Origin: Symplocastrum torsivum CPER-KK1
Lineage (GTDB): Bacteria > Cyanobacteriota > Cyanobacteriia > Cyanobacteriales > Coleofasciculaceae
NCBI GenBank assembly: GCA_019358875.1
Contig: JAHHIF010000025.1
Span: 1-64,000 of the forward strand
Reading direction: 5' to 3'
DNA length: 64,000 bases
Shown: positions 1 through 64,000 of the stretch, one piece after another
Layout of the letters: each line of letters opens with the position of its first letter
Numbering within the stretch: the first letter of the stretch is position 1
Position numbers and translations under genes: made by a program
The notes under the pieces: model-generated
Told to the model about the DNA's origin: nothing
What the model saw: the letters and a program-made list of their open reading frames with translations, nothing else
The model's database searches: none

Positions 1-868
1 ACGCTGTAGAAAATGAAAACAACGTAAAACCATTGTTCCAGATACGTTGTAGACGTTGTAGACGACATAAAACTTGGTTCTCATTGACGAGCTTCCTTGA
101 AAGCTTATGTAGAAAATCTGCTCTTGAATTTCTAATCCGTTCGTAAACTCTAGCGACAACTTTTCTATACTTATGCTTTGAATTACTTCCCTTCTCTTTT
201 CGGGCTAGTTTTTGTTGCTTTCGTTTGAGGTTTTTCTCATGCTTGGCCAGGTGTCTAGGATTGTTATATTTAGACACCTTATTACCATCACTGGTAACAG
301 CAAAGTGCGCTATCCCCAGGTCGATACCAATCACCCTTCCATCTGTCGAAGGGGTAGGATTTTCGCCCTCAACTTCAGTCAGGATAGATGCGTAGTACTT
401 CCCTGATGGTTCAAGGCTTACCGTAACAGTCTTGATTGTTCCCTCAATACTCCTGTCAATTTTGGCTTTTACCGTTCCTACCCTACCGGGAAATTTTAGG
501 CAAGAGCCTATCACTTGAACGTTTTGAGGATACTGAATTGACTGCTTCCCATGCTTACTCTTGAATCGGGGAAATCTCGCACGACCTTCAAAGAAGTTTT
601 TGTATGCCGTTGTCAGGTTGAGAGTAACTGCCTGTAGTACTTGGCTATAGCAGCCTGCTAACCAGATTGTCTCCTCGGATTTTTTGAGAGCAGGTAGAAG
701 TACATTGAGTGCATTGCGTCCCAATCCCTTACCTGTATCTCTGTAGGTTTCAATGGATTTGTTTAGCCCAAAGTTCCACCACCACCTAGCACAGCCGAAG
801 TGTTGAGCCAAGCACACTTCTTGCTCTGCCGTTGGATATAAGCGTACTTTGATGGCTTTATGCAACAT
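1..868 (-). pseudogene. tnpB: IS200/IS605-type TnpB (OrfB) nuclease gene, cut by the window edge and apparently broken
   Basis: The reading frame stays open from an ATG at 868 to the window edge. Its N-terminus (MLHKAIKVRLYPTAEQ) and the spacing of AYKNFFEGRARFPRFKSK are typical of TnpB, the RNA-guided nuclease of IS605/IS1341 elements. The first RuvC motif is present (IGIDLGIAHFAVTSDGN). After NENQV the usual VxxEDLNxxxM segment with the catalytic Glu should follow, but the frame gives LCRLQRLQRIWNNG instead, and neither other frame restores it. The break coincides with a 9-base tandem repeat at 45-62. The start at 868 is preferred over the ATG at 874 because GAGGT lies at proper distance upstream. 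No TnpA partner is visible. The gene is probably inactive, but the missing 3' end lies outside the window. Confidence 0.8.
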
Positions 869-874
869 TTCCAT

Positions 875-1124
875 TACCTCAAGAACCCTTATCTTATCAC
901 CTACACTGGTGAGTGATAAAGACTAGAAATGTTTGGGAGCGATCGTCCCTATGGCTCCCCTGCTTTCATCCCCCAGTCGCTCCGCGTCAGGGGGATTTCC
1001 CGCAGGCTCTTGTTAAAAGTTGCTGTCACTTCTCCATAGAGACTATCACTAAAGGCTGAGTCTACTATCTTTGAATGCAACTCGGTATAAACTCCTAGCT
1101 AGAGTAGTTTTCGGAGGGCAGTAA
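875..1124. other. Spacer with a probable IS end hairpin
   Basis: No gene is seen between the tnpB start and the patatin gene. A hairpin with arms ATCCCCC and GGGGGAT, about 15 bases apart, lies near 968-998. It is followed by a TTCCCGCAGG stretch of the kind seen at subterminal ends of TnpB-type elements. I infer this is the transposon end on the 5' side of tnpB; the exact boundary is not determinable. The promoter of the patatin gene must also lie here. GGAGGG at about 1112 is the ribosome-binding site. Confidence 0.4.
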
Positions 1125-2285
1125 GTGACGTTTCGTATATTGAGTCTAGATGGTGGTGGAATTCGTGGCGTAGTTGCGGCAACGATGCTAGCAAGGATTG
1201 AGCAACAAATCAGTGTGCCATTAAATCAATACTTCCAGTTGGTTACAGGAACTTCCACCGGGTCAATTTTGGCAGCCGCGATCGCAAATGGACGTAGTGC
1301 GAAAGAGCTAATCGCGGTTTACCAGCAAAAGGGGTCGAGAATTTTTCCCTATCAAAACCTTTGGTCACCTGAACGGTTGGGATTAGTTTTTCAGTATGGG
1401 CTTTCTGCTCCCAAATATTCAGATAAAGGTTTGGTTGAAGTTCTCAAAGAAGAGTTTAAATACAAAAAACTCTCAGCGGTGAAAGCCACCAACCTATTGA
1501 TACCTTCCTATGACACAATTAACCGAGAACCCATTATTTTCAAAAGCTGGCGGAAAAAATTTGTTAATGTCCCTCTGTGGGAAGTTTGTGTTTGTTCAGC
1601 ATCCGCTCCTGCCTATTTTCCAGCTCATCAACTAATAAGGAGAGAAGAAGGTAAAGCAGTTGGTGGTGATGCAAAAACCATTGTCTTTAGTAAGGAAGCC
1701 TCGGAGGACGATGATGATTACAACCGGATGCGAATCGATATTACTGGAGGAACAGGTAGAGGTCAGGTTCGCACAATTATCGATTATGTTGGCAAGACTC
1801 GAACCGCACTGGTAGATGCCGGATGGGATGTGATACCGGATGCTACCTCTACCTTTTCTGTCGTACTTGAATATTCAGCAATTGATGGTGGTGTTGCCGC
1901 CAATAACCCTACCGCTTGTGCGATCGCAGAAGCTCTAAGATTGGGGCATAAGGTGGAGGATATTTCTCTTCTTTCTATAGGAACAGGAAGTTTTTCTCGT
2001 GAGATTCCCTTAGAAAGTGCCAAAGAATGGGGGGCTGCACAATGGGCATTACCAGTGATTGATGTAATTTTTGATGCTTCATCGGATATTAACGACTACA
2101 TTGGAAGGCAGATTGTTGAACGGTACCTACGACTGCAATTTAAGTTAGATAGAAGCTGGACTGGTAAACGTTTAAGTGATGACATGGATGATGCTAGTCA
2201 GGAGAATATCAGGAATTTGATTGAAGCGGCTGATGCTTACGTTAAGAATTCACAAGTGCAAAAAGCGATCGCTAATTTCTTGTAG
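1125..2285 (+). CDS. Patatin-like phospholipase with an inserted beta-rich domain
   Basis: Predicted serine acyl hydrolase of the patatin family, acting on membrane lipids or similar acyl esters. The oxyanion-hole motif DGGGIRG is at residues 9-15, the nucleophile elbow GTSTG at 42-46 (Ser44) and the second dyad residue in DGG at about 254, so the dyad is intact. The start is GTG, seven bases after GGAGGG. Residues about 180-247 do not look like patatin. They contain IDITGGTGRGQVRTI and DATSTFSV, a pattern familiar from phage tail-fibre and minor structural proteins, and sit between the two catalytic residues. The gene stands alone and converges with the exbBD pair. A signalling or defence lipase role is possible but unproven. 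Confidence 0.9.
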   Translation: MTFRILSLDGGGIRGVVAATMLARIEQQISVPLNQYFQLVTGTSTGSILAAAIANGRSAKELIAVYQQKGSRIFPYQNLWSPERLGLVFQYGLSAPKYSDKGLVEVLKEEFKYKKLSAVKATNLLIPSYDTINREPIIFKSWRKKFVNVPLWEVCVCSASAPAYFPAHQLIRREEGKAVGGDAKTIVFSKEASEDDDDYNRMRIDITGGTGRGQVRTIIDYVGKTRTALVDAGWDVIPDATSTFSVVLEYSAIDGGVAANNPTACAIAEALRLGHKVEDISLLSIGTGSFSREIPLESAKEWGAAQWALPVIDVIFDASSDINDYIGRQIVERYLRLQFKLDRSWTGKRLSDDMDDASQENIRNLIEAADAYVKNSQVQKAIANFL

Positions 2286-2378
2286 AGTCAAGCACGTTAA
2301 ATGATGTAGCAGAAAGCCGTCAGCTATCAGCCATCAGCTTTTTTGTATTTTTTTACAAACAACCAACAACAAATAACC

Positions 2379-2438
2379 AAGTCGGCGGGTGGCGTTCCTC
2401 TCATCCCTAAAACGCGGTAGCCTTCCCGCCGACTTTTT
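2379..2438 (+). terminator. Rho-independent terminator after the patatin gene
   Basis: Arms AAGTCGGCGGG (2379-2389) and CCCGCCGACTT (2425-2435) pair over 11 bp and end in a T-run. The loop is long, about 35 bases. It lies between two convergent genes and may serve both, although the T-run favours the plus strand. Confidence 0.6.
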
Positions 2439-2461
2439 CTAAACAGGCGCTCTAGAAAACC

Positions 2462-3349
2462 TTATCGCTCAGAAGCTGGCTGATTCGTTCTGGGAGTTGC
2501 CGTAGTACCAGGAGTTGGTGCGGTTGAACTACCAGGAGATACAGGGCTACTTCCAGGAGCTACCGTAGCACCAGGCGTTGGCACGGCTGAACTACCGGGA
2601 GCCACACGGCTATTTCCAGGAGCTACTGTAGCACCAGGCGTTGGCATGACTGAACTACCGGGGCTAATTCCTGGTTGCCCTGGCGATAGTTGTGAACTGC
2701 CTGGGTTAATTCCAGGTGCTTGTGGCAACGCTTGTCCCGGTATTCCTGGTAATGATGGCTGAGTTGGGTTGGAAGGAATTCCAGGGATTCCTGTACCATA
2801 AGGGTCAAACTGGTTTGTGCCTGGGGTGGGTGAGAAGCCAGGAACACCCGTTGCTGGTGGCGGAACGGCTGTTGCACCAGGAGTCGGCTCTGACTCTCCA
2901 GGAAGAGTGGCTAGTGCTACGCGATCGCCTCCTACCTCACGCAGCAAATCTAACACCTGTACAACATCGTTGTAAGTGGCATTCGTCGAAGCATACAGCG
3001 CCATCAATCCATTAGGATTTTCTTTACGATAAGCCCGTAGCTTCTGGTAAAAATCATCTTTCGTCACCACAGGCTGTTGTTCAACATAAACCTGTCCTAA
3101 GTCATTGAGGCTAACTACCAAAATTTCCCGCCCCTGCGGTGTTCCAGTGCTTGCCTTGGGCAAATCAACACTAATTGCCTGTTGGCGAGAAAAGCTCACT
3201 GCCGCCAGGATAAAAAATATCAGAATGCAGAAAACGACATCAATCAGTGGAATAATCTCAACCCGAACCTCTTCCACTGGGGCATCCATCCGAAGCCTTA
3301 GAGGGCGGGGAGCTAAAGCGGTAGGATTTGAATCAATTTTTTTGTTCAT
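2462..3349 (-). CDS. exbD: ExbD/TolR-family biopolymer transport protein with long Pro/Gly/Ser tail
   Basis: Stator subunit of an ExbB-ExbD-type proton-driven motor that energises outer-membrane transport or envelope functions. One membrane segment spans residues about 33-53 and includes the conserved Asp (PLIDVVF, Asp37). A periplasmic ExbD domain follows to about residue 160. The last 130 residues are an unusual low-complexity tail of repeated units such as PTPGATVAPGSS. Normal ExbD is about 140 residues, so this one is twice the usual length. It lies downstream of exbB on the same strand, 70 bases apart, presumably as one transcript. The tail may span the periplasm or peptidoglycan; that is inference. 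Confidence 0.88.
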   Translation of the reverse strand: MNKKIDSNPTALAPRPLRLRMDAPVEEVRVEIIPLIDVVFCILIFFILAAVSFSRQQAISVDLPKASTGTPQGREILVVSLNDLGQVYVEQQPVVTKDDFYQKLRAYRKENPNGLMALYASTNATYNDVVQVLDLLREVGGDRVALATLPGESEPTPGATAVPPPATGVPGFSPTPGTNQFDPYGTGIPGIPSNPTQPSLPGIPGQALPQAPGINPGSSQLSPGQPGISPGSSVMPTPGATVAPGNSRVAPGSSAVPTPGATVAPGSSPVSPGSSTAPTPGTTATPRTNQPASER

Positions 3350-3419
3350 AAACCTAACTTACTGGGGCAGTTATGCCATCCTATCGAAGCGAATTAGAGA
3401 ATGGCACTGCCCCATGATT

Positions 3420-4148
3420 TTATTTTTCTGTAACTTCAGGAACGTCTAGGGTGTTGGTATTGGTATTGGTATTAGTGTTGGTGTTCAAGGACTGATTAAG
3501 AGTATCAGTCTCCTCACCTTGCAGCCAAGCTTGTCGGTAGAGTAACTCCAACTCTCCCCCCGCTTTCCGAAAAACTCTGATTTGGTTGTACCAAAAAGCT
3601 TGAAATAGTCGATAGAACGCCAGACTGACAATTGCCACAATTAAGCCCGTTGCCGTGCTAATTAGCGCTTCGGCAATGCCTAGAGTGACTCCAGCCGTTG
3701 ACGCTGTTCCCAAATCACTGATACGGATTGAACCTAACGAGCTAATCAAACCCAACACCGTACCTAGCAATCCCAGTAGTGGTGATAGAGCAATTACAGC
3801 TTCTAGAAGCTTGTCTCCACGCCGCATCGATGCCAACTCATCATCCGCTGCTGACTCTAGCGCCAACCGAAATACTTCTGGATCGGGGTTAGCAAGTCTG
3901 AGGGGAGCAAAGAGATACCGCCCAATTGGCTGTCGCCGCGCCTCAAGCGCTATTTCCCTGGCAACTTGCATGTTACTAGTGGCTGCATCCAGCACACGAT
4001 TGACAGTTTCTCTTTCTTTGAATAAGAGGCTTGCCCAAAACCAGATACGCTCAAAGATCGTACCCAATGCGAGGATGGATAAGACCAACAGTGGCCACAT
4101 TGCCACCCCGCCCTTCTCAATAAGATCGACTATATCTACCGTTTCCAT
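3420..4148 (-). CDS. exbB: ExbB/TolQ/MotA-family proton channel protein
   Basis: Membrane partner of ExbD. Three hydrophobic segments lie at about residues 17-38, 115-140 and 160-185, with the family's [16 protein letters not shown] motif preceding the second and third helices. Length (242) is normal. The start is supported by GGGAGG nine bases upstream. The C-terminus carries an (Asn-Thr)n run encoded by a hexanucleotide-like microsatellite (about 3449-3485), which could vary in length between strains. It forms an operon with the downstream exbD. Confidence 0.9.
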
Positions 4149-4445
4149 TCGCGCATACCTCCCTTAATTGCCAAGCGCAATTTCCCTTTGTAAAGTGCAA
4201 GCCATTCCAATTCTATGGATTTCGAGCCAATTGCAAAGAGATCAGGCTGATTTTCCCTTGGCGGTTGAGCTATATTGCTCAACTCAGTCACCTGCCCCCT
4301 CTGTTAGTCTCCTTAAGAAAGTAAGAATTCCATCCTCTCTGGTGGTTATAGCGATCGCTAATCCTCGACACAAACAGGGGGGTTATCCACACCGGAAGTT
4401 CCTAGCGGGATTTGGCAAGATTAAAAATAGATAGAGGGCAAATAC

Positions 4446-4757
4446 ATGAACAATTTTTCTATCCCATCGATTTACAACTGGTATCGCAACACCATTCGTA
4501 ATCCTAAGTACCGTTGGTGGATGATTTTAGGAACCTTACTTTATATCTTTAGTCCAATTGATATTGCTCCAGACTTCATTCCTATAATTGGGCAACTTGA
4601 CGATATTGCGATTTTATCGTTGTTAGTTGCTGAGGTTTCCCAGCTACTAATCGAAAGTGCTAAATCTCGTAAAGGCACAACAGTCGCTTCTGATACTGCC
4701 AGCACGAGTGAGACAAGTGACAAGACAGTAGATGTTGATGCTGTGTCAGTTCAGTAA
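4446..4757 (+). CDS. DUF1232 (YkvA-like) small membrane protein
   Basis: A 103-residue protein with the DUF1232 signature: a hydrophobic segment followed by SPIDIAPDFIPIIGQLDD (about residues 38-55). Such proteins are usually inner-membrane proteins of unknown role. The Ser/Thr/Asp-rich C-terminus is probably disordered. It stands alone between the exbBD promoter region and a strong terminator. The start is ATG; a GAGGG run lies about 11 bases upstream. Confidence 0.85.
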   Translation: MNNFSIPSIYNWYRNTIRNPKYRWWMILGTLLYIFSPIDIAPDFIPIIGQLDDIAILSLLVAEVSQLLIESAKSRKGTTVASDTASTSETSDKTVDVDAVSVQ

Positions 4758-4789
4758 CTATCACAAGTAATACAGTATTAATTAAATAA

Positions 4790-4848
4790 CCTCGCTATTG
4801 GCTTGATTTAACTTATGCAGACAGCCAAGAAGCGAGGATGTTTTTTTT
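4790..4848 (+). terminator. Strong rho-independent terminator after the DUF1232 gene
   Basis: Nested pairing: CCTCGCT (4790-4796) with AGCGAGG (4831-4837), and TTGGCT (4798-4803) with AGCCAA (4823-4828). An eight-T run follows immediately. Confidence 0.8.
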
Positions 4849-4971
4849 GTGAGAGTTAGTAATTCTCGTATCAACACTTGTTGTTTTTGGGTTAGGAGAG
4901 CCGTAACTCCTTTTTAGGAGAGATAGGCAACTCTTTCAACCTTTTTAATCTTGTAACCTGTTACAGGTTGG

Positions 4972-5409
4972 CTATTGCTGTATGAAGCGATCGCTACTCT
5001 GGAGAGATACCTGGAAGATGCGGAGTCCATTGTCTCCAAGAATCGCTAACTTCCTTGGCTCGTTTTGTTTTTTATCACTTTGAACTACTGCACGGAATGA
5101 GCGGACAACGTTCTCTCCAATACAACTAGCAAATTCTCGGAGTTCGGGTTCACCCATTTCAAGCACAATACATCCTGATTGCTCTTTAGCGGGTGAATTA
5201 CAACCTTTCTCCTGATGACGCGCCTCTAAAATTGTGGTAAGATAAGCTTGCAACGTTTTAGATTCTTCATCATCAAGGTTAATGCAGTTGAGTCGATGTA
5301 GTAAACGACCCTGCTCAGAAGGTGCAGAAGAAATGTCTAACTTGTTATCCCGGCACTCCTTTACGCTGAAGATGCGAACTAGTGTATCGCGGAAGCTTTT
5401 GAGAGACAT
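4972..5409 (-). CDS. Hypothetical protein, 145 residues
   Basis: I do not recognise a family. The protein is soluble and acidic, with several Cys (near residues 19, 42, 70, 79 and 94), no signal peptide and no membrane segment. The codon pattern and amino-acid composition look like a real gene: balanced, with no low-complexity runs. The start ATG has no clear Shine-Dalgarno sequence. The terminator at 4790-4848 and a 120-base spacer separate it from the previous gene. Confidence 0.55.
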   Translation of the reverse strand: MSLKSFRDTLVRIFSVKECRDNKLDISSAPSEQGRLLHRLNCINLDDEESKTLQAYLTTILEARHQEKGCNSPAKEQSGCIVLEMGEPELREFASCIGENVVRSFRAVVQSDKKQNEPRKLAILGDNGLRIFQVSLQSSDRFIQQ

Positions 5410-5806
5410 AGGTTTTGAACAAGAGAATGCTAAGTTTTCTTTGATGCCTCTTTAATCTAATGATTAAAAGTCAAGAACTTGAAAAGAAGGTCTGCCCCAA
5501 GATATAGAGAACTTGCTCGGTAACGGCTCACAGCAAGAAGACGTGCTTATTGAGAACCAAGTGACTCACAAGCCGCAGGAGTTTAGGTGGATTGCAGACT
5601 TGGGCATTGGTGTCAACTTCAAGAAAATTACCTTGTTAGCGCAACTCGACGGTGAGAGTCCCTCGGATTTATGCCAATGTCTTGCTGCGATCGCCCTTTG
5701 AGATGCTTCGCGATCGCATTTCGTTTCTAATAGTCAGCTAGTAATTCTGGTGTGCTTCGATAGGATTTCTCAGGGGTTGCTGGGAATACTTGTAGCGGAA
5801 GTTGAA
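5410..5806. other. Spacer without a supported gene
   Basis: An open frame of 62 codons starting with TTG (5513-5701, plus strand) has no ribosome-binding site and no recognisable family, so I do not call it. Several GCGATCGC sites cluster near 5690-5720. Confidence 0.4.
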
Positions 5807-6058
5807 TTATGCGATCGCTTGTCTACTTGCCTCACCAGAAAGCGTTAGTTGCTCTATGGTTTTAGGTTCTGGGAGGGGTTTACCCTCTTCCTGATATTCC
5901 TCAACTAAAAGCTCTAATACCTCTTGAGCATTCTTTAAAGCTTCTTCATAGGTATCTCCGTGAGTATGGAACTGCTGAGATGGAAAATCAGGCAAGTGAA
6001 CTAGGTAACAGTTATCTTCATCCGACCATTGAATCACAACCATATAATGTAAATTCAT
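5807..6058 (-). CDS. hicB: HicB-family antitoxin
   Basis: An 83-residue protein with the HicB fold signature: a strand carrying VVIQWSDEDNCYLVHLPDFP, then a TYEEALKNAQEVLELLVEE helix. HicB neutralises the mRNA interferase HicA and often represses its own promoter. No DNA-binding HTH or ribbon-helix-helix follows the core, so it is the short form. Its ATG overlaps the stop of the upstream hicA frame in ATGA, the usual translational coupling. Diverged DNA matching its last codons is repeated about 580 bases away. Confidence 0.85.
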   Translation of the reverse strand: MNLHYMVVIQWSDEDNCYLVHLPDFPSQQFHTHGDTYEEALKNAQEVLELLVEEYQEEGKPLPEPKTIEQLTLSGEASRQAIA

Positions 6059-6279
6059 TCTTCTGGCTCCTCTTCTTCTAGTGCCTTCAATTTCTCAAGC
6101 TTCTTAGTGACTTCTCTCTCTATATACAGTTTGGCATCATCGCTATCCTTGCCTGCAATAGTAATTGGCTCACTAGGTAGCAAAGGATGAAACCATCTGG
6201 TATGGCTACCTTTAGCAGAACGATAAGTAAACCCAGCTTTTCGCAGTAGAGCCTTGAGTTCTCGAATCTTCTTGGGTAT
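6055..6279 (-). pseudogene. hicA: HicA-family mRNA interferase frame lacking a canonical start codon
   Basis: The minus-strand frame reads IPKKIRELKALLRKAGFTY, then RSAKGSHTRWFHP, then IAGKDSDDAKLYIE. This is HicA, including the catalytic Gly-Ser-His segment. Family members normally begin MPKKIRE, but here the first codon is ATA (6279-6277). The frame upstream back to a TAG has no ATG, GTG or TTG. ATT at codon 5 is the only near-start. No Shine-Dalgarno sequence is visible. Either the toxin has been silenced by an ATG-to-ATA change while the antitoxin survives, or a rare start is used. The stop overlaps the hicB start by four bases. Confidence 0.75.
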
Positions 6280-6378
6280 GAGTGTATCGAGCGTTTGAAG
6301 CCTATCGTGGCGCTAGCAGTATATCCCGCGAGTCTACCTTTAGAAAAGACGATGGAGTGTGCGATCGCTCAGGGTAGG

Positions 6379-6430
6379 GGAAGTTGAATTATGCGATCGC
6401 GTGTCTGCTTGCCTCGCCCAGAAGCGTTGA
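6379..6430 (-). repeat. Second, partial copy of the hicB 3' end
   Basis: This stretch repeats 5797-5849, the last codons and stop of hicB, with a few substitutions. On the minus strand it reads LLGEASRHAIA-stop, against LSGEASRQAIA-stop in hicB. It lies beyond the hicA frame, so the module was probably once duplicated in tandem and the second copy mostly deleted. Confidence 0.6.
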
Positions 6431-6520
6431 CTGTGCTAGCTTTGAGTTTGATTAACTATCCTGTCAGAGACTATAAAACATTTATCCAGACAATGTGCGC
6501 TACCTGGACAAGTATTTCCG

Positions 6521-9500
6521 ATGAAAGACCCGCTATCGATTACTCATCCCCAAATAGCCACGCAGTGGCATCCAACGAGGAACGGTGAACTCACTCCAGA
6601 TCGGGTGGTAGCAGGCTCACATAAAAAAGCTTGGTGGATATGTTTCAGTGGTTCCGATCACGAGTGGGAGGCGGTAATTAAAAGCAGAACCAACGGATGT
6701 GGATGCCCCTTTTGTAGTGGTCTAAAAGCCTCCGTCACTAACTCTCTAGCAAATCTTTATCCTGAAATTGCCAAGGACTGGCACCCGACGAAGAACGGAA
6801 CACTCACCCCAGACCAAGTAGTAGCAGGCTCAGAAAAGAAAGCTTGGTGGATATGTCCCAATGGCTCCGATCATGAGTGGAATGCTTCTATTAGACACAG
6901 GGCAGTGGACGGTTCTGGATGCCCTTTTTGTGCTGGAAAGAAACCCTCAGTTACTAACTCTCTAGCAAGCCTTTATCCTGAGATAGCCCAGCAATGGCAT
7001 CCAACGAAGAATGGAACACTTACTCCAGATCAGGTAGTAGCAGGCTCAAATAAAAAAGCTTGGTGGATATGTTCCAACAACCCCGAACACGAATGGGAGG
7101 CGATAATTGGAAACAGAGCCAAAGGTGTAGGATGCCCCTACTGTGCTAATCAGAAGCCATCAACAACCAACTCTCTAGCAAAACTTTATCCTGAAATTTC
7201 CAAACAATGGCATCCGGCAAAGAACGGTACACTTACCCCAGCTCAAGTGGTAGCAGGCTCAAATAAGAAAGCTTGGTGGATATGTCCCAAAGGCTCCGAT
7301 CACGAATGGGAAGCGAAAATTGGGGATCGAGTCAAGGGAAATGGATGCCCCTTTTGTCGTAGTCTAAGACCGTCTATCACTAACTCTCTAGCAAAACTTT
7401 ATCCTGAAATTGCCAAGCAATGGCATCCGGCAAAGAACGGAACACTCACCCCAGATCAGGTGGTAGCAGGCTCAGAAAAGAAAGCTTGGTGGATATGTCC
7501 TAAAGGTAGCGATCATGAATGGGAGGCAATGATTTATAGCAGAGCCAGTGGGACTGGATGCCCCTTTTGTGCTGGTCAAAGAGTGTCCGTCACTAACTCT
7601 CTAGCAAGTCTTCACCCTGAAATAGCTGCACAGTGGCATCCCAGGAAGAACGGAACACTCACACCGGAACAGGTGACGACAGGGACAAGCAAGAAAGTTT
7701 GGTGGAAATGTCCCAACGGTTCGGATCACGAATGGGAAGCTTCTATAGATAAGAGAACTAGCGGCAGAGGATGCCCTTTTTGTAGTGGTGGAAGAGCATC
7801 TGTCACTAATTCTCTGGCAAGTCTTTACCCTGAAATTGCCAAACAGTGGCATCCCCAAAGAAACGGAACATTCACACCGGAACAGGTGACGCCAGGATCG
7901 GGAAAGAAAGCTTGGTGGAAATGTTCCAACGGTAGCGATCATGAGTGGGAGGAAAGAATCACGGACAGAGTTCACGGGAAGGGATGCCTTTTTTGTAATG
8001 GTTTAAGACCATCTATCACTAACTCCCTGGCAAGTCTTTACCCTGAAATTGCCAAACAGTGGCATCCCAAAAGAAACGGAGTACTCACACCGGAACAGGT
8101 GATAGTAGGCTCAAATCAGAATGCTTGGTGGAAATGTTCCAACGGATCAGATCACGAATGGGAAGCGAGGATCGCAGACAGAGTTGACGGGAAGGGATGC
8201 CCCTTTTGTGCTGGCTTGAAGCCCTCAGTTACTAACTCTTTAGCCAGTCTTTATCCTGAAATTGCAAAGCAGTGGCATCCAACAAAGAACGGCAATCTCA
8301 CTCCAGACAGAGTGGTAGCAGGCTCAGAAAAGAAAGCTTGGTGGATATGTCCTAAGCAGCCCGATCACCAGTGGAAAACTCTTATTGTAGAAAGAGTAAA
8401 TGGGAGTGGATGCCCGTTTTGTTTAGTTCCCAACTCTCTAGCAAGTCTTTATCCTGACATTGCTCAGGAGTGGCATCCTGAAAAGAATGAAGCACTCACC
8501 CCACAGCAGGTAACGGTAGGCTCACCACAGAAAGCTTGGTGGAAATGTCCCAAGGGATCAGATCACGAATGGGAAGCTTCGATTGCTAACAGAGTCAATG
8601 GGACTGGATGCCCCTTTTGTGCTGGCAGGCAGCCCTCGGTCACTAACTCTCTAGCCAGTCTTTATCCTGAAATTGCAAAGCAGTGGCATCCAAAGAAGAA
8701 CGGTAGCCTGACTCCGGATAGGGTAGTAGCAGGCTCAGGAAAAAAAGCTTGGTGGAAATGTCCCAACAGTCCCGATCACGAATGGGAAGCAGTAATTGGC
8801 AGCAGAGTTAATGGGACTGGATGCCCCTTTTGTGCTGGTCGCTACTCCTCGATCACTAACTCTCTAGACAGTCTTTATCCTGATGTAGCCGCGCAGTGGC
8901 ACCCAACAAAGAACGGGACACTCACCCCAGATCGAGTGACGGCAGGGTCAGGAAAGAAAGTTTGGTGGAAATGCCCTAAAGCTCCCGATCACGAGTGGGA
9001 AGCTTCTATTAGCAATAAAGTTAAAGGAAGAGGGTGTCCCTGTTGTGCCGGCTACAAAGTCTCACTTACCAACTCTTTGGCTAGTCTTTACCCTGACATA
9101 TCCAAACAATGGCATCCGACGAAGAACGGCGACCTCACCCCAGATCGGGTGGTAGCAGGCTCTAATAAGAAAGCTTGGTGGAAATGTCCTAACGGACCCG
9201 ATCACGAGTGGGAAGCTTCTATTGTCAATAGAACCAGGTTAGGAAATGGATGTGTCTTTTGTGCTGGTTACAAGACCTCAGTCACAAACTCTTTAGCAAG
9301 TCTTTACCCTGAAGTTGCTAAGGAGTGGCACCCGACTAAAAATGGGATACGCACGCCGGATCAGGTTGTAGCTGGCTCACCAAAGAAAGCTTGGTGGCGT
9401 TGCAGCATGGACTTATCCCATGAGTGGGAAGCCGCAATCATTAGCCGGACAAAGATAGGGGCAGGATGTCCAGCCTGCAACCAAGGATGGACTATGAAAG

Positions 9501-12271
9501 CCATTCGTGGTTTCGCCGCATCCTTGATAAACCACCTTGGAACTTTCACACCAGCCGAGCTTTACCTGCTATTTCAGCAGAATGGAATGCTTCAGACTCA
9601 GGGCAAAGGTAAGGGCTTTGTAAAGGCTCTCAGCACAGGACGGTTTCCGGCAGAAGAGATTGAAAAGTTTGTTAATGGTGAACCATCAATCGTTGATAAA
9701 TTCCTGCAAGATAAGCAGCTAACTCTCGAAGCGCTTGAAACTAGCGGCAATAATGACATCCCTGAGAAAGGAGATGTAACCTCTGAGGACAATCTTGACG
9801 ACCAGATTGACGAGACTGTTGAACCATCAGAAGAAGAGTACGACCTTGACCTTCCAGTTGTCCAGACGCGGGAAGTCCTGGCATCGTTAGATCACTCCGT
9901 CATATCCTCAGCCGATGAAGAAGCCGTCGAATTCCTCATCGCATCCGCAAAAGCAAAGATTTGGAAGCACGTCTTTCGTGATGAAGCCGCAGCTGTAGCG
10001 CAGGCTCAAAACTACACAGGCGACAGCTACGCCGAAAAAGTCAAATCCGAATTCCTAGACGAATATCATCGAGCCAAGAACCTCCCCATCCCAACAGGCT
10101 ACAACTTCCGTATCAACGGCAAAATAGCAGAACCCAACCTCATGCAGCGACTCGCCGCCGTTCAGGTACGCGACAAGAAACGAGTCGGCAACTGGTCAGG
10201 CACAGGTGCAGGCAAAACCCTCTCAGCCGTCCTCGCCAGTCGCGTCATTAACGCTCATCTCACCGTTATCTGCTGCCCGAACAGTGTTGTCGATGGTTGG
10301 GAAAAAGCGATTCTCGATATTTTCCCTAACAGTGTAGTTGCCAAAAAGACCTTTACACCCGATTGGAAACCTAACCCCCCAGCCTCCTCACTAAAGCTCC
10401 GGTTCCCTGCAAGGAAAGGGGAAGCAAGACTTCTCTCTCCGCTTCTGGGAGAGGTCAATGTCCCGGCAAAGGAAGAAGAAGAATTACTCCCCTCGCCTCG
10501 CAGGAGAGGGGCTGGGGGAGAGGTCAACCACTACCTCATCCTCAACTACGAGATGTTCCAACAACCCAACTCAGCCAATTGGGTTCGCACACTCATCAAC
10601 AACCAGCAAATTGACTTCATCGTTATCGACGAAATCCACTACACCAAACAGCGCCAAGCCGAAGATATCTCCAAGCGCAAGCAACTAATAAGCGCCCTCA
10701 TCACTGCCGCCGCAGAACGCAAGCCAGATTTACACATCATCGGCATGTCCGCCACCCCAGTAATCAACAACCTCCAAGAAGGCAAAAGCCTAGTCGAACT
10801 CATCACCGGAGTCCACCACAACGAACTCGACATCCGCCCAACCCTCCCCAACTGCATGAGACTCCACCAGCGACTCGTCTCGCTTGGCATACGCTGGAAG
10901 CCAGAATATAACCTCAGTTACGAGCAACTTGAGATTCCCGTAGACTGTGAGGAATTCCTCGAAGACATTCGCGCACTAGGACGCAACGGCACCCCACTCG
11001 AACTAGAGAAAATCCTCACCCGCGCCCGTTTGCCCATCATTCGCCGTCACATCAAACCCAAAACCCTCATCTATACCCACTACATCCAGGGAATAGACAA
11101 GCTACTTCGAGACGCACTAATAGAAGATGGCTGGAACGTCGGCTTTTATACAGGCGAGGTTGATTCCGATTCTAGGGCTAATATTCTTGAAGGCTTCTTG
11201 AACGGTAACGTCGATGTCCTCATCGGTTCCAGCGCCATTGGCACGGGTGTTGATGGCTTACAACAAGTATGCAACCAGCTAATCATCAACGTCCTTCCTT
11301 GGACTCATGCCGAATTCGAGCAACTCAAAGGACGCATCTACCGCCAAGGACAACGCCAAGACAAAGTAACTCTAATTATCCCTTTGACTTATGCCGATGT
11401 AAAAGGCGATCGACCTCTGGGCGGTGCCGAAGGCAATCGCTGGTCGTGGTGCGACTCCAAAATGCAACGATTGCGCTTCAAAAAATCTATCGCCGATGCT
11501 GCCGTTGATGGCATCGTTCCCGAAGGACACTTACGCACACCCGCGCAAGCTTACCAAGATATCATGGCATGGCTAGAACGCCTGGAAACTGGTCAAGTCG
11601 AAGCGATCGCCCGTCCTAAGATAGTCATTCCCCTTCCCGATGATGACCCCGCCGACGTTCAACGCCGACAGCACCGTTACGGCGACTTCTCCACCCTGAA
11701 CCGCCTCTGGAACCAAAGCCGCAGCGACACCACTCACCAACGCCTCCAGGCAAACTCAGAAGAGTGGATGCAATACCATACTTTATACCAAGAGTCAAGA
11801 AAAAGTTGGGCAATCATCCCCTACGAAGAGATGATTCGCTGGTGCCAACAACGTAGCGGCTACACTATTGGTGATTTCGGTTGCGGGGAAGCGAAACTTG
11901 CCGAGGCAGTCTCAGACCGACATACAGTTTACAGCTTCGACCATATTGCTATCAATAACAACGTGGTAGCCTGCGACATGGCTCACGTTCCCCTGAATGA
12001 TGAGGAACTGGATGTTGCCATCTTCTCCCTCTCCCTGATGGGTTCCAACTTCACCGATTACCTACGCGAGGCACACCGCACCCTCAAACTGGATGGGCAA
12101 TTGCATATTATCGAAGCAACCTCACGCTTTAAGAATCTCGCTAGATTTCACACTGACCTAGAAACTCTGGGCTTTGCCGTAATAAGCATTCAGCAAATTG
12201 CTCAGTTTACCCACATCCGCTCCATGAAGATAGAAGCTAAGGCTCGAAAGGGAAGTGAACTTAGATTCTAG
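6521..12271 (+). CDS. Giant fusion: 14 zinc-ribbon repeats + SNF2-type helicase + Rrp8-like methyltransferase
   Basis: A 1916-residue protein. Residues about 8-990 hold 14 tandem units of about 68 residues with pattern NSLAxLYPEIAxQWHP, TPDxVVAGSxKKAWWxC, DHEW and GCPFC. This is the treble-clef zinc-ribbon family (PF14311-like), each unit with Cys, His and a CPxC pair to hold zinc. An acidic linker follows. The helicase core has Walker A GTGAGKT (1227-1233), DEIH (about 1370), SAT (1410-1412) and motif VI QLKGRIYRQGQR (about 1602-1613), as in SNF2 proteins. Residues about 1740-1910 form a class I methyltransferase with DFGCGEAKLAE (1785 on) and FSLSLMGSNFTDYLREAHR, which closely resembles Rrp8-type RNA methyltransferases. 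A dispersed repeat inserts about 53 codons between the Walker A and DEIH motifs. The function is unknown; nucleic-acid surveillance or phage defence is a reasonable guess. Confidence 0.88.
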   Translation: MKDPLSITHPQIATQWHPTRNGELTPDRVVAGSHKKAWWICFSGSDHEWEAVIKSRTNGCGCPFCSGLKASVTNSLANLYPEIAKDWHPTKNGTLTPDQVVAGSEKKAWWICPNGSDHEWNASIRHRAVDGSGCPFCAGKKPSVTNSLASLYPEIAQQWHPTKNGTLTPDQVVAGSNKKAWWICSNNPEHEWEAIIGNRAKGVGCPYCANQKPSTTNSLAKLYPEISKQWHPAKNGTLTPAQVVAGSNKKAWWICPKGSDHEWEAKIGDRVKGNGCPFCRSLRPSITNSLAKLYPEIAKQWHPAKNGTLTPDQVVAGSEKKAWWICPKGSDHEWEAMIYSRASGTGCPFCAGQRVSVTNSLASLHPEIAAQWHPRKNGTLTPEQVTTGTSKKVWWKCPNGSDHEWEASIDKRTSGRGCPFCSGGRASVTNSLASLYPEIAKQWHPQRNGTFTPEQVTPGSGKKAWWKCSNGSDHEWEERITDRVHGKGCLFCNGLRPSITNSLASLYPEIAKQWHPKRNGVLTPEQVIVGSNQNAWWKCSNGSDHEWEARIADRVDGKGCPFCAGLKPSVTNSLASLYPEIAKQWHPTKNGNLTPDRVVAGSEKKAWWICPKQPDHQWKTLIVERVNGSGCPFCLVPNSLASLYPDIAQEWHPEKNEALTPQQVTVGSPQKAWWKCPKGSDHEWEASIANRVNGTGCPFCAGRQPSVTNSLASLYPEIAKQWHPKKNGSLTPDRVVAGSGKKAWWKCPNSPDHEWEAVIGSRVNGTGCPFCAGRYSSITNSLDSLYPDVAAQWHPTKNGTLTPDRVTAGSGKKVWWKCPKAPDHEWEASISNKVKGRGCPCCAGYKVSLTNSLASLYPDISKQWHPTKNGDLTPDRVVAGSNKKAWWKCPNGPDHEWEASIVNRTRLGNGCVFCAGYKTSVTNSLASLYPEVAKEWHPTKNGIRTPDQVVAGSPKKAWWRCSMDLSHEWEAAIISRTKIGAGCPACNQGWTMKAIRGFAASLINHLGTFTPAELYLLFQQNGMLQTQGKGKGFVKALSTGRFPAEEIEKFVNGEPSIVDKFLQDKQLTLEALETSGNNDIPEKGDVTSEDNLDDQIDETVEPSEEEYDLDLPVVQTREVLASLDHSVISSADEEAVEFLIASAKAKIWKHVFRDEAAAVAQAQNYTGDSYAEKVKSEFLDEYHRAKNLPIPTGYNFRINGKIAEPNLMQRLAAVQVRDKKRVGNWSGTGAGKTLSAVLASRVINAHLTVICCPNSVVDGWEKAILDIFPNSVVAKKTFTPDWKPNPPASSLKLRFPARKGEARLLSPLLGEVNVPAKEEEELLPSPRRRGAGGEVNHYLILNYEMFQQPNSANWVRTLINNQQIDFIVIDEIHYTKQRQAEDISKRKQLISALITAAAERKPDLHIIGMSATPVINNLQEGKSLVELITGVHHNELDIRPTLPNCMRLHQRLVSLGIRWKPEYNLSYEQLEIPVDCEEFLEDIRALGRNGTPLELEKILTRARLPIIRRHIKPKTLIYTHYIQGIDKLLRDALIEDGWNVGFYTGEVDSDSRANILEGFLNGNVDVLIGSSAIGTGVDGLQQVCNQLIINVLPWTHAEFEQLKGRIYRQGQRQDKVTLIIPLTYADVKGDRPLGGAEGNRWSWCDSKMQRLRFKKSIADAAVDGIVPEGHLRTPAQAYQDIMAWLERLETGQVEAIARPKIVIPLPDDDPADVQRRQHRYGDFSTLNRLWNQSRSDTTHQRLQANSEEWMQYHTLYQESRKSWAIIPYEEMIRWCQQRSGYTIGDFGCGEAKLAEAVSDRHTVYSFDHIAINNNVVACDMAHVPLNDEELDVAIFSLSLMGSNFTDYLREAHRTLKLDGQLHIIEATSRFKNLARFHTDLETLGFAVISIQQIAQFTHIRSMKIEAKARKGSELRF
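6545..9490 (+). repeat. Tandem coding repeat of about 205-216 bp, 14 units
   Basis: DNA counterpart of the zinc-ribbon array. Units are close in sequence at the DNA level (for example repeated TGGCATCC, AAAGCTTGGTGG and GGATGCCCCTTTTGT blocks). This suggests recent expansion or gene conversion. Unit 9 is shorter because its linker after CPFC is trimmed. Confidence 0.9.
10370..10528. repeat. Dispersed palindromic repeat inserted in frame in the helicase
   Basis: The ends are inverted (AACCCCCCAGCC against GGCTGGGGGAGAGG) and the interior holds further C-rich and G-rich blocks. The length is a multiple of three with no stop, so the host protein continues. The 19 bases at 10384-10402 (CTCCTCACTAAAGCTCCGG) recur exactly at 57582-57600 inside another gene. 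It encodes Pro/Arg/Glu-rich sequence unlike the helicase around it. Confidence 0.75.
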
Positions 12272-12611
12272 GATGAGGTGCAATTAGCAATCAACACTGA
12301 ATGAAGTAAAACACTGTGATAAATACAGGAGTTACACACTTGCCCCCTAAATCCCCCAATTCTGGGGGACTTTGAACTCCGGTTCCCAAAAAAATTGGGG
12401 GGCTAGAGGGGCGAGATTTATTCAACTTAGAACTTACGCAGTTTCTTGGTGAAAGCCTGATTCTGTCGTAGGGGCGCACAGCTGTGCGCCCTTACCCTGT
12501 GTTGCCGTGCGTAAGTCCTGAATATTGTTAGTCACTAGACTCGACTTTTGGCGAATAGTTCTAAGCGAGGAATCCCTTATAAAGTAGCTGCGGTATCGAG
12601 TAAAAACTTGT
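12272..12611. other. Spacer carrying a C-rich palindromic repeat and a MITE-like element
   Basis: No gene is seen. It holds a repeat at 12342-12414 (CCCCCTAAATCCCCC to TTGGGGGGCTAGAGGGG, with the word CTCCGGTTCCC shared with the insert at 10370) and the MITE-like element described separately. The promoter of the baseplate cluster probably lies in the last 90 bases. Confidence 0.6.
12429..12519. mobile_element. MITE-like element with 12-bp terminal inverted repeats
   Basis: Ends AGAACTTACGCA and TGCGTAAGTCCT are inverted repeats with one mismatch, 91 bp apart end to end. The centre has a perfect 20-bp palindrome, GGGCGCACAGCTGTGCGCCC (12472-12491). There is no coding capacity. No clear target-site duplication is seen. 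A lone copy of the end sequence (AGGACTTACGC) occurs at 36535-36545. Confidence 0.6.
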
Positions 12612-13037
12612 ATGCCAGACAGGATAGACCAGCAAAAAAATGCCTATTTGGGTCAAGGGATAGCCTTTCCCTTGCGTGTGACCGTTCAGGGAAGTTTACA
12701 GCTAAGTGCGACGGCGCGGAACATTGAGGAATCAATCCTGATTATTCTCCGGACTAATTTGGGAGAGCGAATCTATCGACCGAACTTTGGTTCACGGTTG
12801 TCAGAACTCGTGTTTGCCCCAATGAATATCCAAACGCTTCTTTTAATCCGCCTGTACGTGGAGGAAGCGCTAGAAATGTGGGAGCCTCGGATTGTTCTCG
12901 ATGCGGTTCGCACTGACCCCGATCCAGTTCGCGGTCTTGTAAACGTTACGATTGAGTACCATCCCAAAGACAGTCACGATAAGCGTAGCTTAGTTTATCC
13001 GTTCTACCTGTTGCCCCAATCCGAGTCGCTCGCCTAG
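12612..13037 (+). CDS. gp25-like baseplate wedge protein of a contractile injection system
   Basis: A 141-residue GPW/gp25 family protein: the small wedge component that ties the tail sheath to the baseplate in contractile phages, pyocins and injection systems. The family core is visible at residues 38-63, including GERIYRPNFGSRL. Length is normal for the family. It is the first gene of a same-strand cluster and is followed after five bases by the J-like gene. No tail-sheath gene precedes it. Confidence 0.88.
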   Translation: MPDRIDQQKNAYLGQGIAFPLRVTVQGSLQLSATARNIEESILIILRTNLGERIYRPNFGSRLSELVFAPMNIQTLLLIRLYVEEALEMWEPRIVLDAVRTDPDPVRGLVNVTIEYHPKDSHDKRSLVYPFYLLPQSESLA

Positions 13038-13042
13038 TTGCT

Positions 13043-15238
13043 GTGGAATTTGATTTCTTACCCAACCTGCCTAAGTCCAATCTGGATGACCGGACGTTTA
13101 AAGACCTCGTAGACGAGTGTATTTTACGCATTCCGCGCTACTGTCCAGAGTGGACGAATTACAATGCTAGCGATCCTGGAATTACCCTGGTCGAGCTATT
13201 TGCTTGGCTTACCGACCAGATGCTGTTGCGGTTTAACCAGGTGCCTCGGCGTAACTATGTGGCGTTTCTCGAACTTCTGGGTATTCGCCTCCAACCCCCA
13301 GCACCAGCGCGGACGGAGGTGACGCTCTATCTGGCAGCCGCTTTGCCTTCCTTATACCAGATTCCTGCTGGCAAAGAGGTGGCAACTGAGCGCACGGAAA
13401 CTGAAGAAGCGATTGTGTTTACAACAGACCAGCCGCTTTCAATTGGGGTTCCGAGAATTCGCCATTTTCTTACTGCCGAAACGCTGGAAGAGCGACCTCA
13501 ACTATTACGCGATCGCTTTTCCAATCTCTGGACACAAGCCTCTAATGGCAGTTGGGAAGGTCGAGAACAGCCTGTATTTAGCGATCGCCCCCAACAAGGC
13601 AATTGTTTTTACCTCGTATTTGAACCCGATCAGCCGCTAGAAGGCAATGTTCTTGCCATCACCTTACGCGGAAGACCAGCAGGTTCTACAGGTATCAATC
13701 CCGATCGTCCCCCTCGGCACTGGGAAGCCTGGAATGGCATCAGATGGCAACCCATCCTCCGCAGAAATGCAGATGATGGAACGCGAGGCTTTAGCTTTGA
13801 TGATGTATCCCAGCAACAGGAACTCAATGCGGTGCGGGAAGCGGATGTAATCCTCCATCTTCCCCAACACTGGCCTTCTACATATTTCTCTACCTATCAG
13901 GGGCGCTGGTTGCGCTGCGTTTACACCGAACCCCACACCGTTCAATCAGGTTACAGTTCGTCCCCCACATTTATGGGACTAGCAACCCGCTCAATTGGGG
14001 GAACCGTTAACGCGAGTCAATGTACGCTGGTTCAGGATGAATTGCTGGGCGAAAGTGACGGAACACCTGGTCAAACGTTTCAGCTTCAAAGTAGACCAAT
14101 CCTTCCAAGACTGGCAGAAGAGCATCTCCTCGTTACACCACCTTTAGGTTTACCTCAAGTTTGGCAGGAGGTGAGTAACTTTGCTGAGTCCGGTTCTGAA
14201 GATCGGCACTACACAATTGACTCGCTGACAGGACAGTTGCAATTTGGTCCCCTAATTCGAGAACCTGCACAACTCAAAGAGCAAACTCAGATTCGCGCCC
14301 AAACACAACAGGGTAATGGCATTTATCTAGGGGGGGAACCAGCCGCGATGCAAGTGATGGAGCGGCAGTATGGAGCAATCCCTCCGCGTGGCTCTGTGAT
14401 CCGAATGGTGGCGTACCGCACAGGAGGAGGACGACGTGGGAATGTTCAAGCCGGGACACTCCGCATTCTCAAGTCAGCCATTCCCTACGTTGCTAGTGTG
14501 GTGAATCACGAAGCGGCTCGAAACGGGGCAGATGCTGAATCGCTTGAAGATGCTGTGATTCGCGTACCAAAACTGCTGCGGACTCGCGATCGCGCCGTGA
14601 CTCCTGAAGACTTTGAACTATTGACTCTTCAAGCTGGCGATGGAGCCGTAGCGCAAGTCCGATGTCCTGCTCGTCAAACGGGTGGAGCAACAAACGGGGT
14701 CGTCAACTTATTCATCGTGCCTCAAGCCGACATCAGTGGTATCGAACGAGGACAAGGCATTAGCCCCGACCAACTCGCCTTGAGTCCACCGTTGCAGGAA
14801 AAAATCCTCGCTTATCTCGATGAACGACGGCTTCTCGGTATCCAGGTGCGGCTTCAGGAACCCGAATATGTTGGCGTTGCCGTTCAAACAGAGGTAGGAC
14901 TAGAGCCAGAGTACAATAACCCGCAATCACGGCAAGAAATCCTTCGTCGTCTCCAGGTTAGCTTGTATCAGTTTCTCAATCCCCTTACGGGGGGCGTGAA
15001 GGGCGAAGGCTGGTCGTTTGGTTGCCCCGTCTACACCTCGGATATTATTGCCTTGTTTCAGCGAACCCCAGGAGTGCGGTATTTAGGCACTGTTTTATTA
15101 TTTGAGTTACGCAAGCAAGGGCAAACCTGGGTGCGAAGCCTTGCCTCGAATGGATTAGTGGCACCGGGTTCCCACGGGCTAATTTGTTCCTGGGCCGATG
15201 AACACTTACGCTCTGGTCATGCCATTAGCCTAATATGA
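13043..15238 (+). CDS. Baseplate J/gp47-like protein (putative baseplate assembly protein)
   Basis: A 731-residue homologue of the baseplate assembly proteins found with phage-tail-like systems (TIGR02243-like). Diagnostic segments are NASDPGITLVELFAWLTD (residues 41-58) and TRDRAVTPEDFELLT (about 512), the latter typical of the J/gp47 core. Together with gp25 it should form the wedge ring around the central spike. The start is GTG just after the gp25 stop, with no Shine-Dalgarno sequence of its own, so it is probably translated by coupling. It is longer than phage gpJ (about 300), as usual for this branch. Confidence 0.87.
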   Translation: MEFDFLPNLPKSNLDDRTFKDLVDECILRIPRYCPEWTNYNASDPGITLVELFAWLTDQMLLRFNQVPRRNYVAFLELLGIRLQPPAPARTEVTLYLAAALPSLYQIPAGKEVATERTETEEAIVFTTDQPLSIGVPRIRHFLTAETLEERPQLLRDRFSNLWTQASNGSWEGREQPVFSDRPQQGNCFYLVFEPDQPLEGNVLAITLRGRPAGSTGINPDRPPRHWEAWNGIRWQPILRRNADDGTRGFSFDDVSQQQELNAVREADVILHLPQHWPSTYFSTYQGRWLRCVYTEPHTVQSGYSSSPTFMGLATRSIGGTVNASQCTLVQDELLGESDGTPGQTFQLQSRPILPRLAEEHLLVTPPLGLPQVWQEVSNFAESGSEDRHYTIDSLTGQLQFGPLIREPAQLKEQTQIRAQTQQGNGIYLGGEPAAMQVMERQYGAIPPRGSVIRMVAYRTGGGRRGNVQAGTLRILKSAIPYVASVVNHEAARNGADAESLEDAVIRVPKLLRTRDRAVTPEDFELLTLQAGDGAVAQVRCPARQTGGATNGVVNLFIVPQADISGIERGQGISPDQLALSPPLQEKILAYLDERRLLGIQVRLQEPEYVGVAVQTEVGLEPEYNNPQSRQEILRRLQVSLYQFLNPLTGGVKGEGWSFGCPVYTSDIIALFQRTPGVRYLGTVLLFELRKQGQTWVRSLASNGLVAPGSHGLICSWADEHLRSGHAISLI

Positions 15239-15448
15239 ACAAAAAAAAGGCAGATGGCAGAAGGAATTTATTCCGATACCTTCTTCACGAGCATAGGAGC
15301 AACTGCTCATGAGCAAGGGTCACAATCTCAATTGAAGGTATTTCAGTGGCTGGGAGCGACTGGGGGCTTGCATCGCCCTGACGCTCCTACCTTCTACCTT
15401 CTGCCTTCGTCACCATGAACTATGAACCATGAACCATTTTGAATTCTC

Positions 15449-16507
15449 ATGACTCAACCCCGTTCGGTTCAGACGATTAGCCTATTACTCACCCCCATGC
15501 AGCTCCCAGAGGCAGCGCCCACTCAAGCCTCAGGAGCAACTTCTGCAACGTGGACGGCTGAATCATCAAAGGTTGATGCCACGCCTCCCCTAAGTTTGGG
15601 ATTATCTCCTGGTGAACCGAGCGAAATTATTGTTCAGATTAAAAACGAGAGCGATCGCCCCCTCCAACTCGACTTTAAGATTGAAGGAGATTTTCCTCTA
15701 CAGTGGTGTCAAATTGGTCAGGAAGGCAGCGAACTTCTGGCACGGCAGCAGATGGATGCGGTTCTTTACTTTCAAATTGCCGCTGATTTTTTTGAGCAAC
15801 ACCAAAACCTCAGTTCGGATAAATCATTAAAAATCGACTATCGCGGTCAACTTCACGTTTACGCCACCCAACCCGATACGGAACAACGGCAAGTGAAGTC
15901 CGCAACCTTCAATCTCTACGTTCGTCCTCGTAGTCTTTACCTCAACTTTTTGCCATCCGTCTACCGTGAGGTGGACTTTATCGGTCGCTTGCTCAAAATC
16001 TTTGAACAAGCCTTTGAGCCAACTGTCCAAACCTTGGATGTCCTGTGGGCGCACCTTGACCCCCTAACTGCCCCCCAAGCCTTGCTGCCTTTTTTAGCTC
16101 ACTGGGTTGGTTGGCCAAGCGATGTCCCTTGGAGTACACACGAGCAACGTCGCCTGATTCGCCATGCAATGGACATTTATCGTTGGCGGGGAACTCGCCA
16201 GGGGTTAAGGCTTTACTTGCATCTTTATACTGGACTCCCTCTAGATGAGCCAGGAGTAGCAGAATCAGAAAAAGCCATTAGTATTCAAGAAGTTTTTAGC
16301 GAGGGGTTTATTTTGGGTTCTGCTCGCCTCGGACAAGAAGCCATTTTAGGAGGAGGACGACCTTATCACTTTATTGTTTGGCTACGTTGCCAAGAGCCAA
16401 AGCGAATTGATGAAGGCTTGGTACGTTCAATTATTGACCAGGAAAAACCTGCTTTTTGCACGTATGACCTGTATATTGAGGAATCATTAACAGCAGCTAA
16501 CACCTAG
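15449..16507 (+). CDS. Tail protein I-like baseplate protein with N-terminal Ig-like domain
   Basis: Residues about 155-350 match the phage P2 gpI/TIGR02242 type of tail protein: FLPSVYRE (about 167), LPFLAHWVGWP and a WRGTRQGLRLYLHLYTG motif. This protein connects wedge to tail fibre in contractile tails. The first 150 residues are a beta-sandwich-like domain with IKNESDRPLQLDFKI. The same module occurs in the two membrane proteins downstream. A 210-base spacer with short repeats precedes the gene. Confidence 0.82.
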   Translation: MTQPRSVQTISLLLTPMQLPEAAPTQASGATSATWTAESSKVDATPPLSLGLSPGEPSEIIVQIKNESDRPLQLDFKIEGDFPLQWCQIGQEGSELLARQQMDAVLYFQIAADFFEQHQNLSSDKSLKIDYRGQLHVYATQPDTEQRQVKSATFNLYVRPRSLYLNFLPSVYREVDFIGRLLKIFEQAFEPTVQTLDVLWAHLDPLTAPQALLPFLAHWVGWPSDVPWSTHEQRRLIRHAMDIYRWRGTRQGLRLYLHLYTGLPLDEPGVAESEKAISIQEVFSEGFILGSARLGQEAILGGGRPYHFIVWLRCQEPKRIDEGLVRSIIDQEKPAFCTYDLYIEESLTAANT

Positions 16508-16592
16508 CCCTTAGCTGTTGTGCGTTTAATTTGTACATAGAAACTAGCTTTCCTCATTTTGAATTTTTTAGTTTGAATTTTTAATTCTTAAA

Positions 16593-17993
16593 ATGTCTCG
16601 TTTCTTCCCCTTTCCTCCATTTCAAGCTTTTGAACGACTCCAGATCGCTGATGGTCTATTAATGACGGCACAGCGATGGAAAAGCGCTCATGATTATCAT
16701 CGACAACGGCAAAACTTTCACCACCAATCGCTACATCAACCGGGTGTCGTCTGTGGGCTAGGAGTGTCGGTGATTCCGGCTCCAATGGATGTAGCGGCTC
16801 AGTACCGAGATGGGCGCTGGTTACAAGTTCAGCCTGGAATTGCGATCGATCTACTGGGGAACCCAATCATTGTGTCCCAGCCAGAACCTTTCCGTATTCA
16901 ATCGGAGCCACCCCCTAGTCAGTCATTGGTCGTTTATTTGGTTGTTAGCTATGTTGACCCCGATCAACTGCGTCAGTCAGCAGGGAGAGAAAGCGTTCAG
17001 GAAAGGTTCCGGATTGTTGAAAAGACAAATCCAAGTGAGTTGGATGTTGAATTGTGCCGCATTCATCTCCAATCAGGAGAAGTAAGGCTTCAAACTCCAA
17101 TTGATGTCTTCTTTCCAGGAGTGAACGAGTTGGATCTACGTTACCGACAGCCAGTCTGTTCTCGACCTTTGGGGATTGTACAGGTTGCTCAGGTGACATT
17201 GGGAACTCAACAGGACAATCAGATTGCGTCTACCCTTTCTCAACTGCTTCAGGCAGTGGCAGTACTCTATCCGACATTACAAGGAGAAACTGAGATTGGG
17301 CAAATGACTCCCCAGTTCCTTGCCAATGCAGACTTATCAAACTACGACCTGCTTTACCTGCCGCGTCAATACTTACTCAGCTTTGAGCAACCCGTTATTG
17401 ACACGCTGGGGCAGTATTTAGAGCGTGGGGGAGTGCTGCTGATTGTCGTTGACTTTGAGGAGGTCAATCTAGATGAACTACTTGCGGTGAAACAAGAATT
17501 GCAGGTTGCCCTTGATAATTTGGGAGATGAGGCAGAACTGATAGTGATGCGGCAAGACTTAGAGGTAGAAATCAGCGCGATAGACGCAAACATCGCTCAG
17601 CATATTCAAGAGGTTTGTTATTCCATCAATGCTGTAGCAGAAAGAATGGGCTATTCCTTAGAAGGCGTAGGTTCTCTGAATCACCAACACCCTCTGCGGC
17701 TTCACCCGTTTTTATTCGCCCAATTTCCCCTCATTAATGGTCAACCCCTGCACCTGTTTAACTGGGGTGGGATTATCCTCATGGTCGGTAATCTCGCTCA
17801 ATGTTGGGGACTGGATGAGGCGTTGACTCTGCCACGAGAGACGATCCGAACGGCGCAAGAGATGGGTATCAATCTTTTGCATTTTGCATGGCATCGTCAT
17901 CAACTGACTCAGCTTCAGCAAGCTTCACCGTTCACGACAACTGCAAGCGAGCATACCCAAACCCTGATCGAGCAAGTACCAGTTATTGAGTAG
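16593..17993 (+). CDS. Injection-system-linked accessory protein with DUF4159-like C-terminal part
   Basis: A 466-residue protein. The N-terminal part (QIADGLLMTAQRWKSAHDYH, HQPGVVCGLGVSV, then LQVQPGIAIDLLGNPIIV) follows a pattern I associate with proteins coded beside phage-tail-like baseplate genes. Residues about 225-300 (LSNYDLLYLPRQYL, YLERGGVLLIVVDFE) resemble DUF4159. A coiled-coil-like segment follows. No signal peptide or membrane span is present. Its stop overlaps the neighbourhood of the next start, so the two are probably co-translated. The exact role is unknown. Confidence 0.6.
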   Translation: MSRFFPFPPFQAFERLQIADGLLMTAQRWKSAHDYHRQRQNFHHQSLHQPGVVCGLGVSVIPAPMDVAAQYRDGRWLQVQPGIAIDLLGNPIIVSQPEPFRIQSEPPPSQSLVVYLVVSYVDPDQLRQSAGRESVQERFRIVEKTNPSELDVELCRIHLQSGEVRLQTPIDVFFPGVNELDLRYRQPVCSRPLGIVQVAQVTLGTQQDNQIASTLSQLLQAVAVLYPTLQGETEIGQMTPQFLANADLSNYDLLYLPRQYLLSFEQPVIDTLGQYLERGGVLLIVVDFEEVNLDELLAVKQELQVALDNLGDEAELIVMRQDLEVEISAIDANIAQHIQEVCYSINAVAERMGYSLEGVGSLNHQHPLRLHPFLFAQFPLINGQPLHLFNWGGIILMVGNLAQCWGLDEALTLPRETIRTAQEMGINLLHFAWHRHQLTQLQQASPFTTTASEHTQTLIEQVPVIE

Positions 17994-18006
17994 GGGTTTT
18001 GAGCGG

Positions 18007-20226
18007 ATGGCGAAACAAATTAGCACTGAGATTTCTACCCAAGTCCTCCACTACAAGCCAGGAGGTGCCCCAGCAACTTTTGAGTTGACTGTCAACAATG
18101 ATAGCGATCGCTTTGCCGCGTTTCAGGTGGATTTGTCGGCAGCAGGCTCTGATCCAAAGCTTGGGTCGAGTTGGTATCGTTTAGTCCCTGCCATCTCTTC
18201 AAAAATTCCAGGGGGAGACTATACCCGTTTTCAGGTCGAAATCTTGGCAGTTCCACCTGTTCCGGGAGGCTTCACGGGCACGATGAATCTAACCGTGCGG
18301 GTTTTCTCATGGGAACTCAACGATGAAGACAGACAGATTTTGCGGTTAGTCGTTGAAGGTTCAGGTATCTTACCTCCCACATTGGAGTTATCTGAGCGTA
18401 AATTTCAGGGGTATCCGGGTGATTTAATTGATGTGTCGGTAGCCGTTAGCAACTCAAACCGTCAGGCAGTTGATGTGACGCTGCGGCTTAGCGGGATAGA
18501 CCTAAATTGGTTCCCGAATGGCGCAGAAAAACAGCTCCACATTCCCGCTAGAGGACAGGCAGATGCGGTATTTGCGTGTCAGTTACCCGATGCAACCCAG
18601 GCTCCAAGTGGAGTCTATACGCTGAGTGTTGAAGCGACTCAGCTTCGGGCAGTACCTGTCCAAGCTCAAGCAACACTAACTGTATTGCCTGCTGGATTTA
18701 TGGAGTTTCGTTGTTCTCCGACGCGGCAGCAACTCCCCATGAAACCTCGCCGCTGGCTCAATCCGGCAGTAGACACCGCGACTTATGCCCTTGAGCTAGA
18801 AAATCAGAGCAATTTGCCCCAGGAAGCAAGCGTCGATGTCCGCTATCAAGACGAGAGTAGCGAAAAACCGCGCAGGTGGTTTCCTTGGTTTGGGGGCAAT
18901 GCCAAATCACCTGTCAAACCGCCAGACCTTTCAGCGAAAGTTGCAACGAACACCTTAGAGGTCAAGCCAGGGCTGGTCAACTTAGGGGTTGGGGAAACTG
19001 CTCAGCTTGAGTTGATTATCCGTCGAAGATTACCGTGGATTGGCTGGTCGCGACGGCGCTTTCTGCAAGCTAAGGCGATCGTCTCCGACCCGCGTCTCGA
19101 TCTTCGCAACGATACGCAAACGCTAGAACTACGTGTTTCGCCGCAGATTCCTCTTTGGTTACAGCTAGCGGGTATTCTGTTCGTCTTACTTCTCGGCTGG
19201 CTCATCTTGGGTCGCCAGCGGGGACATACCGGACCCGTTACAGCAGTCCAGTTTAGTGGGCAAGCGGATGAGGTGGTGAGCGTGTCAACAGATGGCACTG
19301 TCCGTCGTTGGCAGGCTAACGGCACTCATCTTAAATCACGGGGGATATTGGAGCAGGGTGATAAAGCTGTGCGCGTCGTGCGGTACCGTCCGGTGAACAA
19401 TGATCAAGTGGCAGTGGGATTTGAAAACGGACAAATCCAGATTTGGGATTTGCTGTTTGGCGAACGGCAGTCGTCATTTTCCTATCGAAACGATGATCGC
19501 GTTTTTGACCTTGCCTTCACCCAAGACTCTCGCTCGTTATTTAGTGGTCACGGAAGTGGGTTGATTTTACAGTGGGGAATAGAACCCGGAAGACGCGCAC
19601 TCACCCAGGTGAAGCCACGACGCGGGTTCAAAGTTGACTATGCCGTTCAGTCCCTTGCCCTTGTCGGTTCAACAGAGAATCATTTAGCGATCGCAGGTCG
19701 CTACAATCGACTGACTCTGCTGAACTTGGCAACAGAAACTAATCGAGAGATGCAATACCGAACCGGAGGGTTCAATAACTACATCATGAGTTTGGCAACA
19801 GCAAGTCAACAGCCTGATTTGCTGGCAACGGCAGATAATCGGGGAAGCATTACCCTCTGGAATTTGCGCCGCTGTTTAGCCGATAACAAGGCTCCCTGCG
19901 AACAGGTCGATGACTGGTCTACGGGACACGGTGGAGCCGCCGTTCGCTCAGTTGCCTTAAGTGCTGATGGTTGCAATCTCGTCAGTGCTGGCGACGATGG
20001 GCGAGTCGTCCTCTGGTCTTTGACCTCAGACGGCACTCGCAGTCCAGCACTGATTGAAGGGAAGACACTGTATCAATCGTCAGTGCCGCTCAATGCTGTA
20101 GACCTCATCCGCACTAAAGACCGCATTTTGGTTGCCAGCGGTAGTCAAGATCATCAGGTCAGGTTGCATAGCATAGACGAGGCTACCGCACTGGCAGGTG
20201 GCACATGCAGTAGCTTTGCTCAGTAA
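18007..20226 (+). CDS. Membrane protein: Ig-like domains + one transmembrane helix + seven-blade WD40 propeller
   Basis: A 739-residue protein. Residues 1-370 hold Ig-like modules (VNNDSDRFAAFQVDL near residue 30). One transmembrane helix is at about 385-405 (LAGILFVLLLGWLILG). The rest contains about seven WD40-type blades (TDGTVRRWQ, NGQIQIWDL, NRGSITLWNL, DDGRVVLWSL). ATG at 18007 is chosen over an upstream TTG because AGCGG precedes it and the upstream start would overlap the previous gene. In the injection-system context it could anchor the baseplate to a membrane, with the propeller as a docking surface. That role is inference. Confidence 0.7.
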   Translation: MAKQISTEISTQVLHYKPGGAPATFELTVNNDSDRFAAFQVDLSAAGSDPKLGSSWYRLVPAISSKIPGGDYTRFQVEILAVPPVPGGFTGTMNLTVRVFSWELNDEDRQILRLVVEGSGILPPTLELSERKFQGYPGDLIDVSVAVSNSNRQAVDVTLRLSGIDLNWFPNGAEKQLHIPARGQADAVFACQLPDATQAPSGVYTLSVEATQLRAVPVQAQATLTVLPAGFMEFRCSPTRQQLPMKPRRWLNPAVDTATYALELENQSNLPQEASVDVRYQDESSEKPRRWFPWFGGNAKSPVKPPDLSAKVATNTLEVKPGLVNLGVGETAQLELIIRRRLPWIGWSRRRFLQAKAIVSDPRLDLRNDTQTLELRVSPQIPLWLQLAGILFVLLLGWLILGRQRGHTGPVTAVQFSGQADEVVSVSTDGTVRRWQANGTHLKSRGILEQGDKAVRVVRYRPVNNDQVAVGFENGQIQIWDLLFGERQSSFSYRNDDRVFDLAFTQDSRSLFSGHGSGLILQWGIEPGRRALTQVKPRRGFKVDYAVQSLALVGSTENHLAIAGRYNRLTLLNLATETNREMQYRTGGFNNYIMSLATASQQPDLLATADNRGSITLWNLRRCLADNKAPCEQVDDWSTGHGGAAVRSVALSADGCNLVSAGDDGRVVLWSLTSDGTRSPALIEGKTLYQSSVPLNAVDLIRTKDRILVASGSQDHQVRLHSIDEATALAGGTCSSFAQ

Positions 20227-20302
20227 GGGGCAAGTGTTAGGGGCTAGGAATTTTCCAATACCTAACACCTACTCTTAAAGATCGGGATAGGGAAGTAGGA
20301 AG

Positions 20303-23140
20303 ATGACGGGAAATCAATTGAGTTCAGAGGCAGGACAGCCGCGTAATTTGTCAAGCTTAGTCGAACTGCGGCGGTTAACTGCCGAGCAGCAGCAACTCCT
20401 TACCTGGATGGCACAGCAGGAAGCAGGTGTCAGCTTAGCTGAGATTGCTGCCCAAACCCGCAAATCTGAGGAAGAGGTCAGCAGGCTACTTGCAGAACTC
20501 AGGCAGCAAGATTTAATTTTCAACGTTGGCAGCGATCGCTATCGCGCTTCGTCTCCTACCCAAGGTGATTCACTAGCCGATAGCTACGCTTCAGGCAGCT
20601 TCTCCGACAACCTGCTACAGTCGCTTAGTCCGAGCAAACCGCTTGCCGTTATCCTCAACTCCTCTGGTAAGGATGTTGTCACATCAGGAGGAACGTTTGA
20701 ACTGGCAGTCACTGTAACCAATAGAGGTAGCCAAAGTGCTGTTGTTCACATTTTTATTGATGACCTTTCTATTCTGTTGCGTCAATGGTGTCAATCGAGT
20801 CAGGAATACCTTGCTCTATCACCCGACCAAAGTGGTGAGGTTGTTTTTCGATTTCAGATACCTGTTGAGGTGCTGCCGGGAACGTTTCATTATCTCCTCG
20901 TCGTTGATGCGCCGCAGCATTACCCAGAATATCCTCCAGCTCGGTATTCGCAACAGCTAGAAATTTTGCCCCCTAGTCTTGACATTGTCAAAGCGAGTGA
21001 CCCGACCTTCGTCATACAACCGCCAACGAGTTCAGCAAAGCCTGCTGTCCTGCAACCGAGTAGTGTTCTGCAACTGCAAGTTTTAGTCTACAACCGCTCC
21101 GATCGCGTTGATCGCTTCCGTTTGACTTGTACAGACTTGCCGGAATCTTGGTTTACTATTACCTACCCCCAGGAAACTCAAGGATTGGGGCTAGTACTAG
21201 AAGCTGAGAGTTTGGGTCTCAATCCCGGAGATCAAGGTCAAATTTTGCTGCTCATTACCCCGCCCTCAGATGCCCTAGCAGCGAACTATATCCCAACTGT
21301 GCGGCTGTACTCGGAAAATAACCCAGACCTCAATCTTTTAGATTTGGTGTATTTCCAGGTTCTCCCGATCTACTTACTCCAACCTGCCCTGCGACCCATT
21401 ATCAGTCGAATCAGGGAGCAATCAGGATTACTTGAAGTACAACTTGTCAATAGCGGTAATACAGAGCGTGAGCTTCTCCTGCGGGTGAATGACTTAGATG
21501 GAGGTGAAAGTTGCACCTACCGCCTTGAGCCAAACGAAGTCAAAATAACGCCAAAAGAAACCGCACGGGCGAAGTTAACAGTACAGCCGACCCGGTGGTG
21601 GCGGCGCCCTCTGTGGGGTGGGGGTCGAGTGCTGAACTTTCAGGTAGAGTTAGAAGACCGCCAGCAGGTACCCTTACCCAGTAGCTTGCTTCCGGGATAT
21701 GTGACATGGGCAGCACGTCCCTGGTGGCAACTGCTCCCTTTGGTGCTGGCAGGGTTAGGCACTTTGGCGCTTTTGGTTTGGCTGATTTGGTGGTTGTTTT
21801 TTAGACCGCCAGTTTCCCCAAAAATCTTAGAATTTTATGTTGAGGATTCCCGTTACTCGGCGGCGAATGGGGATGTCGCACAAGTCGGATGGCAAATTCA
21901 GTTTCCCAACCGCATCCGCTCTCTGAGAATTACTGGTCAGGCTCCGGATGGTCGGGCAATTAGTGGCCCACTTGTCTATGACTTTAGTCAATCCCTGCCC
22001 CCAGCGCTGAAACCGTTTTGTACACTTGAGCAAGTCCTTTTAACGTGTAGAAACGTTCGCACCGATGCTCGGCAAGCGGGGGAATATGTCTTTGAACTTA
22101 CCTTGATTCCCAAACGGGGACGGGGACAAACGCTAGAGTCTCGGAAAACGGATCGGATCGCAATTGACCCAGTTCCCTTGCCGCAGGTGGTTGAGTTCAA
22201 ACCAACCCAAGCCGCTTATCTAGAAGCGAAGAATACACCAGCGAATCAGTCTGCACGGGGTAATACCCAGGCCTCTCCAGCAATTACAAATCCATCCGAC
22301 ATTCGGCTGAACTGGGTAGTAACCCGACCCCAAGACCTGCAAGCACTTCAACTTGTAGGGCGTACCCCGGATGGTGCGATCTCTCGTCCGCCACAGCGCT
22401 TTAACTTCGCTCAGGGTATTCCTAAAGAGTTGCAAGAATTTTGTGAGATTGGCAACGTCTTAGTCTGCCAGAATCTAGGGACAGGCGTGCGGCAAGCCGG
22501 AGACTACATTTTTGAATTAATTGCTATCCCCAAAGATGAGTCAGCAAAAGCTCCAGAACCAACCAAAACTGACCCAATCAAGATTCAACCCCGCCCTGCC
22601 CAAATTCTTAACTTCCGAATCAATAACCAGGATGCTAGACCAAAGTACTTAATTCCCATGGAACAGGGGCAGCCTCCCCTGGCGTTGGTTGTGTCTTGGA
22701 ACGTTGAGGGAGGGGGAAGTACAGCCGTACAACTGTTGCCTTCTCCTGGAAGCGTTCCCTTGCAAGGAGCCGTCGCTTTTCCCCTCAGCCAGCAACCGGA
22801 AAGTCAAACAATTACTTTGCAAGTAAGCAATGGTGTAGGGCAACCAATCACACGCTCCGTCACGATTGAGACGTTTGACCCTACTCCCACTGATCCGGCT
22901 GCTGCCGCTGCTGCTGCCGTTGCTGCTGCGGCGGCAAATGCCCGACAAAACGCAGAGGCGATGCAAGAACAATCAGGTGCATCGTCACCCTCAACACCCC
23001 CCTCAACGTCACCTTCACGCCCCTCCTCAACCTCCTCCCCTTCCCCAACACCAGAACCATCTATTCCCTCCCTAAACTCGCCTGCTCCCTCTACTAGCGA
23101 TCGCCTTTCTCCTTCGGAACTGCCTCCACAGTTTGACTAG
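20303..23140 (+). CDS. Large membrane protein: winged-helix-like N-terminus, Ig-like repeats, one transmembrane helix
   Basis: A 945-residue protein. Residues about 25-90 look like a winged helix-turn-helix (LLTWMAQQEAGVSLAEIAAQ, EEEVSRLLAELRQQDLIF). Two or three Ig-like modules follow (VTNRGSQSAVVHIFI; VYNRSDRVDRFRL). A transmembrane helix lies at about 478-500. Beyond it are two clearly duplicated beta domains: ITGQAPDGRAISGPLVYDFSQ matches VGRTPDGAISRPPQRFNFAQ. An Ala-rich run and a Ser/Pro tail end the protein. GGAAG precedes the ATG. It is the last gene of the baseplate island and shares domain style with the preceding gene. Confidence 0.68.
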   Translation: MTGNQLSSEAGQPRNLSSLVELRRLTAEQQQLLTWMAQQEAGVSLAEIAAQTRKSEEEVSRLLAELRQQDLIFNVGSDRYRASSPTQGDSLADSYASGSFSDNLLQSLSPSKPLAVILNSSGKDVVTSGGTFELAVTVTNRGSQSAVVHIFIDDLSILLRQWCQSSQEYLALSPDQSGEVVFRFQIPVEVLPGTFHYLLVVDAPQHYPEYPPARYSQQLEILPPSLDIVKASDPTFVIQPPTSSAKPAVLQPSSVLQLQVLVYNRSDRVDRFRLTCTDLPESWFTITYPQETQGLGLVLEAESLGLNPGDQGQILLLITPPSDALAANYIPTVRLYSENNPDLNLLDLVYFQVLPIYLLQPALRPIISRIREQSGLLEVQLVNSGNTERELLLRVNDLDGGESCTYRLEPNEVKITPKETARAKLTVQPTRWWRRPLWGGGRVLNFQVELEDRQQVPLPSSLLPGYVTWAARPWWQLLPLVLAGLGTLALLVWLIWWLFFRPPVSPKILEFYVEDSRYSAANGDVAQVGWQIQFPNRIRSLRITGQAPDGRAISGPLVYDFSQSLPPALKPFCTLEQVLLTCRNVRTDARQAGEYVFELTLIPKRGRGQTLESRKTDRIAIDPVPLPQVVEFKPTQAAYLEAKNTPANQSARGNTQASPAITNPSDIRLNWVVTRPQDLQALQLVGRTPDGAISRPPQRFNFAQGIPKELQEFCEIGNVLVCQNLGTGVRQAGDYIFELIAIPKDESAKAPEPTKTDPIKIQPRPAQILNFRINNQDARPKYLIPMEQGQPPLALVVSWNVEGGGSTAVQLLPSPGSVPLQGAVAFPLSQQPESQTITLQVSNGVGQPITRSVTIETFDPTPTDPAAAAAAAVAAAAANARQNAEAMQEQSGASSPSTPPSTSPSRPSSTSSPSPTPEPSIPSLNSPAPSTSDRLSPSELPPQFD

Positions 23141-23262
23141 CTGGCGAGTGATCAATGCTTCTAGCAAACGTTATGGGTAAAGTACGGAAAAATACATCCA
23201 TAGCTGTAGCCATAAAGGTTAGGACAGATTTAAGAGCCCAAACAACCACGTACTACTGATAA

Positions 23263-23290
23263 GCCTTCTGCCTTCTGCCTTCTGCCTTTT
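23263..23290. repeat. Heptamer repeat GCCTTCT, four units
   Basis: Three perfect GCCTTCT units plus GCCTTTT. Shorter runs of the same heptamer occur at about 15385-15405, with the complement at about 15250-15266. This is a short tandem repeat of the kind dispersed in filamentous cyanobacteria. Confidence 0.7.
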
Positions 23291-23291
23291 G

Positions 23292-24167
23292 CTACTTAGT
23301 GGACTTCATCCAATTAATGCACTGTTGTAGCTGTTGGTTCATTGTCTTTGCATCTGCATGGTAGCGACGTCCATGACCAGGCAGTACCCACTCGAATGAG
23401 TAGTTCACCAACTTGTGCATTGATTTAGTTAACTCTGTCCAGGAATACCAGCAAGCTCTTCGGAAAGCAATTAGCTGATTAAGCTCGTCTGACCAAGCCA
23501 GATGGTCACCAGTAAACAGAAACTTGTTGTTGTATAGCAAAACTGTATGACCTTTGGTGTGACCAGGAACGGGAATAATTAATAAATCAGGAGCTAGCTC
23601 AAAGGGTTCCGAGCCAGATAGCTGAATTTCAACATCTCGCGTTCCACTGTTGATTTCGTCGCTATGCAAGATGCGATCGCACTTGAAATGCTCAGCATAT
23701 TTCTGATGATCGGCAACATCATCTCGGTGCGTCAGGTACAAGTAGCGAATCCCACCCATTTCTTCAATACGCTTAACAAGTGGCGGCGTAAAACGAGGAG
23801 AATCTACTAAAACATTTCCTTCAGGGCGTTGAATGAAGTAGCTAGCTGCACCGTAGGAATCCTCGGCATGGTAGCCACAGTGATAGACATTTTCTGCTAC
23901 TAAAATCGGCAAACTCTGTTGTGCTTCTTTGATGTCCTTCGGCTTTTCAACAGTGCCAATGGAAGCCGTAGGACAAGCTAATAACGCTTGAAGCGATCGC
24001 AATCGTTCTATTTCTGATGTCGGTTGATGATAAACCGCAGATTGCCCACCAGCACTATGAAACACCTCCGGAACCATCCATCGGCAAGTATCACAATCAA
24101 TGCAGGTACTATCAACATAAAACTCACCACTCACGTTTTGAGAGCGGCGTTGCTGGAGATGAGCCAC
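23292..24167 (-). CDS. Metallo-beta-lactamase-fold hydrolase with N-terminal [4Fe-4S] ferredoxin domain
   Basis: The N-terminus has a ferredoxin-like cluster site (Cys22, Cys25, Cys28 and Cys65 in LLACPTASIG). The remainder is an MBL fold with THRDDVADH (146-154), PGHTKGHTVLL, TGDHLAW and LPGHGRR as metal-site segments. The reaction is unknown; a thioesterase, glyoxalase II or redox-linked hydrolase is possible. The start is GTG with GGAGG seven bases upstream. It stands alone, convergent with the injection-system island. Confidence 0.83.
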   Translation of the reverse strand: MAHLQQRRSQNVSGEFYVDSTCIDCDTCRWMVPEVFHSAGGQSAVYHQPTSEIERLRSLQALLACPTASIGTVEKPKDIKEAQQSLPILVAENVYHCGYHAEDSYGAASYFIQRPEGNVLVDSPRFTPPLVKRIEEMGGIRYLYLTHRDDVADHQKYAEHFKCDRILHSDEINSGTRDVEIQLSGSEPFELAPDLLIIPVPGHTKGHTVLLYNNKFLFTGDHLAWSDELNQLIAFRRACWYSWTELTKSMHKLVNYSFEWVLPGHGRRYHADAKTMNQQLQQCINWMKSTK

Positions 24168-24479
24168 TGTGAAACCTCCGACTATTCTTGCAAGCTTTTT
24201 GAGTGTATTTATAAATCATAGTCATTATGAGTATGGATTGTGTGGGCAGAGAATAAATTGTCTCATCAATAGCTGTAGGGCACAGCTTTCCTGTACCCTC
24301 CACTTGCCACCTGAATAACTTTTTTCTAGGAGTCTTTTACCTTGGGTTCATCAGGTTTAAGAGGAATTACACTCTCGTTAAGGGAGATGATGGAGATGGG
24401 GGAGTAATTTCGACCCTACCTCTCCTACTTTCCCATCTTCCTCACCTTCTCTACCTTCCTTCAATTAGTGACATTCGGT
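24168..24479. other. Spacer, nothing recognised
   Basis: Contains the promoter side of the MBL gene and the downstream side of the glycosyltransferase. No hairpin-plus-T-run or gene is evident. Confidence 0.4.
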
Positions 24480-25463
24480 TTAAGAGGAGTGAACTTTTTG
24501 TTTAACTGATTGACTCGAATCAAACCCATAAGATTCTCGCACTAAGTACAGTGGGCGCCCCTTTACCTCTTCATATACACGACCCAGATATTCACCAAGG
24601 ACACCTAAACTGACCAGTTGAACTCCTCCCAAAAAGAGGACAGCAACCATGATCGAAGCATAACCAGGTAGGTCTACTCCAAAAAGTACAGTACGAATGA
24701 CTAGAAAGCTTGCGTAGAAGAATGCAGGAATAGCAACTAAAAGACCAATATAACTCCAGACTTTTAGAGGAATAAAGCTAAAGGAGGTAATTCCATCCAG
24801 AGCAAAGTTCCAAAGTCGCCAGTAGTTCCAGGTTGTTTCTCCTTTGTAACGTGAGGGACGGTCATAAAGAATCGAAGTTTGTTTGAAACCTACCCAAGCA
24901 AACAAACCTTTCATAAAACGATTGCGTTCTGGCAGTTGCTTAATAGCATCAACCACACGACGGTCTATTAAGCGGAAATCTCCCGTATCGCGGGGAATCG
25001 GGACATGACTAATGCGATCAATAATTCGGTAAAATGCATTAGCGGTGAGGCGCTTTATCCAGCTTTCTCCTTGACGTGAGCGACGAGTCGCCAAAACAAC
25101 ATCATAGCCTTCGCGCCACTTTGCAACCAGATCTGCAATTAATTCTGGTGGGTCTTGTAAATCAGCATCAATGGGTACAACAGCATCACCACAGGTATAG
25201 TCCAAACCTGCGCTCAGAGCAATTTCCTTGCCATAATTTCGAGACAGATTAACGACTTTAATGGCAGGGTTTTGTTGATGATGTTCAATCAGTCGTTCAA
25301 TTGTATTGTCTTTACTTCCATCATTCACGCAAACAATTTCATAGGTCATGTTGAGGCGATTAAGGACAGAGGTTAATCGCTCAAACAGATAGTCAAGATT
25401 CTGCTCCTCGTTGTACACGGGAACGACTACAGAAAGTTCAACATCACCTGAATATGAAGGCAT
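24480..25463 (-). CDS. GtrB/DPM1-like family 2 glycosyltransferase with two C-terminal membrane helices
   Basis: A 327-residue GT2 enzyme of the type that makes polyprenyl-phosphate sugars. The GT-A core shows VVVPVYNEEQNL, VNDGSKDNT and the metal/acceptor motif DADLQDPPE. Two hydrophobic helices follow at about 235-260 and 268-292, ending in GEYLGRVYEEVKGRPLYLV, the standard family ending. It should act at the cytoplasmic face of the inner membrane and supply sugar for envelope glycans. It is monocistronic. Confidence 0.9.
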   Translation of the reverse strand: MPSYSGDVELSVVVPVYNEEQNLDYLFERLTSVLNRLNMTYEIVCVNDGSKDNTIERLIEHHQQNPAIKVVNLSRNYGKEIALSAGLDYTCGDAVVPIDADLQDPPELIADLVAKWREGYDVVLATRRSRQGESWIKRLTANAFYRIIDRISHVPIPRDTGDFRLIDRRVVDAIKQLPERNRFMKGLFAWVGFKQTSILYDRPSRYKGETTWNYWRLWNFALDGITSFSFIPLKVWSYIGLLVAIPAFFYASFLVIRTVLFGVDLPGYASIMVAVLFLGGVQLVSLGVLGEYLGRVYEEVKGRPLYLVRESYGFDSSQSVKQKVHSS

Positions 25464-25623
25464 GGTGTAAGAAGTGTGAACTAACGAAAACTACCCCAGC
25501 CAAAATATATCACTACAGAAGGTTTGGGGATTCCTGAATTAGGGTGATGTTTTTGAAGAGGTTAGCGTGTCAACTCCTCTAAAGACATAAACTGGCGATA
25601 GTCTAATCCTTAGTCGCTTGACT

Positions 25624-26769
25624 CTAGCTGAGATTTAGCGTCGTCCAGGTTTTTTCTCCAACAATTCCGTCAGCCGAAATTCCTTTAGCTTTTTGAAAGG
25701 CAATTACAGCCGCTTGTGTTCCAGCACCAAAGATTCCGTCAGCAACTCCTGGGTTCAATCCTTGCTGTTGTAGGCGCTGTTGGAGTTGTTTAACTTCTGG
25801 ACTAACGGCTCCAAGTTGAAGTGGTAGAAAGGGTTGTGAGGGTGTATCTCGCCATTTTTGAGAAAATTCTTCCAACACTTGTTTTGAGACTTGTCCTTGC
25901 AACCAAGCGATCGCCTGATCCTGGTGAGGTAAGCCACGATAATACTTATAAGTGTCAATTAGACTCAGCGTTGCGGGTGGGGATTCTGGCAGGACAGGAA
26001 CAACCGACAGCGCCTGCCAAGTTGCGGGACCAACTACACCATCTGCCTTCAACCCGTTAAACTTCTGAAAGGAAACAACAGCTTGTACTGTACCAGAGCC
26101 AAAAATACCGTCGATTGGACCCGGATTAAAGCCTTTGGCTTTCAGGAGTTGCTGTAGTTCTTTGACTTTCGTTCCTGTAGAGCCTTCCCGCAGATAGTCT
26201 TCGACTGAAGCATCAATGCGTTGTCGGACTTCGTTGCGTAATCGAGGTAATTGGCTGTACAACCAATCACCAGGGCATTGTGTTGGGGAAAAGTCTCGAT
26301 GTCCTCGAATATTGTCTGGGCTAATTTTGCAGGACGAACAAATCGAAGCACATAACTCAACCAAACTATTCCACTGCAGGACTTTCATCTGGTAGGTGGT
26401 AAAGGTACCTTCATTTTCAATTCCTGGTGACTCATTACCCTTAGTGTTACCTGCATGAGCAGAGCGAACACTACGCCCTTGTACAATCGCCGCTAAAGAG
26501 CCTTGTCTGCCCTCTAGCAGAAATCCAGTAGTGGTGTTTAAGAAGTTGTGACCAGAATCTACCCAACCAAAGCCATCCATGTGGGCTTTTTGAACACTTT
26601 TGGCAAACTCCTTTGCTCCTGTTAGCGTTCCTTTCGAGGCATCATTGGGGGGATTCGGGGTAGCCGTATGATGAATGATGATGTACTGCGGTCGAGTTAT
26701 CTCTGACCATTGTTTTGGGGGCTTTGCTCCCCAGTCTTTGGCGGTAATGACACTGGCCGTGAATGACAT
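25624..26769 (-). CDS. N-acetylmuramoyl-L-alanine amidase with two peptidoglycan-binding domains
   Basis: An Amidase_2/PGRP-type zinc amidase cleaving the glycan-peptide bond of peptidoglycan. The catalytic fold shows YIIIHHTATP and HRDFSPTQCPGD, which supply the His and Cys zinc ligands. Two PG_binding_1 domains follow (KELQQLLKAKGFNPGPIDG and KQLQQRLQQQGLNPGVADG) with a linker of about 70 residues. The ATG at 26769 is chosen because AGAGGTAAGG lies just upstream; a longer frame begins 28 codons earlier. No classical signal peptide is seen. Confidence 0.9.
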   Translation of the reverse strand: MSFTASVITAKDWGAKPPKQWSEITRPQYIIIHHTATPNPPNDASKGTLTGAKEFAKSVQKAHMDGFGWVDSGHNFLNTTTGFLLEGRQGSLAAIVQGRSVRSAHAGNTKGNESPGIENEGTFTTYQMKVLQWNSLVELCASICSSCKISPDNIRGHRDFSPTQCPGDWLYSQLPRLRNEVRQRIDASVEDYLREGSTGTKVKELQQLLKAKGFNPGPIDGIFGSGTVQAVVSFQKFNGLKADGVVGPATWQALSVVPVLPESPPATLSLIDTYKYYRGLPHQDQAIAWLQGQVSKQVLEEFSQKWRDTPSQPFLPLQLGAVSPEVKQLQQRLQQQGLNPGVADGIFGAGTQAAVIAFQKAKGISADGIVGEKTWTTLNLS

Positions 26770-27073
26770 CCTTACCTCTTGTCGTAAGTTGTAATGGCTT
26801 GATGGTTGCGATAGTGCTGAACTTCGTTCCGCTTTACTAAGGCGCTGCTGCAAGCTGATCGCGAGTGGAACATCTAGCCATAAAGCAGGTGTGACTTGTT
26901 TTTAACCTACTGTGTCACTCATTGCAAAGGGGGTTCTTTATCCTTGACATTTTTATAGAAATGTTAGATGGAACTGCTTGCAGGAGAAACTGTACAGAGA
27001 TCTCTGCCTAGATGCGTCAGTAGGTTCTTCTGGAGGCAACAAACTCTCCAATCGAGAACCCTTCTGACTTTGC

Positions 27074-27910
27074 CTAACTACTTTGGGATTGTCCGTCACA
27101 ACGTACTGGGGTTCCGTTATCCCAGCTAGCAATATCAAAGCTTTGTTCCCTAGCTTGTTGTTCTACCTCAGCCTGATTCTCTGCCGCAACGAATAAAAAT
27201 ACACCGCCCTCTTTACCATCATCGCGTCGGAGGGCGGAGGCGATCGCATCTTGTGGTTGCAAGTGGTAGCCGTCCCAGCCAAAGATTGGGTAGGTGTCGC
27301 GGACAAGGAGAAGCGATCGCTGATTTCCTTCAACGCTTCCCGCTAGCGTCACAAAGTGACCGACATCCCAATCGGCTTCGGGCGGTGATATATCCTCACC
27401 ACCGAGGTAAGCCAAAGCATCTGTCAAGGCTACACGCGAACCCCATAGATGCCCTGTTTGCACGTTGCAAAGTGGTACTGCCTCCCAACTACGATTGTTC
27501 TGGCACAAAGCAATTAAAGTTTCAACGCTCTCTGGTGACCAGTTGGCACGAAGCGGCACTAATGCATAACGCCCCGATGAGGCTTGGGACACAGCGTTTA
27601 CTAACCCTGTTGCAGCCGTACCCGCCTCTTGAACGTTAGCCGTCTCTGGCAGGGGTTGAGAATAGTCTTGACGTGAACTTGCTCCTGGTGGCACCCAATG
27701 AGTCGGATCACCGATTGGTAACTTTGAGTCTGCTAACAATGCTAGTTGCGTCACATCAACACCTGCAACCCCATGAGCCTGAAGCAGCATCGAAGCCCAG
27801 TAAGGACCACAGAGATTATCCGGTTGCTGACCAGTAAGGCGGTACGGCTGGTTGATTCGCTCAGCACCAGGGAGAAACTTGACTGAGAGACAGGCTGGCA
27901 GATTCAACAT
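27074..27910 (-). CDS. C39-like/DUF6885-like protein of unknown function
   Basis: A 278-residue protein with DNLCGPYWASMLLQAHG near residue 30 and DVGHFVTLAG near residue 192, spaced like the Cys and His of a papain-like (C39-type) peptidase fold. An Asp (LVRDTYP) could complete a triad. It resembles DUF6885 proteins, but I am not certain. No signal peptide. It lies upstream of the amidase on the same strand with a 300-base gap. Peptidase activity is inferred from the residues only. Confidence 0.5.
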   Translation of the reverse strand: MLNLPACLSVKFLPGAERINQPYRLTGQQPDNLCGPYWASMLLQAHGVAGVDVTQLALLADSKLPIGDPTHWVPPGASSRQDYSQPLPETANVQEAGTAATGLVNAVSQASSGRYALVPLRANWSPESVETLIALCQNNRSWEAVPLCNVQTGHLWGSRVALTDALAYLGGEDISPPEADWDVGHFVTLAGSVEGNQRSLLLVRDTYPIFGWDGYHLQPQDAIASALRRDDGKEGGVFLFVAAENQAEVEQQAREQSFDIASWDNGTPVRCDGQSQSS

Positions 27911-27997
27911 AGTTCAAGGGGCTGAACAATTGGCAGGGAATCTGAGAGTAACCCTTTAAGTTCTTACATAGTACAACGTGAGCAAACAGACATAATC

Positions 27998-28198
27998 TCA
28001 CTCACTACTACTAGGACTCAAGGCATTTGCCTTTTCTCCTGGAATTAGGTTTAGGATATTCTGCGCTTCTCTTAGAGAAACGATGGTGAAGTTTAATTTA
28101 AAGTGGAAAGGCTCCACACGGCTTGGTGTTACTGGGGCAGACTCCCAGACTGTAAGACGATAGCCGAGGCTAAGTGGTTTAAGTTCGTAGTGTATCAT
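27998..28198 (-). CDS. Small hypothetical protein, 66 residues
   Basis: It reads MIHYELKPLSLGYRLTVWES, then an acidic and polar stretch. The composition looks protein-like and the frame is uninterrupted, but no family is recognised. ATG is preferred to a TTG five codons upstream. No clear Shine-Dalgarno sequence. Confidence 0.4.
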   Translation of the reverse strand: MIHYELKPLSLGYRLTVWESAPVTPSRVEPFHFKLNFTIVSLREAQNILNLIPGEKANALSPSSSE

Positions 28199-28213
28199 CA
28201 AAGTTTTTGCCAA

Positions 28214-28725
28214 AAGTCAAATAACTAGTGCTGCCTACACTTATCTCTTGAGCTATGGCAACTTATGCCAATGGAAGTAGACAATCGTTTTCCTACAATA
28301 GTTTTCAATTGACTGGAAGTCATAGTTTTGAACTTAGGAAAGGAGAAAATAAAAAACAAAAATTCACTCCTACTTTTCCTATTTCAAAAAGACTGTCCCT
28401 TATCAACATGAAAACCCATCTAAACAGCCAAGAAGGCTTTGGTGTCTGGTTGTCTTGATTTATAAACCGTTTAAATACTAAAGCGTGAATAGGCAGTTGC
28501 ACTTCACCCAACTGTATCACCCGATCGGGTGAAGACATTTTTTGGTTTATTCCCATGAACAAAAATCTAAAGTTTTGAATATTTATACCTGAATTTTTAT
28601 TCGTCAATTAGATTGTGTGCCAGTTCCTTTTGTGGTGTGAATTGGAAAGTTCAGTCCGGAACCACAACACCTTCTACTGGAGCTTATGAAGTCATCAATT
28701 CTTGACTTAATCTCAGGAGAAATTT
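28214..28725. other. Spacer with no convincing gene
   Basis: Two overlapping open frames (28255-28458 plus; 28320-28607 minus) lie in AT-rich sequence, lack ribosome-binding sites and match no family I know. AGGAG at about 28713 is the ribosome-binding site of the next gene. Confidence 0.4.
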
Positions 28726-29880
28726 ATGCGAGTTCGGATCGAATTAGTAGAAGTATTGTGCAGGGATACAGAGGATGTTACTGGAGCTGACACATTGTAT
28801 CTAGTTGGTGGTGTGTCGGACGGAAGACAAACGCAACCTGTGTTAACCAATCGACTGTGGATTAATAACAATCAAACTCGTTCATTTGCTGCTGATCGCA
28901 GCGTCATGTTTGATGCCGAAGTACCAGAGAACAGAAGTGTTCACATTGGTCTGCAAGCCTTTGATGAAGATGCAGCCAGAGACTGGGCTAAGCATGGAGA
29001 ATGGGTTACCCAATTAACCGATGCGATCGCAGGAGAAATTGAGCAACTACCCCGTGACCCACAGATACAGCAGGGGCCAGTTGACAGTCAAAACCCAGAC
29101 CCCAACCAAGTAGCGGCCGCAATTCTGCGAGGAGCGGTTCGAGTCGTTGGGTTCTTTGCCCAGCATGACAAAGATGATAAGCTCGGTCAAACAACAATAG
29201 ACATCCCAGTAGGAGTTCCTAGCACAGAAATTAAAGAGTGGAACTTTAGTGGACGTAGCCTCGGCGGAGTTTTCGGATGGTCTACTTGGAATTACACCGT
29301 TCGCTATCGTGTTAGCCAATTAGCGCCAAGTACTCCAGGTGCGATCGCAACCTTCGGAAATAAAATCAAGCTGCGCCATCTTGCAACCGTTAGAACCCTG
29401 CACTCACACCCACTCAATTATGGTCACCGCAGTACATCCGGTCAGCAACAGGTAACAGCTTATGAGGGGGCAGATGATAACGATCTCTGGATTATTAAAG
29501 GAGCGCATGGGCAACCTGACAACCATAGGGCAGGGCAACCCGTTCAAAATGGTGACATTATTCGCTTGCAGCATGGGTTAACTGGGAGAAACTTACACAG
29601 TCATGGCGGAATCCCTTCCCCAGTAACGGGTCAGCAAGAAGTTACCTGTTTCGGTGACAACGGCTTTGGCGATGACAATGATAACTGGCGAGTTGAAATC
29701 GAAGGTGGTGGAGTTTGGGATACGAATCGGCGAATGAGGCTGATTCACGTTAATACCAATCATGCTCTGCACTCTCACTTCGGGTACTCCCATCCTAATT
29801 GGACGGCAAGTCAGCAGGAAGTTACAGGTTTTGCAGGGCGAGATGATAATGATTGGTGGTCGCTTTTCGAGATTCATTAA
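28726..29880 (+). CDS. MIR-domain (beta-trefoil) protein
   Basis: A 384-residue protein. Residues about 205-384 form three MIR-type units: IKLRHLATVRTLHSHPLNYG, IRLQHGLTGRNLHSHGG and MRLIHVNTNHALHSHFGYSH. Each is followed by a QQEVTxF...DDNDxW motif. MIR domains occur in eukaryotic protein O-mannosyltransferases, SDF2 and IP3 receptors, and bind glycans or ligands there. The first 200 residues have no recognised domain; they begin RVRIELVEVLCRDTED, possibly C2-like. No signal peptide, so it is probably cytoplasmic or exported by another route. AGGAG lies nine bases before the ATG. Confidence 0.8.
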   Translation: MRVRIELVEVLCRDTEDVTGADTLYLVGGVSDGRQTQPVLTNRLWINNNQTRSFAADRSVMFDAEVPENRSVHIGLQAFDEDAARDWAKHGEWVTQLTDAIAGEIEQLPRDPQIQQGPVDSQNPDPNQVAAAILRGAVRVVGFFAQHDKDDKLGQTTIDIPVGVPSTEIKEWNFSGRSLGGVFGWSTWNYTVRYRVSQLAPSTPGAIATFGNKIKLRHLATVRTLHSHPLNYGHRSTSGQQQVTAYEGADDNDLWIIKGAHGQPDNHRAGQPVQNGDIIRLQHGLTGRNLHSHGGIPSPVTGQQEVTCFGDNGFGDDNDNWRVEIEGGGVWDTNRRMRLIHVNTNHALHSHFGYSHPNWTASQQEVTGFAGRDDNDWWSLFEIH

Positions 29881-30256
29881 GCTGCTGCCATCTAGCGGAG
29901 TTGTCCACTAATCCAAAATCCAAAGTGGTATAAGCGATCGCAGCTTTAATTTACAACAACTGCTCAGCAAAAGGGGAAAGGTAATTTCATACATACCTTT
30001 CCTCTTTTTCCTTTTCCCCGAAACCAATTAGCTGTAAAGAATTTAGCTTGAAAGGCAGAAGGTAGAGGGCAGGAGGCTTCAGCCTGAGTTTTAAACCCTA
30101 GACCGCTCCTTTAGGGAGAGGTTCAGACAAAGCCATAACGTTATGCTCGGAACAATTGTATTAGTGTAATTGAATACTCCCACTACTAACCCCCAAGGTT
30201 TTGTTGCAAAACGTTTGGAAGACAACCGATATAGGAGATAAGCGGGAGTAGAGCGA
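29881..30256. other. Spacer between the MIR gene and rtcB
   Basis: Holds the terminator described separately. The last 250 bases presumably contain the rtcB promoter. No CDS seen. Confidence 0.5.
29973..30010 (+). terminator. Rho-independent terminator after the MIR-domain gene
   Basis: Arms GGGGAAAGGTA (29973-29983) and TACCTTTCCTC (29994-30004) pair with one wobble. A five-T run follows. Confidence 0.7.
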
Positions 30257-31717
30257 ATGGTTATGATGAAAGGTTTAAAACGAATTTCTGACACAGTTTG
30301 GGAAATCCCTGTTTCCTACAAAGAGGGTATGCGCGTTCCTGCCCGGATATATGGGACAGAGAAGATAATACAGGAATTAGACGAAGCCGTTTATGACCAA
30401 GTTACTAACGTAGCAACGCTTCCAGGGATAACGAAGTACGCCTTGTGTATGCCTGATGGACACTTTGGCTATGGGTTTCCCATTGGTGGAGTGGCAGCGA
30501 TGGATGTAGACCAAGGGGGTGTCATTTCCCCTGGTGGCATCGGTTTTGACATCAACTGTGGAATGCGTTTGCTGGTAACTAACCTGACCTACGATGAAGT
30601 CAAACCTCGTATCAAAAAGCTGGTAGATAAGCTCTACCAAAGGGTTCCTGCTGGAGTAGGAAGCACTGGCTTTGTGAAGATTTCGCGGCAAGAGTTTCGG
30701 CAGGTTGTCGAGGAAGGTGCTGGTTGGTGTCTCCGTAATGGCTATGGTTGGGAAGAAGATTTGGAACTCATTGAAGAAAACGGCTGCATGAAGGGTGCCG
30801 ATGCTTCAAAGATTAGTGAAAAGGCAATTGATCGAGGTTTCAACCAAATCGGGACTCTAGGTTCTGGCAACCACTATCTTGAAATTCAAGTAGCTCGAAA
30901 GGAACACATTTTTGATCGTGACTTAGCCCGAACTATGGGAATTACTCGCCCAGATCAAGTAGTAGTGATGTTCCACTGTGGTAGTCGGGGATTTGGTCAT
31001 CAGGTAGCAACCGACTATCTACAAGTTTTTCTAAAAGTGATGGAGAGCAAGTACGGCATCAAGATTTTAGATCGGGAACTTGCCTGTGCGCCTCTCAATT
31101 CTCCTGAAGGTCAAGCCTACTTTGCGGCGATGAAGTGCGGCATCAATATGTCTTATGTTAATCGTCAAGTCATTCTGCACCGCATCCGTGAGGTGTTTTC
31201 GGAGATATTTGGAAGTTCTGCGGAAGACTTGGGTATGCACATGGTTTACGACGTAGCTCACAATACAGCTAAGTTAGAGCGTCACGTTGTTGATGGGAAA
31301 GAGCGATCGCTTCTTGTCCATCGTAAGGGTGCAACTCGTGCTTTCGGACCAGGGATGGAAGATGTGCCGGAGCGGTATCAGGAAATTGGTCAGCCAGTTA
31401 TCATTGGCGGCAGTATGGAAACTGGATCTTATTTGTTGGTTGGCGTACCTACTGGCGACCAGACATTCTTCAGCACTGCTCATGGTAGCGGACGAACAAT
31501 GAGTCGAACAAAGGCGCGGAAAACTTGGCAGGGAGACCAACTCCAAAGGGATATGTTGCGTAAAGGCATTTATGTCCGCAGTACTTCAAAAACTGGACTA
31601 GCAGAGGAAGCGGGTGGCGCGTACAAAGATATTGAGGATGTCATTGAAGCGGCTGAGTTAGCTGGAATTAGCAAACGGGTTGTTCGGCTGACTCCAATCG
31701 GAAATGTTAAGGGGTAG
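30257..31717 (+). CDS. rtcB: RtcB RNA ligase
   Basis: The 486-residue 3'-phosphate/5'-hydroxyl RNA ligase that seals broken RNAs with GTP and Mn2+. Visible active-site elements are DINCGMR with Cys101, HCGSRGFGHQ and the guanylylated His409 in AHGSGRTMSR. Length is normal. It is the first gene of a tight operon: the stop is three bases before the next ATG. The third gene is archease, its known activator, which makes the assignment firm. In bacteria RtcB is used to repair tRNA or rRNA after stress. Confidence 0.95.
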   Translation: MVMMKGLKRISDTVWEIPVSYKEGMRVPARIYGTEKIIQELDEAVYDQVTNVATLPGITKYALCMPDGHFGYGFPIGGVAAMDVDQGGVISPGGIGFDINCGMRLLVTNLTYDEVKPRIKKLVDKLYQRVPAGVGSTGFVKISRQEFRQVVEEGAGWCLRNGYGWEEDLELIEENGCMKGADASKISEKAIDRGFNQIGTLGSGNHYLEIQVARKEHIFDRDLARTMGITRPDQVVVMFHCGSRGFGHQVATDYLQVFLKVMESKYGIKILDRELACAPLNSPEGQAYFAAMKCGINMSYVNRQVILHRIREVFSEIFGSSAEDLGMHMVYDVAHNTAKLERHVVDGKERSLLVHRKGATRAFGPGMEDVPERYQEIGQPVIIGGSMETGSYLLVGVPTGDQTFFSTAHGSGRTMSRTKARKTWQGDQLQRDMLRKGIYVRSTSKTGLAEEAGGAYKDIEDVIEAAELAGISKRVVRLTPIGNVKG

Positions 31718-31720
31718 AGT

Positions 31721-32605
31721 ATGCAAGTACGCACACCACTCACAGTTATTACTGGGCCGCTTGGAAGCGGAAAGACGACACTACTACGTCACATCCTCAA
31801 TACGGTTTCCAGCAAAATCGCTATTCTGATGAACGAATTTGGCGAAATTGCGATCGATAGTAAAATCATTGCCGGGAAAAATGTCGAGATGGCAGACCTC
31901 GGTGGGGGTTGTGTGTGCTGTTCACTGCTGGGTGAGTTTGAAGCGGCTGTCGAGGAAATTATTGATACTGTTGACCCAGATATCATTGTGGTGGAGACAA
32001 CTGGAGTTGCAGAGCCAGATGCGCTGGTATTCGATATTCAAGAGAGTTTACCAAAAGTGCGACTGGATGGAGTTGTGACAGTTATTGATGCGGATGCAAT
32101 GGTGAAATATCCGTCTGTAGGACACACAACTCGGCTGCAAATTGAAGGAGCAGACACTATTCTCTTAAATAAGGTTGATTTGGTGTCTAAAAGCGAGTTA
32201 AAAGCGATAGAAGAGAAGTTGCACTCGTTTAATGAAGTCGCCTCAATTTTGCACACCCAACGGGGTCAAGTAGATACGGATTTGCTATTTGGTATTGCAA
32301 GGGAGCGAGTTGAAAAACCACCTCATCACGTTCACCAACCCGAATTTGAATCATTCAGCTACACTTCGGAAGCTACCTTTAATCCTGAATGTTTTGAGGG
32401 ATTTGCTGATAGTCTTGAGACAGACGTGTATCGGGCAAAAGGTTTTATCCAGTTTGATTCAGGTACCTATTTGTTTAATTTCGTAGCTGGACGCTGGGAT
32501 TTGGAGCGATTTGAACAAGAGGGAACGGAGCTAGTTTTTATCGGCAAACAGTTGAGAGATCGCAAAGAAGAAATTATTAGTCAGTTAAAGACGTGTGAGC
32601 AATAG
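31721..32605 (+). CDS. COG0523 (CobW/YjiA-type) G3E GTPase
   Basis: A 294-residue metallochaperone-type GTPase. Features are the P-loop GPLGSGKT (12-19), the metal-binding CxCC motif GGGCVCCSL (Cys64, 66, 67), ETTGVAEP, the NKVDL specificity motif and a CobW C-terminal domain (YRAKGFIQFD). An AAGGGG ribosome-binding site overlaps the rtcB stop. It is sandwiched between rtcB and archease and overlaps the latter. This suggests a role in metal supply to the ligase; that is inference from context. Confidence 0.9.
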   Translation: MQVRTPLTVITGPLGSGKTTLLRHILNTVSSKIAILMNEFGEIAIDSKIIAGKNVEMADLGGGCVCCSLLGEFEAAVEEIIDTVDPDIIVVETTGVAEPDALVFDIQESLPKVRLDGVVTVIDADAMVKYPSVGHTTRLQIEGADTILLNKVDLVSKSELKAIEEKLHSFNEVASILHTQRGQVDTDLLFGIARERVEKPPHHVHQPEFESFSYTSEATFNPECFEGFADSLETDVYRAKGFIQFDSGTYLFNFVAGRWDLERFEQEGTELVFIGKQLRDRKEEIISQLKTCEQ

Positions 32606-33041
32606 TTCTATGCCTTATGAGTTTCTTGAAGATGTTGCCACTGCTGATATTGCTTTTCACGCTTGGGGAAAAGATTTAGAGGAGATTTTCATAGCGGCAG
32701 GTGATGCAACGATTAACGTGATGATTGATAATCTGGATGCGATCGCACTAAAAGAAACACGCACTTTCACCTTGGAAAATGATGAACTAGATATGCTCCT
32801 GTTCAATTTTCTGCAAGAATTCGTCTACTACAAGGACAGTGAGTTACTTTTGTTGCGATCGCAGCAGGTTCAGATTGAGGAGAAGAACGGAGAATATCAT
32901 CTAAGTGCAGTGACTCAAGGAGAAACGCTTGACTTGGAAAGACACGAACAACGGGTAGATGTCAAAGCTGTTACGTTACACCGTTTTCAATTAGAAAAAA
33001 ACGATGACGGTTGGACAGCAATGGTGATTCTTGATATCTAG
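32595..33041 (+). CDS. Archease, activator of RtcB
   Basis: A 148-residue archease: FLEDVATADIAFHAWGKDLEEIF at the N-terminus with the conserved Asp/His region, and a C-terminal VTLHRF with a final ILDI that provides the metal-binding Asp. Archease speeds RtcB guanylylation and turnover. The GTG start overlaps the GTPase gene by 11 bases; an ATG five codons later is the alternative start. The overlap implies co-translation. Confidence 0.92.
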   Translation: MSNSSMPYEFLEDVATADIAFHAWGKDLEEIFIAAGDATINVMIDNLDAIALKETRTFTLENDELDMLLFNFLQEFVYYKDSELLLLRSQQVQIEEKNGEYHLSAVTQGETLDLERHEQRVDVKAVTLHRFQLEKNDDGWTAMVILDI

Positions 33042-33327
33042 TGTTATGTAAAGTTCAGTCTATTACCCATAGTTGGGGTAGACAGTTCAGGCGCTAGTAT
33101 CAATTGCATAGAGCAATTGTGAATTCTGGCTCCTGTATCATTTTGCATAGAAATTATTAAGGGCAATTGAACTGACTTAAGATTGAACAAGAAACCTTTT
33201 GTGAAGGGTAAGGCTACGCTGTGAGCGCTACCAATTTCCTGGAGTTCCACGCTCGTGTAGTTGGTGCAGCAGTTTTTAAACCTTGCGAAGGAAGCACTTA
33301 AATTCTCATACTAGTTGGTATTGAGAG

Positions 33328-34596
33328 ATGCAAAGAAACAAGCTAGTTTTTGCCTTAGTTGGACTATTGTTGTGTGCAACTGCTGGTTATAGCCTCAACC
33401 GCTTTATTCTTAGCCCTGAAGATGTTGTCCGTCGAAACTTAGGTAATATTTGTCCTCAAAATACTGTTGCAGAAGATTTCAACGTTTTGAACACCCGCAA
33501 GTGGTCAGCGAGAAAAATTGTTGTCTACAAGGTTAATTGCCGCAGTGAAAACGCTATTCCAATCGAAAACAGAAACTTTTTAGGGCATCAAGTCGTGGTA
33601 CGAAAAGGATTAGGTTGGCAAGCATCAGGTAGTGGAGATCATCTTGAAGTCTTGCCACAGCCACCAGGAGAACTTGTACACTACGGCATTAAACTCAACC
33701 AAAAGAATGTTGGAGGTGATCGCCACGCAGTAATCTATGGTGAAATTCTTACACCCAAAGTCGCTGCTGTAGAGGCGACGTTTGATAACGGTAAGACTTT
33801 ACGGGACGAAGGCAAGGATGGCATCTTGGCGATGGCTTTACCAGAAGCTGTTGAAGTCCGTGAGGTAAGGGTACTAGGCGCTAATGGTCAGGTACTACAA
33901 CGCGACAGCAAGAGTCCACCGACGATCTATGTTGATCAATTCTCCTTCCCTGTTGCTCCTAGCCCTGAAGATGCCCTTCGTCATCATGTATTTGTCTCAC
34001 CTACGTGTTCTCAGCCTTACGCTCCAGAAGCTATGGTTCTTGGAGATTTCCGCATTCTGCGTACTATCAAGTATTCGCAAGGCGTAATGGTACTCTACAG
34101 ACAGATTTGTCGTGATGCTACAACATCAATTTTACAAGCTAATTTGTATACGGCATGGGTTGTCCATGAGAACACTGTTTGGCGACAAGCGAAGGTTTCC
34201 CAATCACTAGGGCAAACGTCTTATCGTATTACGAATACGAGTCCTGTTGAACATAAGAGCAGTGTTTGGCAATTAAGGTCGCAAAGTCTAGCAGCAGATT
34301 ACCTTACTGAATTTTCACCAATGGGTCTGGTTTGGTACAGTTCAGGTTCAGAGGTTAGTGAGGGCAAAAATGTAGATGATGACAAGACATTCATTTCTGG
34401 ACGCGCTCTTAGCTCCAAAGTCGTTGCTGTAGAAGTAAGTTTTAGCACTGGACAAACTCTACGTGATCAAGTCACCAATGGTGTCTTCGGTATACTTTTA
34501 ACGAGAGCAGCCAAGATTTGTGAAGTGAGAATGCTGGGAGCCAATAATCAAGTTCTACAGCGTAATGGTCTTCCTCTGGGTGAGCCGTGCCGTTGA
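33328..34596 (+). CDS. Exported or membrane-anchored protein with an internal duplication
   Basis: Family not recognised. An N-terminal hydrophobic segment (VFALVGLLLCATAGYSL, residues 7-23) is a signal peptide or anchor. Two homologous halves follow. Each starts with SPED (residues 29 and 212) and each ends with a KVxAVEVxFxxGxTLRD block, then EVRxLGANxQVLQR. The duplicated unit is about 190 residues. It stands alone after the RNA-repair operon, with a 290-base spacer. Confidence 0.65.
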   Translation: MQRNKLVFALVGLLLCATAGYSLNRFILSPEDVVRRNLGNICPQNTVAEDFNVLNTRKWSARKIVVYKVNCRSENAIPIENRNFLGHQVVVRKGLGWQASGSGDHLEVLPQPPGELVHYGIKLNQKNVGGDRHAVIYGEILTPKVAAVEATFDNGKTLRDEGKDGILAMALPEAVEVREVRVLGANGQVLQRDSKSPPTIYVDQFSFPVAPSPEDALRHHVFVSPTCSQPYAPEAMVLGDFRILRTIKYSQGVMVLYRQICRDATTSILQANLYTAWVVHENTVWRQAKVSQSLGQTSYRITNTSPVEHKSSVWQLRSQSLAADYLTEFSPMGLVWYSSGSEVSEGKNVDDDKTFISGRALSSKVVAVEVSFSTGQTLRDQVTNGVFGILLTRAAKICEVRMLGANNQVLQRNGLPLGEPCR

Positions 34597-34764
34597 AGCC
34601 TGAGTGTGAGACATGAGGAGCAGCAATGGAAGGCGATCGCTTCTTGTCAGTTTGCTGAAAACATACCGCACGATGACCCTTTACTGGATTCCCCTACCTC
34701 AGACACATGTACCTTAGCTTGACTTGAGGATAGCCTTGTTTACGTTATAGCAAGGGAACAGCTC

Positions 34765-35310
34765 ATGGCAGAACAGTACGGTCCTTGGACGATACAAGAA
34801 AAGCGTCGAAAGTATCAAAATTCATTTATCAATGTCCGTGAAGACCAGGTTGTTCAACCTGACGGGCAACCCGGTATGTATTCCACCGTTACAATGAAAC
34901 CTGGTGTTGCTATTCTGCCGATAGATAGCGATGCAACCGTGTATCTTACTCGGCAATTTCGCTATGCTCTTGGGAAAGAAAGCATCGAAGTCGTGTGCGG
35001 TGCGATTGAGGAGGATGAACCTCCGCTAGAAGCGGCACAACGTGAAGTTCAAGAAGAAATTGGAATCAAAGCCGAGGAATGGAGCAATTTAGGAATCTTT
35101 GATTTAGATACATCAATCGTTCATTGTCCTGTGTATCTATTTCTGGTGAAGCAGTTAACATTTACACAAACACATCAAGAAGGAACAGAAACAATCGAAA
35201 GAGTTCGTATGCCCTTAGATGTAGCAGTACAAATGGTGATGGATAGCAAGATCACCCATGCGCCAAGCTGTGTGATGCTTCTCAAAGCAGGTAATGCACT
35301 GGCTAAATAA
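34765..35310 (+). CDS. Nudix hydrolase, ADP-ribose pyrophosphatase-like
   Basis: A 181-residue Nudix protein with an exact Nudix box at 79-101 (GAIEEDEPP to REVQEEIGI; Gly79, Glu85, Arg93, Glu94, Glu97, Glu98, Gly100). The N-terminal strand pattern (PWTIQEKRRKYQN, RQFRYALGKESIEV) is that of NudF-type ADP-sugar diphosphatases. Substrate is inferred from overall resemblance. GGGAA precedes the ATG. Confidence 0.9.
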   Translation: MAEQYGPWTIQEKRRKYQNSFINVREDQVVQPDGQPGMYSTVTMKPGVAILPIDSDATVYLTRQFRYALGKESIEVVCGAIEEDEPPLEAAQREVQEEIGIKAEEWSNLGIFDLDTSIVHCPVYLFLVKQLTFTQTHQEGTETIERVRMPLDVAVQMVMDSKITHAPSCVMLLKAGNALAK

Positions 35311-35423
35311 TTACAATCAGCCGTTCACCAAGTTTTCCAACGGGAAGCATCAGTACTGCGTTAAGCTTATGTGCTTGATACGATCGCACTGGCACCAACT
35401 CTAAAATATTGTAGTTAGCTTTT

Positions 35424-36113
35424 ATGAGGATTCTTTTAGTAGAGGATGAGCCTAGTCTCGCTGAGGTACTAGCCGATGCGATCGCAGATCAGCGTTATGT
35501 AGTTGATGTCGCTACAGATGGAGAAACTGCTTGGGGGCAAATCAAAAACCTTGACTATGACTTAATTGTGCTAGATATGACACTCCCTAAGCTGGGTGGC
35601 ATTGATTTGTGCAAGCGGGTACGCTCTCATGGCTACCAAATGCCAATCTTGATGGCAACTGCCCATGACACAACATCCGATAAAGTTAGCTGCTTGGATG
35701 CTGGCGCTGATGACTACATGGTCAAACCTGTTGATTTAGAAGAATTACTTGCTCGGATTCGAGCTTTGCTACGACGGGGAAGTAGTTCATTATCACCAAC
35801 GCTAAACTGGGGTGACTTGCATCTTGATCCAGCTACCTACGAAGTTAGCTACAAGAACCAATCTCTGCGCTTGACTGGCAAAGAATATAGTCTTTTGGAA
35901 CTCCTTTTACGCAATGAACGGCGGATACTTAGCCGCAGTGTCATCATTGAACACATTTGGTCACTTGACAATCCTCCAGAGGAAGATACAGTCAAAGCTC
36001 ACATCAAGAGCTTACGCAAAAAACTCCGAGCAGTAAGTGCGCCTGATGATTTTATAGAAACTGTTCATGGTTTAGGTTATCGTCTCAAGCAATTTTCCCA
36101 AAATGTGAACTAA
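35424..36113 (+). CDS. OmpR/PhoB-family response regulator
   Basis: A 229-residue two-component regulator. The receiver domain spans 1-115 with acidic pocket Glu7/Asp8, phospho-acceptor Asp51 (IVLDMTLP) and Lys in MVKPVDLEELL. A winged-helix DNA-binding domain follows from about 125 (LRLTGKEYSLLELLLR, EDTVKAHIKSLRKKLR). No histidine kinase gene is adjacent. It may work with the phosphatase-based signalling genes downstream, but a 636-base spacer separates them. Confidence 0.93.
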   Translation: MRILLVEDEPSLAEVLADAIADQRYVVDVATDGETAWGQIKNLDYDLIVLDMTLPKLGGIDLCKRVRSHGYQMPILMATAHDTTSDKVSCLDAGADDYMVKPVDLEELLARIRALLRRGSSSLSPTLNWGDLHLDPATYEVSYKNQSLRLTGKEYSLLELLLRNERRILSRSVIIEHIWSLDNPPEEDTVKAHIKSLRKKLRAVSAPDDFIETVHGLGYRLKQFSQNVN

Positions 36114-36749
36114 ACGCTAATCGTCGGTTCTAGTTTAGTGGAAGAATCTATTTTTTTAATACGGCTTGAGTGTTTGGCATGATTCCTATGACTAAACTTT
36201 TGTAATATTTCACAAGTCTATAGTTACTTATTCTATTTTATATAAGACCTCTTTCCCCGATTTCTTCGGCACTTTACTAATTTCTTCAGGTGTCCTTCCA
36301 TCTATTATCCCGATGAGTTTAGACTTCTCGCTTGTCTATTAATATTGCACAGAAATTTCCTTTTATTTTGATTAGGGCTATTTCATCAATTCCTAATCTC
36401 GTCATTCAGAAGTTCTGTCAAAAGTTTGCTTCCCTTTTTCCGGGTTATGAGTGTCAATTCACCGAAACAAGTAGTTGTTTCGGTTTTTGGAATCGAGCCG
36501 CCATGTTAGTCTAGTTATTCTTATACGAACCCTTAGGACTTACGCCTGATTAACATAATGCAAGGCTATCTAAGCTGCACCATTTCTTTAATCGCCTCAC
36601 AAGCTCCGGCTTAGACAAGGGTGCTATGGGTAAGTTCCAAAACTGTAACCAACGAGGCAAAGCAGCAATCGGGGGGCAAAATATCGACGACGGTATCATT
36701 TTGCCGATGCTTAAACAGCAACAGGTAGCTTAGGAGCGATCGCCCGATC
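36114..36749. other. Long AT-rich spacer
   Basis: No gene is supported. A 36-codon plus-strand frame (36626-36736) matches nothing known. At 36535-36545 the sequence AGGACTTACGC equals one end of the MITE-like element at 12429-12519, so a remnant of that element may lie here. The rest probably holds promoter sequence for the downstream phosphatase operon. Confidence 0.4.
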
Positions 36750-38897
36750 ATGTTAATTAACGTTCTAAACCGCTTAGTTTCTTCTAAAAGACCGTCACTG
36801 CGTTTGATACTTGTTGTACCGTTCGTCCTCCAAATCTTTGCAGCGGTGGGCTTAACGGGGTATCTTTCCTTACGCAACGGTCAGCAGGCAGTCAACGACC
36901 TAGCCACCCAGTTACGCCTTGAAATCGCTGCCCGCATCTACCAGCATCTTAAAACCTACATGGCGACACCCCATCTGATCAATCAAATTAATGCTAATGC
37001 TGTCAGGCAGGGTCTGTTGAGTTTAGAAGATTCAAAGAGCCTGGAGCGCTACTTTTGGGCACAGACCCAATTGTTCCCTGAAATGGCTACGATTGCTTTC
37101 GCCAACGAGCGGGGAGAATTCGTTGGGGCTAACGGTCTTGAGCAATACATCGTCGTAGCGAACGAGTCTACGGGTGGCGCTATGCGGAGATATGCTGTAG
37201 ACAACCGAGGCGATCGCACTAAATTGCTATTCAACAGACCCAACTACGATGCTAGGGTTCGGTCTTGGTATCGAAGCGCCGTACAACTAGGCAGCCCCAG
37301 TTGGGATGAAGTTAGCGTATCTTTCAGCGATCGCAGGCTTGATATCAGTGCTACCTATCCGTTCTACGACAAGACAGGTAGGTTTAAGGGGGTACTTCTA
37401 GGCGAACAAACCCTCTCACAAATCAGTAATTTCCTTCAAAGTCTGAAAATTTCGCGATCGGGACAGACCTTCATTGTCGAGCGTTCCGGAGATTTAATCG
37501 GAAGTTCCACTACGGAGCAGCCATTCCTCATAGTAGAGGGTAAGGCGAAACGCTTGAGAGCCACAGACAGCAAAGAAATCTTGATTCGCTCCACTGCACA
37601 GTACTTGGTGAAAGAATTCGGTGACTTCAGCCAAATTCGTAACAGCCAACAACTCAACTTTGTCCTAGAAGGACAGAGGCAATTTGTACAAGTGCTACCC
37701 TTCCAAAGTGGTTCAAGTCTTGACTGGTTGATTGTAGTGGTAGTCCCAGAATCAGATTTCATGGAGCGTATCAATACCAATACCCGCTCTACAATTCTCC
37801 TTTGTCTAGCCGCTTTAATTTTGGCAATCATACTGGGCATTCTTACCGCCCGTTCAATTACTCAGCCGATTTGGCGTTTGAGCAATGCCTCTTGGATATT
37901 AGCGAAGCAAGCCGCTACCTCAGATCTTGCTCGTCCAGAATTAGAACAAAAAGTAGAAACGAATAGTGTCAAGGAACTCAGAGTTCTGGCTCAGGCGTTC
38001 AATCACATGGCTCAAAAGTTACGCGAGTCCTTTACTGCATTAGAAAAGGCAAATGAGGTGTTAGAACAACGTGTTCTAGAACGGACATCTGAACTCAACG
38101 AAGCCAACCAGGAAATAACACTCCTCAACCAGCGCCTCAAGACTGAAAATCTCCGGATGAAGGCGGAACTAGAGATAACACGCCAACTACAACAGATGAT
38201 ATTGCCGAAACAGGAGGAACTCCAGTCAATTCCCGAACTGGAGATTACTGGTTTTATGGAGCCAGCACAAGAGGTAGGAGGCGACTACTACGACGTTCTG
38301 ACTTACAACGGGTTAGTCAAAATTGGTATTGGAGATGTAACCGGACACGGTTTGGAAAGTGGCGTATTGATGATTATGGTACAAACGGCAGTGCGTACCC
38401 TTCTAGCAAACAATGAAACTGACCCTACTAAATTCTTGAATGTGCTAAATCGGGTGATTTACGACAACGTGCAGCGAATGAATTCAGATAAAAATCTTAC
38501 CCTCTCCTTATTGGACTACCACGAGGGTACTCTGTGCTTGAGCGGTCAACACGAGGAGATGATTGTCGTGCGCTCTGGTGGTCAGATAGAACGGTTTGAC
38601 ACAATAGATTTAGGCTTTCCCATTGGTTTAGAAGCCGATATTAGCGATTTCGTCGCTAATACTCAAGTACAGTTGAACCCAAAAGACGTGGTAGTTCTAT
38701 ACACTGATGGAATTACTGAAGCCGAAAATCAGTCAGGGGTACGATACGGGATTGAGCGATTTTGTGAGGTGCTAGGCGACAACTGGCATCGGTCAACAGA
38801 GGAAATCAGGCAAGCCGTTGTTGAGGATGTTCGACAGCATATCGGTGAGCAAAAGGTCTACGATGACATCACTTTGCTGATACTCAAACAGAAGTAG
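36750..38897 (+). CDS. Cache-HAMP-PP2C (SpoIIE/RsbU-type) sensor phosphatase
   Basis: A 715-residue membrane sensor. A transmembrane helix at about 17-40 (LILVVPFVLQIFAAVGLTGY) is followed by an extracytoplasmic double Cache domain to about 340, a second helix (LCLAALILAIILGILTA, about 350-368), HAMP, a coiled coil (EVLEQRVLERTSELNEANQ) and a C-terminal PP2C-type domain. The metal-binding motifs are EVGGDYYDVL and GIGDVTGHGLESG. It should dephosphorylate an anti-anti-sigma-type STAS protein in response to a small ligand. It is the first gene of a four-gene cluster. Confidence 0.93.
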   Translation: MLINVLNRLVSSKRPSLRLILVVPFVLQIFAAVGLTGYLSLRNGQQAVNDLATQLRLEIAARIYQHLKTYMATPHLINQINANAVRQGLLSLEDSKSLERYFWAQTQLFPEMATIAFANERGEFVGANGLEQYIVVANESTGGAMRRYAVDNRGDRTKLLFNRPNYDARVRSWYRSAVQLGSPSWDEVSVSFSDRRLDISATYPFYDKTGRFKGVLLGEQTLSQISNFLQSLKISRSGQTFIVERSGDLIGSSTTEQPFLIVEGKAKRLRATDSKEILIRSTAQYLVKEFGDFSQIRNSQQLNFVLEGQRQFVQVLPFQSGSSLDWLIVVVVPESDFMERINTNTRSTILLCLAALILAIILGILTARSITQPIWRLSNASWILAKQAATSDLARPELEQKVETNSVKELRVLAQAFNHMAQKLRESFTALEKANEVLEQRVLERTSELNEANQEITLLNQRLKTENLRMKAELEITRQLQQMILPKQEELQSIPELEITGFMEPAQEVGGDYYDVLTYNGLVKIGIGDVTGHGLESGVLMIMVQTAVRTLLANNETDPTKFLNVLNRVIYDNVQRMNSDKNLTLSLLDYHEGTLCLSGQHEEMIVVRSGGQIERFDTIDLGFPIGLEADISDFVANTQVQLNPKDVVVLYTDGITEAENQSGVRYGIERFCEVLGDNWHRSTEEIRQAVVEDVRQHIGEQKVYDDITLLILKQK

Positions 38898-38963
38898 TCA
38901 TTCGTTATTCGTGAGTTGCAATTAACAAGTGATATCAAGTCCAAGGGAATACATACTATCGAC

Positions 38964-39545
38964 ATGACTCAGATATTTGGGGATTTCCATGAGGATCTGC
39001 CTGTTGTTCAGGAATACTTAACTCTTTTCTTTTCGCCTAGTTCTGTGCCAGTTAAGCAGCGCTGGAGAACCAATGGGTTGTCGGCTGATTTTATGGCTGA
39101 CTACTTTTCGACGTTTTTTCCGGGAAATGAGGAGGCTGCTAGTGAAGATGACATCCAAAGAGAGGTAAAGAGCGCTGTTAGCTTTATTGGCAATGAGTTG
39201 TTAGAGAATGCCATGAAGTTTACTGACGAAACCTCAGACTACCCGATTAGCTTGACTCTTCAAATGCATAGTGACAGACTTGTGTTTCTCGCAACTAACA
39301 GTGTCAATCCCAAAGAGATCGCGACGTTTCAGAACTACATCCAGGAGTTAACAACCTCCGACCCTGACGAGTTGTATATTCGTCATCTGGAACAAAATGC
39401 AGATGACGAGCATGAACACGCTTCTCGTTTAGGGCTTCTGACCATGATGAACGATTATCAAGCCAAGCTAGGCTGGAAGTTCGAGAGCGTCCAAAACGAT
39501 CCAGAAGCGATCGCTGTAACGACGATGGTGCAGTTGACCCTATAG
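38964..39545 (+). CDS. Slr1658-type/DUF6272 GHKL-like regulator
   Basis: About 193 residues. The core has an ATP-binding N-box-like segment, FIGNELLENAMKFTDET, and a later SRLGLLTMMNDYQAKLGW, as in anti-sigma-factor-like GHKL kinases of cyanobacteria (Slr1658/DUF6272 family). It probably phosphorylates or binds the neighbouring STAS-like protein, opposing the PP2C phosphatase. ATG at 38964 is preferred over a TTG 16 codons upstream that lies almost at the previous stop; neither has a strong Shine-Dalgarno sequence. Confidence 0.8.
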   Translation: MTQIFGDFHEDLPVVQEYLTLFFSPSSVPVKQRWRTNGLSADFMADYFSTFFPGNEEAASEDDIQREVKSAVSFIGNELLENAMKFTDETSDYPISLTLQMHSDRLVFLATNSVNPKEIATFQNYIQELTTSDPDELYIRHLEQNADDEHEHASRLGLLTMMNDYQAKLGWKFESVQNDPEAIAVTTMVQLTL

Positions 39546-39583
39546 GTTACGAAAACAACTAAGACTATGCAAAGAGCTTTGGG

Positions 39584-39931
39584 ATGATGGAGATTAAGAC
39601 TGAAGATTACTGCATCTACTACGACCCAGATATTGAAACAGTGATCTGCCAGGGTTCACTCCGCTTAAGCGGGACGGAAGAATATGCGCCAATCGTGAAG
39701 TTATTGACTAATCTCGCTGACCAAGAGCCACAAAGGATTACTCTAGACTTACGAGAGCTAGAGTTTCTTAATAGTTCAGGGATCAACGTGCTGTCAAAGT
39801 TCGTGATCAAGGTTCGTCAGCAAGGAAATATTCAAATGGTCCTGCAAGGCTCTAAAAACATCCCCTGGCAAGGGAAGTCTTTGAAGAACTTGCAGCGACT
39901 AATGCCTTCTTTGCAACTGGAATTGGCATAG
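39584..39931 (+). CDS. Slr1659-type STAS-like regulator
   Basis: A 115-residue protein with anti-anti-sigma-like topology. LDLRELEFLNSSGINVLSKF (residues about 49-68) contains the Asn-Ser-Ser site at which STAS proteins are phosphorylated. It matches the Slr1659 family that travels with Slr1658. Its TAG overlaps a possible GTG start of the cyclase gene. It is the likely switch protein between the kinase and the phosphatase. Confidence 0.85.
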   Translation: MMEIKTEDYCIYYDPDIETVICQGSLRLSGTEEYAPIVKLLTNLADQEPQRITLDLRELEFLNSSGINVLSKFVIKVRQQGNIQMVLQGSKNIPWQGKSLKNLQRLMPSLQLELA

Positions 39932-40002
39932 TGATCCAAGGTGCATCGTTATACAGGTCTTTTACACAATATAGTTTTTGTCAAGGTATAAACCTTAAGA
40001 CG

Positions 40003-41607
40003 ATGACGATGCAGGCACAACAAGTATCAACGCAACAGCTTATTTTAGAAATCGAAAGGCTGCGTCAGGAAGTAAAAGACCTAAAGCAGGACAAAACTGA
40101 CTTGGAGATTTTGCTAGAGACGACAACTGCCCATGCTGACGCAATTGAAGCTCAGTTGCATCAGTCAAACCAACAACTACAAGCCGAAATTGTTGAACGC
40201 CAACGCGCTCAAGCTGTACTCCAGGCTTTAGCCTCGGAACTTCAGTCGCTGGTGACAGATATTACTAGAGACAAAGCTGATCTAGAAATCTTATTAGAAA
40301 CAGCCACTGAACATGGCGATGCTGTAGAAGATTTACTATACAACAGCGCTCAGGACATGGCTTGCAAAGGTGAGAAGAAGCTGAAGAAATTTCTGGAAGC
40401 TATGCCTGTCGGTGTCGGCGTTCTGGATGCTAACGGCAAACCCTACTACGGCAATCAGATGGCGCAGCAGTTACTTTGCCAGGGGAGGGCACCGTTCGTC
40501 TCGGCGGAAGAATTGCCGGAGGCTTTTCAAATCTATGTTGCAGGAACTAACACACTGTATCCTAGTGACCAACTTCCTGGAATGAGGGCATTAAAGGGTG
40601 AAAATGCAACGGCTGATAATCTAGAAATCCATAGAGGCGATAAGGTTATCCCAATCGAGAGTTGGGGAACACCAATTTTTGATGACAAGGGAAACGTTAT
40701 CTATTCAATCATTGCCTTTCAAGATATTACTGAACGTAAACGGGCAGAAGCTGAGAGCCAAAACTTTACCCATGAACTCTTTGCACTCAACGAAGCTTAT
40801 GAACGCTTTGTGCCTCGTCAATTTCTTCAGCTATTGAATAAAGAAAGCATAGTTGATGTCCAATTCGGCGATCAGGTGCAGAAAGAGATGTCGATTCTCT
40901 TCTCTGATATCCGCGATTTTACCATGCTCTCAGAGAGCATGACTCCCCAAGAAAATTTTAAATTTATTAATGCTTATTTATCTCGTATGGAACCAGCGAT
41001 TATTGAAAATCAAGGTTTCATTGATAAATATATTGGCGATGAAATTATGGCATTGTTTAGTGGTGGTGCTGATAGTGCGGTTAAAGCTGGAATTGCAATG
41101 CTGCAAACGCTGACAGAATACAATCAGCATCGTGCTAAACAAGGTTATGTCCCGCTACAGATTGGTATTGGTATTAATACAGGTTCTTTGATGCTGGGGA
41201 CAGTCGGGGGGGAATCTCGAATGGATAGTACGGTGATTGGTGATGCCGTTAATTTAGCGTCTCGGATGGAAGAGTTGACTAAAAACTACGGTGTATCATT
41301 ATTAATTTCTCATCATACTTTTTTGCAATTACAAGACTATAACCAATACAATTTCAGATTTATTGATCGGTTGAAAGTTAAAGGAAAATCAGCCGCTGTT
41401 AGTGTCTATGAGATATTCGACGCTGATCCTCTAGAAGTTCGAGAAGGCAAGTTAGCGACTAAACAAGAATTTGAAAAAGGTCTGCTGCTCTACAATCTGG
41501 GTTCTTTTAGTGAGGCAGTCCACCTGTTTAAAGACTGTCTACGGATTAACCCAAAAGATACAGTGGCTCAAATTTATTTGAAACGCTGCCAAAAGTTTCT
41601 ATTTTGA
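40003..41607 (+). CDS. Coiled-coil-PAS class III nucleotide cyclase
   Basis: About 534 residues. An N-terminal coiled coil (ILEIERLRQEVKDLKQDK) and a repeated DKADLEILLETATEHGDAVE motif come first. A PAS domain follows (about residues 125-245, ending FQDITERKRAEAES). A class III cyclase domain comes next, with metal Asp in LFSDIRDF and KYIGDEIMALF, then VIGDAVNLASRMEEL. The C-terminus has a TPR-like helix pair. Lys in FIDKYIGDE favours ATP as substrate. ATG at 40003 is preferred over a GTG overlapping the STAS stop. As last gene of the array it may be the output, making cAMP. Confidence 0.9.
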   Translation: MTMQAQQVSTQQLILEIERLRQEVKDLKQDKTDLEILLETTTAHADAIEAQLHQSNQQLQAEIVERQRAQAVLQALASELQSLVTDITRDKADLEILLETATEHGDAVEDLLYNSAQDMACKGEKKLKKFLEAMPVGVGVLDANGKPYYGNQMAQQLLCQGRAPFVSAEELPEAFQIYVAGTNTLYPSDQLPGMRALKGENATADNLEIHRGDKVIPIESWGTPIFDDKGNVIYSIIAFQDITERKRAEAESQNFTHELFALNEAYERFVPRQFLQLLNKESIVDVQFGDQVQKEMSILFSDIRDFTMLSESMTPQENFKFINAYLSRMEPAIIENQGFIDKYIGDEIMALFSGGADSAVKAGIAMLQTLTEYNQHRAKQGYVPLQIGIGINTGSLMLGTVGGESRMDSTVIGDAVNLASRMEELTKNYGVSLLISHHTFLQLQDYNQYNFRFIDRLKVKGKSAAVSVYEIFDADPLEVREGKLATKQEFEKGLLLYNLGSFSEAVHLFKDCLRINPKDTVAQIYLKRCQKFLF

Positions 41608-41776
41608 CGACGCAGTTCCTGTTATTGGTAGTTGCAGGTTTCCTACAAGATTTCACCTCGAAATTAAGGAGTTCGATTATCCTCTTTTGTTACTTTGGAA
41701 CTTGGGTGTTGGGCGAAGCATTCTTGAACAGAGCTTCTACGTTGTAAGCTTAGAAGCGTTGCTAGGGCTTTAATCC

Positions 41777-42274
41777 CTAGAATTGGCTTTTCAAGAAATT
41801 TTTGACAATTTCAATAGCAGCAACTGGTGTTTCAGCAAGTAATACGGCAGTAGTTGAGAGGCTGGAAAAAAAGCGTTGACCTTCTGGATGGTCAGTCAAC
41901 AAAACGACAGGTTTATTTGCCTTTATAGCGAGTGCGACTTCAGACGCTGTACCTGCCCCCATGCCACAGGCAATCACGACCTCACTGGAAAGGACGTTGA
42001 TATTGTTCCGGGCATTGCCCATGTCGGTGAAAATCGGGATATCGATCGCATTAGAGATACCACTAGCGTCAGCAGTTGGCAAAATACCCACTGTTAGACC
42101 ATTGGCTGCTTTTGCCCCTGTATTCGCCGCGTCCATGACACCAACATTCTTGCCTCCTGTCAGGAGAACCCATCCTTCTTGAGCAATTAGTTTGCCCAGT
42201 TCATAGGCATTGGCACAGTCAGTCTCGGATGCACCAGTGCCTGGCCCCATAACCCCAATTATTGTTTTGCTCAT
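41777..42274 (-). CDS. TIGR00725-type LOG/SLOG family protein
   Basis: A 165-residue Rossmann-fold protein with MGPGTGASETDCANAYELG, then LLTGGKNVGVMDAA and the PGGxGTxxE-equivalent GMGAGTASEVALA. This group resembles lysine-decarboxylase-like/LOG proteins that bind nucleotide-derived ligands. Substrate unknown. Its start lies 14 bases after the ubiA stop, so it is probably in an operon with ubiA. Confidence 0.85.
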   Translation of the reverse strand: MSKTIIGVMGPGTGASETDCANAYELGKLIAQEGWVLLTGGKNVGVMDAANTGAKAANGLTVGILPTADASGISNAIDIPIFTDMGNARNNINVLSSEVVIACGMGAGTASEVALAIKANKPVVLLTDHPEGQRFFSSLSTTAVLLAETPVAAIEIVKNFLKSQF

Positions 42275-42288
42275 CGGTCAAATTCAAA

Positions 42289-43173
42289 TCACAAAACCAA
42301 CCCAGCAATCATCCCAGCTAGTACAACAAAGCCAATCCAAACATTTTGGCGGAAAATATCACCATAAACGGGTCTTGGAAGGTCTGGCTGGCGTAGTCGA
42401 ATATATTGCCAAGCCCAACCGAAGGTAGCGATACCCAGTGCTAACCAAAAGCCAGGTTGTAACTCCATCACAATACCCAGTCTTATCAGTAAACCAGCCG
42501 TACCCGCAAAGAAGATACCCACAGCCTCAGCCGCATGATCCCCAAAGAACAGCGCACTGGAACGAACACCAATTTTCCGATCATCCTCACGGTCTGACAT
42601 CGCGTAGACTGTATCAAACCCTAATGTCCAAAGCACTGTTGCCCCCCAAAGCCACCAAGTAGCAGGTTCCAAATTGCCCGTGACAGCACTCCAACTGATC
42701 AGGACACCAAACCCCCAAGCAATAGACAGCACTAACTGAGGTACAGGAAACACCCGCTTTGCTGATGGGTAGAAAACGATGACTGGCACAGCAGCAACGC
42801 AAAGCCAGAAGGTGAACGGGTTGAGATACAGGGCAAGCACACCCGCACAACCCATTGCAATGAAGGCAACAATAACGCCGATTTTAACGGAGAGGGCACG
42901 GGAGGCAAGAGGGCGATCGCGTGTTCGTTCTACTTGCGGGTCAATATCTTTATCCCACAAGTCATTAATTACACAACCTGCCGCACTGGTTGCCAAAGTC
43001 CCCAGGATAATCACGCCCACTAGTGGCGTAGGTGGCGTACCGTTAGCGGCTAAAAAGACTGCCCATAAGGCGGGAATCATCAAAATCAGACGACCTGCTG
43101 GCTTGTCCCATCGCAAAAGTTTAATAACAGTTAGCCATGTAGGTGCAGGATTTGGTTGTTGCTGGGTCAACAT
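42289..43173 (-). CDS. ubiA: 4-hydroxybenzoate polyprenyltransferase (UbiA family)
   Basis: A 294-residue multi-span membrane enzyme that attaches a prenyl chain to 4-hydroxybenzoate, in cyanobacteria an early step of plastoquinone synthesis. Both Asp-rich motifs are visible: NDLWDKDIDPQVERTRDRPL (about residues 70-90) and YAMSDREDDRKIG (about 194-206), which bind Mg-prenyl diphosphate. About eight hydrophobic helices are seen. It is divergent from ppx, with a 190-base shared promoter region. Confidence 0.93.
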   Translation of the reverse strand: MLTQQQPNPAPTWLTVIKLLRWDKPAGRLILMIPALWAVFLAANGTPPTPLVGVIILGTLATSAAGCVINDLWDKDIDPQVERTRDRPLASRALSVKIGVIVAFIAMGCAGVLALYLNPFTFWLCVAAVPVIVFYPSAKRVFPVPQLVLSIAWGFGVLISWSAVTGNLEPATWWLWGATVLWTLGFDTVYAMSDREDDRKIGVRSSALFFGDHAAEAVGIFFAGTAGLLIRLGIVMELQPGFWLALGIATFGWAWQYIRLRQPDLPRPVYGDIFRQNVWIGFVVLAGMIAGLVL

Positions 43174-43360
43174 GAAAGGAATAATAGATTGAATGACAGG
43201 TTTGTTTAATAGGGTGTAGCAAGCTCCTCAGTTTTTCCGGAGCTGCTTTTCATAATTTAGGACTGGACAATAGGCGAGAGTGCCTATTTACTAAATCCCC
43301 TTTAAAGATATCGTTATCCGTAGAATCTAGGCTAGGGCTGTCACTGGGGATACATTAGTC

Positions 43361-45013
43361 ATGCTTAATTCCGTTGCCAAAGAGAGTACTGTGAATATTT
43401 CTACTGCTACTGCAAAGCAAGACCGCATTCTTGCCGCTATTGATATTGGGACAAATTCTATTCACATGGTGGTTGTGCGGGTTGACCCAGTGCTGCCAAC
43501 GTTTACGATTATTGCTAAGGAGAAAGATACAGTACGTTTAGGCGATCGCGACCCACGTACAGGCGATTTGACTCCGGAAGCGATGGAAAGGGCAATCAAG
43601 GCTTTGCAACGCTGTCAGAAACTCGCAAAAAGCTTCAATGCTGAACAAATTGTCGCTGTGGCAACCAGCGCGGCGCGAGAAGCCCCAAATGGGCGAGACT
43701 TTATCAAGCGGATAGATTCAGAACTAGGGTTATTTGTCAACCTAATTTCTGGTCAAGAAGAAGCGCGGCGGATTTACCTGGGTGTCCTCTCTGGGATGGA
43801 ATTCAACAACCACCCTCACATCATTATTGACATCGGCGGTGGTTCTACGGAATTAATTTTGGGGGATAGTCACGAACCTCGTACCCTCAGCAGCACTAAG
43901 GTGGGAGCAGTTCGCCTCACAGCGGAATTCATCACCACTGACCCAATCAGTAGCACCGAGTTTCAATACCTGCAAGCTTATATTCGAGGAATGCTAGAGC
44001 GACCCGTTGAGGAGGTGCGAGTTCACCTGCAACCAGGTGAACAACCTCGCTTAGTCGGGACATCTGGCACGATTGAGTCGCTAGCAACCATTCATGCGAG
44101 GGAAAAACTGGGCATGGTGCCAAATCCTCTCAATGGCTACCAACTCAGTCGCAAAGATATCAAGGAACTCGTCAAGCGCTTAGCAGCGATGAATTATGCT
44201 GAACGTGCGGCAATTCCAGGAATGTCAGATCGGCGATCGGAAATCATTGTTGCTGGGGCACTAATTTTATTGGAAGCAATGACACTCTTGGGCATTGAGT
44301 CGTTAATGATTGGGGAACGCGCACTCCGGGAAGGGGTAATCGTTGACTGGATGCTCTCCCACGGTTTAATTGAAGATCGACTGCGCTATCAAGGCTCAGT
44401 ACGCGAACGTAGTGTCCTCAAAATTGCTCAGAAATATCAAGTTAACCTAGAATACTCTCAACGAGTTGCCACCTTTGCCCTCAGCTTATTCGACCAAACC
44501 ACAGGACACCTCCACAACTGGGATACAGACACCCGCGAACTCCTTTGGGCTGCTGCAATCTTACACAACTGCGGTGTGTATGTGAGTCATTCAGCACACC
44601 ACAAGCATTCCTATTATCTAATTCGCAATGGTGAACTTCTCGGCTTTGCAGAATCTGAAATTGAAGTAATCGCCAATCTAGCGCGTTACCATCGCCAGAG
44701 TACTCCTAAGAAAAAGCACTCAAACTACAGCAACCTACCGAGTAAAAAGCATCGACAGTTAGTTAGTCAGCTTAGTGCAATCTTACGCTTAGCCGTTGCT
44801 CTCGACCGACGACAGATTGGTGCAATTGAGCGAGTGCGCTGCGAGTTCCATCCAGATACTCAAGAATTGCACTTGGGACTACAGCCATCTCATCCAGGTG
44901 ATGACTGTGCCTTGGAACTCTGGAGTTTGGATTACAAGAAAGGTGTCTTTGAAGAGGAATTTGGTGTCAGGTTGATAGCTACCCTGGAACCAGCATCAGT
45001 AGTAATGAGTTAA
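43361..45013 (+). CDS. ppx: Ppx/GppA exopolyphosphatase
   Basis: A 550-residue enzyme that removes phosphate from polyphosphate ends (or acts on pppGpp). The sugar-kinase/Hsp70 fold shows AAIDIGTNSIHMVVV (near residue 27), GQEEARRIYLGV, IIDIGGGSTELIL and GTSGTIESLA. The C-terminal 200 residues are an HD-like domain (AAILHNCGVYVSHSAHHKHS). The polyphosphate kinase gene lies 1.8 kb downstream with one opposite-strand gene between, so synthesis and breakdown are coded nearby. Confidence 0.93.
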   Translation: MLNSVAKESTVNISTATAKQDRILAAIDIGTNSIHMVVVRVDPVLPTFTIIAKEKDTVRLGDRDPRTGDLTPEAMERAIKALQRCQKLAKSFNAEQIVAVATSAAREAPNGRDFIKRIDSELGLFVNLISGQEEARRIYLGVLSGMEFNNHPHIIIDIGGGSTELILGDSHEPRTLSSTKVGAVRLTAEFITTDPISSTEFQYLQAYIRGMLERPVEEVRVHLQPGEQPRLVGTSGTIESLATIHAREKLGMVPNPLNGYQLSRKDIKELVKRLAAMNYAERAAIPGMSDRRSEIIVAGALILLEAMTLLGIESLMIGERALREGVIVDWMLSHGLIEDRLRYQGSVRERSVLKIAQKYQVNLEYSQRVATFALSLFDQTTGHLHNWDTDTRELLWAAAILHNCGVYVSHSAHHKHSYYLIRNGELLGFAESEIEVIANLARYHRQSTPKKKHSNYSNLPSKKHRQLVSQLSAILRLAVALDRRQIGAIERVRCEFHPDTQELHLGLQPSHPGDDCALELWSLDYKKGVFEEEFGVRLIATLEPASVVMS

Positions 45014-45278
45014 TTAATTCAATCCCCATTAACTCAGATTAAAGATTAGTTTGCCGCTGTATCAAGAACCTGCGATGAACTAAAATGTGGCAAGCCTCAA
45101 TGCTGACTGCTGAAAGCTGATAGCTGACGGCTTCAATCACACCTGGAACCTCCCTACGCGATCGCAAGTCAGCTAGCTGAAATAGTGAAATGACTGCTGG
45201 ACAGAGCAAGTTCCAAGCTCAAGTCTAAAGTCATTCGGCTTCTAACACTCAAAACTTACCCATAACCCAACTGTTGTA

Positions 45279-46541
45279 TTAGTTTTGCTTCGGCACGTAC
45301 CGCAAATTATCTAAATCCCTTGGAACTACAGGGATAGATGTTTGTCGTGCAACAAATAGCCCTGCACCGAAACCGATTCTGACATCCTCTAGGTCAGATA
45401 ATGAGGCAGCAAAGACAATATCACCCAGATCATTAACATCAGGTAAGCCACTAAACACAGGCCCATTATCAGGTCGCGCTAGCCGTAGGATACCTAAGTC
45501 TGTAGGAACAATTTCGCCCTGAGTAACAACTTTCCGCAGTCTTGTGCCATCACCCGCCCAGATTGCGCGTAAACCCTCAGTATCAAAAGCACGGAAAACG
45601 GTCAGACCATTGTTATTCAGTCTCGGTGGGAAGCGTTCAATCTGTGAGATTTGCCCATCCCCTTCGATCGCAATTAGCTGTGTTTTTTTGCCATCCATCC
45701 GGAAAATGCCGCGTTGACCAGAACTTAAGGTTGCGGTAAAGGCAATTTGTCCGTTGTCATTAAAGCCGATGCTGTTGTCGAAGCTTTGATACGCTGAGTC
45801 AGTATCATGACTCTGATTAGACACAACGAGTGTGGAGTCGCCATCTAAGTCAAAAATCCGGATTTGGTCAGGACGTTCATTGCCAATATCCCCAGGTTGT
45901 CCCAACCGTACCTTTGCCGCGATTTGTCCTTTGTTGTTAAAAGCAGGAAGAAATAAGAAGGAATAGATGCTTGATGAATCCAGGTTACTCATCAAGGCAA
46001 GAACTGATATCGTCGTGGATGGCGTAGCACTATAGGCAGCGAACCCATAGGAATCCGCAAATTTAGCTCGGAATCCGACTGCGCCAGAATCATTTAGTGT
46101 TGGGGATGTGCAGGCACAACTTCCGAATGGACCAGCGGTTAAGTGAGTCGTTTCACTATTTACTGCCTCATACATCCAGATTCCGTTCTGACGCGATCGC
46201 AATTGTTCCCAAACTAAACACTCATGATTATTTAAAGACACTTTGCTCAACATCGTGCCTTTCGGTGCAACATACACCAAACGCCCTGTGCGCTCAGTTC
46301 CGTACCAAATTGCTTGATTCCAAGCACCTAGAACCTTAAAGGCAACGTTGCCATTGTTGTTGATCGAGGGGGAGATATTTCCAAACGAATACCAATCCGG
46401 TAGGTTATAACCTTGTGGGCGTTTGATGTTCTGGTGTTGTGTACCAGACGGATGCGAACGGAGTAACGCCCCGCTATCACACCTGGCTTGTAGCTGGTAG
46501 GTGTACCGACAGGAACTGCTTGAGTAATTAGCCTGAAACAT
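45279..46541 (-). CDS. Beta-propeller-like repeat protein (NNNGxVAF repeats)
   Basis: About 420 residues. It contains at least six recurrences of the pattern [ND][ND]NGxxxFxA: SINNNGNVAFKV, TLNDSGAVGFRA, AFNNKGQIAAKV, GFNDNGQIAFTA, RLNNNGLTVFRA and DVNDLGDIVFAA, spaced 50-60 residues. This matches the DUF7453-like choice of repeated strands in exported or surface proteins. No signal peptide is evident. ATG at 46541 has GGGAG upstream and is preferred to a start 27 codons earlier. It sits between ppx and ppk1 on the opposite strand. Function unknown. Confidence 0.65.
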   Translation of the reverse strand: MFQANYSSSSCRYTYQLQARCDSGALLRSHPSGTQHQNIKRPQGYNLPDWYSFGNISPSINNNGNVAFKVLGAWNQAIWYGTERTGRLVYVAPKGTMLSKVSLNNHECLVWEQLRSRQNGIWMYEAVNSETTHLTAGPFGSCACTSPTLNDSGAVGFRAKFADSYGFAAYSATPSTTISVLALMSNLDSSSIYSFLFLPAFNNKGQIAAKVRLGQPGDIGNERPDQIRIFDLDGDSTLVVSNQSHDTDSAYQSFDNSIGFNDNGQIAFTATLSSGQRGIFRMDGKKTQLIAIEGDGQISQIERFPPRLNNNGLTVFRAFDTEGLRAIWAGDGTRLRKVVTQGEIVPTDLGILRLARPDNGPVFSGLPDVNDLGDIVFAASLSDLEDVRIGFGAGLFVARQTSIPVVPRDLDNLRYVPKQN

Positions 46542-46852
46542 CAATCTCCCAAGACTTGCTATCTGATTGCCGCATGAGTGACGAGGAGAAGCAGGATAAG
46601 ACGAGGCGATCGCATTCCTCAATCTTATAAGCTATCAACTATCAGCTATCAACCCAACAAGTTGATTATCCCTATCGAATGATAGGTTATTGAGCGGTTC
46701 GCTCACGGTAGGATAAAGTGACAAATTAGCTAAACCCTAGTCCATTACTGGTTTTGAAACACCAGACGTTCTAGTGTGTCATGGCATAAGCTCCTCAACA
46801 ACTTGCCGATGTTGCCACTGAACTAGTGGCGGGACAGTGCAACCTCAACATC

Positions 46853-48976
46853 ATGACGAAATCGAAAACGACTGTCACTGAAATTAACCTGAGAGACCCG
46901 CAATATTACTTCAACCGGGAACTCAGCTGGCTGGAATTTAATAACCGAGTCTTACGTGAAGCCACTGACCCTCGAACGCCACTGCTGGAACGTCTCAAGT
47001 TCATGGGAATTTTCAGCTCTAATTTAGATGAATTCTTCATGGTTCGCGTTGCGGCACTGAAGCAGCAGGTAGCGGCGCAGGTAAGAAAGTTATCACCGGA
47101 TGGTCGGACACCAAGTGAACAGTTGGAAGCTATCAACAAACGGTTGCTGCCGATGGTAATGGAGCAACATCAGCATTTTGAGAAGGTACTGCGACCGCAA
47201 CTTGCGCGAGAGGGTATCTACCTTCTCGACTACATGGACTTGAACCAAGAACAGCGAACTTACCTTCAAAACTACTTTGAGGAGCAAATTTTTCCGGTTC
47301 TAACCCCCTTAGCCGTTGACCCTAGCCATCCATTCCCTCATATTTCCAACCTCAGCTTGAGTTTAGCCGTGGTGGTGAAAGACCCTGAAACGGGGGAAGA
47401 ATTGTTTGCACGAGTGAAAGTTCCGAAAACCTTACCTCGGTTTGTCCCTCTCCCTGAAGAATTGCGGCATCGGAGAAAAGGACAACCCGTTACCTGGACA
47501 GGTGTTCCCCTAGAACAGGTGATTGCCCACAATTTGGAGTTTTTATTTCCGGGGATGAATATACAGGAATATCATCCATTCCGGATTACTCGAAATGCCG
47601 ATTTGGAGGTGGAGGAAGACGAAGCGGATGACCTCCTCTTTGCAATTGAGCAAGAACTGCGTAAGCGACGTCTTGGTGGTTCAGCTGTACGGGTGGAGAT
47701 TCAAGCCACAACACCTGATACGGTGCGAGGAATGCTAATGCGGGAGATGGGGTTAAAACATGGAGATATCTACGAAGTGGAAGGGCTGCTGGGACTGGGA
47801 GATTTGATGTCGTTTATGGAACTGCCACTTCCAGAACTAAAAGACCCTTCATGGACACCACAGGTGCCTCACCGTTTGCTATCTCCCTCTGGGGAAGAGG
47901 AGGTGGAAGATTTTTTTAGCGTGATTCGGCAGTCGGATTTACTCCTCCATCATCCCTATGACTCGTTTTCTGGCACTGTGCTGCGCTTCATTACTGAGGC
48001 GGCGCACGACCCAGATGTTCTGGCAATTAAGATGACACTGTACCGTACCTCCGGTGATTCCCCAATTGTCGATGCGTTGATTTCAGCCGCAGAAAATGGC
48101 AAACAGGTAGCGGCATTAGTGGAACTCAAAGCCCGCTTTGATGAAAAGAATAATATCATCTGGGCGCGGAAGCTAGAGCAATCTGGCGTTCATGTGGTAT
48201 ATGGATTAGTCGGTTTAAAGACGCATACGAAAGTCGTGCTGGTGGTGCGTCGAGAAGAAGACTGTATTCGTCGCTATGTCCACGTTGGCACGGGCAACTA
48301 TAACCCTAAGACAGCAAGAATCTATACCGATTTAGGGTTATTGAGTTGTCGTGAAGATCTAGGGGCAGATTTGACGGACTTATTCAACTTTTTGACAGGT
48401 TACTCCAGGCAACGGTCTTATCGTAAGTTGATGATTGCACCGGTGAATTTACGCGATCGCTTTTATGCCCTCATCCAGCGCGAAATTGAACATTGTCGCA
48501 ATGGTTTTAGCGGTCGCATTGTTGCCAAAATGAATGCCCTTGTTGACCCACAAATGATTACCAAACTTTATGAGGCATCTCAAGCTGGGGTTCAAATTGA
48601 TCTGATTGTGCGCGGCATGTGTTGTCTGCGTCCAGGGATTGAAGGTATTAGTGACAATATTCGTGTAATTAGCATTGTGGGTCGTTATTTAGAACATTCG
48701 CGAATTTATTACTTCCACAACCAGGGTAAAGAGGATGTTTATATCGGTAGTGCAGACTGGATGACCCGGAACTTGGATCGACGGGTAGAAGCCATCGTGC
48801 CAGTCGAAGACCCAGAGATTGTAAAAGACCTCCAAGAAATCTTGGCTGTCATGCTAGCAGATGACCGTCAAGCTTGGGATTTGCAACTCGATGGTCAATA
48901 CATCCAACGACATCCCGTTGACCAAACAAAAGAGCAATGCGCCCAAAAAATCCTCATGGAGATGGCACTTCAGTAA
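46853..48976 (+). CDS. ppk1: Polyphosphate kinase 1
   Basis: A 707-residue PPK1 that polymerises the gamma phosphate of ATP into polyphosphate. The N-terminal domain shows YFNRELSWLEFNNRVL. The catalytic PLD-like domains show FITEAAHDPDVLAIKMTLYR, the autophosphorylated-His region KTHTKVVLVVRRE and RYVHVGTGNYNPKTARIYTD, and a C-terminal YIGSADWMTRNLDRR. ATG at 46853 is chosen on homology; a GTG nine codons upstream is possible. Confidence 0.94.
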   Translation: MTKSKTTVTEINLRDPQYYFNRELSWLEFNNRVLREATDPRTPLLERLKFMGIFSSNLDEFFMVRVAALKQQVAAQVRKLSPDGRTPSEQLEAINKRLLPMVMEQHQHFEKVLRPQLAREGIYLLDYMDLNQEQRTYLQNYFEEQIFPVLTPLAVDPSHPFPHISNLSLSLAVVVKDPETGEELFARVKVPKTLPRFVPLPEELRHRRKGQPVTWTGVPLEQVIAHNLEFLFPGMNIQEYHPFRITRNADLEVEEDEADDLLFAIEQELRKRRLGGSAVRVEIQATTPDTVRGMLMREMGLKHGDIYEVEGLLGLGDLMSFMELPLPELKDPSWTPQVPHRLLSPSGEEEVEDFFSVIRQSDLLLHHPYDSFSGTVLRFITEAAHDPDVLAIKMTLYRTSGDSPIVDALISAAENGKQVAALVELKARFDEKNNIIWARKLEQSGVHVVYGLVGLKTHTKVVLVVRREEDCIRRYVHVGTGNYNPKTARIYTDLGLLSCREDLGADLTDLFNFLTGYSRQRSYRKLMIAPVNLRDRFYALIQREIEHCRNGFSGRIVAKMNALVDPQMITKLYEASQAGVQIDLIVRGMCCLRPGIEGISDNIRVISIVGRYLEHSRIYYFHNQGKEDVYIGSADWMTRNLDRRVEAIVPVEDPEIVKDLQEILAVMLADDRQAWDLQLDGQYIQRHPVDQTKEQCAQKILMEMALQ

Positions 48977-49093
48977 CTAAATCGTTAGAAGTTAAGCGGT
49001 TCTGAATCAACTCATAACTTTTAACCCCTTGCAATTGGGCGCCACACAATTAGACACTAAATTTGACAACCCACCGCAGTTAAGAGGTCTTCT

Positions 49094-50383
49094 GTGAAAA
49101 AAGTTTTAGGTATCATTCTCGGAGGTGGCGCTGGCACCCGCTTGTACCCACTAACCAAACTGCGGGCTAAACCAGCCGTACCATTGGCAGGAAAGTATCG
49201 CTTGATTGATATTCCGGTCAGTAACTGCATTAACTCAGAGATTTTTAAAATCTATGTAATGACCCAATTTAATTCAGCATCTCTCAATCGACACATTGGT
49301 CGTACCTACAGCTTTTCCGGCTTCACTGAAGGGTTTGTTGAAGTGCTAGCTGCCCAGCAAACCTCGGATAATCCTAGCTGGTTTCAGGGAACCGCTGATG
49401 CTGTTCGTCAGTACCTCTGGTTATTGCAGGAGTGGGAGGTTGATGAATACCTGATTCTCTCAGGAGACCATCTTTATCGGATGGATTACCGCGATTTTGT
49501 ACAACGTCATCGAGACACTGGCGCAGATATTACACTTTCGGTTGTGCCTATCGATGAAAAACGTGCCTCGGATTTTGGCTTGATGAAAATTGATGATCGC
49601 GGTCGAGTGATTGATTTTAGCGAAAAGCCGAAAGGCGATGCATTGAAAAAAATGCAGGTCGATACAACAACACTCGGTCTAGACGCAAAACAGGCAAAGG
49701 AAACTCCCTATATTGCCTCTATGGGGATTTATGTCTTCAAAAAAGAGGTATTGACAGATTTGCTAAATAAATCTCCAGAGCAAACTGATTTTGGTAAAGA
49801 AATTATTCCAGCGTCATCAAAGGACTATAACGTTCAGGCTTACCTATTTAATGACTACTGGGAAGATATTGGGACAATTGAAGCCTTCTATGAGGCTAAT
49901 TTGGCACTAACGCGACAGCCTCGCCCACCTTTCAGCTTCTACGACGAAAAAGCCCCGATTTATACTCGTGCTCGTTATTTGCCTCCCACTAAACTCTTAA
50001 ATTGCCAAGTGACAGAATCAATGATTGGGGAAGGCTGCATTCTCAAAGAGTGCCGAATTAATCACTCAGTATTGGGAATTCGTTCTCGCGTTGAAGCCGG
50101 TTGTGTGATTGAGGACAGTCTGATCATGGGTGCTGACTTCTATGAACCCTATGCAGAACGGCAGTCCGATTGCGAAACTGACACAATTCCCTTGGGTATT
50201 GGTACGAACTCAACGATTCGCCGTGCCATCATCGACAAAAACGCCCGCATTGGTTGCGATGTTCAAATCATTAATAAGGACAGAGTAGAGGATGCAGAGC
50301 GTGAGAAACAAGGCTTTTATATCCGCAACGGTATCATCGTCGTGTTTAAAAATGCAGTAATTCCGGATGGAACAGTGATTTAG
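49094..50383 (+). CDS. glgC: Glucose-1-phosphate adenylyltransferase (ADP-glucose pyrophosphorylase)
   Basis: A 429-residue enzyme that makes ADP-glucose for glycogen. The nucleotide-binding motif [20 protein letters not shown] begins near residue 10. FSEKPKGD contains the glucose-1-phosphate Lys, and the left-handed beta-helix C-terminus has the allosteric-site segment [12 protein letters not shown]. The start is GTG with AAGAGGT upstream. A glycogen debranching enzyme begins at the far end of the window but is not linked. Confidence 0.95.
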
Positions 50384-50403
50384 TCATTGTTTAGAGCGGT
50401 TAG

Positions 50404-50540
50404 CACTCAGCTATCAGCTATCAGCTTGACTTGATATTTAGAGCCTCTTGAAAGAGTGCTTTGCACTACTCTGTGCAAATCTTCTTTTCCTTAAATAAGG
50501 GGATTGCATTGAATCGCTGATAGCTGAATGCTGATAGCTT
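50404..50540. repeat. Inverted pair of TAGCTGA-type repeats after glgC
   Basis: The left copy (50404-50427) is CAGCTATCAGCTATCAGCTT. The right copy (50514-50540) is GCTGATAGCTGAATGCTGAT followed by AGCTTTTTCTT. They can pair, and the T-run suggests a terminator for glgC. Further copies lie at 2315-2340, 45101-45134, 46630-46652, 53455-53485 and 54290-54323. Confidence 0.6.
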
Positions 50541-50553
50541 TTTCTTATGACCA

Positions 50554-51069
50554 ATGAACAGACTGATTCTGCTGATTGGGCTTCCTGGTAGCGGCAAATC
50601 TTCTTTGGTGTCCATGCTAACTGCTGCATATCCTGGAAGTCAGGTCATTTCTACAGATGCCATCCGTGCAGAGTTGTTTGGTTCGGAAAGTGTCCAAGGC
50701 CCGTGGTTATTGGTATTGCCTCAAGTAGAGCAGCAAATGCGGCAAGCTGTAGAACAGTCGGTTATGGCGATTTATGATGCCACTAATGCAGTCCAGTGTC
50801 ACCGTGTTGAGGCGATCGCACTAGCACGGTCAACAGGTTTTACCAAAATCACTGGCATCTGGTTAGATACGCCAGTTCTAATGTGTTTAGAACGAAACCA
50901 AAAGCGATCGCGGATTGTTCCTAATGAGGTAATTTGGCAAATGCACTCCTCGCTGCTGGATGCCCCACCAAGCTTGAAAGATGGATTGGATCGCCTGATT
51001 CGCCACTCACCAGCAAGTACGGAAATTGCGATCGCGTCACAGAGGAAGAACCGAACTCAACTAACTTGA
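50554..51069 (+). CDS. P-loop polynucleotide-kinase-like ATPase
   Basis: A 171-residue AAA_33-type kinase. The Walker A is GLPGSGKSS (9-17), followed by ISTDAIRAELFG, YDATNA and a lid-like RNQKRSRIVPNEVIWQMH. It resembles the kinase half of T4 PNK and related small-molecule kinases. Substrate unknown. Start ATG; weak ribosome-binding site. It follows glgC after a spacer with inverted TAGCTGA-type repeats. Confidence 0.85.
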   Translation: MNRLILLIGLPGSGKSSLVSMLTAAYPGSQVISTDAIRAELFGSESVQGPWLLVLPQVEQQMRQAVEQSVMAIYDATNAVQCHRVEAIALARSTGFTKITGIWLDTPVLMCLERNQKRSRIVPNEVIWQMHSSLLDAPPSLKDGLDRLIRHSPASTEIAIASQRKNRTQLT

Positions 51070-51269
51070 CGGCTTTGTTACGCTAGCTTTGAGGCAAATA
51101 TTAACTAAATTTCACAATTTCTCAGCTTACAACTTGCCTCAGCCTCGTTGACGACGTTGGCAATTACACCCTTAGTATTAAAGCTTGGTAGGAAAAGAGT
51201 AGCCGCGTCGTTAGGGTAGCGAAGGATAAAACTTAGACTAAATCTTTAAGAGTAGAGGAGACACCCGTT

Positions 51270-52301
51270 ATGGCTGCAACTGACTTCAAAGACTACTACG
51301 CCATCCTGGGATTAAATAAAACAGCTAGTGCTGATGAAATCAAAAAGACATTTCGGCGACTTGCCCGGAAATACCACCCGGACATGAACCCTGGTGATAA
51401 ACAAGCCGAAGCTCACTTTAAAGAAGTCAGCGAAGCCTACGAAGTGTTGTCTGACCCAGAGAAACGCCAGAAATACGATCAATTCGGGCAGTACTGGAAG
51501 CAAGCTGGACAGGGATGGCCCTCTGGCGCTGGTGGACCTGGTGGTGTCGGTGTCGATGTTGGTGGCTTTGATTTTAGCCAGTACGGTAGTTTTGACGAGT
51601 TCATTAATGAATTGCTAGGTCGCTTTGGCACGGGTGCGGCTGGCAGTACGGGTCGAACTTACACCTACCGCACTGGGACAGGTGCCGGAGGATTTAATGG
51701 CGGGTTTAACGACTTTGGAGGCTTTAGCGACTACTCAAATTTTGATGGTCGTACAGCGGGTGTTGGTGCTGACCGGGAAGCTACGATTACTCTGAGTTGG
51801 TCTGAAGCGTTCCATGGTGTCCAAAAACGCATCAAGCTGGGTAATGAAGTTATTGATGTCCGGATTCCCCCTGGCGCAAAAGCAGGAAGCCGCATTCGTT
51901 TAAGAGGTAAGGGTCAGCTAATCGCTCCAAATCAGCCACGGGGAGATTTGTACTTGAATGTGGAACTAAAACCTCACCCTTTCTTTCAGTTTGATGGAGA
52001 CAATCTCCTGTGCGAAGTACCCGTGACACCTGATGAAGCCGTGTTGGGGACATCAATCCAGGTACCAACACCAGATGGGACTGTAAGTGTAAACGTTCCT
52101 GCTGGTATTCGTTCAGGTCAATCCTTACGGCTACGTGGAAAAGGCTGGCCACGACCCAAGGGTGAGCGTAGTGACCAGTTAGTACGGATTATGATTGTGA
52201 CACCAAAAGAACTTAGTAAAGTTGAGCGGGAGTACTACGAAAAAATCCGTGACAATCGTACATTCAATCCCCGTAGTCACCTATCGCAGATTCAACTTTA
52301 A
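51270..52301 (+). CDS. DnaJ/CbpA-type J-domain chaperone
   Basis: A 343-residue co-chaperone for DnaK. J domain at residues 6-72 with HPD at 36-38, a Gly/Phe-rich linker (about 80-165) and two C-terminal peptide-binding beta domains ([40 protein letters not shown]). The Cys-rich zinc domain of classical DnaJ is absent, so it is class II (CbpA-like). GAGGAG precedes the ATG. Confidence 0.94.
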
Positions 52302-52412
52302 TCATTAGTTGTTAGTTTTTGGTTGTTAGTGAATTAAGAGGCATAGAAAGCGTTAAGTACAAGGTTTCAAAATGTGTCTAGATTCGGTCAAACAACTAAC
52401 AACTAACAACTT

Positions 52413-52643
52413 TTACCTTCGCTTAACGAGTGCCCCTGCTGCGGCTTGTAGAGAGGCGTAGTCAGTTTCCGGCTGACCGTTGATGTAGTATTTGCCTTCT
52501 ACTGATTCGCAGATTGTGCCGACGACTAGCCCATCCGCGCCATAGACTGCCAGTAGCTGCGCGATCGCATCGGGTTGAAAACCCTGGAGAGTGGTAGTCC
52601 AATCACTTTTATCAATTGCACCAATCCTAATTGTCTCTTCCAT
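52413..52643 (-). CDS. Small hypothetical protein, 76 residues
   Basis: It begins MEETIRIGAIDKSDW and shows compact alternating strand/helix composition, with YGADGLVVGTI and EGKYYINGQPETDYASLQ. No named family comes to mind. ATG at 52643 has GGAG at proper distance; a TTG ten codons earlier is rejected. It may share a transcript with the redoxin gene upstream. Confidence 0.6.
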   Translation of the reverse strand: MEETIRIGAIDKSDWTTTLQGFQPDAIAQLLAVYGADGLVVGTICESVEGKYYINGQPETDYASLQAAAGALVKRR

Positions 52644-52737
52644 ATCATTGGCTCCTATCAAAATTTCAGGCAAGGGCAGGGAGTAGTCGGCAGACCCGTT
52701 CTAACACTTCTCACGCTAATTAAAAGTGCCTCGCGAA

Positions 52738-53283
52738 TTATAGCTTCTCAATCGCGTTGAGCAATGTCTCTACTGTTGCATTAGAAGCTAGGAAAGAAAA
52801 TAGATGTTTAAACCGGAGTGTTCCACTACTGTCTAGAAGAAATTGAGCAGGTAAGGGAGCACCTATGGCTTGACCCACTTCATACGATTGAAAGCTGCGG
52901 CAACTGGGGTCACTTAGCAGTGGCATTTTTAAACCCAAGTCTTTGACAACGTGTTGGCTAGCTTGAGAGTCTGTACTCGTAATCATTAACACCTCAACGC
53001 CTTTTTCGAGAAAGCGTTCATAGTTCTCGTTCATGGCTTTGATATGAGGGAAGCACAGAGGACAATACTGCTTTTCCGTGAAGATGCGAGTAAAGGCGAG
53101 GAGAACAGGTTGCTTGTTCCGGTAGTCCGATAGCCTGACTTGAAGGTTGTTGGTAATATCAGGCAGATCAAAGTCAGGAGTCGTTGTTCCCAGATTTAAT
53201 GTATTAGTTGCTGGTATGGGGAAAAAATTGCGGAAGAATCGCTCGTTGAGTAAACCGCTAAAATCACTGGACGTTAACATCAA
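52738..53283 (-). CDS. AhpC/TSA-like redoxin with CPLC motif
   Basis: A 181-residue thioredoxin-fold protein. A TPDFDLPDITNNLQVRLSDYR entry strand is typical of peroxiredoxin/TlpA-like proteins. Residues 74-77 (CPLC) form a CxxC pair in place of the single peroxidatic Cys. The later part (EVGQAIGAPLPAQFLLDSSG) completes the fold. It probably acts as a thiol-disulfide or peroxide-reducing protein. GGAGG precedes the ATG. The 2-Cys peroxiredoxin gene lies upstream on the same strand, beyond a terminator. Confidence 0.82.
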   Translation of the reverse strand: MMLTSSDFSGLLNERFFRNFFPIPATNTLNLGTTTPDFDLPDITNNLQVRLSDYRNKQPVLLAFTRIFTEKQYCPLCFPHIKAMNENYERFLEKGVEVLMITSTDSQASQHVVKDLGLKMPLLSDPSCRSFQSYEVGQAIGAPLPAQFLLDSSGTLRFKHLFSFLASNATVETLLNAIEKL

Positions 53284-53450
53284 GTGCAGCCTCCTTCTTC
53301 ATAATAATTAACAATATATAAAATTTAGCCCCAACACACTTGAGGTGAGCAAGTGTATCAGGGCAGTTGTTTGGGTTGAATTTATAGCAGTTCTCGGTTC
53401 AATGAGGTACAGCTAAAGGCTGCTTTCACAAGCGCTACTGGTCAGGAAAA

Positions 53451-53524
53451 CAAAAAAGCTGATGGCTGATAGCTGAGGGCTAACTGCTATATTCGTCTAG
53501 CCCTGAAGTGAAGCATCAGCTTTT
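53451..53524 (-). terminator. Terminator of the 2-Cys peroxiredoxin gene, built from TAGCTGA-type repeats
   Basis: Read on the minus strand, AAAGCTGATG and CATCAGCTTTTTT form the outer stem with the T-run. GGGCTA and TAGCCC pair inside. The 3' arm belongs to the dispersed AGCTGATAGCTGA family. Confidence 0.65.
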
Positions 53525-53531
53525 ACGTTAG

Positions 53532-54137
53532 TTAGACAGAGGCGAAGAAGACTTTGGATTTTACAGGGTCAGGAACCATTGTCTTGTCTCCAGGCTGCCA
53601 ACCGGCTGGGCAAACTTCGTCGGGATGCGCCTGAACGTATTGAAGCGCTTTCAGGGTACGCAGGGTTTCATCAACGCTACGACCAAAGGAGAGGTTGTTG
53701 ATGGTTGCGTGCTGGATAATACCATCTTTGTCGATGATGAATAAACCACGCAAAGCAACACCCGCTTCAGGGTCAAGCACGTTGTAAGCGGTACTGATTT
53801 CTTTTTTGATATCAGAAACCAAAGGATAGCTCAGATCGCCAATACCACCAGACTTACGGTCTGTCTGAATCCAGGCGAGGTGAGAGAATTCACTGTCAAC
53901 AGAGACACCTAGAACTTCGGTGCCGACTTCTTTGAATTCTTCAAAGCGATCGCTAAACGCTGTAATCTCAGTAGGGCAGACAAATGTGAAGTCAAGCGGA
54001 TAGAAAAACAGGACGACATATTTGCCCCGATAGTCAGACAATTTAATTGTCTTGAACTCTTGATCGACTACAGCAGTGGCAGTGAATTCTGGAGCCTGCT
54101 GTCCTACGCGCAGACATCCTTCTGTCGGGCTAGTCAT
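53532..54137 (-). CDS. 2-Cys peroxiredoxin
   Basis: A 201-residue typical 2-Cys Prx that reduces peroxides in the cytosol. The peroxidatic Cys54 is in [13 protein letters not shown] and the resolving Cys176 in [15 protein letters not shown]. The GGxG-like segment [14 protein letters not shown] and a C-terminal tail are present, consistent with a sensitive-type enzyme. AAGGAG lies upstream of the ATG. Confidence 0.95.
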
Positions 54138-54934
54138 GAAATTATTCTCCTTAAATTTTCTGACGTATACGTTGGCTACACGTCACCAGTAAGGTTATTA
54201 CAACCTTACTCATGTTGACAAAACTTGATAGTTTACGAACTGTTACAACTATATCATAGTCATAACGATTTTGAGTAGGGCTTTTAGAGCAGTCAGCTAT
54301 TAGCTATCAGCCGTCAGCTTGACCTAGTAGCGTTCCATGACGAGGAATGAAGCGATAGGCTATAGGGATGTTAGGTAATAACTTGTAATGCTGCTCTCCT
54401 ATAGCTACAGCTATCGCCCCAAGCTAAAACCCTAATAGTTGTACTTACGTTTTTTCTTGCCTACCTACTTACAGGTCGCTCATTTTTATCGAGGTTAGAG
54501 AAATTGACCACAAAGGTAGAGGAAGCAATCGCTCGTAACTCACTTGTCATTTTCTAACAAGCCGAGAGCTTTTAGCGTAACTTTCTGTGCTTCGGTTAAA
54601 CCAGTAACTCCAGTGATATTCGTGCCTCTGTAGAGTTCGGATGCTTTCAGCACTTTTAGGCACTCACCCCAATAAGTTACTCAAAAGTCGGTCACAAGTC
54701 AGTACATTCTCAGTCTCGATCTCGGTCAACGGCAAGTTTTGATGGATGTGTAGAGATGTGATGACCGCTGTGGATTTTTAAGAGTACTAACACAGCGATC
54801 GCCCAACCCTCTATCCTGAGGTATAGGAAATTTAATTTACTCACTCAATCGCCTAGTGATACATGGGGAAGCTTTTTTCCGGCCTTCCCTGGATTAGGGC
54901 TGCCCGCTAATACTTCAACGTAATAATTTTTACA
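54138..54934. other. Long spacer with repeats and a gene relic
   Basis: Contains the peroxiredoxin promoter side, a TAGCTGA-type repeat at about 54290-54323, the STAND-WD40 relic described separately (54540-54760), and about 170 bases leading to the FG-GAP gene. Confidence 0.6.
54540..54760 (-). pseudogene. Deletion scar of a second STAND-WD40 gene
   Basis: On the minus strand the part at 54545-54668 reads [20 protein letters not shown] and then [17 protein letters not shown]. This is nearly the same as the C-terminus of the intact gene at 58391-62020 (GECLKILKPPGLYEGMNITG). Directly abutting it, 54682-54735 matches the upstream region of that gene (GTCGGTCACAAGTCAGTACATTCTCAGTCT is shared in two pieces with 62060-62105). 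Almost the whole coding region between start and last codons has therefore been lost. The junction is near 54668-54682. Confidence 0.75.
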
Positions 54935-56968
54935 ATGCCAATTCCATTTTTCAATCTTTCAGACCTCACAGGATCTAACGGCTTTACCATCAACGGCGTT
55001 GCCCCTTATGACACATCAGGCTACTTCGTCAGTGATGCCGGAGACATCAACGGCGATGGCATTGATGACCTAATTATCGGCGCACCTGGATTTAATGGGA
55101 GTAATCCTGACGCCACCACCTCTCCTGGCTATAGCTATGTCGTGTTCGGAAAGCTAGGAGGATTTTCGGCTAACTTCGAGCTTAGTGCACTAGACGGCAC
55201 TAACGGCTTTGCCATGAAGGGCATTGCGGAAAATGACGCCACAGGCTGGAGTGTCAGCGGTGCTGGAGACATCAACGACGATGGTATTGATGACCTGATT
55301 ATCGGAACTCGTTCTGCTGACCCCAACGGACTGATTGATGCAGGCTCCAGCTATTTGGTGTTCGGCTCCACATCAGGATTCGCTCCGACGCTCAACCTCA
55401 GTGACCTCAATGGCGCTAACGGCTTTACCATCAACGGTATTGCTGAAGGGAACGAAACAGGCAACAGTGTCAGTGGGATTGGGGACATCAATGGGGATGG
55501 TATTGATGACGTGGTGATCGGTGCCGTGTATGCTGACCCCAACAACCTCGATAAAGCAGGCAGTGCTTATGTGGTGTTCGGAAAGCAAGGCGGATTTTCT
55601 GCCAACTTCGACCTCAGTGAACTCGACGGCACCAACGGCTTCACCATCAACGGTATTGCCGAGGGGAACCAAACAGGCGTCAGTGTCAGCGGTGCTGGGG
55701 ACTTCAACGGTGATGGCATTGATGACCTAATTATCGGTGCTTCTTATGCTGACCCTAACGGTAACTACTCTGGCTCTAGTTATCTTATCTTCGGTTCCGA
55801 AGAAGGATTCGCACCCACCCTCAACCTGAGTGCACTGGACGGCACTAATGGCTTCGCCATCAACGGTGCTAATGCTTATGACCTTGCAGGCAAAGTCAGC
55901 GCAGCTGGAGACGTTAATGGTGACGGCTTTGATGACCTAATTATCGGGGCATATGGGGCTAACGGCTTTGCAGGCGCAAGCTATGTAGTATTCGGTTCAG
56001 CTCAACCGCTTCCCCCTAACTTTAACCTCTCTGAACTCAATGGCACTAACGGCTTCGCCATCAACGGTATTAATCCTGGTGACTTCTCCGGCTTCAGTGT
56101 CAGTGGTGCCGGGGACTTCAACGGCGATGGTATTGATGACCTGATTATCGGCGCACCTTTCACTAACAACGCTGCGGGTCAAAGCTATATAGTATTCGGC
56201 TCTACAGAAGGATTCTCCGCCAGCATTAATCTCAGTGAACTCGACGGTACTAACGGCTTTGCTCTCAACGGTGTTAATGCCTCTGACTACTCAGGTATTT
56301 CAGTCAGCGCTGCCGGAGACATCAACGGCGATGGACTCGATGACTTGATTATTGGGGCTTCTTATGCAGACCCCAACGGCAACACCAATGCTGGCTCTAG
56401 TTATGTTGTTTTCGGCAGAACCCCGCTCATCGGAGACGCAGCCAACAATTCACTTTTCGGCACCGTCAGCGACGATACGATTTACGCTGGTGGCGGCAAT
56501 GACCAGATCTTCGGCAGTGAGGGCGTCAACACTCTGTTTGGTCAGGATGGCAATGACTTGATTTACGGCGGTTCGCAAGTCGATTACATCTATGCTGGCA
56601 ATGGGGACGATACCATCTACGCTAGCGAGGGCAACAATAAAATCTTCGGTGACGCTGGCAATGACATTATCTACTCCGGTTTTGGCAATGACCTGATTGA
56701 TGGTGGTACTGGTAACGATACCATCTGGCTGGGAGGTGGACAGGACATAATTGTCCTGGCAAGCGGCGAGAGCTTCGATACGATTAACAACTTCCAGCTT
56801 GGTCAGACAACGCTTGGTCTATCTGGTGGCTTGACGTTTAATGACCTGGCGATCGCTCAACAAGGGAACGATACTCTAATCGAATTTGCCAGCAGTGGCG
56901 AAGGCTTGGCGCGTTTGAATGGGGTACAAGCTAGCAGTATCGGCTCTAATAGCTTCGTCATTGTTTAG
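54935..56968 (+). CDS. FG-GAP seven-blade propeller protein with RTX calcium-binding repeats
   Basis: A 677-residue protein. Seven FG-GAP (integrin-alpha-like) repeats, each with a GDINGDGIDDLIIG core holding a calcium loop and an SYVVFG strand, fill residues 1-490. RTX nonapeptide repeats follow (GGGNDQIFG, GQDGNDLIYGG, GDAGNDIIYSG) to about residue 610, then a terminal beta region. No N-terminal signal peptide is present. RTX proteins are usually exported by type I secretion using a C-terminal signal, so it is probably extracellular and adhesive. No transporter genes are adjacent. Confidence 0.9.
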   Translation: MPIPFFNLSDLTGSNGFTINGVAPYDTSGYFVSDAGDINGDGIDDLIIGAPGFNGSNPDATTSPGYSYVVFGKLGGFSANFELSALDGTNGFAMKGIAENDATGWSVSGAGDINDDGIDDLIIGTRSADPNGLIDAGSSYLVFGSTSGFAPTLNLSDLNGANGFTINGIAEGNETGNSVSGIGDINGDGIDDVVIGAVYADPNNLDKAGSAYVVFGKQGGFSANFDLSELDGTNGFTINGIAEGNQTGVSVSGAGDFNGDGIDDLIIGASYADPNGNYSGSSYLIFGSEEGFAPTLNLSALDGTNGFAINGANAYDLAGKVSAAGDVNGDGFDDLIIGAYGANGFAGASYVVFGSAQPLPPNFNLSELNGTNGFAINGINPGDFSGFSVSGAGDFNGDGIDDLIIGAPFTNNAAGQSYIVFGSTEGFSASINLSELDGTNGFALNGVNASDYSGISVSAAGDINGDGLDDLIIGASYADPNGNTNAGSSYVVFGRTPLIGDAANNSLFGTVSDDTIYAGGGNDQIFGSEGVNTLFGQDGNDLIYGGSQVDYIYAGNGDDTIYASEGNNKIFGDAGNDIIYSGFGNDLIDGGTGNDTIWLGGGQDIIVLASGESFDTINNFQLGQTTLGLSGGLTFNDLAIAQQGNDTLIEFASSGEGLARLNGVQASSIGSNSFVIV

Positions 56969-57107
56969 TGCGCTCCAACTGATTTGAGAGTGTTTCACTC
57001 TTCGACAACGCACTCAGTTAGGGGAATCCGGCTCGGTTTCCCTAACTTTTCTTTCTTGTACTTCTCAGGACTTTTTCGCACATTTTCTCACGAACAAAAG
57101 ACTATTC

Positions 57108-58349
57108 ATGACTGATGCAATGCAATCAAACCCTAATGGCTTTGCGGCTAACGAACTTCCCCTAACAATCAAAGACGTACCGGACATAGGGGCGCACGCT
57201 GGAAATTTCCCCAATTCTGCTACCCCTTCAACCAGCGCCCCCTCCCTAGAAATCACTGCCTCTCGCCAGTTCACCTCCTGGTTAGCCGAGCAAAACCTGA
57301 GTCTTGTTTTCACCACCTATCAAGCGGGGAAAGTTTTTTTTATTGGGTTGCAACCGAATGGACAGTTGTCGGTATTTGAGCGTACCTTTGAGCGCTGTAT
57401 GGGTTTGTATGGAAAGGGTTCAACTCTCTACATGAGTTCTCTGTATCAACTATGGCGGTTTGAAAATGCTCTCTCAGCGGGACAAGTTCACAATGGCTAT
57501 GATGCTGTCTACGTGCCTCAGGTCGGTTACATCACGGGGGATTTGGACGTGCATGATGTGGTGGTAGAAGTACCCCCCCAGCTCCTCACTAAAGCTCCGG
57601 CCTTGCCATGGGGGGAGCAAGAAACACAGAATTTTGTTCCCCCTCTTACTAAGGAAGGGTTAGGGGGGATCATCTTTGTCAATACTCTATTTAGCTGTCT
57701 CGCCACAATCAGTGAAAAGTACAGCTTCATCCCCCTGTGGCAACCCCCCTTCATCTCCAAGCTAGCGGCAGAAGACCGTTGTCACCTGAACGGCTTGGCA
57801 CAGCGAGACGGACAACCCCGTTACGTGACAGCAGTCAGCCAGAGTGATGTGGCGGACGGTTGGCGGGATAGAAGGCGGGATGGGGGTTGCGTTATTGATA
57901 TCAGCAGCAACGAGGTAATTCTGACCGGACTTTCCATGCCCCACTCCCCCCGTTGGTACAGGGATAAGCTGTGGCTGCTCAACTCCGGCACTGGGGAATT
58001 TGGATATGCAGACATCGAACGAGGAATTTTTGAGCCAGTAGCTTTCTGTCCTGGTTATATGCGCGGCTGTGCCTTCAGCGGTGACTTCGCGATTGTCGGG
58101 CTATCCAAACCCCGGCATAACAAGACGTTTTCCGGCTTGTCTTTAGATGAAAACTTGCGTGCCAAAGATACCGAACCCCGCTGCGGACTACTGGTAATTG
58201 ACCTGAGAAGCGGGGATATCGTCCACTCGTTGCGGATTGAAGGAGTGGTAGAGGAATTGTACGACGTGCAGGTGCTATCTGGAGTGCGTCGTCCGATGGC
58301 AATTGGCTTTAAAACCGACGAAATTCGCCGTGTTGTAACGATGGGGTAA
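57108..58349 (+). CDS. TIGR03032-family protein interrupted in frame by a dispersed repeat
   Basis: A 413-residue protein matching TIGR03032 (function unknown): RQFTSWLAEQNLSLVFTTYQ, then GLYGKGSTLYMSSLYQLWRF and HSPRWYRDKLWLLNSGTGE. At about residues 156-187 the family sequence (DVHDVVVE, then IIFVNTLFSCLATISE) is split by PPQLLTKAPALPWGEQE and Pro/Gly-rich sequence from a palindromic repeat. The frame is kept. The fold is probably a beta-propeller; the insert would lie in a loop. Confidence 0.85.
   Translation: MTDAMQSNPNGFAANELPLTIKDVPDIGAHAGNFPNSATPSTSAPSLEITASRQFTSWLAEQNLSLVFTTYQAGKVFFIGLQPNGQLSVFERTFERCMGLYGKGSTLYMSSLYQLWRFENALSAGQVHNGYDAVYVPQVGYITGDLDVHDVVVEVPPQLLTKAPALPWGEQETQNFVPPLTKEGLGGIIFVNTLFSCLATISEKYSFIPLWQPPFISKLAAEDRCHLNGLAQRDGQPRYVTAVSQSDVADGWRDRRRDGGCVIDISSNEVILTGLSMPHSPRWYRDKLWLLNSGTGEFGYADIERGIFEPVAFCPGYMRGCAFSGDFAIVGLSKPRHNKTFSGLSLDENLRAKDTEPRCGLLVIDLRSGDIVHSLRIEGVVEELYDVQVLSGVRRPMAIGFKTDEIRRVVTMG
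57572..57670. repeat. Dispersed palindromic repeat inserted in frame in the TIGR03032 gene
   Basis: Bounded by ACCCCCC on the left and GGGGGGAT on the right. It contains CTCCTCACTAAAGCTCCGG (57582-57600), identical to 10384-10402 in the helicase insert, and a second CCCCCTC...AGGGTTAGGGGGG palindrome. The length is a multiple of three and there is no stop. Confidence 0.75.
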
Positions 58350-58390
58350 GGGGGGAAGTACCCAGGATGCTGTAAGTTGTGGCTTGGGCT

Positions 58391-61300
58391 TTAAAAAATT
58401 AATACTTTGTTGCCCACATTCCGCTCATTCTCCATTTCTATCGCGCCGAGAGCTATCAGCGTCGCTTTCTGTGCTTCAATCAAACCTGTAACCCCAGTGA
58501 TATTCATGCCTTCGTAGAGTCCGGGTGGTTTCAGTATTTTTAGGCACTCACCCGTATTGACATCCCACAGCCTTGCCGTTTCATCAGCACAGCCACTTGC
58601 TACAGTTTGACCATCCGGACTAAAACTGACTGAGTAGATTTCACGGGTATGTCCGGTGAGAGTTCTGATACATCTTCCAGTGCTGACATCCCATAGCCTC
58701 ACCGTTCGATCGCAACTACCACTAACCAAGGTTTTTCCGTCTGGGCTAAAGGCAACTGACCATACCCAATTGGTATGCCCAGTCAATGTTTTGATGCAGT
58801 TACCCGTATTGACATCCCACAACTTCAACGTTTGATCGGCACTAGCACTAGCTACGATTTGACCATCCGGACTAAAGGCAACCCAAGCTACTTCATTTGT
58901 ATGTCCAGTGAAGGTTTTTAAGCAACTGCCAGTGCTGACATCCCATAGTTTTACACAGTCAAAACTGCTACTGGCTAGGGTTTTACTGCTGGGACTGAAA
59001 GTGACGAAAAATGTGGAGAAGAAAAATATGGAATTGCTAGGTTCGGTACAAGTTCGGAAACATTGACCCGTTTGACAATCCCAGAACCTGATGCTCTGGT
59101 CAAGACCGCTAGTGGCTAAAGTTTTGCCATCTGGACTAAAGGCAACTCCATATACCCAATCAGTATGTCCCGTGAACGTTTTTATGCACTTGCCCGTATT
59201 GACATTCCATAACTTCAGCGTTTTGTCAGCACCCCCACTAGCGATTGTTTTACCATCGGGACTAAATGCGACTCCTATGACTGATTTAGTATGTCCCGTG
59301 AACGTTCTCACGCAACTGCCAGTATTGACATCCCACAGCCTCAGTGTAGTGTCAACGTTGCCACTAGCTAAGAGCTTACCGCAGGGACTAAAAGGAACTG
59401 CTAATACACAACTGTTATATCCGGTGTAAGTTTTGAAACATTTGCCTGTTTGACAATCCCAAAACCGAATTGTAAGGTCAAAACTACCACTCACTACTAT
59501 TTGACCATCTGGACTGTTGGCGTAGCCTGCGCGTAGCGCATAGGTAACGGACTCTACGCGATCACTATGTCCGATGAAGGTTCTGACACAGCAACCCGTG
59601 CTAACATCCCACAACTTCACCGTTTTGTCATAACTACCACTCACTACGGTTTGACCATCCGGACTAAAAGCGACTGATGTGACTACACTGCTATGTCCCG
59701 TGCAAATTTCAACGAACTGACCATCACGGATATCCCAAAGCCTGACTGTGCAGTCAGCACTGCCACTCGCTAGGGTTTGACCATCCGGACTGAAGGCGAC
59801 TGCATAGACCGAATTCGTATGTCCGTACAACGTCTTAAAGCACTTGCCCTTGCCTACATCCCAAAACTTTACCGTGCTGTCAGCACTAGCACTCGCTAAA
59901 ATTTGACCATCCCGACTAAAGGCGACTGAATAGATTTCATTCGTATGTCCGGTGAACGTTCTAACGCAACTATCAGTCGTGACATTCCACAACTTTACTG
60001 TGTTATCAGCACTAGCACTCGCTAAAATTTGACCATCCGGACTGAAGGCGACTGAGTAGACTATATTACTATGTCCGGTGTAAGTTCTTAGACAGATGCC
60101 AGTACGAACATCCCAAAGCTTCACCGTGTGGTCATAACTACTACTCGCTAGGGTTTGACTATCTGGACTCCAAGCAACTGATTTTACCCAGTGGGTGTGT
60201 CCCTGAAAGGTCAAAATTTGTTTGCCTTTTTGCACGTCCCACAGGTGAATATTATTATCTATATCGGCCGTCGCCGCACATTTGCCATCTGGTGTCAGTG
60301 CTAGTGACGTAACAGGACTCAATATGTCAGAAAAAACCGATTGTCGCAGGTCAGAATTGGCAAAATTGACATTATGCAAGTTCATCCCCTGGAGGTTGGC
60401 TTGCCAAATTGTTAGATGAGAAAAGTCATAGCCGCTTAGGTCTACCTGTAATTGGCGCAGCAGGTTGATAATATTTCCGCCTACATATCCTGTCTGTTGT
60501 GGAGACTTTCCTCGCAGCATATCGAGAATTTGAGCGAGGCAACGTTCAAGAGTTTTGGGTTCTCTAAGACTTGCGGTTAATCTATCAATCAATGGTTGAA
60601 GGATGAGGCGGATTTGAGTATCTCTAATATAGTCTTTGGCTTGAGCCTTAATCAGAGCATGACTCCTCAAGAGTTGAAGGTTAGCAGGTTGCTTAGGACT
60701 TTCAACCTTTACTCCTTGAATTTCTTCAAAAATCCGCTCGATTAGTTGATTAATCGTGTACTCCATAACTACAGGTTGTTGGGTAAATCGAGCATTGTTT
60801 TTTTCAATCAATGACCGACGTTGCAAAGAGGCTAGTGCCTGTAAAACTTCACTGGCTGATATGGGGGAGACAAAATCCTCTTGCAATTCCTCCAATAAAA
60901 CTGGCTCCCGATTAATCGCTAACCAGTACATAATCTCTTGTTCAAGTTGACTCAGACGCTGAAACTGTCGCTCTAACAAATCACGAATATCATCAAAAAT
61001 AAACGTGCCTTGATTTAAAATTTTTAGGAAGTTAGAAAGATGGCTATCTAAAGAATCTCTAATCGCAGAAGCGACTATTTTTAAAGCTAAAGGATTCCCT
61101 ACATAGTGTGAAATCACCGAATTCCACTCATTTTCTGACCCCGTAAAATCTCCTTTAGCCGAGAAAAATTTTCGTCCTTCTGCTTCTGGCAAACCCTTGA
61201 GTTGTAAGCAGCGAACGGGTAGGGTTTCCCCTTCTAATTCAGCTAGTCCTTGTGGTTTTTCCCGCGTTGTCAGTACCAAGCAACTGTTGTGGTGTGTTTC

Positions 61301-62020
61301 TCCAACACATTTGAGTAGCTGACCATACCCCTGATATCCTTCTTGATAGCGGCTCCTGCGATCGCCTGCTTGCAAAATTGACTCAGCATTATCCAAAACC
61401 AGCAGACAGCGCGAGGAACGTAAGTAATTTAGCAATCGCAAGATTCTGCCGTCCAGGTTAGTTGGCAGATTAGTTTCTTGTTGGTTAGAGAGAAATTGGA
61501 TCAGTTCTGCCAATATCTCTTCTACAGGGGGGGCATTGCGAAGACTTCGCCAAATGACATACTCAAATTCTGATTGCAGCATTTGGGCAAGCTTGGCAGC
61601 CAAAGCCGTTTTGCCAATTCCACCCATCCCTAGCAGCACCACCAAACGGCAATTGCCCTGCACAATCCATTGTTCTAGAGTAGTCAGTTCATCACTACGA
61701 CCAAAAAAAAACGAGGCATCTGGTGCCTCGCCCCAATCTTGATGTCTGTTGGCATTTGCTAGGGAGGATTTTGTGTCTACAGGCTGGGATGAAAACCCAT
61801 TGCCCAAGTCAGAAATCTCTCGCCAATTCAGCCCCAATTGTTCACAAATTTCCACAAACGTCGCATAATCGACGGTTTTTCCATTGAGGAACCTGCCAAC
61901 AGTAGATAAAGCGAATCCTAATTCTTCAGAGAAGGCTCTTTGGCTGCGAAAGCCATTGCGCTGGATGGCTAATTTGGCTTGCTTAATGCAGTCACTACGA
62001 ATTTTGAGCGATCGTGACAT
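58391..62020 (-). CDS. STAND NTPase: HTH + NB-ARC-like ATPase + pentapeptide segment + 14 WD40 repeats
   Basis: A 1209-residue signal-transduction ATPase. Residues 1-75 are an XRE-like HTH (FRSQRAFSEELGFALSTVGR). The NTPase has a P-loop GMGGIGKT (about 131-138), then CLLVLDNAES and LTTREKP, typical of NB-ARC. A winged-helix region follows, then a short pentapeptide-like stretch (LSGYDFSHLTIWQANLQGMN). Fourteen WD40 repeats follow (VKLWDVxTGxCxRTFTGHT pattern), enough for two seven-blade propellers. Such proteins act as ligand-triggered switches, in some cases in defence. One WD40 unit holds an eight-to-nine-residue insert from a short palindrome. GGAG precedes the ATG. Confidence 0.93.
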   Translation of the reverse strand: MSRSLKIRSDCIKQAKLAIQRNGFRSQRAFSEELGFALSTVGRFLNGKTVDYATFVEICEQLGLNWREISDLGNGFSSQPVDTKSSLANANRHQDWGEAPDASFFFGRSDELTTLEQWIVQGNCRLVVLLGMGGIGKTALAAKLAQMLQSEFEYVIWRSLRNAPPVEEILAELIQFLSNQQETNLPTNLDGRILRLLNYLRSSRCLLVLDNAESILQAGDRRSRYQEGYQGYGQLLKCVGETHHNSCLVLTTREKPQGLAELEGETLPVRCLQLKGLPEAEGRKFFSAKGDFTGSENEWNSVISHYVGNPLALKIVASAIRDSLDSHLSNFLKILNQGTFIFDDIRDLLERQFQRLSQLEQEIMYWLAINREPVLLEELQEDFVSPISASEVLQALASLQRRSLIEKNNARFTQQPVVMEYTINQLIERIFEEIQGVKVESPKQPANLQLLRSHALIKAQAKDYIRDTQIRLILQPLIDRLTASLREPKTLERCLAQILDMLRGKSPQQTGYVGGNIINLLRQLQVDLSGYDFSHLTIWQANLQGMNLHNVNFANSDLRQSVFSDILSPVTSLALTPDGKCAATADIDNNIHLWDVQKGKQILTFQGHTHWVKSVAWSPDSQTLASSSYDHTVKLWDVRTGICLRTYTGHSNIVYSVAFSPDGQILASASADNTVKLWNVTTDSCVRTFTGHTNEIYSVAFSRDGQILASASADSTVKFWDVGKGKCFKTLYGHTNSVYAVAFSPDGQTLASGSADCTVRLWDIRDGQFVEICTGHSSVVTSVAFSPDGQTVVSGSYDKTVKLWDVSTGCCVRTFIGHSDRVESVTYALRAGYANSPDGQIVVSGSFDLTIRFWDCQTGKCFKTYTGYNSCVLAVPFSPCGKLLASGNVDTTLRLWDVNTGSCVRTFTGHTKSVIGVAFSPDGKTIASGGADKTLKLWNVNTGKCIKTFTGHTDWVYGVAFSPDGKTLATSGLDQSIRFWDCQTGQCFRTCTEPSNSIFFFSTFFVTFSPSSKTLASSSFDCVKLWDVSTGSCLKTFTGHTNEVAWVAFSPDGQIVASASADQTLKLWDVNTGNCIKTLTGHTNWVWSVAFSPDGKTLVSGSCDRTVRLWDVSTGRCIRTLTGHTREIYSVSFSPDGQTVASGCADETARLWDVNTGECLKILKPPGLYEGMNITGVTGLIEAQKATLIALGAIEMENERNVGNKVLIF
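59517..59545. repeat. Short palindromic insert inside a WD40 repeat
   Basis: GCGTAGCCTGCGCGTAGCGC is a compact palindromic word seen widely in cyanobacterial genomes. In the minus-strand protein it yields YALRAGYAN between VESVT and SPDGQ, where all other repeats read VAFSPDGQ. It is an in-frame insertion. Confidence 0.65.
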
Positions 62021-62256
62021 AGCCTATTCTCCGAAAGTTATGCAGATTTTAGCAGAGTCAGTCAGTCGAAAGTCGGTCACAAGTCAGTACATTCTCAGTC
62101 TCTATCTCAGTCATCTGCGTGTTTTGATGAATTTGTAGATGGGATTAGAGCGGAAACAACCTCTAGTAAGTTGCAAACTATCGGTTGCGAGAATTAGTAG
62201 CTCAAACATTGCAGCAAATAGGCAACGTCTTGAATACACAGTTGAGGATTTTCACC

Positions 62257-62583
62257 ATGAAGAAAAGTTTATTAGCGATCGCGATCATTGCAGCATTGTT
62301 TCCTTTCGCTTTCTCTATGGAGGCTAACGCCGCAAAAAACCCAAAAGAAGCCATAAAAGATGTCATCATCCTGGGTCCACTAGGAGGTAGTGGCGTCTGG
62401 CTCAACGGCCTCAAGTGGAACGGCTGGAGTCTGAACGGCAGCCAAGGGAACGGCTTGAGATTGAAGGCTGTCGTGCTTCCGGGCACGAGTATGCAAGCAA
62501 CAAAACTGCAAGGCATGGAATTGCAAAGCCTTAAAGTCGAAGGTGGACAGCTTGTAGGCGTAACGGGAGTTGCTGCTGAATAG
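62257..62583 (+). CDS. Small exported protein with LNGxxWNG-type repeats
   Basis: A 108-residue protein. A Sec signal peptide is clear (KKSLLAIAIIAALFPFAFSM, likely cut after ANA near residue 27). The mature part has pentapeptide-like turns WLNGLKWNGWSLNGSQGNG and a second motif set MQATKLQGMELQSLKVEG. ATG at 62257 is chosen because it begins the signal peptide and has GAGGA upstream; an upstream TTG or ATG frame start would bury it. Probably periplasmic; function unknown. It lies directly upstream of the ADYC lipoprotein. Confidence 0.75.
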   Translation: MKKSLLAIAIIAALFPFAFSMEANAAKNPKEAIKDVIILGPLGGSGVWLNGLKWNGWSLNGSQGNGLRLKAVVLPGTSMQATKLQGMELQSLKVEGGQLVGVTGVAAE

Positions 62584-62604
62584 TTGCTAGAAATAACCCA
62601 AAGC

Positions 62605-62639
62605 CAGATCCCCGACTTCTTAAAGAAGTCGGGGATCTG
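62605..62639. repeat. Perfect 17-bp inverted repeat
   Basis: CAGATCCCCGACTTCTT and AAGAAGTCGGGGATCTG are separated by one base. No T-run follows. It is a dispersed palindrome of the type common in cyanobacterial spacers; it may also attenuate transcription between the two small exported-protein genes. Confidence 0.8.
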
Positions 62640-62662
62640 AATCGTTGGCAGAAGTTGAAACT

Positions 62663-63502
62663 ATGAAAAAGACATTTCTATACAGTTTTGTTGGCTTTTT
62701 TCCGGTGTTGCTTTTAAGCTGTGAAGTGTTCACCAAAAATTCAAACAGTAACTATACAACTAATTCAGGTACCAGAAGCAGCGCGACTGCCCAGAAAACT
62801 GAAATTGTTAAAGGCAAAGACTTAAAAGGCGCACAGTTTAACGCAGTTGACGAGCAGGGGAGAAAGCTGAACTTTCAAATCAAAGATGTCGAACTAGACC
62901 CAAAAGACTCCGAAAAAGAAACCTATCTTTACACAGTCTTTTATCTAGATTCAGCAGATTCTCAATGGAAGAATTTGTGTACTCCTGATGCCGAGAATGT
63001 TGCCAAGGCAATTCCGCTGACGGGTTCGTGGGATGAGACAGGAAAGCACACAGAATCGAGTGATATGATCACATTTGGCTGTACCAGTGGAGTTCTCGCT
63101 AAGTGCATTCGCATGGGTTACAAACCTTGGAAGACTGTTAAAGGAAAGTCCCTCCGAGACTATCACCAAGCTTGCACGCGCATGACACGCGCCGATTACT
63201 GCGGTAACGGCAAAAGCCACACACGAGATGGCACTCCCATTAACATCTATGACGAGCTTGGTATTCAAAAGAAAAGTCCTAACAGCGAGATGGTGTTTGA
63301 AGCCGCTTGGAATCCCGATGGTGCAACCTTTATCAATCGACCGAGGTGGTTTGAAACAGTATCTGAAATTCGGCAAGAATGTCCTAACAAGCTTAAAGGT
63401 CGCATTAATGAGAGCGGTAGTTGGACAACTGCCCAAAAAGTGAAGCAGAATTCGCCAAACTCGTTGCTTTTTAATGATTCAATTGTAAGAAAACAGGATT
63501 AG
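62663..63502 (+). CDS. ADYC-domain lipoprotein
   Basis: A 279-residue protein. The N-terminus is a lipoprotein signal (KKTFLYSFVGFFPVLLLSCE) with lipobox LLSC, Cys at about residue 20. After a Ser/Thr/Asn linker the domain includes WKTVKGKSLRDYHQACTR and MTRADYCGNGKSHTRDG, the ADYC signature (PF20032-like) of unknown function. It is probably anchored in the outer or inner membrane, facing the periplasm. ATG at 62663 is chosen because the signal peptide starts there. Confidence 0.85.
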   Translation: MKKTFLYSFVGFFPVLLLSCEVFTKNSNSNYTTNSGTRSSATAQKTEIVKGKDLKGAQFNAVDEQGRKLNFQIKDVELDPKDSEKETYLYTVFYLDSADSQWKNLCTPDAENVAKAIPLTGSWDETGKHTESSDMITFGCTSGVLAKCIRMGYKPWKTVKGKSLRDYHQACTRMTRADYCGNGKSHTRDGTPINIYDELGIQKKSPNSEMVFEAAWNPDGATFINRPRWFETVSEIRQECPNKLKGRINESGSWTTAQKVKQNSPNSLLFNDSIVRKQD

Positions 63503-63832
63503 TAGACTTATCTTGAAAGTGGGGAATGGGAAATGGGGTAATTAGGCTTTCATTCTTTAGTTGTAAGCGTAGTTCATGGAGTCTAATTTGAAAGTGGGGA
63601 TTGGGGATTAGGGACTAGGGCGTGTTTTCAAACTGCCCCGTTAGATTTAGATCCCCCTAAATCCCCCTTAAAAAGGGGGATTTTGAATGTATTCTCCCAA
63701 AACTGGGGGCTGGGGGCGAAAATCGACTTTTGCAAGAGACACCATGAGCTACGCTCACAATTTAGACGAAATAGCTGATAGCTTCTCAAGTCAGTGATAT
63801 ATTGCTTAAGGAATTTCAAGAGCCATTGTTGA
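63503..63832. other. Spacer with G-rich repeats
   Basis: Contains GTGGGGAATGGGAAATGGGG-like runs (63520-63540 and 63593-63610). A C-rich/G-rich palindrome follows (63650-63717: ATCCCCCTAAATCCCCCTT, then AAGGGGGATTTT and GGGGGCTGGGGG), related to the element at 12342-12414. No gene. Confidence 0.5.
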
Positions 63833-64000
63833 GTGAAGGATTTAGATACACGGGAATGGCTACTGACCAATGGCTTGGGCAGTTTTGCCAATGGTACAGT
63901 TTGTGATGCTCGCACCCGCACTTATCATGGCTGGTTGATAGCAGCCTTGGAGCCGCCGGGAAGCCGTACTTTATTGCTCTCTCATCTTGATGCCAGCTTG
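63833..64000 (+). CDS. Glycogen debranching enzyme, N-terminus only (runs off the window)
   Basis: The GTG-started frame reads VKDLDTREWLLTNGLGSFAN, then TVCDARTRTYHGWLIAALEP and RTLLLSHLDASL. This is the N-terminal domain of amylo-alpha-1,6-glucosidase-type debranching enzymes. An in-frame TGA immediately precedes the GTG, so the start is fixed. Only 56 codons are present. It should remove alpha-1,6 branches during glycogen breakdown. Confidence 0.85.
   Translation, partial: MKDLDTREWLLTNGLGSFANGTVCDARTRTYHGWLIAALEPPGSRTLLLSHLDASL

Follow-up and report, generated by a model that had tools for sequence, protein, structure and literature searches.

Does a single reading frame in the window (the whole stretch of 64,000 nucleotides that was analysed) encode one protein in which an array of zinc units is joined to a motor and a methyltransferase, and what would such a protein act on? 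The earlier note, made from the letters of the window, had read the frame as a zinc-ribbon array fused to an SNF2-type helicase and an Rrp8-like methyltransferase, and had proposed a role in defence or translation repair. Comparison with relatives shows a widespread constant engine, the motor plus the methyltransferase (about 870 aa), on which the array can be swapped as a module. We give a probability of about 0.5 to the reading that the protein is an array-addressed, motor-driven base methyltransferase, probably acting on adenine N1, which is used in conflicts between genomes.

One chain of array, motor and methyltransferase

Table 1 Parts of the window protein (aa, residues of the protein)
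Feature	Position	Strand	Basis
Single ORF: array, SNF2-class motor and Rrp8-like methyltransferase	6521..12271	+	1916 aa, ATG start, full-length relatives
Address array, 14 DUF4379 (PF14311) treble-clef zinc units of ~71 aa each	6521..9478	+	aa 1-986
Conserved engine, beginning at the GW junction (aa 989)	9485..12268	+	Relatives' alignment, omega 0.11-0.24
Helical N-terminal engine domain (TPAELYxLFQQxG...), no Pfam match	9509..10018	+	Alignment, AF2 model
SNF2-class SF2 motor	10058..11518	+	aa 1180-1666; motifs I, II, III, V and VI intact
In-frame copy of a dispersed palindromic repeat in the motor	~10373..10519	+	31 genome matches including itself
Rrp8-family (PF05148) SAM-dependent methyltransferase domain	11681..12250	+	aa 1721-1910, Pfam and 2zfu

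The frame is best read as one protein, as the earlier note had supposed: full-length relatives have the same order of parts, and the engine is under purifying selection (Table 1). The orthologue L100 has the same start, MKDPLSITHPQIA, which supports the start codon of the window gene. The three parts had also been named correctly. Pfam analysis of the 1916-aa protein found 14 PF14311 stretches (E 1.3e-297), Helicase_C (4.9e-12) and ResIII, here the helicase part (2.1e-6), with no nuclease domain among families at E<=1. The quoted motifs GTGAGKT, DEIH, SATP, GRIYRQGQR and DFGCGE, together with FSLSLMGSN, are all in the window protein and are kept across relatives. The AF2 model of the whole protein has a pLDDT of 73.8, with higher values in the catalytic parts; the helical N-terminal domain of the engine is predicted with moderate pLDDT and is followed by a disordered acidic linker.

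In the array, each of the 14 PF14311 units scores 73.8-89.5 bits against a cut-off of 24.5, the zinc-binding C, H, C and C are invariant, and an AF2 model of three DUF4379 units reaches a pLDDT of 92.6. The count of 14 zinc units given earlier thus stands, but 'near-identical' does not describe them. Compared with one another, the units have 61-83% nucleotide identity, a mean dS of ~1 and a scaffold dN of ~0.19, so that the array is old, with purifying selection acting on its scaffold. Five positions in WEA[x]I[xx]R[..x..]G[x]GC behave differently, with a pN of 0.60, close to the pS of the whole (0.56), as compared to 0.17 elsewhere in the array. These positions were picked on the very data used to score them, so their hypervariability is only suggestive; it would reflect relaxed or diversified selection, short of proof of positive selection. 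Four of the five also vary strongly in both Rhodococcus and the HTH-bearing lineage, and the fifth in Rhodococcus only. A match of the array to TAL effectors (Pfam 3.8e-19 summed) comes from a short LTPDQVVA stretch that occurs 14 times, for example at aa 299-316, and was dismissed as a coincidence.

Judged by its modelled fold and its motifs, the motor is of the SNF2 class. The best match of its AF2 model in the PDB is INO80 (Z 29.7, 372 residues, rmsd 2.7), followed by ISW1, SNF2h, Chd1 and others, the top matches all being SNF2 class. The SF2 motifs are complete, motif VI is of the SNF2 type (GRxxRQGQ), and the two-lobe SF2 core with all motifs is common to INO80, Chd1, ISWI, RapA/HepA, DrmD and BrxHII. 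However, the DISARM and BREX models match short helicase-core stretches only, while the window motor has its own conserved post-helicase segment, WSWC..ADAAVDG. Assignment to DISARM or BREX was rejected, since DrmD scores 42 bits against a cut-off of 610 over a helicase stretch only; none of the companion genes of these systems was found at the window or in the scanned neighbours. The palindromic repeat within the motor, with 30 further matches elsewhere in its own genome, is modelled as disordered; in the alignment, the relative L096 carries a long insert where this repeat lies.

The C-terminal domain matches PF05148, Methyltransf_8, with E 6.8e-46 and 157.3 bits against a cut-off of 27, over positions 13-204 of the 219 in the profile. 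Among solved structures, it has a sequence match to human RRP8 (2zfu) alone (E 2.7e-33), and comparison of the AF2 model with 2zfu gives a TMt of 0.80. The domain has in common with Rrp8/nucleomethylin the PF05148 family, motif I DFGCG[DE] and the LSLMGxN signature. Motif I, in which G209 of yeast Rrp8 lies, is intact in all relatives compared, and the signature, SLSLMGSN in the window, is kept with L[AS]LxGxN variants. The (D/N/S)PP(Y/F/W) motif IV of DNA N6-adenine and N4-cytosine methyltransferases is absent; the stretch reads FSLSLMGSN, with related letters in all relatives compared. Known targets of Rrp8, a methyltransferase of eukaryotic nucleoli, lie in helix 25.1 of the large-subunit rRNA and give m1A645 in yeast 25S and m1A1322 in human 28S. 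Rrp8 makes m1A in 25S/28S rRNA, and the yeast G209R variant is catalytically dead (PMC6085284). Because the Rrp8 letters are present and a DPPY-type motif is not, N1-methyladenine is the most likely product as far as motifs can indicate. A stand-alone bacterial Rrp8 was considered and rejected: 386 cyanobacterial genomes gave five matches above 100 bits beyond the window's own genome, and each of these is the fusion. To our knowledge, Rrp8 carries neither a motor nor a repeat array, and we know of no earlier bacterial or phage setting of this methyltransferase.

A constant engine with exchanged arrays

Relatives were searched with the C-terminal 920 aa as query, and IMG/VR was scanned by profile. 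The earlier note had called for a search for the same architecture across cyanobacteria; the many relatives found mean that the window protein is not a one-off. The engine occurs in at least nine bacterial phyla, on at least three plasmids and on at least 13 IMG/VR contigs of up to 379 kb. Among the matches listed, full-length relatives with 45-70% identity come from Cyanobacteriota, Planctomycetota, Verrucomicrobiota, Thermodesulfobacteriota, Chlamydiota, Acidobacteriota and Chloroflexota; a partial engine relative is present in Thiomargarita. The plasmid copies, one from Crinalium and two from Rhodococcus, are annotated solely as 'zinc-ribbon domain-containing protein'. Viral copies that include the catalytic part of the protein have its motifs intact; L154 is frameshifted. 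Chromosomal presence is patchy, with the engine in 19 of 391 genomes of the window's order and in none of the other searched genomes of its family, and several copies are broken or truncated. We found no description of the array-motor-methyltransferase fusion in the open-licence papers searched.

Four types of array precede the engine, sometimes mixed: DUF4379, INT_rpt, DUF723-type zinc units (L147 and L149) and 'MPT', our name for a ~68-aa repeat without a Pfam family found in L098. In the mixed chains L144, L146 and L148, an N-terminal DUF723-like unit is combined with INT_rpt units, and some engine proteins have HTH domains at their N-terminus. DUF4379 arrays comprise 3-14 units, that of the window being the longest among the relatives found. 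INT_rpt units likewise have a fixed scaffold with hypervariable positions. In the engine tree, a quick tree with some long branches, well-supported branches force at least three changes of array type, and INT_rpt arose at least twice. A single genome, G403, has two engines with different arrays, DUF4379 in L100 and INT_rpt in L101.

Exchange is most directly seen in L098 (five MPT units) and L100 (seven DUF4379 units), which belong to the same genus and occupy a syntenic locus. Their 5' flanks are 93.2% identical in DNA until ~530 bases upstream of the L098 start codon, and the engine with its 3' flank is 91.3% identical, with non-homologous array segments in between. Homology starts again at the GW codon, but the first 120 engine bases are only 64-72% identical, so a crossover exactly at that codon was discarded. 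Since identity climbs over the first few hundred engine bases, the crossover lies within the engine, in its 5' portion. The engines of L096 and L097 are 92.7% identical in amino acids, while their arrays of 6 and 5 units have no orthologous unit. On the other hand, L103 and L104 of Microcoleus keep the array unit by unit (91-99%), which means that turnover is not seen in all arrays; the dS of these engines is only 0.06.

That the array would read or hold nucleic acid, as the earlier note already had it, fits well with the exchange of arrays, with a conserved scaffold that bears hypervariable positions and with repeats that also occur in homing endonucleases. A conserved enzyme whose recognition part turns over and is exchanged, together with patchiness, pseudogenes, plasmids and phages, suggests conflict between genomes. 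PADLOC and Pfam tallies of 87 neighbours gave scattered single matches only, with no enrichment that would indicate a defence island. No recurrent partner gene was found, the neighbours in common being relatives' synteny or members of widespread families such as CarB, TPR and WD40. Hence, a conflict role is something that we infer. The earlier proposal of defence is possible but undemonstrated, given mainly housekeeping neighbours and large phages and plasmids that also carry the gene.

DNA, RNA and competing explanations

We propose that the N-terminal array would bind a particular nucleic-acid sequence, with a few hypervariable residues in each unit setting the address. The SNF2-class motor would then track on or distort the bound duplex and present an adenine to the Rrp8-like domain, which would methylate it, most likely at N1, leaving a base that no longer pairs. 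Replication or expression of the target could thereby be blocked, in a conflict between host, phage and plasmid. Exchange of the array would give a new address while the engine is retained.

The nucleic acid bound by the array would more likely be DNA than RNA. SNF2 motors track dsDNA, and DNA is favoured because the best structural matches of the motor are SNF2-class dsDNA translocases. It is also favoured by the company that the repeats keep. Phage endonucleases encoded beside the engine gene begin with DUF723-type repeats (L149 7515-8420, L148 7972-8907 and 11654-12583, L153 1756-2874). Each of these has three DUF723-type zinc units, repeats in common with the array of the neighbouring engine, and, judged by eye, looks like ending in a Vsr-like nuclease; in L149, the endonuclease N-terminus and the engine array are 49.6% identical over 232 aa. 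MPT repeats occur next to serine recombinases: in G417 (L156), an intact-looking HTH and MPT-repeat protein stands beside a serine recombinase, and in the window's own genome (L158, G000:C43:14500-19500; L157 634-2022) a protein with HTH and MPT-type repeats, its frame holding one TAG, adjoins the C-terminus of an apparent serine recombinase, both recombinases having been recognised by eye. Phage integrases gave INT_rpt its name, which also points to DNA, as do the HTH domains in some engine proteins. Against DNA, access of an N1-adenine methylase to a paired DNA base lacks an explanation, and the known substrate of Rrp8 is rRNA.

RNA as the bound nucleic acid deserves a smaller but real share of belief, because all solved DUF4379 structures are those of trypanosomatid mitoribosome proteins or assembly factors, in mitoribosomes or assembly intermediates, and because Rrp8 writes m1A in rRNA (PMC6085284). 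In an RNA-directed enzyme, the array would bind transcripts or rRNA, the motor would be a remodeller, or act like RapA at RNA polymerase, and m1A would silence or mark the RNA. RNA-bound DEAD-box RNA helicases do appear lower in the motor's structure list (Z ~24). However, motif VI and the best structural matches are SNF2-class, and three of the four array types are common to DNA-acting endonucleases, integrases or recombinase accessory proteins, so this explanation seems somewhat unlikely as a whole. Rrp8 also offers a precedent for an enzyme with an accessory motor that makes m1A in a fixed rRNA or tRNA target, serving housekeeping or stress, for example resistance or translation control, and the gene does stand alone amid housekeeping genes. 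We regard this as improbable in view of the patchy distribution in the order and the family, the broken copies, carriage by plasmids and phages and the exchanged arrays. The translation repair suggested in the earlier note lacks support, as a fixed rRNA or tRNA target would not account for array turnover.

The endonucleases adjoining the engine gene in L148, L149 and L153 could also mean self-protection, an array matching that of the neighbouring homing endonuclease directing methylation of the element's own sites, as in restriction-modification. L044, in which a DUF4379 and MTES_1575 protein lies ~1 kb from the engine gene, is in line with this, but the array of that neighbour is of another type than the array of the engine. 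Moreover, homing endonucleases are plentiful in such phages regardless, and most chromosomal copies, the window's included, have no adjacent endonuclease, which makes self-protection a very remote prospect. Returning to the array-addressed methyltransferase, its strongest form is a tentative one: an undescribed class of enzymes in bacteria and phages, in which interchangeable arrays might direct a motor-methyltransferase that inactivates foreign genomes or transcripts through N1-methyladenine without cutting, and in which the arrays may hold a readable code.

Several known systems come close to this design. Rrp8 acts on one rRNA adenine, whereas here its domain is fused to an SNF2 motor and variable arrays, in bacteria and phages. 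As in type I and type IIL restriction-modification, a constant catalytic part is combined with an exchanged recognition part; unlike in those systems, no nuclease domain was found, the methyltransferase is of the Rrp8 type without DPPY/NPPY, and recognition would fall to tandem arrays built from four or more unrelated kinds of repeat. Phage homing endonucleases with DUF723, DUF4379 or INT_rpt have the same array modules, up to ~50% identical to engine arrays, but carry an endonuclease domain where the effector here is the motor and methyltransferase. DarB-like polyvalent phage proteins combine a helicase and a methyltransferase in one chain; we know of no Rrp8 domain or exchanged repeat array in that family. 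Matches of the window engine to phrog_62 'DNA helicase' and phrog_11801 'DNA methyltransferase' cover helicase motifs only.

If the arrays set the target, they would represent a new programmable recognition of nucleic acids, with several repeat alphabets and as many as 14 units, that leads to methylation of a base and not to a cut. Whether a recognition code exists can be tested directly on natural pairs that have the same engine and locus and an exchanged array. The architecture alone gives a functional context to the poorly understood DUF4379, INT_rpt and DUF723 repeats, and has implications for where eukaryotic Rrp8 came from.

Surroundings of the window gene and its relatives

The 'next to TA' of the earlier note rests on a single orphan HicB-like antitoxin ORF upstream of the engine gene (5810-6058, minus strand), with no evidence linking the two. 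Downstream, 340 bases after the gene, begins a region (12612-23137) encoding gp25-like (PF04965), Baseplate_J-like and Tail_P2_I proteins, which looks like the baseplate cluster of a contractile injection system; no evidence ties it to the engine gene either. In G099, which also has an intact locus, a DUF4379 array remnant with a stop codon (G099:C1:2990354-2990740; L121, L136) is closest to window-type units and represents a second, decayed locus.

Among the viral contigs, L067 has a terminase and L068 a portal protein. In six others, the genes around the engine gene serve nucleotide and NAD metabolism or encode endonuclease VII and homing endonucleases, a setting like that in large phages. 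In L067, an AAA_16 and TPR protein, STAND-like, is encoded directly downstream of the engine gene (11214-14564), ~2.7 kb before the terminase gene.
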